Shown here piece by piece: positions 1-35,363 of a stretch of DNA of 35,363 nt. Numbering within the stretch: the stretch's first letter is position 1; every line of letters starts with the position of its first letter. The notes under the pieces were generated by a model. It worked only from the letters and a program-made list of their open reading frames with translations, had not been told where the DNA came from and did not search any database. The translations under genes were made by a program, and so were the position numbers. The stretch is from a virus: IMG/VR virus record IMGVR_UViG_3300023196_002791, positions 1 through 35,363 of that record; one strand, given 5' to 3'.

Positions 1-96
1 CTAAAGGGCAACCGCCTTGCAACCCAGATCACCGAACTGACCGGGCTGGTCATCATGTTTATGTGCGCTGAACCAGTCAAGGAGACAAACCAATGA
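1..96 (+). CDS. 3' end of small membrane-associated-looking protein (partial, allelic copy)
   Basis: This reading frame is open from the first base and stops at 94-96. It encodes the last 31 residues of a protein whose full-length version is at 35091-35291. The two C-termini differ by few residues (for example ILFMCAEPAKETNQ there and IMFMCAEPVKETNQ here). It overlaps the next start by ATGA. It is best read as the second haplotype of the same gene, cut by the contig edge, not as a separate gene. Function is unknown. Confidence 0.7.
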   Translation, partial: LKGNRLATQITELTGLVIMFMCAEPVKETNQ

Positions 97-560
97 GCGT
101 AGACTTGAGCGGCAACCCGACACCTATGCGCACCCGCGACGGAAGGCGGGCTGACTTTGTGCGTGTCAATGGGCACGACAAAGCCGTTTACCTCGTTCAG
201 TTCCGCCCTGAACAGGCTTATTTTCCAAATGGACAAATCCATAGCGGAGACGCGGAGCATGATATTGACCTCATCGGCCCGTGGTGGGTTGTCGGGGAAA
301 CCTACCTGCACGACGGCAAGGATGAATGCCCGCTGCCGAAAGGCGCGAAGTGCTGGCGGCACTATCCCAATTGCATCTATTTGGCGGCGTGGGCCAATGT
401 GGTAGCCTACACCATCACAGAGATGCCGCCCGTGAAGCTGTCTGTGGCGGACGAGTTGCGAGAACTTATCGTAAATGAACTGGGCTATACATCCAGCTTT
501 AGGGCTAAAGTCGCAGCCCTCGCTGATCGGCTGGACAAGGAGGGCCGGGGCAATGACTGA
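93..560 (+). CDS. Hypothetical phage protein, variable cassette
   Basis: A 155-residue soluble protein starting at an ATG that overlaps the upstream stop (ATGA), with AAGGAG about 8 bases before it. The N-terminal part (MRTRDGRRADFVRVNG) resembles small conserved phage proteins that begin with a 'DGRxA' strand and contain a short beta-rich domain, but I cannot name a function. The middle is rich in Trp, Tyr and Cys; the C-terminal third looks helical (ELRELIVNEL, FRAKVAALADRLDKE). It is the last gene of the rightward unit, and only 7 bases separate its stop from the o-spanin stop on the other strand. The other end of the contig joins the same downstream sequence without this gene, so it appears to be present in only part of the population. 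Confidence 0.75.
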   Translation: MSVDLSGNPTPMRTRDGRRADFVRVNGHDKAVYLVQFRPEQAYFPNGQIHSGDAEHDIDLIGPWWVVGETYLHDGKDECPLPKGAKCWRHYPNCIYLAAWANVVAYTITEMPPVKLSVADELRELIVNELGYTSSFRAKVAALADRLDKEGRGND

Positions 561-567
561 CTTGCTT

Positions 568-780
568 TTAATCGCAGCCCGCTTCCAGCTTGACGATCAA
601 CTCCGCCGCCGCGATCCGAACTTCAGGATGCGGGCTGTGTTCCACGATCTTCTCTGCCAGCGCATCTTGAGCGGACGCAGTACCATTGCAGATCGCTGCG
701 CTACTTCCGATCCTTACCCCACCGCAACCGCTCAGCGAGAACACGATCAGCAAGGGAAAGATCGCCATCAATCGTTGCAT
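568..780 (-). CDS. o-spanin (Rz1-like outer-membrane lipoprotein)
   Basis: A 70-residue protein with a short N-terminal hydrophobic signal and a lipobox L-S-G-C at residues 16-19, so the mature lipoprotein would begin at Cys19. After the lipobox it has a short, partly helical periplasmic part. It overlaps the 3' end of the i-spanin gene in another frame, the usual Rz/Rz1 arrangement. O-spanins anchor in the outer membrane and pair with the i-spanin to fuse inner and outer membranes at the last step of lysis of Gram-negative hosts. The start was chosen at the ATG preceded by AGGAG 7 bases upstream; a GTG 15 bases further up is possible. In the alternative haplotype the last codons change (ending GCV instead of GCD), but the frame is kept. 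Confidence 0.8.
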   Translation of the reverse strand: MQRLMAIFPLLIVFSLSGCGGVRIGSSAAICNGTASAQDALAEKIVEHSPHPEVRIAAAELIVKLEAGCD

Positions 781-925
781 TGTCGATCTCCTCACGGGTT
801 AGGATCTGATCCTTTAAGGCTTTGTTTTCAACCTGTTGCCGACCACTGCGCTTGCCCTGCACAAACGCCCCAATGACTGCAAACAGCGCGGCTACGGCAG
901 TGGCAGCCGCAAGCCAGAGGCTCAT
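701..925 (-). CDS. i-spanin (Rz-like inner-membrane subunit)
   Basis: A 74-residue protein starting MSLWLAAATAV at an ATG that overlaps the holin stop (ATGA). Residues 3-23 form one N-terminal membrane segment. They are followed by a basic stretch (GKRSGRQQ) and a charged helical, coiled-coil-like periplasmic domain. This is the standard i-spanin plan: N-in membrane anchor plus a helical ectodomain that binds the o-spanin encoded in the overlapping downstream gene. It is shorter than lambda Rz (153 residues) but similar to many short marine-phage i-spanins. The assignment rests on topology and position in the lysis cassette, not on sequence similarity. Confidence 0.75.
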   Translation of the reverse strand: MSLWLAAATAVAALFAVIGAFVQGKRSGRQQVENKALKDQILTREEIDNATIDGDLSLADRVLAERLRWGKDRK

Positions 926-1116
926 CGGATAGTCACCGGCTGAACGGTCAGCCATCGCAGGATGATGTTGGCAACGATCACGCCAATAGCCAAAGAGCTT
1001 TGCTGGCCAGCCGATAGCATGTCAGTGACGCCAGCCACCTCAATGCCAGTCAGGATACCGGAAACGGTGTTGAACCAGAAGGTCTTGGATTTCCAGATAG
1101 GCTTGGTCATGGTCAT
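922..1116 (-). CDS. Holin-like small membrane protein
   Basis: A 64-residue protein beginning MTMTKPIWKSKTFWF. The W-K-S-K-T-F-W-F opening followed by a hydrophobic helix (NTVSGILTGIEVAG), a short polar turn (SAGQQ) and a second hydrophobic helix (LAIGVIVANIILRWL) is a pattern common in two-helix phage holins and holin-like proteins. It lies directly after the endolysin gene, with an ATGA overlap, and before the spanins. A holin would time the release or activation of the endolysin by permeabilising the inner membrane. An internal ATG two codons in has a better-spaced AAGGAA ribosome site, so the product may begin MTKP. Confidence 0.72.
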   Translation of the reverse strand: MTMTKPIWKSKTFWFNTVSGILTGIEVAGVTDMLSAGQQSSLAIGVIVANIILRWLTVQPVTIR

Positions 1117-1739
1117 TTCCTTTTCCAAAATCGTGCAAATATTGCGGTCAGCATGGCTGGGAGGTTTAGCCACGCTGACCGCCCACCGGGGCTACCGGGA
1201 GAACGGACCGGCTCCGATGGTGTCTGAATGTCGTCTGGGCGCTGAACCTTGCTTTCGCTGGCCCGCTCACGCAAAACGCGGTCCCACCACGAACGCCCGC
1301 TGTAGCCGGGGCATTGTGTCGCAGCGCCGGGCATGTCCCGGTGCCCTTCGACCACCGCGCCGGGGAACCGCTTCATTAGCGTGTCGATCAATTCGATCTG
1401 CAACTTGATCTGATCCTTATGCCGCGTGTCGATCCCCGCGTTAGGGCCGGTGATCTTGGTCAGCCCGCCCTCGCAGCAGATGCCGATGCTCGCGGCATTC
1501 TCGCCCTTCGAATGCGCGCCCATTTCAAACCGACCGGCTTGGCTTAGATCACGGCCCGTGATGACGCGGGCAGGCTTTCCGGGACGCGGGAATGTGATGT
1601 AATAGTGATAGCCACCCTCACGGAAGCCCCTCGCAATGTGGCCCGCCTCAAGATCGGCATAGCTGTATTCGTTTTCGATGTATGTGGCGCTGTAGTGCTG
1701 AACCAACCAGACCACGGCACTATCAGGTTTGTATGACAT
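1113..1739 (-). CDS. Endolysin, N-acetylmuramoyl-L-alanine amidase (T7 lysozyme type)
   Basis: A 208-residue protein. Residues 8-150 form an Amidase_2 (PGRP-like) domain that cuts the amide bond between N-acetylmuramic acid and L-alanine. The zinc ligands expected from T7 lysozyme are visible: His15 in VQHYSAT, His133 in EGHRDMPG and Cys143 in QCPGY, with a Tyr near residues 44-47 matching the T7 catalytic tyrosine region. T7 lysozyme is about 150 residues. Here an extra tail of about 58 residues is Pro/Ser/Gly-rich and ends in an amphipathic, basic segment (LPAMLTAIFARFWKRK) that could bind or cross membranes. The start has GGAGG 8 bases upstream. No phage RNA polymerase is present, so the polymerase-inhibiting role of T7 lysozyme is unlikely here. 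Confidence 0.92.
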   Translation of the reverse strand: MSYKPDSAVVWLVQHYSATYIENEYSYADLEAGHIARGFREGGYHYYITFPRPGKPARVITGRDLSQAGRFEMGAHSKGENAASIGICCEGGLTKITGPNAGIDTRHKDQIKLQIELIDTLMKRFPGAVVEGHRDMPGAATQCPGYSGRSWWDRVLRERASESKVQRPDDIQTPSEPVRSPGSPGGRSAWLNLPAMLTAIFARFWKRK

Positions 1740-1813
1740 TGCGGTTTCCTCCGTTGGATTTCGTGTGAAATTACTGGCCGCTGCTTTTCAGTATCTCGAC
1801 CTGTTCTTGCAGC

Positions 1814-1990
1814 TCATCGTGCTAGAAACTCTGTAATTGCCTGCCGAAATGCGAGCCAGCCCCCGGCGATTGCAGCGATCCATATGGCGACGGCCTTGGC
1901 CCCGCTGATTAACCACTGTCGGCGTGCGTCAGCCGTCATTATGTCCCGCAGCGCGACCAGTTCCTCGTCCGATAGTGGCTTCTGTGTCAT
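1814..1990 (-). CDS. Small single-pass membrane protein, 58 aa
   Basis: ATG at 1990, TGA at 1816-1814. The N-terminus (MTQKPLSDEELVALRDIM) is charged and helical, followed by basic residues and one membrane helix (residues about 33-47, AVAIWIAAIAGGWLAF). Small phage proteins of this plan ('LSDEEL...' then one membrane segment) are often found beside endolysins and are sometimes annotated as holin or antiholin candidates; no function is proven by sequence. Immediately downstream, in another frame, 1771-1813 would encode a heptad-like helix (DELQEQVEILKSSGQ) that looks like a natural C-terminal extension, so the gene may be shortened by an indel or nonsense change. Confidence 0.65.
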   Translation of the reverse strand: MTQKPLSDEELVALRDIMTADARRQWLISGAKAVAIWIAAIAGGWLAFRQAITEFLAR

Positions 1991-2007
1991 CTAAATCGCT
2001 TTCTGTG

Positions 2008-2583
2008 TTATTTGCTGCGATCTGGCCGCGCCTTAACTTCCATTAACCTATCGCGCCCCAAAGGGTCACGACAATAATCGTGCAACCGAACATCTGTCTC
2101 TGCCACAAAATTGATAAAACGCCGGTCGTAGATAGACGGCCCTCGAGGCGTGACCTCGTGCCATGCGGACGGCAAATTCGGAAATATGACCATCGAGTTT
2201 GGCTGGTACGGGATCATCGTGTCCAGCCCCAGCTTGAGGTTCCCGCCCGCAAGATCGCCGGGGTGTGCGAAGTACCACAGCCCCACAATCGCCTTGTCGC
2301 CCGTGTCCAAGTGCTTGCCGCGAACCGGGGTCAGTTCAGGGCTTGCTGGCTGAGTTGCAAACATCGCCCGGCAAATCGTGATGTCAACCGGGCCGTAAGC
2401 CTCATTGAGCGAACTTTCAAATGCCCTTGCAGCGATACTCAGCTCGTCGGCAAGATAACCCAGCAGAGCGCCTGTGATAGGCACGTTCGCACGGCCATCA
2501 GGACCGGGCGTGCCCCTATCCCACTCCGCCTGCGCCAATTCGTAGAACTGACGCTCTCCATTTTTGAACAAAAACGGGGTCAT
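2008..2583 (-). CDS. 2OG-Fe(II) oxygenase superfamily protein (prolyl-4-hydroxylase-like fold)
   Basis: A 191-residue protein. The iron-binding facial triad of 2-oxoglutarate-dependent oxygenases can be read directly: H91-L-D93 (HxD), then His142 in SAWHEVTP about 50 residues later, and an Arg at 154 or 155 (DRRFINF) in the place of the residue that binds the 2OG C5-carboxylate. Between them lie the typical strands FAHPGDLAGGNLKL and NSMVIFPNLPSAWHEV. The family couples 2OG decarboxylation to hydroxylation of a protein, nucleic acid or small molecule. It is the last gene of a four-gene cassette behind the collagen-like tail fibre and overlaps its upstream neighbour by ATGA. The substrate cannot be told from sequence. 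Catalytic competence is likely because all key residues are present. Confidence 0.8.
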   Translation of the reverse strand: MTPFLFKNGERQFYELAQAEWDRGTPGPDGRANVPITGALLGYLADELSIAARAFESSLNEAYGPVDITICRAMFATQPASPELTPVRGKHLDTGDKAIVGLWYFAHPGDLAGGNLKLGLDTMIPYQPNSMVIFPNLPSAWHEVTPRGPSIYDRRFINFVAETDVRLHDYCRDPLGRDRLMEVKARPDRSK

Positions 2584-3242
2584 GCGGCTAACCTCTCATC
2601 CAGTTTGTCAGCGAAGCATGGGTCCAAGACATCGACTGAGAACTTCTCGAGCCATGTCAGACATCGCAGCACGTTGTCATATGAAGGGTCGCCCACCAAA
2701 GGGCCGAACAAGCCGCCCAGCGGCGCAGAGAATGGCTTACCGGACATCGCTGCGGAGAGGATCAGTCCCGAATACGGATTGCAAATTCGAATGAACTTCG
2801 CGCCGTCGATCTGACTGTCCAATGAGTACAGTGTGGAAGCGTCGGAAGGGTGCCGCCTGTTCACAGACCCTGGCCCCCAATTCTCATCTCCCAAAACCAA
2901 CGTGAACCCCGGTCGCCCCGGATACTTAGAAATTCCTTCTGGTTTCCACTTCTGAGGGCAATGCGGCACACGCCGGATCACATCGCTATCAATGTCAATG
3001 TCCGCCCACGGCGGGATCGCTGAGAAGTGACTGACGTGCAAGCCGCCACGGTTGACCATGAACCAGTGCGGAATGGGGTTCCCCTCAGACCAAACAACCC
3101 GGTCAGAAACCGGGCCGCTCAGATCATCAATGTGGGTCATGTCGTCGGTGAGATGCCTTTCGAACCGCTTGATAAGCGGCAGCAACTGCGCTTTGAAGGG
3201 TTGATCGCTACGCCGAGCGATCCAGTCATCCGAGAAAGCCAA
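2580..3242 (-). CDS. Hypothetical protein in the fibre/2OG cassette
   Basis: A 220-residue soluble protein with no motif I recognise. It is rich in aromatic residues, Pro and Asp; a central stretch (IPPWADIDIDSDVIRR) and a later GxxFGPLVGDPSYDN segment look like conserved loops. No membrane segment or signal peptide is seen. The likely start is a TTG at 3242 with GAGG upstream, overlapping the previous gene by 17 bases; no ATG lies near. It sits between two genes encoding 2OG-oxygenase-fold proteins and is coupled to the downstream one by ATGA, so it may work with them, for example as a scaffold or partner. That is inference from position only. Confidence 0.65.
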   Translation of the reverse strand: MAFSDDWIARRSDQPFKAQLLPLIKRFERHLTDDMTHIDDLSGPVSDRVVWSEGNPIPHWFMVNRGGLHVSHFSAIPPWADIDIDSDVIRRVPHCPQKWKPEGISKYPGRPGFTLVLGDENWGPGSVNRRHPSDASTLYSLDSQIDGAKFIRICNPYSGLILSAAMSGKPFSAPLGGLFGPLVGDPSYDNVLRCLTWLEKFSVDVLDPCFADKLDERLAA

Positions 3243-3741
3243 AGGAAAACCTCGTTTTATCAGTCCAGATGCTGTGCCACATCGGATAATCCGCGCTCAC
3301 GTCAAACTCGCGGGCCGTCCAGCCGCCCGGCTCATCCTCATCAACGTGGATTTGCCCCTTGGCATCCATCCAGCGGAACAGCGCCCGGCCCAGCGTCAGG
3401 CTGTAATAGGTCCGCTTGCCCGGCTCGTCGCGGTTCGTGTGCCACTGCATCGCGGTACGTGGCAGATAGAGACAGTGGTTCTTCACCTCGCGCGCGCCGA
3501 CCATCTTTGCACAGGCTTCCAGCGCGGGCATCTGCCGGTGGAAGTCCAGCGGCGAGATGAGCAGCGAGGGCTGGCCAGCGCTTTTCCTGTAGATCTCGAC
3601 CTGCGGGATTTTCATCGCAAGGAACTCCGCCTCGCTCACGTCTGGCCCGGTTGGCAACCCTTCCCAGTTGTGGGCGGTCTCTGCGATCACATCCGCCAGC
3701 AGGGCCGTGACTTGCTCATTTGGTTCAATCTTGTTCACCAT
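3226..3741 (-). CDS. 2OG-Fe(II)-oxygenase-like protein with an H-x-N motif
   Basis: A 171-residue protein starting MVNKIEPNE, with AAGGGG upstream; a longer reading frame would add an unlikely Arg/Lys-rich leader. The core resembles the double-stranded beta-helix of 2OG oxygenases: WHTNRDEPG (H101, N103, D105), a strand FRWMDAKG, then PMWHSIW (H156) and TRFSFGF (R164). Phage proteins with a 'WHTNxDxPG ... WH ... TRFSxGF' layout occur widely in marine phages. The usual iron ligand Asp of HxD is replaced by Asn here, so either N103 or D105 serves as ligand or the enzyme has altered metal chemistry. It lies two genes downstream of the collagen-like fibre. Confidence 0.62.
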   Translation of the reverse strand: MVNKIEPNEQVTALLADVIAETAHNWEGLPTGPDVSEAEFLAMKIPQVEIYRKSAGQPSLLISPLDFHRQMPALEACAKMVGAREVKNHCLYLPRTAMQWHTNRDEPGKRTYYSLTLGRALFRWMDAKGQIHVDEDEPGGWTAREFDVSADYPMWHSIWTDKTRFSFGFLG

Positions 3742-3742
3742 A

Positions 3743-4192
3743 TTACGCCCCTTTCGCGGCTTGGATCGCCGCTTTGATTTGCGCCGTTTCGGTTGCGCCG
3801 ATCCGACCATCTGCAAGGATGCGGTTCACCGCTTTGGCGGGCATGAACTCGCGCGCCAATTGGATCAGGTGGTTTCTCCGGGCGATCTTTTCGGGCGAAG
3901 CATCTGCAACATTGTTCGGGTCCGCCGCCACATCAATCAGCATCTTTTCCAGTTCAGCTTGCCCGCGTTCGGAACTGTTGAGCCGGGTCATCATGGCCGA
4001 TCCATCGACAAGATCGCCTGTCACTTCGTCGTAAAACACCATGGTGATATCTTCAAATAGCGACAGGTCCACGGACAACATTCGTTCGGAAACCTCGCCC
4101 TTTTTCATAAAGGCGGGATGAGGTTTCAGACCGTGATGGTTATAACTGCCGTCCGCGTCGTTGAATAAAAAGTAAATGTCTCTGACGGGCAT
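3743..4192 (-). CDS. Hypothetical protein immediately downstream of the tail fibre
   Basis: A 149-residue protein whose ATG overlaps the tail fibre stop (TAATG), so the two are translationally coupled. The N-terminus ([21 protein letters not shown]) looks like a small beta domain. The C-terminal half is helical (EKIARRNHLIQLAREFMPAKAVNRI, then IGATETAQIKAAIQAAKGA). Position suggests a fibre-associated or fibre-assembly (chaperone-like) role, but no family is recognised. A second tail component is an equally good guess. Confidence 0.7.
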   Translation of the reverse strand: MPVRDIYFLFNDADGSYNHHGLKPHPAFMKKGEVSERMLSVDLSLFEDITMVFYDEVTGDLVDGSAMMTRLNSSERGQAELEKMLIDVAADPNNVADASPEKIARRNHLIQLAREFMPAKAVNRILADGRIGATETAQIKAAIQAAKGA

Positions 4193-5886
4193 TAGGTTAC
4201 ACTCCTGTAAGTCACGCGCGTTCGCATTGTTTCGTAGGTGTTATCATTCGGCCCCGCTGTTGAATCCGCCCATTCAATCCCAGTGATTACCCCGTCGCTT
4301 GGTGCGGCTTGACCAGATGTCAGAGTACCTGACATCGAGGAAGCGCTACCCCAATCAGAATAACTCGACCACGATCCGTTTTGTTCCGCGCCAAGAGTAG
4401 AACCACCAGCACCACCGGGAATAACCTCGACACTTATCGCGGCAGCATCATCAGGCAGAACCCCGGCGTCCGTGACCGTCACCGTCCAGTCGATATAGTC
4501 GGTGTTATCGGTCATCGCTGTAATTTCCAACGCGGCCCATTTGGTCGCATCATTTAGCTGTCGGATGATTAGACGACCACCATCAACGCTCGCCAAATAT
4601 GCAGCCAAATCTCGGCTGTCGTCATCCGTTTCGCTGATATAAACACCTGTCACGCTTCCTATCGTGACGTTATCGAACCGCAAGTTTCCAGCACCGGGGT
4701 CTGCGTCCGTTACAGTCGTGCTGAACGTATAGTTGAAGCCCCCGCTAAGGCCCGCTGCGCCGTCCGCACCGTCAGCGCCGTCCGCACCGTCAGCGCCGTC
4801 AGCGCCGTCCGCACCGTCAGCGCCGTCCGCACCGTCAGCGCCGGTCGCACCCGTGGCACCCGTGGCACCCGTGGCCCCGTCCGCACCGTCCGCACCGTCA
4901 GCGCCGCTCGGACCCGTGGCACCCGTGGCCCCGTCCGCACCGTCCGCACCGTCAGCGCCGTCAGCGCCGGTCGCACCCGTGGCACCCGTGGCACCGGCTG
5001 CGCCCGTTGCACCCGTAGCCCCCGTGTCACCCTTGCGGTAGAATTGCACCGAAACGGGGTCGTTATCGGCCAGCGCTGTGCCCCCAACGCCACCTGTCAC
5101 AGTCAGGGTCGTCACGCCCGAACCGTTAGCCGCAGCCGTTACTGTGAACACCGCGACCTTAGCGGACGTGACGGTATTACGAACGATCAACTCACCTACG
5201 TCCCAAGCGTTGACAAAACTGGAAAGATCGGCAGCGCTCTTATCCGCGTCAGCAATGAAAATTTCAGTGACGCTGGCCACGGTCGCATGGTTGAAACGAA
5301 TGTCACCGCCCGGAATACCAGCCGCAGCGGTGCCGGTATCGAACAGGTAGAGGAAACCGGGGTCGCTGCCGTCTGCCCCGTCAGCACCATCTGCCCCGTC
5401 GCTCGGCCCCGTCGTCGTCTCAAGGTCCAGCCCATCGGCGGAAAATTTGAGATACTTGGACGCCCGATCTGTCGCCCGGCCCACGCTGGTTGTCACGGCT
5501 TCCGAAGTCGGCTCAACCATCAGCGCCCGGTCAAACTTAGTCAGCAACCGCGACAAATGCCGATAGACCTGATCCATCGCATTGTTGAACAAGCTGGCAG
5601 TGAAGCCCGCGCGTGATCCGATATTGCTGGCCCGCTCAACGCTATCCGCCCACAAAACCGCGTAATATGTCGATCCGTCCGCTGGCGTTGTCAGTGTCAC
5701 CACGCCCGACGACGTGCCCGCCCCCGTGACCGTGTAATCGGTATCAAGCACCAGCGGCGTGTCAGACCCTTGCTTGTAAACCACCAGTTCCGCATTGGCG
5801 GCGAAGTAGAAATCAAGCCCGATTGTGTCCACACCGTTCGCCAGAAGCGACGGCCCGACCTGCATATTGTTTTCAGTGTGCGCCAT
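4192..5886 (-). CDS. Tail fibre protein with T7-type N-terminal domain and collagen-like repeats
   Basis: A 564-residue protein. Residues 1-135 fit the N-terminal virion-attachment domain of T7-like tail fibres (start [34 protein letters not shown], then [15 protein letters not shown]). A short GAD stretch at about 161-172 leads into a beta domain. This is followed by a collagen-like tract of about 30 Gly-X-Y triplets (almost all GAT or GAD) and a second, related beta domain (GFNYTFST... matching GFLYLFDT... of the first). The C-terminal part is Ser/Gly-rich and may contact the host. Collagen-like tracts trimerise and give fibres length. Two 2OG-oxygenase-fold genes lie downstream in the same run. 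Confidence 0.88.
4745..5033 (-). repeat. Collagen-like Gly-Ala-Asp/Thr coding repeat
   Basis: Degenerate 9- and 18-base units (on the plus strand gtccgcacc and gtcagcgcc) repeated through about 290 bases and encoding roughly 30 Gly-X-Y triplets in the tail fibre. X is almost always Ala and Y is Asp or Thr; one triplet is GPS. Such tracts change length easily by slippage or recombination, so fibre length may vary between phages, and assembly through it deserves caution. Confidence 0.9.
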
Positions 5887-8369
5887 TATCGGCCCCCGTC
5901 GCCTAGAGCGTTTTTCAGATCGGGAAGCCGAATGCTCGACCGCCCGCCACCAGTTGCCGCACCTGGTGGATAAAAGAATTGCGTGTCAAAGTCACGCGCG
6001 GACTTCCTTTTTCGCCGGAAGGATCGGCTTGCATCCGGGTTCAGGATATCTTCAAGACGGTCCATAACCTCCCGTTCCCAAAGCATATCGGCAAACCAAA
6101 GGTTGCCGCCCGGCGTGTAGTTGCGGCCCAGTCGCACAAACTCTGCGCCCGCGTTGGTTTCCTCGCCGCGCACCACGTTCTGCACATTGCCCAGCGTCGC
6201 CCCAACAATATCGGTGCCCAGCCCCAGCGTCGGCCCGCCCAGCGTTGTGCCCAGCCCGCCGCCAAAGCGGTTGTGATCCGTAAAAATGAAATCCCCGAAG
6301 ATGCCCAGCCCGCCACCCTGAGCCATTGCCGCGACCCAGAATTTGGCCGTCGTCATGTCCTTTGGATCGCGGCCCGCTGCAATCTCTTTCAACTGTATGG
6401 CCACGCCGCCCAGAATTGTGTTCCAGATCAGCAGTTGCGCCGCATAGTTCGCCGCCGTCAGCGGTCGCCCGTCGAATGCCTCGGAAACCGACCGCGCAAC
6501 GTGCGTCATCAGAACCGTCAGGGAAAAACTGCGAAACTGAAACACGGCCCGCGCCGTCTCGCCCGTCAGTGTGCCGGGTTTCGATTGCCCGATAACAGCC
6601 GCCCGGCCTGATATCGTCGCGCTGGGCACCGCAAACTCTATGTCGCGATAGATGCCCGCCATCCAGCGATCAGCCGCCTCCTGGCCCGCCGCCTTGCGCA
6701 CCGCGTTCATGCCCATAACCTCAAGCCCGGCGAAGTCGTCCATGTCGCCCGCGCGCATCAAGTCCCAATCGCCTTCGGTCAGCCCCATCTTTTGCAGAAA
6801 CCGGCGTTGACGCGGGTCCAACTCGCCCCAGCCCTTATCACGCGCGGCAGCAAATGCCCGCATCCGCGACGTGCCCGCCGCCGTCCGGTGCGTTTCGGTC
6901 AGGAAGCCAAGGCCGGACATACGAATAACGCTTTCGGCAATGCCCGCGCTCGACTTCATAACCATATCTTCCAGGTCATGCCGCGCGGCAGCCGCGCCAT
7001 AGTCCAGTCCGACGGACAGGATCAGCCCCAGGTCGCCCGCCGCCTCACGATTGGCCCCGGATGCTGCCAGTCGCACAAAGTCACTCAGAAATTGAAACTG
7101 CCCCACGCCGACGAATTTGGCAGAAACACGCTGCGAGTTGAAATCCGAGATCGAAGAAATCACCGCCTTGCCCAGCAGAGACGCCGAAAGCCAGTTGCGG
7201 GTTGCCGCCATTGTGGCCGCCATCCGCTCGTTGACCGGCACGTTGGTTTCCCCGGTGAACAGCCGAAACTTACTTTCGGCCTGATAGAGCCGTTTTTCAA
7301 ACAGCTTGAGCGCATCCTTTTCGCCGGATCGTGCCGCGATGCCCCGCGCGCCATCCTTGAGCCAGGCCCATGAATGCGTCGGGTTTGGCCCTAGCACTTC
7401 CATCATGGCAATATCGCGCGCCATGCTGTCCAGATGCCGCAGCATTGTGTCGAAAGGATCGGCCCCGCCGCCGAATTGCTCGTTGTAGGACGCCCAGCTA
7501 TCCGCGTCCTTGAAGATCAGAAAGCGGTGATCGGATCGGCGTTTTGCCATCATGCCCCGGCCCGCGTGTGCGGTCGGGTTGCGGCTGGCGTGGCCGTCGG
7601 TGCGGATATCTTCGTTGACCCGATCCAGTATTGCCCGGCGCTTTGCGGCGCTATAGGGAACGCCCCCATTGTCGCGCTCGGCCATCGCGTCCCAATCAAG
7701 CAGGCCGTCGGTCGCGTCGGCCCACTCGCCGGGCCGGGCACCCCGCACCTTATTCGTGTCATGCCATTGCGGCATGTTCCAGCGCGCCAGCTTGGCAATA
7801 TCGCCGCCTGCCGCGTTGAACCTGGTGCGCGCCCGCTCGGCGGTGTCGGCCCACACCTTAGCAAAGCCCTTGGCCTGGGCGTCGCCCGTTTCCTCGCCGA
7901 ATACCTCGCGCAGCGTGTCCATCATCAGCGCTTTTTTGCGGCGCATGGTCAGGGCATTGCGGCGGAATGTCCGCATGGCCTCGCTCATCGGCCCTTTGAG
8001 GTAGGATCGGACGGCATGATACTGCCCGGTCATGGTTTGCCCGGCATAGGTGCCGCTTGGATCCTCCACCATTGCAGACAGTGCCGCCGCCGGGTTGATC
8101 TTGCCGGTCAGGGTGCGATGCTCTGACAGTTCATCAGTGCGGCGCTTGAGCGTTGATCGCGTCAGGCCCGTGCGGCGACGGCGCTGGAATGTTTCCTGGC
8201 GTGTCCGGTCGAGGATCGCCCGCGCCGCAGCCGCGTCGGCCTGCACGTCGCCCATGGCCGCGCCCATGTCGGCGGCCTCGCTTGCGTGTTCCTCCAATAG
8301 TTCGCGCGCGCGCTCTGGTGGAATGTGCCCGTCATCGACGGCGCGGCGGATGCAGTCACCAAAACTCAT
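5886..8369 (-). CDS. Large virion-associated protein (probable internal/ejected protein)
   Basis: An 827-residue, mostly helical protein starting [11 protein letters not shown]; the ATG overlaps the upstream stop (ATGA). The first 250 residues are highly charged, with long Arg-rich helices (for example [18 protein letters not shown]). Several hydrophobic stretches occur in the second half (around [15 protein letters not shown]). It follows the polyvalent internal virion protein and precedes the tail fibre, in the place of the last core protein of T7-like phages. Size and composition fit a protein packed in the capsid core and ejected with the DNA, but I recognise no catalytic motif. Its last residues ([14 protein letters not shown]) overlap the fibre start region by a single base. 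Confidence 0.7.
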
Positions 8370-11300
8370 TTCAGGCAAACCTCTGCAATGTCTAGCGTTT
8401 CGTCAATTTCATCCAGTTCTGCCGCAACGTCGTTCGGGTTGCGCTTTTCAAACACAACATCGCCCGCATCGTCCAGCCGGTCGCCCGGCATGGTATCAAA
8501 CAAGTCCTTGAATGTGGGGTTGTCTGGATCGCGCTCGGCGATCAAGTCCTCTAGGTCGGTTTGGCGTTCGCCAACTTCAGGCCCTTCGACACCGCCTCGC
8601 GCATTGCCTGGCTCGGTTCCGGCTCCGGGTTCAGTTCGCGCCGCAGGTAGGCCGAAGCTGGTCCCGTCGAATGGGTTTTCCCCTTGGATTTCGCTGATTG
8701 CTTTTGGGTCATCTATCCCCCCGTTGTTGTCGATTTCTGCAAAGCCGTCCGCAGCGTCCTGGTCGCGCAATGACCGGAACACCGCGGCAGGCTTATCGCC
8801 CACTGCGTCCACATACTCCGGCGCGATCAAGCGCCCGGTATTCACAAATCTAAGGATCATGCGGCGGTAGGCTTCGGCTGGTTCAACCGCCATGCTCGCC
8901 ACACGGACAACATAGCCTGCTTCACGTAGCTTTGCAATAACCCTGGCGATACTTGCCTCATTGCCGCCGACCTTGGGAATGACCAGGTTTTCGCCCTCGG
9001 CCATCATGCCATCCATCAGGGCATTGGCAAGATCGCTGCTTTCCTCATGTGTGGCATTCGCGCCAATGCCGCCGTCATATTCGGGCAGGGTTGCCTTAAT
9101 GTCGTCAGGGTCGATGATTGCCGCGCGCTGCGCCTTCGCGATCTTATTGGCAACCGTGGATTTCCCGGCGGCAGGCGGCCCCAGAACAATCGTGGCCGTG
9201 CGGTCCTGGCCTGTTTCCCCCGCTTGCTCGCGCGCCTTGGCGACCCATCGCGGCACGGCCTCGGCGGTGCCGGTGACGGTTTCGCCATCGAAATCATAAG
9301 ACCGCGTTGCGTGCCAATCGTCGCTGTCGTAGCCCGGCGCGTCGCGGGTTTCCGGGCGCGCTGCCATGTCTTCCAGCGCTTGCACCACCGCCGGATGATT
9401 GTCGATAACCTCGCGCTCGATGCCGGTTTCGACAATCGCAGCCAGATCGGACAGGAGGTCGCTATCGTCCTGAAACGCCTCGCGCGGCTCGTCCGCAATC
9501 GGTCTAACTACCTTTTCATACCCCTGGTCAAGCGCGTCCCTGTAGGCAGCTTGGAAACTATCGTGGTGCGTGTCGCCGCTCGGACCCTTATCGTCAAGAT
9601 AAGTAATGCGCGCGCCGGGCTGGCCATCCATGCGAGGGCCGACAAGCGCTTTTAACTTGCCATTGCGGGTTTCCAAGCGGGCAGGCATACCCGTCGCCGC
9701 CAACGCATCGGCCAGAACGCGCCGCGCATCGCTAAGGGCCGCGCTCAACGTCATGTACAAATCTAGCTTGTTGTCTCCAGCGGTGCCCGCCTCAACCTCG
9801 GCTTCTAGTGCTTCCCAATCGGCGCGAACCTCGTTCAAAGCATCTTCGGCGTCGGCCACCACTTCATCAGCGGATTGCCCCCCTTCCGGCTCGACTGTAT
9901 CGCGGATCGGGTTCGCCGCTACTTGTTCGCGTTGCGCCTCGCTGCCTCGTTCCCCGACGGCGGCGTTGTGGTCAGGTGCTTGAGCGCTCTGGCCTTGATT
10001 ATCGCCATCCGGTCCTGCGCGGCTGCCTGTAGCCCCGTCAAGATCGCCTCGTTCAATTCCTCGTCGGACAGCATCGGCGACGGCTTGGGCTGCGTCTTTG
10101 ATTTTGCCGGTGTCTTTGTAGCTTTTCGCGCCATCGTTCAGAGCCTCCGAAATCGGTCCCGCCCGGTGCGCCAGTTTTTTGACCAGCGCCATCGCGGTTT
10201 CCGTGGTTTGCCTTATCGCCGCATTGGACGCCTGGTCCAGCCGGTTTTCGCCCGCCGACGTGATCCGGTCGCCCCGCTCGGTCAGGGTGCGGAATGTCGC
10301 CTTGTCCTCGCCCAGAATGCGCAGAGCGCGGTCCAGCACCTTGGCCTTTTCCGCGAACAGGCTTTCGGTCGTGACGCTTTCCCCAAACAGATCGGAAGTG
10401 ACTTCCTTTGTGCGCGGCGCGTTCAGGGCTTGGTCAATGATGCTTTCGGCTTGCGCCAGGTTCGCGGGTTTCAGGCGTTCCAGCAGCCGCATGATCGGCA
10501 GGTGCAGCGCCTTGTCCTCGACCATGCGGCCAACGGCAGCGGAAAAGTTTTGCGGCACAACCTCGTTGATGAACAGCCCGAATGCGTCGTCACTCAACCG
10601 CGTCAGGTGCGTGGCGACAATCGTTCCCGGCCCGACAGGCAGATTTTCAATGACCTCTGGCGCAACGCGCAAGACCTTGGCTGCATCGCGTGCCATGGCC
10701 GCCGTCATCCCGTCTGCGGCTTCCGCAATGTTCTTGATCGCGCCCGCCACACGCGCGGCCTCGACCGACACGCCGTCGCTTTCCCGCAAGACCTCGGCCA
10801 GCAGGCGGATATCCTGGGATGGATCGCGCTTCATTATCCGTTGCGCAAGGCTGACGCGCTGGTGCCCATCCACAATCGCGCGGGTGCCGTCCTTGAATTC
10901 GTAGACGATAACCCGGCCCGACAGGCTGTTGTCCCATTCAGGATCATTGCGCAGCTTGTCCGTTACCCCGGAAGCGTCAGCATCACTTTTGAATTGAAAC
11001 TGGCCCGGCATTATTTTCAGATCGGCGGCCCTGACTTCATCGACGGCACCATACAGCAGCGCCCCGCCAGGTGCCGTGTCAAAGATCGGCCTGTCCGGTT
11101 GCGGCTCGCCCACCGCCGCGCGCGTCTCACGCTGACGCGCCTCGCCCGCCGATAGCACATCGGTTTCGGTTGCTGCGGCTGCGGCATCGTCCAGATCACG
11201 GGCAATCCGTGCGCCCACAGCTTGAGCGTCCGCGCGCCCGGTGTCCTGCAAGCCTTTGGCAAGGGTGCGGCGTTCCTCTGGCGTGCCGCCCCCCTTGAGC

Positions 11301-12034
11301 GTGCGGATCAGTGCCCCCGGCCCCTTGAACAGCGCCACAAAGCCAGCACCAAAGGCCGCGCCAAACAGGGCATTGACCCAAACGCTTTCCGGCTCATCGC
11401 CAATCGCTTCGAGATAGGCGTTGCGGCTCGGCGTTATTCCCGCCTCAATCCCAGCATTCAGCGCGCTTTCAATCGCCAGCGTACCCCAAAAGCCAATTCG
11501 GGCAGGTGCGCCGATTGCCAGCGTGGCCAGGTTTTCAGGGTGCGTGAATTGTGCGCCAAAGCCACCGATCAAGGCCCCGGCGGTTCCAGCGACCGGCCCA
11601 GCGGCACCAATGCGCCGTTCCTGGAATTCGCGCAGTTCCAGATCGCTTTCCGCCTTGTCGTTGCGGCTTTCCTGCACCGCTGTAACGCCAAATTGCTCTG
11701 GAACCTCGACGCCCCCCCGCGTCAGGATTTCATTAAGCGCGCCCAGGTCGCCGCTTACGTCGCCCATGTCAGGCGCGGAACCATCATCGAAGGCAGACAG
11801 GCCCAGGCGGTCCTCAAGGTCCAACAGTGGGTCAATCGGTTGATCTTCTGGCCAGTTGTCAAATGCGAAATCAAGGTATTCCTCGTATGCCGACTGGTTG
11901 AATTTTTCGTCACGCCGCGCATCCATTGGTGCCTCAAGCCCAAAACTGGCACCGATGGACGACAACAGCCCAGCCCCGCCGCTCAGATCGGCAACCTGCC
12001 CGCGCGGTGCGGCTGTTTTAATCCAATCCGTCAC
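8366..12034 (-). CDS. Polyvalent internal virion protein: ParB-like domain plus zeta-toxin-like kinase
   Basis: About 1222 residues from a GTG that overlaps the previous stop (GTGA); an in-frame TTG lies 21 bases upstream. Order of parts: an N-terminal hydrophobic/Gly-Ala region (about 145-240); a ParB/Srx-like domain (about 335-405) with the signature VDGHQRVSLAQ; long helical linkers; and a P-loop kinase domain (about 945-1095) with Walker A GPPAAGKS (952-959), DPDD (975-978) and a HEESS segment, as in zeta-toxin/PezT-type kinases. An acidic tail follows. ParB-like domains bind DNA or nucleotides; zeta kinases phosphorylate UDP-sugars or other small substrates. Combining such effector domains in a virion protein matches the 'polyvalent proteins' described for phages and conjugative elements, thought to act in the host right after ejection. 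No antitoxin is seen nearby. Confidence 0.82.
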   Translation of the reverse strand: MTDWIKTAAPRGQVADLSGGAGLLSSIGASFGLEAPMDARRDEKFNQSAYEEYLDFAFDNWPEDQPIDPLLDLEDRLGLSAFDDGSAPDMGDVSGDLGALNEILTRGGVEVPEQFGVTAVQESRNDKAESDLELREFQERRIGAAGPVAGTAGALIGGFGAQFTHPENLATLAIGAPARIGFWGTLAIESALNAGIEAGITPSRNAYLEAIGDEPESVWVNALFGAAFGAGFVALFKGPGALIRTLKGGGTPEERRTLAKGLQDTGRADAQAVGARIARDLDDAAAAATETDVLSAGEARQRETRAAVGEPQPDRPIFDTAPGGALLYGAVDEVRAADLKIMPGQFQFKSDADASGVTDKLRNDPEWDNSLSGRVIVYEFKDGTRAIVDGHQRVSLAQRIMKRDPSQDIRLLAEVLRESDGVSVEAARVAGAIKNIAEAADGMTAAMARDAAKVLRVAPEVIENLPVGPGTIVATHLTRLSDDAFGLFINEVVPQNFSAAVGRMVEDKALHLPIMRLLERLKPANLAQAESIIDQALNAPRTKEVTSDLFGESVTTESLFAEKAKVLDRALRILGEDKATFRTLTERGDRITSAGENRLDQASNAAIRQTTETAMALVKKLAHRAGPISEALNDGAKSYKDTGKIKDAAQAVADAVRRGIERGDLDGATGSRAGPDGDNQGQSAQAPDHNAAVGERGSEAQREQVAANPIRDTVEPEGGQSADEVVADAEDALNEVRADWEALEAEVEAGTAGDNKLDLYMTLSAALSDARRVLADALAATGMPARLETRNGKLKALVGPRMDGQPGARITYLDDKGPSGDTHHDSFQAAYRDALDQGYEKVVRPIADEPREAFQDDSDLLSDLAAIVETGIEREVIDNHPAVVQALEDMAARPETRDAPGYDSDDWHATRSYDFDGETVTGTAEAVPRWVAKAREQAGETGQDRTATIVLGPPAAGKSTVANKIAKAQRAAIIDPDDIKATLPEYDGGIGANATHEESSDLANALMDGMMAEGENLVIPKVGGNEASIARVIAKLREAGYVVRVASMAVEPAEAYRRMILRFVNTGRLIAPEYVDAVGDKPAAVFRSLRDQDAADGFAEIDNNGGIDDPKAISEIQGENPFDGTSFGLPAARTEPGAGTEPGNARGGVEGPEVGERQTDLEDLIAERDPDNPTFKDLFDTMPGDRLDDAGDVVFEKRNPNDVAAELDEIDETLDIAEVCLK

Positions 12035-15000
12035 TGGCCACGCCCAAGCGCCCAAAGGCGCGAAACGTCAAGTTCAACCGTCGATCCGTCCTCATAAATA
12101 AACGTGTTGCCAAAATCATCGGCAGGGAAAAACTTGTACTGATTGCCCGGCACCGGGTTCATCTGGCCAACCAGGCCCATGAATTGCCCAAACGGAATTG
12201 GCTTGCCGTAGGTGTCAAACGGCTGGGCACCCAATCCGATTTCCAAAAACTGCGGGTTGCTCGCCACACCCATCGCATTGTTGAACACTTCGGTCGTCCA
12301 TTTATCGGGCAGAATAACCGGGCCAAAGTTGCTATTGTAAACACCGCCCGCCTTGGTCGCGCTGTCCATGCCGAATGCAACCTCGTAGCCCATCTGCATG
12401 TGCTTATCTTCGACCTCGGCCTTGTTATCCCGCGCCGCAAAGCCAATCGCGTAATGCTCCGCGATATCCTCAACGCGCGACAGGGTGCCGACAGCGAAGT
12501 AGCCAGCCGCAATCGCCGCGCCCGCGACCTCTTGCCTGATAGTGTGCCGGTCGATTTTATTCGGAATGGTCAGGTCGCTTTCGGTCCCAAACAGCATGAC
12601 CTCCGCATCCTGCGTCCGGCCCAGCCGCGCCATTGAACCGGCGATTGCGTACATGCCATTCCCGCCCAGCGCTTCCAGAACCGCCGTTGACTGTTCCATC
12701 GGCAATTCTGCCAGCCCTTCCAGGAATTCAATGCGCGCTGTTGCCGACAGTTCGGTATCGTCCAACAATCCTTTGAGCCGTGTCTTTTCGGCGGCGTCCA
12801 GCGGAACCGGCGTCAAAACGCCCTCACCCTCGGCGGCAAGGCTCACATCAAGCACACGCTGCGCAACCTGCGCGCCCAGGTCGCCAGTCGTTTCACCGTC
12901 CAGCGGGATAACCTCGATCCCCTTGGCCTTGGCGAAACTCGTGGCGTCGCTGCGCGCCATTTCCGTCAAGTTGGTACTCCACTCGTCCAGCTTGCCCAGA
13001 ACCTCGCCAATGAACACGCCCTCTTTGCCGTAGCCCTTGCCCTCGGCGGCCAGATCGTTCAGCCGTTCCTGAATTGCCGTCATCGCGTCATCGCGCTGAT
13101 CGGCGGTCAGGTCGGTCATATCGCCGATTGTATCATAAACCGTTTTTGCCTGGGCGATCTGTTCCAGCAATTCCGGCTTGCCTGCGGCCTGCGCCTCCAT
13201 TCCGGCCCAGTCAATTTCATCAAGAACCGTGCCCTCCACCGTTGCATCCAGAATTGTGTTCACGCCTGTCATGTCGGCGGTGATGCCCTTTTGAAGTTCT
13301 TTCAGCTTATGTTCGAGTTGAAGAATGACGGCGGTTGCCTCGTCATCTATTTCGCCGCGCTCGGCAGCGGCTTGAAGCTGGGTTTTCTGACTGTTGATAT
13401 ACGCGCTCAGTTCCCCGCCGGTCATGCCGTGCGTGGCAACGGCAGCGTCAGCCGTGGCGAATGCAACCTCGGCTTCGCGCTGCAATGCCGGGTAGCCCTC
13501 AAGATCGGCCAGGATCGCGGCCCGTTCCTCGGCGGGAATGGCAATCGGCGCACCGGCTTCGGTCATCGACACGTAGGGGTTGATCGTTTCCGTCGTGTGC
13601 TTTTTCAGCGTGGCGGCAGCGGCCCGCGCCGCCGCTTCCTTCTGCGCCTGTTCTGCCCGCACCCCGACCTCAAGCTGGCCCAGCAGTTGAAGCGCCTGAC
13701 CCGGCGGCAGGGGCGACCGGCCCGCGAAAATCTCTTTCCTCATTTCCGAGACAAACGCGCCCTTGGCGGTCGATCTCTCGAAATCCCCCCGGATCATCAT
13801 TTCTGCCGAAGCGTCACCCATCGCCTGCATTTGCGCGCCCATCTGCGCAACGCTCATGATCCCCGCGCGCGCCCGATCAGCAGGGTAGTCCACACCGTTG
13901 AAGGTGAACGCCTCACGCGGCCCGAATTGCGCAAGCTGGCGCTGTGTGCGGACCAGGTGCCCCTGGATTTCCGACGTGCTGGCACCGGACAGAGCCAGCC
14001 ATTGCGCTTGTTCGTTTGCCGCATCGACCGCCATGTTGAAGGCTTCGGTTTGCCCGGCAATCGTCTTTTTCTCGATCTGCCCGATTGCCTGCCGCACCGC
14101 CACGCCGCGTTGCGTTTCGAATTCGGTTTCCATGTCGATTGCAAGGCCGGTCATCGACGCGGGAAGATCACCCATGACCTGCGAGCGTAGGGCGTCCATC
14201 TGTTGATTGAGCGCGCCCAGGTCGCCGCCCGCTTCCATCGCAGCAATAGAGGCCCCGGAATAAAGCGCCTGCCGCGCCCGCGCGCCAATCACGCGCTCTG
14301 CGGCCTCGTTGAATGCAGCGTCATAATAGGTAAACGGCAAGCGGCGCTCGAATGATGCGCCCCCCGTCGATACCAGTTCCATATCCGGCATTTGCGGAAT
14401 GAAATTGCCGTCAGGCCCAGCGGCCACCGGCCCGACCTCAACGCGGGTTTGCCCATACTTGCGCCCGCCCGCCGCTCGGCCCTCGCGGACGGCGGCCAAA
14501 AGTGTCAGGTCGCCGTTGAATTCATCGTGATCTTGGCCGCGTGTGTTCGGCCCCCAAAACATTTCATTGCCGCCGCCAATGTGAACGCCCCAGCCATAAT
14601 GCCCAATGCCCGGAAAATATGGTGCAGCGGCACGGAACAGTTTGGCGTAGGCTTTTTTATTCTGATCGGGCGTAACATCTTTGCCGTTGTAGCTCAGCAC
14701 AAAGTCAGCCGTGCCCGATTTCCCGTGATCGTGTACATCGTGCCGGGTTGATCCGGTGCGGCGCGCATTGACAAACTTGGCGATATCCACCGGGTTCGTG
14801 ATGCCCCGCGCAGCCGCCATCTGTTTTAGCTGGTTTTCGGAATACTGACCGCCCGACTTGACGCGCACGTCCCAGCCCTTGCCCAGCGATCCGGCGACAA
14901 TCGCCGAAACCGTCGCCATGTATTCATCTGTCAGCCCGCGATTTCGCCTGGCCCCCGGCGTTTTGTCGCCCATTCCCAGGAAGCCCGGCAGGATAAACGT

Positions 15001-15387
15001 CGCATTGGCCGCCGTGACCGGCGCGGCACCACCCCCTGCGGCCCCCTGAGCGAGGTTAGGGCGGGCTTTAGGCCTGGGCGGTTTCTGCGCAGTCGGCAGG
15101 TTCGGCCCCTGCACCGGGCGTGCATCAAGCCCTGCGATGGTTCCCGCGCTGGCGGCCTCTTGTGATCGCACTTCCCAGGACGGCCCGCCGGTTTCGACCT
15201 CGCCCAGCAGATCGGTTTCGGCTTGCCGCTTGCGAACCTCCATAGCCGCCGGGCGCAGAAAATCGGATGCAGCGCCCAACACGCTTGCGAAGCCAGCCAT
15301 GGCCCGCGCTTCGCCGTCCAGAACGGGCTGCGGCCCCTGCACCATCGGGTCAACGCGGGACGGGCCATAGCGACGGACATTAGCCAT
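12031..15387 (-). CDS. Internal virion protein with M15-like peptidoglycan peptidase domain
   Basis: A 1118-residue protein. After a Pro/Ala-rich N-terminus, residues about 145-285 look like an M15-family (VanX/VanY-like) zinc peptidase. HDHGKSGTADF gives H221-x6-D228, the paired zinc ligands, and GWGVHIGGG gives H269 as third ligand. Such enzymes cut peptide stems of peptidoglycan. The other 800 residues are helical and coiled, rich in Ala, Gln and Glu, typical of T7 gp15/gp16-like core proteins that form the ejection conduit. T7 gp16 carries a lytic transglycosylase; here a peptidase probably does the same job of local wall opening during DNA entry. Start ATG with AAGGAG upstream, overlapping the previous gene by 8 bases. 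Confidence 0.78.
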   Translation of the reverse strand: MANVRRYGPSRVDPMVQGPQPVLDGEARAMAGFASVLGAASDFLRPAAMEVRKRQAETDLLGEVETGGPSWEVRSQEAASAGTIAGLDARPVQGPNLPTAQKPPRPKARPNLAQGAAGGGAAPVTAANATFILPGFLGMGDKTPGARRNRGLTDEYMATVSAIVAGSLGKGWDVRVKSGGQYSENQLKQMAAARGITNPVDIAKFVNARRTGSTRHDVHDHGKSGTADFVLSYNGKDVTPDQNKKAYAKLFRAAAPYFPGIGHYGWGVHIGGGNEMFWGPNTRGQDHDEFNGDLTLLAAVREGRAAGGRKYGQTRVEVGPVAAGPDGNFIPQMPDMELVSTGGASFERRLPFTYYDAAFNEAAERVIGARARQALYSGASIAAMEAGGDLGALNQQMDALRSQVMGDLPASMTGLAIDMETEFETQRGVAVRQAIGQIEKKTIAGQTEAFNMAVDAANEQAQWLALSGASTSEIQGHLVRTQRQLAQFGPREAFTFNGVDYPADRARAGIMSVAQMGAQMQAMGDASAEMMIRGDFERSTAKGAFVSEMRKEIFAGRSPLPPGQALQLLGQLEVGVRAEQAQKEAAARAAAATLKKHTTETINPYVSMTEAGAPIAIPAEERAAILADLEGYPALQREAEVAFATADAAVATHGMTGGELSAYINSQKTQLQAAAERGEIDDEATAVILQLEHKLKELQKGITADMTGVNTILDATVEGTVLDEIDWAGMEAQAAGKPELLEQIAQAKTVYDTIGDMTDLTADQRDDAMTAIQERLNDLAAEGKGYGKEGVFIGEVLGKLDEWSTNLTEMARSDATSFAKAKGIEVIPLDGETTGDLGAQVAQRVLDVSLAAEGEGVLTPVPLDAAEKTRLKGLLDDTELSATARIEFLEGLAELPMEQSTAVLEALGGNGMYAIAGSMARLGRTQDAEVMLFGTESDLTIPNKIDRHTIRQEVAGAAIAAGYFAVGTLSRVEDIAEHYAIGFAARDNKAEVEDKHMQMGYEVAFGMDSATKAGGVYNSNFGPVILPDKWTTEVFNNAMGVASNPQFLEIGLGAQPFDTYGKPIPFGQFMGLVGQMNPVPGNQYKFFPADDFGNTFIYEDGSTVELDVSRLWALGRGQ

Positions 15388-15922
15388 AATCGCTCACTCC
15401 TTTTGCCAGAATGCCCGCGCCGGTTCCAAACGATCCGAGCAGCGCCGCGCGGCCTTCGCTCAAAAGCCCCCGGCGACGACGGCGCGCAAGGCGCATTCGG
15501 TTTTGGTAGTTGTTGCGGTTGGTGTTCAGATCGCGCCCGGCCTCGGCGCTGGTGGCCTCACGAATTTGCCGGGCCGTGCCCACTGCCGGATTGACCCCGT
15601 TGGCGATCTGCACAACCTGTTGCTCGGAAATCAGCGCCTCATATTCCTTGGCCAGCTTGCGCTGATTGGCGGACCCTGCCGCCCCCTCCTGCGCTTCGGT
15701 CACACTGGCTTCGTTGGCCGCATCTTGCGCCGCTCGGTTGGCGGATACCCCCGCCGCAATTGTGGTCAGCGCCCGGAAAACGGACAGGCCCTTTGCCAGC
15801 CCCAGCGAGGCCGCGCCGACCGGCCCGGCAACCGCCGTCGCCGATGCCCCCGCCGTCGCCGATGCCCCCGCCGCGCCAAGCGCGCCGATCCCTTTTCCGA
15901 TAGCGAGAAACATTGTCGCCAT
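15380..15922 (-). CDS. Internal virion protein B-like (T7 gp14 type)
   Basis: A 180-residue protein starting MATMFLAIGKGIG; GAGG lies 8 bases before the ATG. The N-terminal half is Ala/Gly-rich and hydrophobic (GALGAAGASATAGASATAVAGPVGAA). The middle is helical with Gln-rich heptads (EALISEQQVVQIAN), and the C-terminus is strongly basic (RMRLARRRRRGLL) ending in a Gly-rich tail. This plan and the place between tail tubular protein B and a 1118-residue core protein match T7 gp14, which inserts in the outer membrane during ejection. Sequence similarity to T7 itself is not visible by eye. Confidence 0.72.
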   Translation of the reverse strand: MATMFLAIGKGIGALGAAGASATAGASATAVAGPVGAASLGLAKGLSVFRALTTIAAGVSANRAAQDAANEASVTEAQEGAAGSANQRKLAKEYEALISEQQVVQIANGVNPAVGTARQIREATSAEAGRDLNTNRNNYQNRMRLARRRRRGLLSEGRAALLGSFGTGAGILAKGVSDYG

Positions 15923-15924
15923 GG

Positions 15925-18687
15925 TCAAAACCTCGCGTCATAAGTGATAAACCGGATTGCCCACGGCCCCGGCTCACTTTGCGTTAAAACAAGTGTCGGC
16001 TCAACTGCCCAGCCCCGCAGGCCGCTGATCCGCTTTGTGCCCGTGAAATTCAAGTCGTCGGCCACCGGGTCCACATCTAACGCGCCCCAGCGTTGCAGCG
16101 GCACCGTCCGTTGCGGCCCAGTGCCGATGCCAATGGTGCAAGTCGCGGTGCGATAGAACGAAATCAGCGCCCGGAAAATTCGCATGTTCTGCATTGTCGG
16201 CGACGTTTCGCCCTTGCCCTTCGGCGGATGCAGTTCAAGACGCGGCACCATGAACAGCCCGACCTCGGCCTGTTGATCCACACGGAATTCGCCCAGGTCT
16301 ATCGTGTTGCTGGACGGCGTAAACCGCCCCACGCTCTTGCCGTCATTGTTCACCTGTACCTCAATGCCCTCAAAGCGCTCGGCCACGTCGGAAAGGTCGA
16401 GCGACGCCATCCTTGGAAGGATACGAATGGCGTCGCCCTCACTGCGACCAACGGCAAAGGTCACAGTTTTCGCGCTCAAGTCCAGCGTGTAATCGCTCGC
16501 CGACAACGGGCGATAAACACCGCTTTCCTCGAACATGACCAGCATATCGCCTTCCTCGGTTGGCGATGTGAATGTGTAGGTGAACACTGTTTGATCGGCA
16601 GAGGCGTCAAAGTCCTCAATGTCGGGATTGTCGATGAAGGTTGAGCAATCATTCAGGCAGTCCGGGTCAAACAGTTCGATGTAGTTCCAGGCATTCCCGG
16701 CCAGGGTGCGATAGACAACCGCCGATGCCAGGCTGGATCGCGTGGCGACAAATGCCTTGAATGTGCCCAGGCGCGTCGTCATGCGCAGGAAGGCCGCGAC
16801 GGATTGCACACGGTCAATCACCACGCGCGCCGCTGGCACCATGTCGCCCGCCTCATCGTTGCCGCTGTTGGCCACGAGCAACATTGTCGGCGTCCATGCG
16901 TTCTGCGCCCGGCGCAGCGCCAGCGACAGAGGATCGGAAACCAGATGACCGGCCAGCAGTGAAATCGGCTCGGCGGAATAGGATTGCTCGTTGTCCTCGA
17001 ACAGATATTCGCGCAGCGCCGTGCCGGATGCGTCCGCAAACACCGTTGCGCCCTGCACGTCTGCGGTGCGGGTGTTGGGCCTCACGCCATGGCGCGACGT
17101 GTTCTTGAACGCCACGTTGTCGGGCGTGATCGGTTCCGTTGGCGTATAGAATTCGCCCGCCGATGTGAACAGTTGAAGGTGACGGCCCGACACGATCCGC
17201 TCAACCGTCACTTCCTCGTCAACGCGCGGCTCAACAACGATTGGCGAGGCGGCCACCGGGTCCAGTTCCTCGCGGAAGTCGGCCACATCACCGGCCCGGC
17301 TTGCCGCCAGAACGCCAGGCCGGGCCTTGAAGCCACCAAGCCAGAACCGGCCCTGGTGGAACGCGCCGCAAGACGGATAGCCCCGGTCTGCGCCCCATAG
17401 ATCATCAGTCGCCGCCTTGCCGTTCTGCATCCGCGTGACGTTGGCGTTGCCCCCGCCGGTCGCCAGGTCGAAGATCAAAACCGCGATTGACCGCCCGGCG
17501 TCGTCGCCGTCGAATTCATACTCATAATCGCTATTGCCCTTGTCCGTCACTGTGACGCTGGAAAACTGCGGCAGGCTTTCGATTGCGTTTTTGATCCGCG
17601 TCATGTTGGTCGATGAAGTGTTTGACCATGTGATTGTGTCGGTGCGTTCGCCCGCGAATTCGATCACATACTCGTCGTTATTGGACATGCTTTGGAAGTC
17701 CGCAATCTGGACCTCGTTTTGTGCCGGGTATGTTGTCGCGTCATCGAATGGAAAGGCAACAATCGTGTCGAATTCATAATTTCCGCCGCGCCAATCGCTT
17801 TCATCATCAAGGCGCTGCACCACAAACGGATGCACGTCCTGGTGAAACAGAACCATTGTATCAAGGTCGGCGGTTGAATTGATCGCGTCAATCTGCGCTT
17901 CCGTGTGCGGAATGGCAATCGCGGCAACAAACGCGCCCGTCACCGAGTTGAACACGTCGGCATTCAGGGCGGTCAGGATGATCTTGAATTGCGCGTCGCG
18001 CTCGGTCGCAATCTCATGCTCGGAAATCGCGCCCAGCGTCGCGCCGCTGTCCGACTGGCTGGCCTCGGTCCACACGCGCGCCTCTGTAAACTGCACCTTG
18101 GCGGTGTCCAGATCATCGGTCCCGGCGCGGACCAGGCGCATATACCGGGCATTGAACAGGTGCGCATCGGGCGCGGCAGCAAACCGGCGATCATAGGCCG
18201 TGGCCCCCACGTTGATCGTGGCCGCCACGCTCCATGCCGCATCGTCGGTCGAATAATGCAACTCCATGCTGGCGCTGGTGATGCCGCTGGGCAGCGTCGT
18301 GAATTGCAGGTCGGTGAAATCGACAAAATCGACCTCTTGGGCCGACCCGAAATCAAGGTGCGCAATCACATAGTCGTCGGTCGTGCCCACGCTGGTTGTC
18401 GTCAACAGCGCCGTTGCCTCGTCGTCGTCGTCAATGTTCCCCGCAGTGCCGCCGCTGGTCGCGGTCCAGGTGCCGCTTGCCGTCGTGTCAACCTGAGACA
18501 GTGCCCCGCGTTGCGGGTAACTGTGCCGCGTTCCCTCGCGTCGGCCAAACCGGCCTTGCGCAAGCGACGTAATGTTCTCGATAATGCGCGCGGAATTGTA
18601 GAACGGCCCGATATCCTCACGCCCCCAGGCGTCGGGCTGCAACTCGCCTGCGGCCAGCGAATGCTGAGTGTGGCGCATAACCGGCAT
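15925..18687 (-). CDS. Tail tubular protein B-like (nozzle) protein
   Basis: A 920-residue beta-rich protein. The N-terminus (HTQHSLAAGELQPDAWGREDIGPFYNSARIIEN, with GRFGRREGTRHSYP) is the hallmark opening of podovirus tubular protein B/gp12-type nozzle proteins ('F.aGElsp...gR.D...Y......N......G...rRpGt'). The C-terminal region contains repeated beta strands (FTFTSPTEEGDML, YTLDLSAKTVTFA) expected from the nozzle. It forms the distal part of the short tail tube, below tubular protein A. The ATG overlaps the stop of the upstream gene by TAATG. It is longer than T7 gp12 (794 residues) because of an extra central domain resembling a carbohydrate-binding-type beta sandwich (LHYSTDDAAWSVAATINVG). 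Confidence 0.9.
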   Translation of the reverse strand: MPVMRHTQHSLAAGELQPDAWGREDIGPFYNSARIIENITSLAQGRFGRREGTRHSYPQRGALSQVDTTASGTWTATSGGTAGNIDDDDEATALLTTTSVGTTDDYVIAHLDFGSAQEVDFVDFTDLQFTTLPSGITSASMELHYSTDDAAWSVAATINVGATAYDRRFAAAPDAHLFNARYMRLVRAGTDDLDTAKVQFTEARVWTEASQSDSGATLGAISEHEIATERDAQFKIILTALNADVFNSVTGAFVAAIAIPHTEAQIDAINSTADLDTMVLFHQDVHPFVVQRLDDESDWRGGNYEFDTIVAFPFDDATTYPAQNEVQIADFQSMSNNDEYVIEFAGERTDTITWSNTSSTNMTRIKNAIESLPQFSSVTVTDKGNSDYEYEFDGDDAGRSIAVLIFDLATGGGNANVTRMQNGKAATDDLWGADRGYPSCGAFHQGRFWLGGFKARPGVLAASRAGDVADFREELDPVAASPIVVEPRVDEEVTVERIVSGRHLQLFTSAGEFYTPTEPITPDNVAFKNTSRHGVRPNTRTADVQGATVFADASGTALREYLFEDNEQSYSAEPISLLAGHLVSDPLSLALRRAQNAWTPTMLLVANSGNDEAGDMVPAARVVIDRVQSVAAFLRMTTRLGTFKAFVATRSSLASAVVYRTLAGNAWNYIELFDPDCLNDCSTFIDNPDIEDFDASADQTVFTYTFTSPTEEGDMLVMFEESGVYRPLSASDYTLDLSAKTVTFAVGRSEGDAIRILPRMASLDLSDVAERFEGIEVQVNNDGKSVGRFTPSSNTIDLGEFRVDQQAEVGLFMVPRLELHPPKGKGETSPTMQNMRIFRALISFYRTATCTIGIGTGPQRTVPLQRWGALDVDPVADDLNFTGTKRISGLRGWAVEPTLVLTQSEPGPWAIRFITYDARF

Positions 18688-19334
18688 TAATAGTATCCCC
18701 GCCCGCCGTAGTGACCAAAGCGCGCCTCGGTCATCGGGTCGCTGTCGTCCAGCAGGCTTTCAGTCGGGCGACCTACCTCATCGGCCTGGGCTGCGCTCAT
18801 GAACATACCGCCCTTGCCGCTATCGGACGGATTGCCAAACGCCTTGACGTGCAAGCGCTCAGCCTGCGCACCATTTTCGGTGATCGGCACACACAGTTCC
18901 GCCGCCAGCCCCCACACGGCCAGGCTTTCGAAGTATGCTGGCCACAGCCCCTCATTGACGCGCGCCGCGTAGCGCACCGTGACGCTCGTCGCGTCGGTCA
19001 GAAGGTGACGGCCTGAGATTTCCCACCCCTCGACCACCGGGCTTGCGCCGGTCGATGACGAAAAGAACACCGCGACCGGCGGCCCCAGTGCATCGCTCGG
19101 CAGCAGAAACGCCCGCGTCCACTCATTCACCGGAACCGCCGCGCCATCTTCGACCAGATCGGCCCGCTTGCGCAAGAAATACCAGTCTTTCGCCATCATC
19201 AGCGAACGGATGAACATTTCATAATGAAGGCCGCATTGCTCTGACTGGGCAGTGTCGTCCTCGAAGCTGGTAATCGGTTCCTCGCCCATCAAACCAAGCG
19301 CCTTGGAACATACATCAAACTGATCGTCGGCCAT
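18687..19334 (-). CDS. Tail tubular protein A-like (head-tail adaptor)
   Basis: A 215-residue protein with typical features of podovirus adaptor proteins (T7 gp11 type). The N-terminus (FDVCSKALGLMGEEPITSFEDDTAQSEQC, then LHYEMFIRSLMMAKDWYFLRKRADL) matches the helical 'aLnlLGe.pI.slddds..A..c...y...R..lL..hpW.fA.kra.L' consensus. It sits between the capsid genes and the tubular protein B gene. It would form a dodecameric ring linking the portal to the nozzle. Start chosen at the ATG with AAAGAGA upstream; a terminator-like hairpin separates it from the small capsid-associated gene before it. Confidence 0.88.
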   Translation of the reverse strand: MADDQFDVCSKALGLMGEEPITSFEDDTAQSEQCGLHYEMFIRSLMMAKDWYFLRKRADLVEDGAAVPVNEWTRAFLLPSDALGPPVAVFFSSSTGASPVVEGWEISGRHLLTDATSVTVRYAARVNEGLWPAYFESLAVWGLAAELCVPITENGAQAERLHVKAFGNPSDSGKGGMFMSAAQADEVGRPTESLLDDSDPMTEARFGHYGGRGYY

Positions 19335-19356
19335 TGCGGTCTCTTTCTATTCAAAA

Positions 19357-19382
19357 GGCCGGGCAGGTTTCCCCGCCCGGCC
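19357..19382 (-). terminator. Rho-independent terminator upstream of the tail tubular A gene
   Basis: A perfect 8-bp inverted repeat (GGCCGGGC / GCCCGGCC) with a 10-base loop, followed on the minus strand by TTTTG. It lies between the decoration-like gene and the tail tubular protein A gene. It could reduce read-through so that capsid genes are expressed more strongly than tail genes. No separate promoter for the tail genes was recognised after it. Confidence 0.8.
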
Positions 19383-19411
19383 CCTATCCCTCGCCCGAAA
19401 CGTGAACCGGA

Positions 19412-19660
19412 TCAGGCGAACGCATCCACGGCGGCAATAGTCACCACGCCCGCCGAAATCGCCGACACGTGGCAGTCAAAATCTGCATCAGTGCAGTGAA
19501 TTGCAATCCGGTCGCCCACGGTCAGCAGACCGGCGGCTTCGTTGAAGTACCCCGCACCCTTCACGGCAGCCTTGTTGTCCGCAGTCGTGGCATACGAAAA
19601 GATTTTCCGACCGCCGCCACTGCCAGCCAGGTTTTCAAGATTTACGATAGTGAATGCCAT
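19412..19660 (-). CDS. Small capsid-associated (decoration-like) protein
   Basis: An 82-residue beta-rich protein beginning MAFTIVNLENLAGSGGG. The ATG has GGAGG 8 bases upstream; a longer reading frame exists but would run back through the terminator-like hairpin. Sequence features (KIFSYATTADNKAAVKGAGYFNEAAGLLTVGDRIAIHC) resemble the small proteins found right after the major capsid gene in many podoviruses and siphoviruses, annotated as virion, head-fibre or decoration proteins. The family usually has a short SH3/OB-like beta fold. Role in stabilising the capsid is inferred from position and size. Confidence 0.7.
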   Translation of the reverse strand: MAFTIVNLENLAGSGGGRKIFSYATTADNKAAVKGAGYFNEAAGLLTVGDRIAIHCTDADFDCHVSAISAGVVTIAAVDAFA

Positions 19661-19689
19661 TTCCCGGCCTCCAATTAAGTGTGAAAGCA

Positions 19690-19705
19690 GCGGCCCGAAG
19701 GCCGC
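19690..19705 (-). terminator. UUCG-capped hairpin after the capsid gene
   Basis: GCGGCC-TTCG-GGCCGC, a 6-bp GC stem with a stable UUCG tetraloop on the minus strand, just after the major capsid stop. It is followed by TGCTTTC and not by a clean U run, so it is more likely a partial terminator or an RNA 3'-end stabiliser than a full stop. Confidence 0.6.
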
Positions 19706-19711
19706 CACCTA

Positions 19712-20551
19712 TCAGGCTTCGTAAGTGGACACGTCAACCACGCCCCCGGCGTCAACCTCAGTCGATCCGGCGCTGAACAGATAGTTGGCCAGGTGCGAGG
19801 TTTTCGTCGGAATGTAGTTGATTTCCATCCGGTTGTTTGTGCCGGATGCGCAGCCCATCGCGGAATGTGCATAAGCAAAGTTGGCGCGAATGTTCGACGT
19901 TAGGTCAAGCCCGCCCTCGGAACGCGATGCGATCCAGCGGAATTTGAAGCCCATGAAGGTGTCGATTTCGCCGGTCATCAGCGCGCGAACAGCGTTGTAG
20001 TCCTGGCTCGTGGCCTCGGTCTCGCCAAGCAGGCTTTCCTTGCCGTAGTGCGAACCAACGTAGGTCATGCCCTGTTCTTCAACGCCATTGTCGCCAAGCA
20101 GGCGCGACGCGCGGCGCAGCTTGTCCACGTTCACGCTGGTGTTCGCGCCGCCGATGCTTTCGGCAACGGTCAACGTGGTGGCAGAGGCTTCGAGCGCGTC
20201 GATCAAAAGCTGGTCCTCACGCCGCCCAATAGCCAGCATGATGGATTGCGCCAGTTCGGAACGCTCATCGACATTGGTTTTCGCCTGGTTGAACACGTCG
20301 GTGTATTCAGCGGCGTTCCAATCTTCGAGCGTCACCGTGGCGTTGGTGTGAACCAGGTTCATCGGCACAACGTCGGTTTGCGGCGAACGCCGCGTTGCGA
20401 TGCCAGCGCCCAGCTTAGGGAAACGGTATGTTGCTGCATTCACGCCGCGACGGTCCCGGCAGGTGCCGCGTAGTTTCGGGCGATCCTGGTAGGCGTGCTT
20501 GACCTCTTGGCCAAACGCCGCAATCGCTGCAACAGAAAGTGTGGTGGACAT
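19712..20551 (-). CDS. Major capsid protein
   Basis: A 279-residue protein beginning MSTTLSVAAIAAFGQEVKHAYQ, with GGAGTGACGAAA before the ATG; upstream in-frame codons lie in non-coding leader and were rejected. It follows the scaffold gene. It contains features typical of the HK97-fold capsid proteins of this phage type: an N-terminal arm, TYRFPKLGAG, a helical spine (VDERSELAQSIMLAIGRREDQLLIDAL), then GMTYVGSHYGKESLLG and FMGFKFRWIAS before the last beta strands. It would form the icosahedral shell. Its separate leader and flanking hairpins suggest its own level of expression, as expected for the most abundant virion protein. Confidence 0.9.
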   Translation of the reverse strand: MSTTLSVAAIAAFGQEVKHAYQDRPKLRGTCRDRRGVNAATYRFPKLGAGIATRRSPQTDVVPMNLVHTNATVTLEDWNAAEYTDVFNQAKTNVDERSELAQSIMLAIGRREDQLLIDALEASATTLTVAESIGGANTSVNVDKLRRASRLLGDNGVEEQGMTYVGSHYGKESLLGETEATSQDYNAVRALMTGEIDTFMGFKFRWIASRSEGGLDLTSNIRANFAYAHSAMGCASGTNNRMEINYIPTKTSHLANYLFSAGSTEVDAGGVVDVSTYEA

Positions 20552-20763
20552 TTTCGTCACTCCATCAAGGTTACATTCGGGATTGACCGAGTGCCTTGAG
20601 TTGTGACGGGCCTTGATCGCTAGTGCGCCGGGTGCCGAAACTCGCGGGTCTGCGTCTTGGGCAACGTTATGCAGCAGGTAGCAAACAAAAAGCAAGCCCG
20701 GTTTTTACGCCGGGATTGAAGTAACAGTTAGGAGAGGTGCGCGCACAATAGGCGCGGAACGCA
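20552..20763 (-). promoter_or_regulatory. 212-base non-coding leader between scaffold and major capsid genes
   Basis: The only large intergenic gap in the structural unit. Read on the minus strand it holds a terminator-like hairpin (20696-20714), a T-rich stretch, and a weak promoter-like pair (TTGCTT, about 18 bases, CATAAC), then the capsid ribosome site GGAG. The promoter match is poor and is offered only as a candidate. The leader may boost capsid translation. Confidence 0.4.
20696..20714 (-). terminator. Terminator-like hairpin after the scaffold gene
   Basis: On the minus strand CCCGG-CGTAAAAA-CCGGG followed by CTTGCTTTTTG. The stem is only 5 bp, so termination is probably partial. Confidence 0.5.
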
Positions 20764-21732
20764 TCAAAGTTCAAGCGGGACGGACGTTCCCTGGCCCAAA
20801 TGCGCGTTTGCCTTTTGCACATCTTTTTCCGCAGCCCGCACCGCTGTATCCCGCTCGGCCCCAGGCTTCATGGCCAGCGCCGCGCGATAGGCGTCATTTG
20901 CATCATCAACGGATTTCGCCCCTTTGATCGGGTCGCCATGCGGTTGCGCCTTGAGACCCATTTTGCCCGTCATGATGTTATACATGATCTGCGTTGCCTC
21001 TGCGGTTCCGCACATCACGTTGAATTCGTTCTGCCATTCCTTCGGGATCGTGCCCTGATCGACAAGTTCCTTGCCGAAGTTGATGACCGAATTCGCCATA
21101 TCGACGGCCTCGGACGCGCCAATCTGTTCGCTCAGGGTTTCCATTTCCTGTTGCGCGCTTTCGGCAATCACTGTGTCGCCATCGCGCAGATCAATCAGCC
21201 CGCCATCATGCGCCGCCGACAGTCCATCGCGCAGGAACCCGGCGAATTGCCCCTTGTCCATGCCGCGCGCCAGTGCCGCCTCACGAAACGCATTCAGGAT
21301 CGGCGTGTTTTCCTCGGCGTTGAGGTAAGGCGCAACAATATCGTCCTCGCCGTCTGCCTCGATTTCGTAACCCTCGGCAGTTTCGGGCACTTCGCCCGCC
21401 TTCTTGCCCTTGCCGATCTGGTCCCGAAACCCTTTGATCCGGCCCTGTAGGGCCTTCACCGTGTCCTCTGGCGTTTTGCCGATGTGTTCCGCGTCAACGC
21501 CCAGCTTGGCCGCTATCTTAGACCAATCGCCGTCTGCCTCGCCTTTGTCGCCGTCCTTCTCGCCGTCGCTTGCGTGGTCGAGCATTTCAGACAGCGAACC
21601 CTTCGGTGCAGCGCCGTCGTAATCGCCTTCCCCACCGTCGCCCTCAGCCTCGCCGTCGTCATCACCGAAAAAGGCAACGGGGCGCACACCTTGCGCCCCG
21701 CACCAGATCATCCATTCATCTTTGCCGCTCAT
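20764..21732 (-). CDS. Capsid scaffold protein
   Basis: A 322-residue, very acidic protein directly upstream of the major capsid gene. The N-terminal 80 residues are rich in Asp, Glu and Gly (FFGDDDGEAEGDGGEGDYDG), and the rest is predicted helical with few aromatic residues. The C-terminus is basic/mixed (AAEKDVQKANAHLGQG), in keeping with the scaffold tail that binds the capsid protein. Acidic, helical, elongated proteins in this position are the internal scaffolds of podovirus proheads (T7 gp9 analogues). A stretch YEIEADGEDD...NAFREAALARGMDKGQF is like one seen often in phage scaffolds ('lGl...qaqala'). AGGAAGG precedes the ATG. Confidence 0.85.
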   Translation of the reverse strand: MSGKDEWMIWCGAQGVRPVAFFGDDDGEAEGDGGEGDYDGAAPKGSLSEMLDHASDGEKDGDKGEADGDWSKIAAKLGVDAEHIGKTPEDTVKALQGRIKGFRDQIGKGKKAGEVPETAEGYEIEADGEDDIVAPYLNAEENTPILNAFREAALARGMDKGQFAGFLRDGLSAAHDGGLIDLRDGDTVIAESAQQEMETLSEQIGASEAVDMANSVINFGKELVDQGTIPKEWQNEFNVMCGTAEATQIMYNIMTGKMGLKAQPHGDPIKGAKSVDDANDAYRAALAMKPGAERDTAVRAAEKDVQKANAHLGQGTSVPLEL

Positions 21733-21746
21733 CGTTTGACCCTTCC

Positions 21747-22115
21747 TCAGTCTTGATCCGCGCGGATTGACTGGCGCAGCCCGTTCAGTTGGTTGTGAAC
21801 GCCCGCCAAGCGCTCCTTGAAATCGCGCACTTCATCCAGCCAGCGCCAGCCTTCCGCGCGCTTGCCGTCCTCATCGACCTTGTAGACCTGCCGGTCCATT
21901 TCAGCCGCATAGGCGTCAATCGCCGATGCCAGGTTGTGCCGCGCCCGGTTGCAGCGCCGCTCACTGCCGCCGCTGATCCGCCGCAGAGCCAGGCCATGAT
22001 AGACCTGATCGGCATCGGCTTGCGCTTTCTCGGCCTTCTCGGCCATTGCGGCCTGGCCGGCGGCCTTTTCGTCAACCTTTGCGACGCCAGCGTTGGTTGG
22101 TTTCTTCGCAGTCAT
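21747..22115 (-). CDS. Hypothetical coiled-coil head-region protein
   Basis: A 122-residue, charged, fully helical protein starting MTAKKPTNAGVAK. The ATG overlaps the previous stop region and has GGAGG 7 bases upstream. A Lys/Ala/Glu-rich N-terminus (KAAGQAAMAEKAEKAQADADQV) is followed by a long helix with heptad-like spacing (FKERLAGVHNQLNGLRQSI). It lies between the Bbp19-like gene and the scaffold gene, in the place where many podoviruses encode small head-assembly proteins. No family is recognised. Confidence 0.7.
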   Translation of the reverse strand: MTAKKPTNAGVAKVDEKAAGQAAMAEKAEKAQADADQVYHGLALRRISGGSERRCNRARHNLASAIDAYAAEMDRQVYKVDEDGKRAEGWRWLDEVRDFKERLAGVHNQLNGLRQSIRADQD

Positions 22116-22405
22116 CAATCATCCTCCGGTAACGGCCCGTAGGCCCAATTCGACATCTGTGAAACCACGGCGGCCTGACCGTCGCGCATCACGCCAAATT
22201 CCATAGGCTCGCCAGGCTGCCAGCGCTGGCCGTGGACAAACTGCCGGAACAGGTAGGCCATGACCTCGCGCCCCTCGGTCGATCCAAACACCATGCGGAA
22301 CAACTCGCGCGGCGGCCCGGCGCTATCGCCCTGGCCCGCCTTGCCTTCCTCTGCCGCGTCCTGGAACGCCTCAAACCCTAACGCCTCGTCAAACTGTGTT
22401 GCCAC
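22115..22405 (-). CDS. Bbp19-like phage protein
   Basis: A 96-residue protein. The stretch LFRMVFGSTEGREVMAYLF, followed by RWQPGEPMEFGVMRDGQ and AVVSQMSNW, fits the Bbp19-like phage family ('F..vF.t.eGr.vL..L...........d...eGqR.vv..I'). This family is common between portal and scaffold genes of podoviruses; its function is unknown. I chose a GTG at 22405, preceded by GGGAGG and overlapping the portal gene by 17 bases. An ATG further upstream would overlap the portal by 65 bases. Confidence 0.7.
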   Translation of the reverse strand: MATQFDEALGFEAFQDAAEEGKAGQGDSAGPPRELFRMVFGSTEGREVMAYLFRQFVHGQRWQPGEPMEFGVMRDGQAAVVSQMSNWAYGPLPEDD

Positions 22406-24026
22406 CCTCCTCGCCTCCCACCATTTCTGCCGCCTGAACAGGGTCGCCGCCACCCTCTGCCGCCACCGCTGCCGCCATGCCTTTCATGATCGCCTGCGCT
22501 TCCTCTGGCGTGTTCATCATGTGTGGTGCGACTTCCATCAAGCGGGCAATCTCTTTTGCCACGCGCTCCATGTTCAGCGCCATCATGGTCCCTTGCGGTC
22601 CCAGAAGCATTTGAACGATTTCCACAAAGCGCACCAGCGTTGACGCCTCTTGCATTGCAGCCGTTTGAGCCAGAGGCGACTTGATCCGACCATCGACCAA
22701 AAGCCCGTCAATAACGACGCGCTGACCGACGATCCCCATGTCAACGCCCGCGTCGATGACTTCCTGAAACAGCGGCGTGACGAATTCGCCATCCAGACGC
22801 GCAATCCCGCCCGCCTGGTCCGACACCAGTTCGCGCACGCGCTCAATGAATTCGGTTGCGGTCCTGACCGGCCCCAATTCACTCGGCAAGCTGCGATCCC
22901 CGAGAACTTTTTTGATGCTTTCGTGCAACCTTTCCAGCAGCACATCGCCAAAGTTGATCTGTTGCGGCGTGTCCAAGCGTTGCAGAGACGGCCCGCGCGC
23001 GCCCGCGTTCGCCTCGACCTTGATGACGGCCAGAGGCTTGATCTTGATCGGCGACAGAACGCCGTCACGGACCTGCGTGTAAATCCCGCCGACCGCAACA
23101 GCAGCCGCGCGCAGGGTCATTTCAACGATCTTGTTGGCGGTCCTGATATCGGGCAGGGCGAAGATGACGGGGCCGCGCCCGATTTCCTCGCCTGCCATAG
23201 CAGAATAGCGCGGTGTCACGCATTTCTTGCCCAAGTGCATCCGCTCAACCACGCGCGAGCCGCCGTCATGATAGTTGCCGTTGAACCAAAAGACCTCATG
23301 CCGCCACTTGCGGTCGCCGCGCTCATCATAATCGAAGTAACGACACTGGCACAGCTTCACGTCCTTTGGCTGCGAATTATCGCGCTTGGCGTTGTCGATT
23401 GCCTGCGTGATTCCATCCGGCATCTTGGCGTCTGGCCATTCAACTTGGATCTTGCGCGGGTCCATTTCGTGCCACATGAACACGCGGTCCACGCCGAATG
23501 GCCCGTCCCGCGTGACGAATGTTGCAATCGACATGGACCGGAAGGTGATCGGCGACGGCGCAAACACGTTGTTGGTGATGATATCCAGCCCGCCCTGACC
23601 AATCAGCCAGTCAACATACATTTCAAACGAAGCCGTCTGGAATGTCGGGCCGTGGCAGATCGCTTGGATAAAAGCCGTGGTTGCCGCCAGCGTGGCCTTC
23701 AAATCATCGGCGGTCTGGCCGGTCTGTTCCTTGACGTACTCAGGCCCGGCCACATCAACCAGCTTGCCGGGCTTGACCTGCGCCCAATCCTGATCTTTCG
23801 GCGTGTAGTCGGTCGTCATCTGCGAGGCGGCGCGCATCAGGTTGATGCCTGCCGTGCTGTCCCAGATGAAAGACGCCTTGTCGGCGTTCGGATTGTTGTT
23901 GGTGAAGTTTTCGCGGTCAGGAACCGTCAGTTCAACGCCTTCACGATAGAGTTCATCGCGCCGGTCTTTGATCTTCTTGGCGGCGTGGCTTTCGCGCTGC
24001 GCCTCTTTCACTGACCATTGTGCCAC
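22389..24026 (-). CDS. Portal protein (head-tail connector)
   Basis: A 545-residue protein of the podovirus head-to-tail connector type (T7 gp8 size, 536). The N-terminus (KIKDRRDELYREGVELTVPDRE, then FIWDSTAGINLMRAASQMTTDYTP) matches the conserved opening of these portals, including the D-S-T-A-x-x-A/L-like motif. The C-terminus ends in a Gly/Glu-rich tail (MVGGEEGGNTV). A dodecamer of it forms the DNA channel and binds the terminase and later the tail. The GTG at 24026, with AAGG 6 bases upstream, was chosen over a TTG at 24047, which overlaps the previous gene. Confidence 0.9.
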   Translation of the reverse strand: MAQWSVKEAQRESHAAKKIKDRRDELYREGVELTVPDRENFTNNNPNADKASFIWDSTAGINLMRAASQMTTDYTPKDQDWAQVKPGKLVDVAGPEYVKEQTGQTADDLKATLAATTAFIQAICHGPTFQTASFEMYVDWLIGQGGLDIITNNVFAPSPITFRSMSIATFVTRDGPFGVDRVFMWHEMDPRKIQVEWPDAKMPDGITQAIDNAKRDNSQPKDVKLCQCRYFDYDERGDRKWRHEVFWFNGNYHDGGSRVVERMHLGKKCVTPRYSAMAGEEIGRGPVIFALPDIRTANKIVEMTLRAAAVAVGGIYTQVRDGVLSPIKIKPLAVIKVEANAGARGPSLQRLDTPQQINFGDVLLERLHESIKKVLGDRSLPSELGPVRTATEFIERVRELVSDQAGGIARLDGEFVTPLFQEVIDAGVDMGIVGQRVVIDGLLVDGRIKSPLAQTAAMQEASTLVRFVEIVQMLLGPQGTMMALNMERVAKEIARLMEVAPHMMNTPEEAQAIMKGMAAAVAAEGGGDPVQAAEMVGGEEGGNTV

Positions 24027-24027
24027 G

Positions 24028-24237
24028 TCAGTTACCTTGGCTCCCAAGACGGTTGGTAAGTCCCTTGGTCAGCAGGCCCATCAGAATGCCGCGACTGCCC
24101 GCCCGGCTTGATCCGCGTTCGGCCCGTTGCTGGGACCGCCCGCTATCTTCCATGTTTTGCTGCGTCTGCTTTTTGGACGAGGCGATCTGATCCTTTTGCT
24201 GTTGCGACATTCCGCCGCCGCCGAACATGCTTCCCAT
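24028..24237 (-). CDS. Small Gly/Gln/Ser-rich protein upstream of portal
   Basis: A 69-residue low-complexity protein (MGSMFGGGGMSQQQKDQ, later RAERGSSRAGSRGILMGLL). The ATG has GGAG about 8 bases upstream. Short 'MGSxFG...' proteins before the portal are frequent in podovirus genomes, without known role. The first 95 bases overlap the end of the GNAT-like gene in another frame. The good ribosome site and the position argue that it is real. Confidence 0.6.
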   Translation of the reverse strand: MGSMFGGGGMSQQQKDQIASSKKQTQQNMEDSGRSQQRAERGSSRAGSRGILMGLLTKGLTNRLGSQGN

Positions 24238-24688
24238 CTGACTTTCTCCACACCATTAGGTCCATTTCCAGACCAATACCCGAAATACCCTGTATTGGTC
24301 CAGCCTCACGTTTCAGCCCGCCCCACTCGGCCAGCGCCCGCGCTTCCGGCCAATCGCTTTGCACCCAGGCGTGAACCTCATCGAATTCGGCCCGCACCTG
24401 ATGCCACCAGCGCAGCCCGATCCGCAGTTGTGCCGCCGATCTGAGCGCCTTGCCTCGATACCCGACAAACCAGCCTTTGCCCTGATCGTCGTCTGGCATG
24501 ACGCAGAAGCCCGCCACCAGCGCATTGCCCTCAAGAATGCTCGCTTGGTAGGGCGCATAGATCGTTTGCCTAATCTGTAATATCGACTGCGATGCTTCCT
24601 TTGCCGCGCTTTCGTGCATGTTCGATATCAGCCAATGACGGCCCTTTCCGTCCGTCACGCTCCGAGATAGTCGAGCGGTTTTTGCCAT
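24143..24688 (-). CDS. GNAT-fold-like phage protein (gp13-like)
   Basis: A 181-residue protein. The core (HWLISNMHESAAKEASQSI, GNALVAGFCVMPDDDQGKGWFVGYRGKAL, then RAEFDEVHAWVQSDWPEARALAEWGGLKREAG) has the layout of GNAT-type acetyltransferase domains as found in phage 'gp13-like' proteins: the N-terminal helices, the central strands and the final 'a...w...lGf' helix. The usual acetyl-CoA pyrophosphate loop (Q/RxxGxG/A) is not clear, so activity is doubtful. Start taken at MAKTARLS, preceded by a G-rich site. It overlaps the upstream gene by 119 bases and the downstream gene by 95 bases, which is unusually long in this compact genome. Confidence 0.6.
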   Translation of the reverse strand: MAKTARLSRSVTDGKGRHWLISNMHESAAKEASQSILQIRQTIYAPYQASILEGNALVAGFCVMPDDDQGKGWFVGYRGKALRSAAQLRIGLRWWHQVRAEFDEVHAWVQSDWPEARALAEWGGLKREAGPIQGISGIGLEMDLMVWRKSDGKHVRRRRNVATAKGSDRLVQKADAAKHGR

Positions 24689-25067
24689 ATTCCCAATCCC
24701 CCGGCGTCTGCCCGTCATCGTCGGCCTGCACCACGGCGCGCGAATGCTTGTGATCCGTGGCCTTGTGCATTCCCTCGGTGCCGCCCTGCAAGTGATGCGG
24801 TTCCAAATCAATGTGGAATTGCTGGGCGTCAACGCGCAGCCACAAGCCCGGCCTGACCGGAACCTGAAGCGCGACCGTGGCGTTGAACGAGTTGCGCCGA
24901 ATGTGAATGCGGTTTTTGCTGTCCAGCATGGTCTTACGCCACGCGGGCCAAACGTCATCGTTGTGAACCACGAACGAAGGCAGGTTATCGACGTTGCCCT
25001 TGCAAGCCTGCATGAGCGTCGGAATATCCAGCTTGAGGTTCAGTTCATCGGGTTGGTTCAACGGCAT
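24570..25067 (-). CDS. Hypothetical protein downstream of terminase
   Basis: A 165-residue protein starting MPLNQPDELNLKLDIPTLMQAC. The first two thirds are beta-rich with several His (QFHIDLEPHHLQGGTEGMHK). The last 40 residues are polar and share DNA with the GNAT-like gene. The start overlaps the previous stop (67 on both ends of the ATG/TAA junction), so coupling is likely. No family is recognised; a structural or packaging accessory role is only suggested by position. Confidence 0.6.
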   Translation of the reverse strand: MPLNQPDELNLKLDIPTLMQACKGNVDNLPSFVVHNDDVWPAWRKTMLDSKNRIHIRRNSFNATVALQVPVRPGLWLRVDAQQFHIDLEPHHLQGGTEGMHKATDHKHSRAVVQADDDGQTPGDWEYGKNRSTISERDGRKGPSLADIEHARKRGKGSIAVDITD

Positions 25068-25279
25068 TACTCATCCCTCCTGATTTCCCAGCGGCGATAG
25101 GCCGCCAGGTTCTTGATTTGAATGACCATCGTTTGCCCGTCGATGCCAGACTTGGACAGCTTGGCCACCACGGGCGCAAAGGTCCGCGCGGCGTCGTTCA
25201 CATCAACCACCCTGCCGCAAGCCCGGATTGCCGACTTAACCCGGTCGCCCTCGGCCCTGATTTCGTCCTCAGAATACAT
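25067..25279 (-). CDS. Hypothetical protein, 70 aa, after terminase large subunit
   Basis: Starts MYSEDEIRAEGDRVKSAIRACG at an ATG inside the last codons of the terminase gene (overlap 11 bases), with GGATGG about 10 bases upstream. An alternative start 12 bases earlier would give MATLMYSE. Helical and charged, with one Cys. Small proteins here are common in podoviruses, but I do not recognise this one. Confidence 0.65.
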   Translation of the reverse strand: MYSEDEIRAEGDRVKSAIRACGRVVDVNDAARTFAPVVAKLSKSGIDGQTMVIQIKNLAAYRRWEIRRDE

Positions 25280-26894
25280 CAAAGTCGCCATCCGCCATGA
25301 CCGCCTGCGTTGTCTCAACGCTCACTCTGCCGCCTGCCGCCTGATACTCGCCCGCGCCCAGCAGGCCATACCCGCCGCCGTCACACGGATGCGATGCGTC
25401 ATTTTTGACCGGCTTGTCCTGGTAGCGATCTTCCCCGGCCACTTGAACCCGCTTGTAATGCCAGGCACCCATCAGGCCGGTGCGCAGTTGCGGGCATCGT
25501 TCCTTGTTGACCAGAACGCCGGGCTTGCCTCGAATGGATCGACCGCAGGCCGCCACCCATGCCCCGGCGCGCAGCTTTGGATCCTGCGATGGTGCCGGGC
25601 GAATGTCGAATTTTCCCTCACGCCGCAGGAAATCCAGCACCTTGACCTCAAATATCTCATCGCGCCCCTCGCCTGCCGGGTCGCCCCAGCCCTGCCCGAT
25701 CTTGCCGCGCGACACATGGTCAGGAAACCAGCGGTTCAGGTCTTGCCAGCACTGGTCCTTGAAGCGATCCGTGCCCATTTCCCGCCCGATTGTCTCGCCC
25801 AGGATGAGGTATGTGCCTTCTGGATGCCGCTGAAACCAGATCGCCGCCGGTTGCAGCGTGCCGCCGCCAATGTCCATTCCGAACATAATCGGCAATTCCT
25901 TCATCGGTTGCAGATCGGGCACCGCGCTGGCGTCGTCGTCGTAGTTCGGCACCACGCGCTTGCCGTCGCTGACAAACTCATAAACGCCTTGCAGGTATGA
26001 ACGGATTTCAGCCACACGCTTACCGGCCAGCGCCCGGCCATAGTAGGATCGGGCACCAATCGGGTTGACCGTGTTGTCAACGCGGGACAGCGCAATCAGG
26101 TTTTCGGCGTATGGGTTGACGATCCAGTAGCGATCCGCCGCCTCGCATATCTCAATCGGGCAATTCACTTTCCTAGCCCGGCCCTTGTACCAGATCATCA
26201 CGTCCGCATCGGTCCAGCGCTGGCCCTGATAGTCGGGAAAGTTCTGGTCGATGACCTCGGCACCGCCGCCCTGTAGCGGCCTGACCTCAAGCACAGCGGG
26301 CGGTTGCTGGTGAAACTTGAAGCCCTCCGGCGTGTTGTTCAGGTGCCAGTCGGCAAGCCAATGATCGGCATGAGGCGCGTTGTAGTCGCCCCAAAGGCCG
26401 GACCATGTGGTTTCACGCTCATTGACGCGATACCGGCCCACACGCTCAGTCATGCGACTGACCACAACACGCGGGATTTCGCGCGCTTCGTTCAGGAATG
26501 CCGCCGTCAGTTCCATTGAAAGCAGCTTTTTAACATCGGCTGGCTTATCCAGGGCGATCAGGTTGACCTCTGCCTGCACGTCAGACCCGGCGGGCGCGTA
26601 GTTGTGCGTGGCTGGTGATCGCCAGACAATATCGCCGTATTTCTCCGGCGGGTAAACGATCTGATACGTCTGCGCGGTTGTGGTCCGCAGTTCCGGCGCG
26701 GTGTTGCGGATGATTGCAAACCTCGACCGGCGCACCCCGTCAGGCGATGCCGCCTGCACCTTGGCGATTTCCCTGATCTTGAGGATTGCGGGCAGCGTCT
26801 TACCCCCGCCGACCGGCCCGACCACGAATGAGCCGAACGAACGATCATTCAGGAAGTCAAACGCAACCGGGCTGGCCTTAAAGGTCCAGGTCAC
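25269..26894 (-). CDS. Terminase large subunit (DNA-packaging ATPase/nuclease)
   Basis: A 541-residue protein. Walker A GPVGGGKT is at residues 26-33; the ATPase region continues with SRFAIIRNTAPELRTTT and the Walker B-like segment LTAAFLNEARE. The nuclease domain begins with MFGMDIGGGT (first catalytic Asp), with later acidic residues in GDPAGEGRDE. It pumps DNA into the prohead through the portal and cuts the concatemer. The GTG start overlaps the upstream stop (GTGA), which is why the longer frame was rejected. It is coupled to the zinc-ribbon gene before it. Confidence 0.92.
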   Translation of the reverse strand: MTWTFKASPVAFDFLNDRSFGSFVVGPVGGGKTLPAILKIREIAKVQAASPDGVRRSRFAIIRNTAPELRTTTAQTYQIVYPPEKYGDIVWRSPATHNYAPAGSDVQAEVNLIALDKPADVKKLLSMELTAAFLNEAREIPRVVVSRMTERVGRYRVNERETTWSGLWGDYNAPHADHWLADWHLNNTPEGFKFHQQPPAVLEVRPLQGGGAEVIDQNFPDYQGQRWTDADVMIWYKGRARKVNCPIEICEAADRYWIVNPYAENLIALSRVDNTVNPIGARSYYGRALAGKRVAEIRSYLQGVYEFVSDGKRVVPNYDDDASAVPDLQPMKELPIMFGMDIGGGTLQPAAIWFQRHPEGTYLILGETIGREMGTDRFKDQCWQDLNRWFPDHVSRGKIGQGWGDPAGEGRDEIFEVKVLDFLRREGKFDIRPAPSQDPKLRAGAWVAACGRSIRGKPGVLVNKERCPQLRTGLMGAWHYKRVQVAGEDRYQDKPVKNDASHPCDGGGYGLLGAGEYQAAGGRVSVETTQAVMADGDFDVF

Positions 26895-27157
26895 GCCGTC
26901 CCCCCGCGCTTTTTCCCGTGGTGGCCTTTCATGTAGCACGGATGGCAAAGACCTGTCACGGCGCGCGCATTGATCGCCTCGCCGCAGTCTTTGCACCAGT
27001 GCCTTGCCCGCTTGCGCCTGACCGCCGATGCGTTTTTGTCATCGAATGGCACATCGCGGATCGCCAGATCAGCCTGCCGCCGCCAATCCGCCGTTTCAGC
27101 AATGGCGCGATCTGCAACCTTGGCAACCTCGCTCGGGTGCGCTCGAAACACGTTCAT
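26891..27157 (-). CDS. Small zinc-ribbon protein between terminase genes
   Basis: An 88-residue protein starting MNVFRAHPSEVAKVADRAI at an ATG overlapping the previous stop (ATGA). The N-terminal half is a charged helix; the C-terminal half has two CxxC knuckles (CKDC at 55-58, CHPC at 71-74) and ends in a basic tail (KGHHGKKRGG). This recalls DksA/TraR-type zinc proteins ('RADxAIRD...C..CG..I...R'), but the spacing between the Cys pairs is shorter (12 rather than about 17). A DNA- or RNA-polymerase-binding role is possible. Confidence 0.7.
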   Translation of the reverse strand: MNVFRAHPSEVAKVADRAIAETADWRRQADLAIRDVPFDDKNASAVRRKRARHWCKDCGEAINARAVTGLCHPCYMKGHHGKKRGGTA

Positions 27158-27567
27158 GCTGACATTTTGGCGATGAAATACACGTTGAGCAAGCCGTTGT
27201 CCGCAGGCCCGGCAATCGGCGCACCGCTTGGGTCCATGACAACCTGACCACCCATGACAACCACGGCGTGCCCCGTGCCCGTGCGCGTGTTCCCGCACAG
27301 GATCAGCGGCACGTCGGGCATTAATTCGCCCGACACGGCCAGAACGTCGGCAGGCTCGCCATAGTAATTCATCCATCCCAAGACGAGGCCGCGAATGGAA
27401 AGCCAGGATCGCACCCAATCGAATGCACCCTCTGCGCCGCGATCATCGCCAAAGAAGTGCGGCACATCTCGTTTGGGCAGCCCCATAATCGCCGCGATGC
27501 AGCAGCGGAAACAGTCTCCAATCTGCCCGATTTCAGGATCGTGCGGCGTTGCTTTGATATATTCCAT
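27154..27567 (-). CDS. Papain-like/C39-like cysteine-peptidase-fold protein
   Basis: A 137-residue protein. A Cys-His-Asp arrangement of the C39/papain-like kind is visible: Cys19 in GQIGDCFRCCIAAIMGL, His100 in GTGHAVVVMGG and Asp112 in VVMDPSG. Phage proteins with the layout 'GDCxxAxxAxxLxxP...VPhF...GHAVVxxxGxxxxDPhp' are common and usually unnamed. They could act as peptidases, amidases or ligand-binding relatives. TAAGGAGG precedes the ATG, a strong ribosome site. It lies between the two terminase subunits, an unusual place for such a gene. Confidence 0.7.
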   Translation of the reverse strand: MEYIKATPHDPEIGQIGDCFRCCIAAIMGLPKRDVPHFFGDDRGAEGAFDWVRSWLSIRGLVLGWMNYYGEPADVLAVSGELMPDVPLILCGNTRTGTGHAVVVMGGQVVMDPSGAPIAGPADNGLLNVYFIAKMSA

Positions 27568-27605
27568 CCAGTTTCCCTCCTTACGTGACGTTCACTCTCT
27601 GAGCG

Positions 27606-27619
27606 GCCCGCTGACGGGC
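27606..27619 (-). other. Short hairpin after terminase small subunit
   Basis: GCCCG-TCAG-CGGGC, a 5-bp stem with a four-base loop, within the 62-base gap between the terminase small subunit stop and the next ribosome site. No U run follows, so it may stabilise or process the RNA instead of ending it. Confidence 0.3.
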
Positions 27620-27629
27620 AACTCCGGTT

Positions 27630-28196
27630 TTAAGTACCATGACCGCCAAAAGGATCATCATCGCCGGTTGTGGCTGGCAGGCGGGCGCTGCCGGGTGTTG
27701 GCGCGCTCCACTTGGGGATCGCTTGCGCGTCGTCCTCTGGTTCTTCGATTTCTTCCTCGATCACTGCGGATTGCCCTGCGCCAGTCTCGCCCCAGCGAAA
27801 ATTGCAGCGCAGTGAGAATTCAGCGCCCCGGCTGGTTTCCCTGTGGAACAGCGATTGCTCCTGTTCTGCTTCGATTGTGGCCCTCGCCGCGCGCAAGACG
27901 TGTTGGATGGGTTCTAGGGCCGGATCGGTCATCTGCATGTATTCGAACAGGTACGAGCGGTTAATGCCCAGGTACGCGGCCAGCCCTGCGATCCCAGCTT
28001 TGTTTTCTTTCAGGACAAACGGCTTTCGGGTTTCGTTGCCGTCCTTGTCGGTTTTGATTTCCTCGGCCATGACCAGCAGGCCATTGAAATATGCTTGGCA
28101 GAGTTCCCTGATTTGATCCGCGCTGGTGATCTTGCGCACAAACATGCCGGTTTTTTCGTCGCGTGGATGCTTTGCGAATGATAGGCCCTCAATCAT
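27630..28196 (-). CDS. Terminase small subunit
   Basis: A 188-residue protein. The helix-turn-helix-like segment AGIAGLAAYLGINRSYLFEYM is the DNA-binding part seen in small terminases ('tv.GLa.yLgvsr.tl..y'). It is followed by a helical oligomerisation region (IQHVLRAARATIEAEQEQSLFH) and the family's end motif GAEFSLRCNFRWGE. The C-terminus is acidic and Pro-rich (EEEIEEPEDDAQ), likely the part that contacts the large subunit. It recognises the packaging site and regulates the large subunit. The ATG overlaps the replication gene stop (ATGA). Confidence 0.87.
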   Translation of the reverse strand: MIEGLSFAKHPRDEKTGMFVRKITSADQIRELCQAYFNGLLVMAEEIKTDKDGNETRKPFVLKENKAGIAGLAAYLGINRSYLFEYMQMTDPALEPIQHVLRAARATIEAEQEQSLFHRETSRGAEFSLRCNFRWGETGAGQSAVIEEEIEEPEDDAQAIPKWSAPTPGSARLPATTGDDDPFGGHGT

Positions 28197-29032
28197 TTTC
28201 CTGCCTTTGCTCTGAGTTCAGCGATTTGCGCGGCGGTTTCGGCTGGAACCCTCTTACCACGGCGGGCCGCCTGACCGCTAATAGCGGGAAGGTCAGGCGG
28301 TTTCGCTGCCTTTTGCGATTTTTCGCCCTTTCCGTCCTCGTCCTCGTCCTCGTCCTCGTGTCCGTCCTCGTCCTCGTATCCGTGTTTATCTCCGTCTCCT
28401 TGTATCGCTAGGGGTACGGATAGGGGTATTGATAGGTGTTCCGATACGCCATTTAGCAACGCGGGTTCGGTTGTGATTTTCGGGATGATTTCCGCCGCTT
28501 TGTGCCGAGTTGCAACGTCTGCCGCAGCGGCTGCGAATGAGGCAAACGACTGTGCCATTCGTGATAATGTTTCGCTCTGGTTTCTGGTTGGGTTTTCGGC
28601 TGCGCGCAGTGATTGGATCTTCTCGCGCCACTCGACCAAACGCGCCACCATAGCCAGCGTGATATCTGCCGCCACATACTGCACCAAATGGCTGTGGGGC
28701 AGCGCTTCAAGAACGCTCACCGGCCCGGCGGCGTGCTTGATGCTGGAAATCACATTGACCCGGAAAAAATCCACGATCTGCACCATTTCCTCATCCTCGT
28801 CACGCCGGATCAGGCCAACGTCGGACAAGTTCGCCAAGGCATCACCGGCCTGCGCGGAATTGAAAGGTAATTCGAGCGCTGCCAGTTCAGGCGGCATGAT
28901 AAACGCGCCAGCCGAATTGCCGTGCTTGGACGTGTGCAGATACAGATAGGTCATGCGGGCCGCGTCGTTTTCCAGCGCCCGAAACTTGCGGCTGCGCCAG
29001 ATTGATGTTGCGATCATGCCAAACCGCCTCAT
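28193..29032 (-). CDS. Replication initiator-like protein (winged-helix N-terminal domain)
   Basis: A 279-residue protein. Residues 6-95 (MIATSIWRSRKFRALENDAARMTYLYL ... ANLSDVGLIRRDEDEEMVQIVDFF) match the N-terminal winged-helix layout of phage replisome-organiser/O-like proteins. The middle is helical. Residues 197-208 (HLSIPLSVPLAI) are encoded by three 12-base tandem repeats that could act as iterons. Residues 219-234 are a Glu/Asp run encoded by hexamer repeats. The C-terminus is basic (RRGKRVPAE). Lambda O likewise carries its origin iterons inside its own gene. It likely binds the origin and recruits host helicase functions. Start at the ATGA overlap; MIATS five codons in is an alternative. 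Confidence 0.68.
   Translation of the reverse strand: MRRFGMIATSIWRSRKFRALENDAARMTYLYLHTSKHGNSAGAFIMPPELAALELPFNSAQAGDALANLSDVGLIRRDEDEEMVQIVDFFRVNVISSIKHAAGPVSVLEALPHSHLVQYVAADITLAMVARLVEWREKIQSLRAAENPTRNQSETLSRMAQSFASFAAAAADVATRHKAAEIIPKITTEPALLNGVSEHLSIPLSVPLAIQGDGDKHGYEDEDGHEDEDEDEDGKGEKSQKAAKPPDLPAISGQAARRGKRVPAETAAQIAELRAKAGK
28332..28378 (-). repeat. GAGGAC hexamer repeat encoding an acidic run
   Basis: Tandem GAGGAC (minus strand) units, interrupted once, encode EDEDGHEDEDEDEDG in the replication protein. A perfect short repeat of this type can expand or contract by 6 bases (two residues) without frameshift. Confidence 0.85.
28409..28444. repeat. Three tandem 12-base repeats (iteron-like) inside the replication gene
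   Basis: Read on the plus strand: TAGGGGTACGGA, TAGGGGTATTGA, TAGGTGTTCCGA, back to back. Core TAGGxGT and final GA are shared. They lie inside a probable replication initiator gene, as origin iterons do in lambdoid O genes. They encode a four-residue protein periodicity (SIPL, SVPL), so coding constraint is an alternative explanation. Confidence 0.6.
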
Positions 29033-29217
29033 GCCTTCACCCTAATCCGCTGCGCTAACTCCATGATTTCCGCCGATTGCGCGCGCCAGACATACACGCT
29101 TACGCCGCTGACGTGCTGGGCGCGATCCTCTGGCACATCAGCGTAAGCAATTTTCAGCGCCGCCCCCAAAACGCGCGGATCAGCGCCGATCAGAATTTTA
29201 GGATCAATATCAAACAT
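29029..29217 (-). CDS. Hypothetical protein, 62 aa, upstream of replication gene
   Basis: Starts MFDIDPKILIGADPRVLGAALKIAYADVPEDRAQHV; the ATG overlaps the end of the previous gene, and AAGGGGG lies about 10-15 bases upstream. The sequence is mixed helix and strand, ending in a basic helix (EIMELAQRIRVKA). It is coupled by ATGA to the replication gene, so a replication or regulatory role is conceivable. No family recognised. Confidence 0.62.
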   Translation of the reverse strand: MFDIDPKILIGADPRVLGAALKIAYADVPEDRAQHVSGVSVYVWRAQSAEIMELAQRIRVKA

Positions 29218-29590
29218 CGACCTTGGCCCCCTTGCCATCTTCAACCAAGCGCCCGCGCACTGTGACCGCCTGCCCTTTTGTGACTTCTGCCGCGTCGCGG
29301 CCTATGTCGCGGTTTTCCCGAAACGACCGCCCCAGCAAATACGGCAGGTACGCGGCCAGCCGGTCCTCGGTTGTCAGTTTGCCCTCTGGCGGCAGAACAG
29401 ACCGCAACCACCTGGCAATGCGCGGCTTGAGTTTTACCGTGATTTCAAAGGTGCATTCGTCCTCGCCCATCGACGGCGCAGCAAGCGCAGCCTCGACCCG
29501 CGCCATGGCCTCGGAAAGCGGTATGCCTTCCCTTTTGGCCAGGTTTTGCGCCCGGTCTATCATTTCCGACGCGCTTGTTTCCTCAGTCAT
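29210..29590 (-). CDS. Hypothetical protein, first gene of the leftward unit
   Basis: A 126-residue protein starting MTEETSASEMIDRAQNLAKREG. The N-terminal 35 residues look like a short helix-turn-helix-like or degron-like region (REGIPLSEAMARVEAAL). The middle (CTFEITVKLKPRIARWLRSVL) has a beta strand then a helix, reminiscent of ribbon-helix-helix-like packing but not convincing. It is the first gene behind a good promoter-like sequence and is therefore likely expressed early; a regulatory function is plausible but unproven. Confidence 0.65.
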   Translation of the reverse strand: MTEETSASEMIDRAQNLAKREGIPLSEAMARVEAALAAPSMGEDECTFEITVKLKPRIARWLRSVLPPEGKLTTEDRLAAYLPYLLGRSFRENRDIGRDAAEVTKGQAVTVRGRLVEDGKGAKVDV

Positions 29591-29608
29591 TTCAACACCT
29601 TGCTTTTT

Positions 29609-29636
29609 TTGTGGTAAATAATTGCTCTTTTATTAT
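29609..29636 (+). promoter_or_regulatory. Candidate rightward promoter
   Basis: TTGTGG (29609-29614), 16-base spacer, TATTAT (29631-29636). The -10 is a five-of-six match to TATAAT, the -35 is weaker. It would start transcription near 29643, about 58 bases before the first rightward gene. Its -10 overlaps the leftward -10 by five bases. Confidence 0.5.
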
Positions 29637-29658
29637 TAAAAACTATTGCCTATGTCAA
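29630..29658 (-). promoter_or_regulatory. Leftward sigma70-type promoter
   Basis: On the minus strand TTGACA (29658-29653, perfect consensus), an exact 17-base spacer, and TAATAA (29635-29630). It lies in the only AT-rich stretch of a GC-rich genome and faces the 126-residue gene, whose ATG is about 32 bases after the expected start. It probably drives the early leftward genes using host RNA polymerase. Confidence 0.75.
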
Positions 29659-29700
29659 TGTGGGCTGTTAGGTGACGTATAGCAAAAGGGAACGAACCAG

Positions 29701-29982
29701 ATGACCATGCACCGCATTGCCAACACTTTCCGCGATAGCCTCAATACAAAATTCGGGTTTCCACAAATACAGCCCAGCGTGGGTGAGTCATTTGATGTCA
29801 ACAACGACCTGCACCTGTTTGACATCAACACCGTCATGCACCGGGACGGGCACGTCACTAAAGGATCGCCCGCCAGTGTCACCCACGACAGTTTAATCGA
29901 CTACAACCGCCGCCACATGAGCGCTGACGCCTTCGCCGATCACTATGCCGACGACCCGACCGAAAACGGCTTTGGATACTGA
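29701..29982 (+). CDS. Hypothetical early protein, first gene of the rightward unit
   Basis: A 93-residue soluble protein (MTMHRIANTFRDSLNTKFGF) rich in His, Asp and Asn. AAAGGGAACGAACCAG precedes the ATG, and nearly the same leader (GAGGAACGAACCAG) precedes the next gene at 30010, so the two starts share a translation signal. It lies first after the divergent promoter region, where phages often place host-takeover proteins. No motif or family is recognised. Confidence 0.65.
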   Translation: MTMHRIANTFRDSLNTKFGFPQIQPSVGESFDVNNDLHLFDINTVMHRDGHVTKGSPASVTHDSLIDYNRRHMSADAFADHYADDPTENGFGY

Positions 29983-30009
29983 CGCATAATAACCAGAGGA
30001 ACGAACCAG

Positions 30010-30213
30010 ATGAATGATCTTTTCGACCAGCCCGGCGCACGCGGCCAGACCGGCGAACGCCAGACCGATCTTGAGGCATTGATTGCCGAAAACATGGATG
30101 ATGACGATATCCGGGATGCGTTCGATACCAACCCCAATTTGACCTTGGCGCAATTGGCCCGCATGGCCATGCGTTCGGTCCCTGAAATCAAAAAGGTGTT
30201 GTTGATTCTATGA
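30010..30213 (+). CDS. Small early protein sharing a motif with the polyvalent virion protein
   Basis: A 67-residue protein. Residues 15-40 (GERQTDLEALIAENMDDD then FDT) closely resemble the C-terminal tail of the 1222-residue virion protein (GERQTDLEDLIAER ... DLFDT), also at DNA level. The rest (LTLAQLARMAMRSVPEIKKVLLIL) is a helical region with a hydrophobic C-terminus. A shared binding surface, a decoy or an antidote for the virion protein are possible readings; none is proven. Overlaps the next gene by 4 bases. Confidence 0.7.
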   Translation: MNDLFDQPGARGQTGERQTDLEALIAENMDDDDIRDAFDTNPNLTLAQLARMAMRSVPEIKKVLLIL

Positions 30214-31046
30214 ACAACTACGAAGCAAAACAGGAAGCCAAGCGGGACCGGCTGAACGCCGCCGCCGACCGGGCAGAGGAACGCGCCGCCGCCGCATTTG
30301 ATCGCGGCGATCTGCGCGAGGAAAAATCCGGCATTCCGCTGGGCCAGCCGATCCTTGTTGGCCACCACAGCGAAGGCCGCCACCGTCGCGCCATTGCGCG
30401 GGCCGACAATGCCATGCGCAAGAGTATCGACGAAGGCAAGCGGGCCGGTGATCTGCGCGCACGCGCCGCCGCTGTTGGGCAAGGCGGGATCAGCAGCGAC
30501 GATCCCGAAGCGATCCGGAAACTGCAAGCCAAGATCAACAAGGCCGAGAACTGCCAAGCATTTATGAAGGCGGCGAACAAGGTTGTTCGCGCATTCTACA
30601 AGGCAGGCGTTCGTGACGCAGATAGCGGCGACTTGTGGCTGCGCTACCTGACCAAATTGAATGACCTGCCTGGCGGCGAAAACATCACGCCCGCCGCCGC
30701 CGCCGCTCTGTTGCAGGGCGATTTCGCCGGGCGCATTGGTTTTGCCGACTATCAGTTGACCAACAATAACGCCAACATCCGGCGCATGAAGCAGCGCCTT
30801 GCCCAGCTTGAGGCAAGTGCGGAAGCGGAAACCGTCGCGCAGGAATTCGACGGTTTTGAACTGGTCGAAAACACCGAAGCGAACCGCGTTCAATTCATGT
30901 TTGAGGCCAAGCCCGACGCCAATGTGCGCGCGGTCCTGAAATCAAAAGGGTTTCGCTGGGCACCATCGCAAGGCGCATGGCAGCGGCACTTGAACAACGC
31001 CGGGCGCTACGCGGCCCAGCGCGTCATCAATATGATGACGGAATGA
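30210..31046 (+). CDS. DUF3560-type protein
   Basis: A 278-residue protein. The N-terminus (NNYEAKQEAKRDRLNAAADRAEERAAAAF, then IPLGQPILVGHHSEGRHRR) is the signature of DUF3560, found in phages, plasmids and conjugative elements. The C-terminal 70 residues (EANRVQFMFEAKPDANVRAVLKSKGFRWAPSQGAWQRHL) form a second small domain commonly fused to it; its Trp-rich 'FRWSPxxxxWQRxL' motif is easy to recognise. DUF3560 proteins are linked to mobile-element early functions, possibly counter-defence, but the biochemical role is not established. The N-terminal half is a long charged helix. ATG overlaps the upstream stop (ATGA). Confidence 0.82.
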   Translation: MNNYEAKQEAKRDRLNAAADRAEERAAAAFDRGDLREEKSGIPLGQPILVGHHSEGRHRRAIARADNAMRKSIDEGKRAGDLRARAAAVGQGGISSDDPEAIRKLQAKINKAENCQAFMKAANKVVRAFYKAGVRDADSGDLWLRYLTKLNDLPGGENITPAAAAALLQGDFAGRIGFADYQLTNNNANIRRMKQRLAQLEASAEAETVAQEFDGFELVENTEANRVQFMFEAKPDANVRAVLKSKGFRWAPSQGAWQRHLNNAGRYAAQRVINMMTE

Positions 31047-31219
31047 CCTGCTCACAATGCAAAGACACCGGCATGATCCGCGAAACCAGGCGCGTGCTTT
31101 ACGAGCGCAGCACCGAAATTGCGGAAGCCTGCCGATGCGAAGCCGGGCGCGCGATCAGCGCCCCGGCACCACCCCAGCCCAGCAGCGATGATCTGCTTTA
31201 TCCAAGGAAGGAAGCCTGA
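31043..31219 (+). CDS. Small zinc-finger-like protein, 58 aa
   Basis: Starts MTCSQCKDTGMIRET at an ATG overlapping the previous stop (ATGA). It has CxxC at residues 3-6 and CxC at about 31-33 (EACRCEAG), a possible zinc knuckle like the DnaJ central region or rubredoxin-like ribbons ('C..C.dtG...'). The tail is Pro-rich. It sits between the DUF3560 gene and the recombination genes. Confidence 0.65.
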   Translation: MTCSQCKDTGMIRETRRVLYERSTEIAEACRCEAGRAISAPAPPQPSSDDLLYPRKEA

Positions 31220-31221
31220 AC

Positions 31222-31482
31222 ATGGCCCAATTTATCCTGCATCTGGTCAGAGACGGGAAGCTGTCTTGCCCAGACTATTACCCCGATTTCACAAACTCCA
31301 ACGCTTTAACTTTATCGTTTTCCAGCAAAGATCAGTATGCCGATCAAGGCAGTGTTACCGTGTTTTCCCTGGACGCCGTGACCGCCGAGTGTCTGGCTCG
31401 CATCGGGCAGATGGACCCGGCCCAGCGCGCCGCCGCCCTGCCGCACCTGCAACGCATCATGAACCCGGAGGAATTCGCATGA
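31222..31482 (+). CDS. Hypothetical protein, 86 aa, before the exonuclease
   Basis: Starts MAQFILHLVRDGKLSCPDYYPD just after AAGGAAGG and overlaps the exonuclease start by ATGA. An N-terminal beta domain is followed by a helical C-terminus (AQRAAALPHLQRIM). No family recognised; coupling suggests a partner or regulator of the recombination module. Confidence 0.65.
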   Translation: MAQFILHLVRDGKLSCPDYYPDFTNSNALTLSFSSKDQYADQGSVTVFSLDAVTAECLARIGQMDPAQRAAALPHLQRIMNPEEFA

Positions 31483-32663
31483 GCGACCAACCCAAAACAT
31501 ACCCCGATGGCATTTACTGGCGGATGCCGTTCGAAGAATACCTTGCGGTCCCGGCCCTGTCGTCGTCTGGCGTCAAGGCGCTGCAAGCCAGCGCCGCCGA
31601 CTTCTGGTCGCGGTCCTGGATGAACCCGAAACCCGCCGAAGATGACGACAGCCCAGCCAGATCTCTGGGCCGGGCGTGGCACACGGGCGTTCTGGAACCG
31701 TCAGAATTCCCGCTGCGCTATGCCCGCGCTCTTGAGCCGGGCGATATCGGCGAAAACGTCCTGATGACAGACAGCGAGGTCAAAGCCCGGCTGAAAGATA
31801 TGGGCGAGGCGCAGACCAAGGCGGGCGAGGTTGCCGCCGAGCGGGCGAAGCGCCTTCTGGCGGTCGATCCTGACGCGCTGATCTGGTCGCACGAAAAAGC
31901 GCTGTGGGAAATCTCTATCGGCGCGCGCGAAATCCTGTCAGCAAAAATCTATGACCGATTGAGCGACGAGATTGACACGCTCTGGCGCGTGGATCAGGTC
32001 GCGGCCCTGTTGGGCAATGGTGTGCCAGAGGTCACGGTGATCTGGACCGACGAAAACGGCACGAAATGGAAAGTGCGCATTGATAGCCTGAATTCGCAAG
32101 GCTTCGTCGATTTGAAAACTTTTGGCAATCAACGCGGGCAGGAATTGCGGCAGCACCTTTGCAACGAATTCCGTTATCGCCAATACTACATTCAGGCCGC
32201 GCTCTACCATGAAGCGGTCCAGACCATTCCCGATCTGCCGATCATAGGGGAAGCGCCGCCGATCCTGTCCGATATCCGCAAGCACCTGGGCGAACACATC
32301 GCCGAAAAGCGCTTTGCCAGTTGCACCTACATTTGGGCGCAGACCGGCGGTGTGCCAAATGTCATGGTGACACCTATCAGGCTCTATCACCTGCCGCCCG
32401 GCATGGATGCCGCGACGATCCTCACCGACGACGCGCCCGAAGATATCAGCGAAGGCAACGCGCCAAGCGAGGTTCGGAAATATCTCAATCCGACCCGATT
32501 GCACCGCAAGGCGCGGCTCCACATCGACAGCGCAGCGCGGGAATACCGGACGCATATGGAATTCCACGGCGACAAAGGCGCGCCGTGGGCACCGCTCTAT
32601 CCGGTCACGCCGCTGACCGACGATGATTTTAACGACTATTGGCTTGATGGGGAAACGGCATGA
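31479..32663 (+). CDS. RecE/exonuclease VIII-like PD-(D/E)XK nuclease
   Basis: A 394-residue protein. Early region GRAWHTGVLEPSEF carries the His often seen in this family (H68). The catalytic core is E184 (PEVTVIW), then D202 (KVRIDSLN) and D211-L-K213 (GFVDLKTF), the D...DxK signature of PDDEXK exonucleases, followed by QYYIQAALYHEAV. It digests one strand of a double-stranded end, making the 3' overhang for the annealing protein encoded directly downstream (ATGA overlap). The C-terminal 130 residues are unlike the E. coli protein and may be adaptor sequence. Confidence 0.87.
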   Translation: MSDQPKTYPDGIYWRMPFEEYLAVPALSSSGVKALQASAADFWSRSWMNPKPAEDDDSPARSLGRAWHTGVLEPSEFPLRYARALEPGDIGENVLMTDSEVKARLKDMGEAQTKAGEVAAERAKRLLAVDPDALIWSHEKALWEISIGAREILSAKIYDRLSDEIDTLWRVDQVAALLGNGVPEVTVIWTDENGTKWKVRIDSLNSQGFVDLKTFGNQRGQELRQHLCNEFRYRQYYIQAALYHEAVQTIPDLPIIGEAPPILSDIRKHLGEHIAEKRFASCTYIWAQTGGVPNVMVTPIRLYHLPPGMDAATILTDDAPEDISEGNAPSEVRKYLNPTRLHRKARLHIDSAAREYRTHMEFHGDKGAPWAPLYPVTPLTDDDFNDYWLDGETA

Positions 32664-33439
32664 AAAACGAAATCGCAACCGTGCAGCAGGCCGATTTGAC
32701 GCCTGCCGAGCGCATGTTTTCGCAACTGATGGAAGCCGCGAATAACCCGGATATTGACGCCGGGAAAATTCAGGCATTGGCCGATGTGCAAACCCAAGTC
32801 CTGCGCACCGCCGCCGATGAAAAGGCGCGGCTGGCGCGCGATGCGTTCAACCGGGCCATGTTTCAGGCCCGGCGAGGTATGCCGCGCATTACCCGTGACG
32901 GCGCGATCACCAACAAGGCAGGCAATGTGCAGTCGCGTTACGCCACCTATGAGGCCATCGACCGAGTGGCGCGGCCCATTTGGGAAGCCGAAGGTCTCGA
33001 CGTGGGCTTTGAATTGAGCGGCGACGAAACCGGCAAGGTTTTGGTGACTTGTATTGTTACCAGCATGGACGCGGAACACGGCAGCCACGTTGAGCGCTTC
33101 GGCCCGATGCCGCTGGCCATCGACACGACCGGCAGCAAGAACGCCACCCAGGGCGCGGGATCGGCTGGCAGCTACGGCAAGCGCCACACGCTTTGCGCCG
33201 CGTTCAACATCATCACCGAGAACGAGGATAAAGACGGCGCGGCAGCGCGGCAGATCGCAAAGCCGACCGAAGCCTGGCAGGCCGAGGTATCCGCCAAGGC
33301 CCAGGCCGCCGCCCAGAACGAGGCCGCAGGATCGGCGGGCGCGTACAAGCGCTACCTCGACACCCTGCCGCAGATGCACCGGGGCTGGCTGTTCGACAGC
33401 GGGGAACACGACGCCAACAAGCGCACGGCGGGCATTTGA
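32660..33439 (+). CDS. ERF-family single-strand annealing recombinase
   Basis: A 259-residue protein. The stretch AFNRAMFQARRGMPRITRDG, then GNVQSRYATYEAIDRVARPI and SAGSYGKRHTLCAAFNIITENEDKDG, is the core of the ERF superfamily: the 'Y.t.e.i...v.p.l...Gl' motif and the 'G...tY..Ry.l...fgi..ede.dd' motif. The C-terminus has an extra, poorly conserved segment (YKRYLDTLPQMHRGWLFDSG). It anneals complementary strands produced by the RecE-like nuclease, used in recombination, circularisation or repair of phage ends. Starts by ATGA overlap. Confidence 0.9.
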   Translation: MKNEIATVQQADLTPAERMFSQLMEAANNPDIDAGKIQALADVQTQVLRTAADEKARLARDAFNRAMFQARRGMPRITRDGAITNKAGNVQSRYATYEAIDRVARPIWEAEGLDVGFELSGDETGKVLVTCIVTSMDAEHGSHVERFGPMPLAIDTTGSKNATQGAGSAGSYGKRHTLCAAFNIITENEDKDGAAARQIAKPTEAWQAEVSAKAQAAAQNEAAGSAGAYKRYLDTLPQMHRGWLFDSGEHDANKRTAGI

Positions 33440-33440
33440 T

Positions 33441-34133
33441 GTGCAATGGTTTCTCAAGCGCAGTCGTCGCGCCTGGCAGCACCAGCAAGGCCGCAAGTTG
33501 CGGGCCGAGGCATGGGAGGCCGGGCGCAGGGAATGCCCGGCCTGCCGCCGCCGCATGTTCTTTAAGGGCCATGAGACAAAGGCCGAGTGGCGAGGCGCGT
33601 TCCTTCGATCCGGCCAGAAGGCCACGAAAGGGCAGGCCGAGAAGTCCCGCGCAACCTGCGATCACATTGTCGCAAGGTCACGCGGCGGTCCAGACCGCGA
33701 TGACAATACAATATTGCTTTGCTGGTCCTGCAATGCCTTCAAAGCCGACAGACTGCCCTACGCCTTTTGGGCGTGGGTTGAGCGCTATTATGGCGCTATC
33801 GACCGGGACACGGCAGACCGGATCAAGACTGCCGTTCAAAAGTACCATCCACAGGAGAAATTACGAATGACAAAACCCGACAAAACCCCCGCCGAAAAGC
33901 CTGTTGAATTTGACGCGCGCGCGAAAACCGCCGTGATCCTGGATATCAGCCCGACCGGACGCCTGAGCGTGACCCCATTCCAGGGCGAGGATTGCATGGC
34001 CGAGGCCAAGGCCGCCGCCAGCGTTCGCGCCAAGCGGATTGGCCGCGACGTGCAAGTGTTCGGCCCGCAGGCGACCGTCATGGCCCCGCCGCCGAAAGCC
34101 GAAGCGCAGGAAGTGCAGTTGTCATTTGACTAA
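33441..34133 (+). CDS. HNH endonuclease-like protein with C-terminal extension
   Basis: A 230-residue protein starting from a GTG right after the ERF stop. N-terminal part: CPAC at 32-35, then TCDHIVARSRGG (D74-H75), N89 (DDNTILLC) and CWSCNAFKAD (94-103), forming a zinc-supported HNH (beta-beta-alpha metal) fold. HNH proteins nick or cut DNA; next to recombination genes they may help in recombination or in degrading host DNA. The frame runs on without a stop into residues 143-230, which also form the small protein encoded from 33867. Confidence 0.8.
   Translation: MQWFLKRSRRAWQHQQGRKLRAEAWEAGRRECPACRRRMFFKGHETKAEWRGAFLRSGQKATKGQAEKSRATCDHIVARSRGGPDRDDNTILLCWSCNAFKADRLPYAFWAWVERYYGAIDRDTADRIKTAVQKYHPQEKLRMTKPDKTPAEKPVEFDARAKTAVILDISPTGRLSVTPFQGEDCMAEAKAAASVRAKRIGRDVQVFGPQATVMAPPPKAEAQEVQLSFD
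33867..34133 (+). CDS. Possible nested in-frame product of the HNH gene, 88 aa
   Basis: An internal ATG, in frame with the HNH gene, is preceded by CAGGAG with about 10 bases spacing. It would yield an 88-residue protein (MTKPDKTPAEKPVEFDARAK ... VQLSFD), mostly beta and charged, without a recognised family. In other phages this could be a separate gene whose stop codon was lost, or a true double product as in nested-gene pairs. Confidence 0.5.
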   Translation: MTKPDKTPAEKPVEFDARAKTAVILDISPTGRLSVTPFQGEDCMAEAKAAASVRAKRIGRDVQVFGPQATVMAPPPKAEAQEVQLSFD

Positions 34134-34154
34134 GTTACGTGCGCTTGATGAGAG

Positions 34155-34185
34155 GCCCGGCAGGCAGGCAAGTATGCCGCCGGGC
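34155..34185 (+). other. Stem-loop in the 108-base gap after the HNH gene
   Basis: GCCCGGC at 34155-34161 pairs with GCCGGGC at 34179-34185, with a further partly paired loop (GGCA...TGCC). No U run follows on either strand. It may be an RNA-processing or stabilising element, or a weak Rho-dependent pause. The gap otherwise shows only the ribosome site AGGAGG of the next gene. Confidence 0.35.
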
Positions 34186-34241
34186 ACCACCACACCAAAA
34201 ACGGCACCATGCCGCCCAGCCGCGCCACAGGAGGTCAGACA

Positions 34242-34535
34242 ATGGCACGAAAAGAACGAAACCGTAGCCTGCCGATTGAGGAAGGCCGATGCAACGAATG
34301 CGGGGCACCCGTGCCGCCGGATCGCTTTTACTGCGATGCCCGGTGCAGTGCCACCTATTCCAACCGCCTCGCGGCGCAGGGCAAGGCTCTTATGCAAATG
34401 CTCAAGGTGTGGCGGAAACACCGGGGCGCGAAGGGAACGCCGGGCGAGGGGAAAATGAGCGACGTTTGCGACAGGCTGGACGCGATCCTTGCCGAAGATC
34501 GGGCGCGCTGGGACGTAAAGGAGAAAGAGAAATGA
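34242..34535 (+). CDS. Small zinc-ribbon protein
   Basis: A 97-residue protein starting MARKERNRSLPIEEGRCNECGAPV, with a strong AGGAGG 7 bases upstream. It contains CxxC (residues about 17-20) and C...C pairs (FYCDARCSATYSNR), as in zinc-ribbon/'C4 finger' phage proteins where a second C-x3-C follows 'RFYC...'. The C-terminal half is helical and charged. Probably nucleic-acid-binding; no partner is apparent. Overlaps the next start by ATGA. Confidence 0.68.
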   Translation: MARKERNRSLPIEEGRCNECGAPVPPDRFYCDARCSATYSNRLAAQGKALMQMLKVWRKHRGAKGTPGEGKMSDVCDRLDAILAEDRARWDVKEKEK

Positions 34536-34615
34536 AGTTTGTTTTGATATTCATTCTGGAATTATCGGTGATCGCCGCGTTTTTCCTGGCCTGCATGGCA
34601 ATGGCTTTTCTGTGA
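34532..34615 (+). CDS. 27-residue single-helix membrane peptide
   Basis: MKFVLIFILELSVIAAFF, then LACMAMAFL: almost entirely hydrophobic. The ATG overlaps the previous stop (ATGA), and AAGGAGAAAGAGAA precedes it. Such small membrane peptides occur in early regions of many phages and could change the host membrane or block superinfection; function is not known. Confidence 0.6.
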   Translation: MKFVLIFILELSVIAAFFLACMAMAFL

Positions 34616-34629
34616 AAGGAGCAAGACCA

Positions 34630-34884
34630 ATGAAACCCATCCCAGAAATCGTGACCGAGATTGCAGATCGCTATGGCGTCAACCCATCTGAAATGACGGG
34701 CAGAGGGAGAACCCGTGATATGTATGTCGCGCGGTCGCACGCAATTTTCTTCAGCTTTCAAAATGGCCACAAACCGGCAGACATTCGTGAGTATTTCCGG
34801 CGAGATCGCACATCGATGCACGCATCGTTGGGGGCGCACCTCGTCCATTTCCGGAACGGCTGGACGCAAGGAACTGCGCTATGA
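34630..34884 (+). CDS. DnaA C-terminal-domain-like DNA-binding protein
   Basis: An 84-residue protein consisting of little more than a DnaA domain IV-type fold. EIVTEIADRYGVNPSEMTGRGRTRDMYVARSHAIFF corresponds to the helix after 'V...ygv...dl.g..R.r.....R..am.l', and ADIREYFRRDRTSMHAS to the 'ig..fg.rDHtTVlhA' signature helix that reads the DnaA box. There is no ATPase domain. It could occupy DnaA boxes in the host or phage origin, or act as a regulator. AAGGAG lies 8 bases before the ATG chosen; an upstream frame start would overlap the membrane peptide. Confidence 0.78.
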   Translation: MKPIPEIVTEIADRYGVNPSEMTGRGRTRDMYVARSHAIFFSFQNGHKPADIREYFRRDRTSMHASLGAHLVHFRNGWTQGTAL

Positions 34885-35087
34885 GCTATCGTCAAATGAC
34901 CAAAAGGGTCGCCGCACCTAGCCTGCGCAACATGACAGCCCTTGCTGTCTCGGACCTTGTGATGCTGCTGCCGGATGATGAACTGAACAAGCTTTCCGTC
35001 CGCTGCCACAATCTCCAAAAAAGCAGGTACATCGTAAAACTTCGCAACCAACTGGGCGAAGCCGAATCCATCACCTACGGAGAATGA
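34881..35087 (+). CDS. Hypothetical protein, 68 aa
   Basis: Starts MSYRQMTKRVAAPSLRNMTAL at an ATG overlapping the DnaA-like gene stop (ATGA). Mostly helical and charged (VSDLVMLLPDDELNKLSVRCHNLQKSRYIVK), no motif. The tight coupling suggests it is a partner or a co-expressed small protein. No family recognised. Confidence 0.62.
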   Translation: MSYRQMTKRVAAPSLRNMTALAVSDLVMLLPDDELNKLSVRCHNLQKSRYIVKLRNQLGEAESITYGE

Positions 35088-35090
35088 AAA

Positions 35091-35291
35091 ATGATCGCCA
35101 CCACTTTCTGCTTATTCTTGGGGGCAGCACACATCCCCGACCTGCAACCCCGCATCATCGAGTACGACTGCGGGATGAACGAGACTCAGTGCCAACTAAA
35201 GGGCAACCGCCTTGCAACCCAGATCACCGAACTGACCGGGCTGGTCATCCTGTTTATGTGCGCCGAGCCAGCCAAGGAGACAAACCAGTGA
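35091..35291 (+). CDS. Small protein with N-terminal signal-like segment (alternative haplotype end)
   Basis: A 66-residue protein starting MIATTFCLFLGAAHIPD, a short hydrophobic, Cys-containing start that could be a signal peptide. It has Cys-rich centre (YDCGMNETQCQLKGN) and a hydrophobic segment (LTGLVILFMCAEP). GGAGAATGAAAA precedes the ATG. Bases 35196-35291 are repeated with few changes at 1-96. In this haplotype the stop is followed after 12 bases by the o-spanin end. Function unknown; possibly an exported or membrane protein acting at late infection. Confidence 0.65.
   Translation: MIATTFCLFLGAAHIPDLQPRIIEYDCGMNETQCQLKGNRLATQITELTGLVILFMCAEPAKETNQ
35196..35291 (+). repeat. Near-identical to bases 1-96
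   Basis: The first 54 bases are identical and 5 of 96 positions differ. After the stop codon, similarity ends abruptly. The pair marks one genomic site seen as two alleles, not a phage terminal repeat. Confidence 0.9.
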
Positions 35292-35308
35292 CCATCAACT
35301 GAACTACA

Positions 35309-35363
35309 CGCAGCCCGCTTCCAGCTTGACGATCAACTCCGCCGCCGCGATCCGAACTTCAGG
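35309..35363 (+). repeat. 55-base exact match to 573-627
   Basis: Identical over the whole 55 bases up to the contig end, and lying within the o-spanin gene. A length of 55 is a usual assembler overlap size, so this is the closing overlap of a circular graph. Confidence 0.9.

Follow-up and report, generated by a model that had tools for sequence, protein, structure and literature searches.

The window analysed here is the whole of IMG/VR record IMGVR_UViG_3300023196_002791, a sequence of 35,363 bases that is classed as linear. Its ends carry two versions of one site. At the record start (form A, or haplotype A) the 3′ end of a gene encoding 66 aa (1-96, plus strand, its 5′ part lost at the contig start) is followed by an accessory ORF of 155 codons (93-560, plus strand), found in this form only and preceded by AAGGAG upstream of its ATG, and then by a spanin gene on the opposite strand. 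At the record end (form B, the gene-less haplotype) the whole 66-aa gene (35091-35291, plus strand) is followed by 17 other bases (35292-35308) and then by the last spanin codons, the contig ending with a second copy of bases 573-627 (35309-35363). The exchanged block therefore comprises 476 bases (97-572) in A versus 17 in B, and the 42 bases adjoining it on the left hold five SNPs between the two forms. Thus A and B differ by more than the presence of a gene. The motif CAATGA is found on the plus strand at the left edge (91-96) and again at the right edge (551-556). Two versions of gene content at the site are present within the record, on one copy of the backbone.

Sequence comparison showed that bases 1-96 are identical to 35196-35291 at 91/96 positions. 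The first 54 bases match from 35196 onward without a mismatch, and the differences lie at positions 55, 69, 72, 77 and 93. On the right side, the stretch common to both haplotypes (573-627) equals 35309-35363 at 55/55 bases, the preceding base being T572 in one copy and A35308 in the other. Both repeats had been described in the original prediction and were borne out. No other exact repeats of at least 54 bases were found in the 35,363-base record, therefore the 54-base and 55-base end repeats are not due to chance. Closed into a circle, the record measures 35,195 b if the 155-codon gene is included and 34,736 b if it is not, a difference of 459 b, in agreement with the circle sizes proposed earlier (about 35.2 kb and 34.7 kb).

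The genes on either side of the site face each other. On the minus strand lies a likely o-spanin lipoprotein gene, complete in haplotype A (568-780, within an ORF spanning 568-795 with an ATG at 780). This label is based on its LSGC lipobox, its overlap with the i-spanin gene and a 32% match in loci L099/L101 downstream of an endolysin; a search against PHROG gave no significant match. It is followed on the same strand by an Rz-like i-spanin (701-955; phrog_1026, E 6.8e-8) and an endolysin of the N-acetylmuramoyl-L-alanine amidase type (1113-1739; phrog_822, E 1.4e-25; Pfam Amidase_2 30.1 bits, cut-off 26). Further along, a 564-aa fibre-like ORF (4192-5886) contains a collagen-like (GXX) part with a 9-base tandem periodicity at 4730-5062. 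Reading towards the site from the other direction are a 90-aa gene with a helix-turn-helix resembling the DnaA C-terminus (34639-34884, plus strand, the ORF being listed from 34612; Pfam Bac_DnaA_C E 2e-7, 31.4 bits, just below the cut-off of 31.5), a 68-aa gene (34881-35087, plus strand) and the 66-aa gene. An ERF-like gene lies at 32660-33439, its product being 49% identical over 257 aa to a stretch that bears the annotation ERF family protein in Dunaliella viridis virus SI2 (HQ332136).

Both neighbours of the variable gene are kept in frame. In both A and B the 66-aa ORF keeps its TGA stop, and the minus-strand spanin frame ends in AGCD before its stop in A and in AGCV before its stop, at 35304, in B. 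Preservation of the o-spanin frame and of the stop preceding it had been predicted, as had the location of the site where two transcription units converge, and the order of the ORFs agrees. A GTG at 35288 together with the 17 bases of B opens a 4-codon frame ending at 35302. A terminator scan returned one weak hairpin, which lies inside the 66-aa gene and occurs in A (38-52) as well as in B (35233-35247). We do not regard it as a meaningful terminator, the number of scan hits being near the chance level.

The 155-codon gene

The 155-residue gene had been placed at 93-560, and an ORF of 155 codons is indeed found there. Since 129/2000 random sequences contain an ORF as long, open length alone is weak evidence of coding. 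Codon usage, in turn, supports the view that the ORF is protein-coding. Its codon bias is 0.137 in its own frame and -0.123 or lower in the other five, and is similar to that of the small genes in the same operon (0.081-0.230). Wrong-frame windows scored as high in 1/200 cases, whilst every right-frame window taken from the training genes, late genes and others (40/40), scored above it.

The encoded protein had no significant match in Pfam, PHROG or NCBIfam (best E values for NCBIfam and PHROG 0.08 and 0.46), and no credible relative in collections of viral contigs, phages, plasmids and genome contigs or in 22 related records. Two low-scoring matches were taken as chance: one in Kapi1 (E 0.5) falls within a head-binding-domain protein, and one in a Lactobacillus MAG (L091) covers a short stretch of a 304-aa ORF with a lipoprotein-like start. 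A single-sequence structure model was too poor to use (mean pLDDT 36). Our guess is that the product might be a dispensable early protein acting on the host.

Gene content at the end of the rightward operon

Viral contigs were scanned with five proteins of the window. Those from the 155-codon, endolysin and ERF-like genes found no confirmed relative, and the 66-aa and 90-aa proteins found a single contig, L004 (11,253 bases). This phage has a replication module different from that of the window, and among its remaining genes are matches to families of phage exonuclease, single-strand binding protein, DNA polymerase and helicase. When 44 ORFs of the window were compared with L004, only the 90-aa and 66-aa genes gave strong matches (93% and 92% aa identity; 91.4% and 90.1% at the DNA level), with two weak matches elsewhere. 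The 68-aa gene is missing in L004 between the same neighbours, the window having 210 extra bases between two copies of ATGA. After its 66-aa gene, L004 has 20/23 bases of the start of the 155-codon gene (with one 3-base gap) and a stop after ten codons, and this start therefore appears, from the alignment, to persist in L004 as a remnant. Within 8814-9304 of L004, about 22 bases are present in a second copy after the 10-codon remnant. The L004 cassette also lies near a facing gene, a minus-strand ORF of 542 aa from 9620. The lack of the 68-aa gene and the truncated start of the 155-codon gene in L004 together suggest that genes come and go at this operon end.

Assembly ends and the origin of the two forms

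The reading we favour, to which we give a probability of about three in four, is that the record holds two co-existing haplotypes of one site. A de Bruijn assembler would have opened a circular (or circularly permuted) phage genome, some 35 kb long, at the strain bubble formed by this polymorphic site, so that the contig would start on the gene-bearing branch and end on the gene-less one. In the population, the rightward operon would then end with the 155-codon gene in some genomes and without it in others. A de Bruijn assembler run at k = 55 leaves overlaps of 54 or 55 bases at a branch. Passages of PMC11443906 give a maximum k of typically around 55 and describe strain variants as forming bulges which break assemblies. 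The end overlaps of the window are 54 and 55 b, with divergence directly beyond each; the left overlap is one below the presumed k of 55, for which end trimming is the only explanation we can offer. The whole contig links branch A to the backbone on the right, and only the 54 bases link it on the left; for branch B the left link is the whole contig and the right link only the 55 bases. Genes other than those at the record ends occur once each. The original prediction of two haplotypes at one locus therefore stands as the best reading, given the k-like overlaps, the single-copy state of the other genes and similar cases among relatives; no second contig spanning the junction was recovered, and that both forms were present in one sample we infer from the assembly.

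End overlaps were also checked in ten related records, namely SI2 and nine IMG/VR records chosen by length or closeness from 66 loci. Start and end overlap exactly by 127, 99 and 49 b in three of the IMG/VR relatives and by 448 b in SI2. In G014 the 127-b prefix equals 36217-36343 and the 82-b suffix equals 129-210; this record is opened at a one-base bubble in the same manner as the window, with k = 127. Four of the ten (G002, G017, G019 and G020) have no such overlap beyond short repeats. The remaining record, G009, has a copy of its 127-base prefix only: its start (1-127) recurs 1.3 kb before the end (34954-36278; loci L075/L076), near the portal gene, possibly representing a longer strain bubble. 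Full-size related records measure 33.3-37.5 kb, with which either circle is compatible, and a complete genome here is therefore plausible. The closest record, G002 (IMGVR_UViG_3300023281_001185, 21,967 b), is 99.9% identical and covers 4865-26814 of the window, stopping short of the site. One of its own ends falls among the repeats of the fibre gene, the other within the terminase gene.

The position of both copies at the ends of one contig, together with the 448-base repeat at the record ends of SI2, would also suit a single linear genome in which both are real, as imperfect terminal repeats. We consider this highly improbable, as the end copies are gene fragments (the 66-aa gene is cut at its 5′ end and the spanin after 18 codons), and the repeats are unequal (91/96 versus 55/55), separated by a block in one copy only, and end at k-like lengths. 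An assembly chimera, in which one branch came from another phage having only the 54- or 55-base stretch in common, so that the two forms were not alleles, is quite unlikely. The cassette upstream of the site is also present in the otherwise different phage L004, so k-mers of the site can occur in unrelated genomes. However, branch A would need the 54-mer of the 66-aa gene as well as a continuation into the spanin of this phage, and branch B the early operon of this phage as well as the exact 55-mer of its spanin. Either branch thus requires two exact matches, and about 10% of the bases here distinguish L004 from the window.

The two forms could also be related by a single event in one lineage, either a simple deletion that turned A into B or a simple insertion that turned B into A, for example between the CAATGA copies. 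The lengths of the forms differ by 459 b and the CAATGA copies, at 91 and 551, lie 460 bases apart; identity is complete over the first 54 bases and the last 55; and the 68-aa gene is missing in L004 exactly between ATGA copies, such that deletions of this kind may occur in the operon. Yet when the forms are joined at CAATGA, the 16- and 17-base tails beyond it are no closer than shuffled sequences (3092/5000 shuffles as good), and the adjoining 42 bases hold the five SNPs, both of which later divergence could explain. We consider a simple event of this type unlikely, and deletion between the CAATGA copies as the whole story is not supported, given the unlike tails. An origin of the 17 bases of B as a decayed gene start is likewise not supported: 6 or 8/17 bases are alike in the comparisons made, and these bases resemble neither the start of the gene (2373/20000 shuffles as good) nor the L004 sequence (1964/20000). 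The density of five SNPs in 42 bases is about that of the divergence between the window and L004 in the 66-aa gene (90% identity). L004 has the base of A at two of the five SNP sites (55 and 93), that of B at two others (72 and 77) and that of neither form at 69, and with this mixture neither form is plainly ancestral. Because of the 17 unrelated bases and the five SNPs, replacement of a block fits better than a recent deletion and is the most likely route as judged from sequence. Recombination with a relative would have swapped a block reaching from within or just after the 66-aa gene to the last codons of the facing spanin, and the phage's own ERF-like gene could supply the recombination agent. 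Of the clean insertion/deletion point originally proposed, the intact flanking frames are confirmed, whilst the unrelated 17-base filler and the five SNPs in 42 bases argue against its being clean.

Relation to known systems and flexible gene content

The window shares its gene order for capsid, portal, terminase and internal protein with Dunaliella viridis virus SI2 and IMG/VR relatives, TerL being 57-62% identical in the nearer related loci, and with SI2 it also shares the ERF-family protein (49% identical). Unlike these relatives it carries the 155-codon gene, which is in none of the 22 records searched. Moreover, the operon end (the 66-, 68- and 90-aa genes and the spanins) found no match in the ten compared relatives. 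HQ332136 (L005) is named as a virus of Dunaliella viridis, with an alga given as host, and is a tailed phage with the structural block of the window; its algal host label looks doubtful.

Two bodies of work describe comparable variation. PMC3909814 and PMC7468147 describe metaviromic islands and flexible genes, near-identical phages of one habitat differing by single genes or short blocks at defined places; a table in the former lists 252/390 flexible genes as hypothetical, and the latter infers recombination from a shared gene pool. The present site is similar to such islands in that the variable gene lies between neighbours kept in frame, and two versions of gene content are seen at one place, on the single backbone copy. 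It differs in being seen in one record rather than by read recruitment, and in that the gene lies at an operon end, is without a known relative and is present or absent rather than replaced by a homologous variant. Likewise, as with the strain bulges in the passages of PMC11443906 cited above, the contig is broken at a variant site with overlaps of about k = 55, whereas the variant here is a whole gene, the graph is circular and both versions lie in one contig.

The two-haplotype reading fits one more case of a known phenomenon, the flexible genes of phages, with ordinary strain variation caught by the assembler. A published viral record listed as linear can contain, at its two ends, both alleles of a polymorphic site, and from such a record it is therefore possible to close the circle and recover the polymorphism. 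The 155-codon gene adds one orphan accessory gene to the many in phage populations. A broader and improbable idea is that the space separating the last early gene from the facing lysis genes might be a plug-in slot, in which single accessory genes, probably for host takeover or counter-defence, would be gained and lost at start-codon boundaries by ERF-type recombination of the phage itself, with the upstream cassette (the 90-aa helix-turn-helix and 66-aa genes) as a landing sequence exchanged among unrelated phages. The convergent end was read for ORFs at two of 14 endolysin-scan loci, with a mixed result: in L106 (G017) 9 bases separate the end of a 182-aa minus-strand ORF from that of an 82-aa ORF behind endolysin and i-spanin-like ORFs, whereas in L101 another plus-strand gene follows. 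A general slot at the convergent end is therefore not claimed. Were the slot idea correct, anti-host genes of this phage group would be well worth seeking at the operon end beside the lysis genes.

Follow-up and report, generated by a model that had tools for sequence, protein, structure and literature searches.

A mobile two-part peptide module on unrelated proteins of uncultured phages, a candidate docking peptide for a host protein

Why would two genes on opposite strands of one phage genome, one for a small early protein and the other for a large polyvalent protein, encode the same short peptide? The question arises in the 35,363-nucleotide stretch of viral DNA analysed here (IMG/VR record IMGVR_UViG_3300023196_002791; the window), in which GERQTDLE[A/D]LIAE is common to a 67-aa protein (MNDLFDQPGARGQTGERQTDLEALIAENMDDDDIRDAFDTNPNLTLAQLARMAMRSVPEIKKVLLIL) and to a region near the C-terminus of a 1229-aa ORF that ends ...GGVEGPEVGERQTDLEDLIAERDPDNPTFKDLFDTMPGDRLDDAGDVV... 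(Table 1). The polyvalent copy matches the 67-aa protein as a single-sequence query with E=3.9e-6 when the window is searched, and matches a motif profile with E=1.4e-9; together these values rule out a chance match. The core DNA of the two copies is also similar, with 27 of 33 positions identical and the differences synonymous. The similarity that the original prediction had described, in protein and in DNA, is therefore real. Its extent is smaller than was claimed: of the approximately 27 residues said to be shared, up to and including an FDT ending, about 16 hold (the VGERQTDLEDLIAE region), and the FDT extension lies outside the module in both proteins. The DLFDT at ~8497 is part of the C-terminal tail native to the polyvalent protein, as comparison with RFDLFDQVPVARGFDDEGNEV in the relative G011 indicates; the G011 polyvalent protein, from a phage that shares 12 gene clusters with the window, has the C-terminal end DPADPSRFDLFDQVPVARGFDDEGNEV, and DLFD therefore belongs to that protein's own tail. 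The DAFDT of the 67-aa protein falls within its HTH-like body, which resembles Roseobacter phage CRP-361 gp3 (44% over 34 aa). The polyvalent copy is half of a longer module, without the DLFD element that comes before GERQ in the other carriers.

Table 1. Features of the module and its carriers, with positions in the window
Feature	Position	Strand	Basis or remark
Full module MNDLFDQPGARGQTGERQTDLEALIAE	30007..30096	+	Profile E=5.4e-17
Half module VGERQTDLEDLIAE	8531..8578	-	Profile E=1.4e-9; in linker between zeta-like kinase domain and conserved C-terminal tail; absent from relatives' linkers
67-aa early protein: N-terminal module (residues 1-28) and small helical HTH-like body	30010..30213	+	Profile/sequence match, AF2 model
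DUF3560 protein	30210..31046	+	Start overlaps stop of module gene (ATGA)
1229-aa polyvalent protein	8366..12055	-	phrog_10691 region (269-661) and Zeta_toxin kinase (950-1110)
Module peptide other than the window's: QFDLFDLGSASQTGERQTDLEELIDE			

A degenerate-DNA scan of IMG/VR for GERQTDLE returned 46 contigs; five of these match by chance, in contexts unlike the rest, and another is a twin contig, almost identical to the window, that has the half module of the polyvalent protein. Scans for DLFD-spacer-GERQ returned 33 more. The full module is present in 73 further IMG/VR contigs, some of them near-duplicates, a count drawn from scans that required exact GERQ plus D and so missed more divergent copies, and from records many of which are fragments. 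When 28 phage records were searched whole, 26 had a match, with one copy in each of 25 and two in the window. By contrast, tblastn (E<=10) against 50,697 cultured phages and 72,556 plasmids revealed no module relative, and a profile search of 12 related or methyltransferase-bearing cultured phages found no module. It was likewise absent, at the sensitivity used, from 84,980 bacterial and archaeal species genomes and had no match in Pfam, PHROGs, NCBIfam, PADLOC or PDB (one sub-threshold NCBIfam match, E=0.05, was disregarded); nor was the string GERQTDLE found in the literature searched. Mimicry of a host peptide was considered and rejected: among 33 GERQTDLE stretches in species genomes a single one passed, inside a glycyl-tRNA synthetase beta subunit-like protein, and we attribute it to chance.

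The carriers fall into two gene-sharing groups with mostly dissimilar genes. Group I comprises the window's podophage type, with a phrog_332 portal and the polyvalent protein, whereas group II has a different capsid protein and a gene of exceptional size (up to 8 kb). At BLAST level the groups overlap in only 13 clusters, mainly a tail-fibre-like gene, lysis-like small proteins and the tagged genes themselves, and their portals are only distantly related. The GC content of carrier genomes ranges from 34 to 60%. This range, together with the dissimilarity of the two groups, suggests that the partner of the module is probably encoded by the host, as a protein present in many bacteria.

Alignment of the copies gave the consensus [Q]xD[LIM]F[DN]-(7-9 residues, often ..SQP)-GERQTD[LI]Ex[LI]IxE, that is, about 28 residues in two parts joined by a spacer. 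The bodies to which it is attached include a cytosine-type DNA methyltransferase (phrog_757), DUF3560, an HTH-like domain, at least seven small unknown bodies and two polyvalent proteins, and in group II one N-terminus precedes differing bodies at the same locus. In other genes, of 34-53 aa, the module is almost the whole protein (for example MKQQDLFDIPGAKQPGERQTDLEDLIAEKKKENK, 34 aa); Shine-Dalgarno-like sites are found at those of 41, 47 and 52/53 aa. AF2 predicts that residues 1-20 of a methyltransferase fusion are disordered (pLDDT ~42) with a helix from 20 on, so that the second part is helical and lies outside the methyltransferase fold; a single-sequence model of the window's 67-aa protein, of modest confidence (pLDDT 63), has residues 1-12 unstructured, a helix at 13-28 and three helices after it. 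These comparisons show, at the level of sequence, a two-part module that moves among the unrelated early proteins of uncultured phages and is occasionally carried by a polyvalent protein, and the existence of such a widespread, undescribed phage peptide module is close to certain. The module is not an ancestral part of the methyltransferase, since the cultured methyltransferase relatives inspected start at the domain. One untagged methyltransferase relative, in Paracoccus phage Psul1 (L146), has a phage gene with the annotation DNA polymerase III beta subunit a few genes away.

Within the early operon, the module gene is usually promoter-proximal, opposite replication or terminase-small-type genes. 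In the window it is followed by the DUF3560 gene, and in two relatives (L051/G011 and L113/G018) the module is fused directly to the DUF3560 domain. The 67-aa protein has no Pfam family match. Roseobacter phage CRP-361 gp3 (L058, 1965-2117) is a 50-aa early protein related to the HTH-like body, without the module.

What is selected, the DNA or the peptide? Across nine methyltransferase fusions, pN/pS was 0.10 for QFDLFD and 0.13 for GERQ...ES, as against 1.44 for the spacer and 0.22 for the methyltransferase body; just six codons underlie the QFDLFD value and seven the spacer value. Within the module all four codons are used for G, all six for R and several for T and L. Because both halves are under purifying selection while the spacer is free and codons vary, selection acts on the peptide, as two blocks with a free linker between them. 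The codon variety and pN/pS values rule out a DNA repeat or recombination site as the source of the conservation. A related account, in which the conserved 5' gene end serves as a recombination landing site for the swapping of bodies and the peptide itself has no function, would suit the constant N-terminus and varied bodies at the one group II locus; given that synonymous codons are free to vary, that both parts are constrained around a free spacer and that the module also occurs inside polyvalent proteins, we consider it very improbable.

The polyvalent ORF contains matches to Zeta_toxin (E=2.4e-18) and phrog_10691 (E=6e-44), and so combines several effector domains, as polyvalent phage proteins do; like the large polyvalent proteins described previously (PMC5512222), it joins a zeta-toxin-like kinase and a phrog_10691 region in one chain. 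The module, by contrast, is found mostly in other proteins, and the searches made match it to no described LPD domain. Among about a dozen polyvalent homologues, only two cases contain it: the window (with its near-identical twin contig, G023) and G012. In G012 the variable linker that joins the zeta-like kinase to the conserved C-terminal tail, where the window has its half copy, holds a full module and a degenerate GERQTLLED. In both G023 and G012 the only copy found is the one in the polyvalent protein. An origin as an ancestral part of the polyvalent protein is ruled out, most homologues being without the module.

These data bear directly on the pairing that was originally proposed, in which the early protein, by resembling the tail of the ejected effector, would bind, neutralise or replace it. 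Both copies are indeed in the window genome, and a zeta-type kinase might require an antidote. Yet the motif occurs in both proteins in only one of the 26 motif-bearing phage records, the window itself; relatives have it in just one of the two genes, and it is missing from the tail of most polyvalent homologues. Moreover, the 67-aa protein has no similarity to the epsilon antitoxin in Pfam, and its gene is ~18 kb from the zeta-type gene on the opposite strand, whereas an epsilon antitoxin would be encoded beside zeta. We therefore regard the pairing as hardly credible. The copies in the window are better seen as two separate uses of a single mobile module than as a matched pair, the 67-aa early protein perhaps being the working copy and the polyvalent half copy secondary or decaying. 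The alternative offered at the same time, that the two proteins share a binding site or tag and dock on one partner, agrees with a conserved, mobile and separately selected peptide on many unrelated proteins.

A tag of this kind could in principle direct cargo into the virion. T4 provides a precedent: its capsid-targeting sequence is an N-terminal peptide on several unrelated internal proteins. The module resembles it in this respect, is N-terminal on diverse potential cargo, and is carried by a polyvalent protein, a type of phage protein presumed to be ejected (PMC5512222). Nevertheless, the near-stand-alone genes carry almost no cargo, the module is present in a single copy per genome with no capsid link seen, most polyvalent homologues lack it, and the two groups of carriers are mostly unlike in their structural genes, though their portals are distantly related. 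We consider a packaging or ejection tag very improbable. The module is most likely a docking peptide for a widely conserved host protein.

Which host protein might this be? The first part of the module recalls the bacterial motif that binds the beta sliding clamp (DnaN), for which the consensus is QL(S/D)LF with restricted positions 4 (L/M) and 5 (F) (PMC11139829; see also PMC3716654). Gln1 of that motif contributes to binding and is dispensable in some natural ligands, the delta subunit being without it; the motif of Hda lies within a disordered N-terminus, and the flanks of clamp motifs are mostly acidic (PMC11139829). When the module is set against the general clamp pentapeptide Q-phi-x-[L/M]-[F/L], D3 and F5 are present in all copies listed, position 4 is L, I or M, and D or N comes next. 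Gln1 is found in 9 of 19 body types as compared to a background of 4.2% (P=2.6e-8), or in 4 of 14 with group II counted once (P=0.002). Across 225,000 aa, Q.[SD][LMI]F was seen 22 times against 6.7 expected; nine of these are within the module, and of the 13 clamp-type pentapeptides outside it seven are of one internal polyvalent QxSLF type. In the predicted models the clamp-like part falls in an exposed or disordered segment, as expected of a clamp motif. Additionally, a family A, B or C DNA polymerase or a phage-encoded clamp was found in none of 23 records and the window encodes a DnaD-like helicase loader, so these phages probably rely on the host replisome.

Our best mechanism, which we put forward tentatively and at somewhat less than even confidence, is that QxDLF is a motif for beta-clamp binding, by which early proteins are tethered to the sliding clamp of the host. 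QxD[L/I/M]F with its acidic residues, in an unstructured N-terminus, would enter the peptide pocket of the clamp, and the GERQTDLEDLIAE helix would make a second contact, on the clamp or on a clamp-bound partner. The carrier, whether methyltransferase, DUF3560, HTH or zeta-type kinase, would thereby be kept at the host replisome, which these phages must borrow, while the copies that stand alone would serve as adaptor or competitor peptides. A fuller version, which we think rather unlikely as a whole, is of a mobile host-docking cassette: at least two phage groups would share a bipartite peptide through which any early protein, including a DNA methyltransferase and an ejected kinase, is plugged into the replication clamp of the host, while GERQTDLEDLI recruits a second partner, as a phage counterpart of the PCNA-box on DNMT1.

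Several findings count against the clamp. Conservation of the second part equals or exceeds that of the clamp-like part, and clamp binding does not account for it. Gln1 is absent in more than half of the group I lineages, including the window (MNDLF), with one lineage having DKDLF and another EKDLF; group II commonly has Ile at position 4, where it is a weak residue for a clamp peptide; and the window's polyvalent copy is without part 1 entirely. The no-polymerase state is common in phages of such size and is also true of the tagless G021, and hence is non-discriminating. The module might instead dock, as an inhibitor or adaptor, on another conserved host protein (RNA polymerase, SSB, a protease or chaperone, or a recombination nuclease), its likeness to QxDLF being partly coincidental. 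We rate this nearly as likely as the clamp: the strongest conservation is in GERQTD[LI]ExxI, which fits no clamp motif, Gln1 is often missing, and the module gene tends to the promoter-proximal position in the early operon. Known small phage regulators of host RNA polymerase are likewise encoded by promoter-proximal early-operon genes. It leaves aside, however, the fit of the D-L-F-D part to the restricted clamp positions and the strong enrichment of Gln1, and searches of PDB, Pfam, PHROG, NCBIfam and PADLOC with the module yielded no candidate partner.

Compared with the clamp-binding motif of Hda, Pol II, Pol III alpha, UmuC and transposases, the module is alike in being a short linear motif, frequently disordered and at a terminus and flanked by acidic residues, that occurs on unrelated proteins and has been acquired repeatedly by mobile elements, as transposases have acquired the clamp motif (PMC4549789). 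It differs in its greater length, its second, equally conserved GERQTDLExxI part and the frequent absence of Gln1, and clamp binding is here a prediction from sequence. Phage Twort GP168 (PMC11139829) is also a phage product aimed at the host sliding clamp, as proposed for the module, but acts at the DNA channel and on clamp loading rather than as a short linear motif.

The original observation thus leads to something larger than was first proposed, a widespread module. Conserved peptides well below domain length are difficult for protein-family libraries to detect, and this one is in none of those used. A peptide that stays the same as its carrier protein changes is the mark of a host surface to which many phages need access. 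Should this be the sliding clamp, the carriers would provide clamp-binding peptides from nature and would explain simply how polymerase-less phages bring enzymes to the fork; if it is on another host protein, the partner would be a common takeover target.

Other features of these genomes were noted in passing. The C-terminal 50 residues of the polyvalent proteins (window 8366-8520, minus strand) are conserved as approximately [DE]xx[IV]P[ILV]GxRxDxxxG...RLExC, sometimes after DLFD or DIFD. The polyvalent homologues in G012, G014-G017, G019 and G020 have a conserved internal QxSLFGEExxTES (QISLF, QESLF, QIDLF, QTSLF), which fits the clamp-binding consensus; the window equivalent is TSDLFGES (in 8366-12055, minus strand). 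A 9-nt-periodic (collagen-like) repeat array lies at 4730-5062 on the minus strand, in the tail-fibre gene 4192-5886. Finally, the contig ends overlap, window positions 1-105 and 573-627 matching 35196-35363 with 91% and 100% identity, which suggests that the window genome is nearly complete and closes circularly. The end copy is without bases 106-572, corresponding to ORF 93-560 (155 aa), and a population variant without this ORF probably exists.
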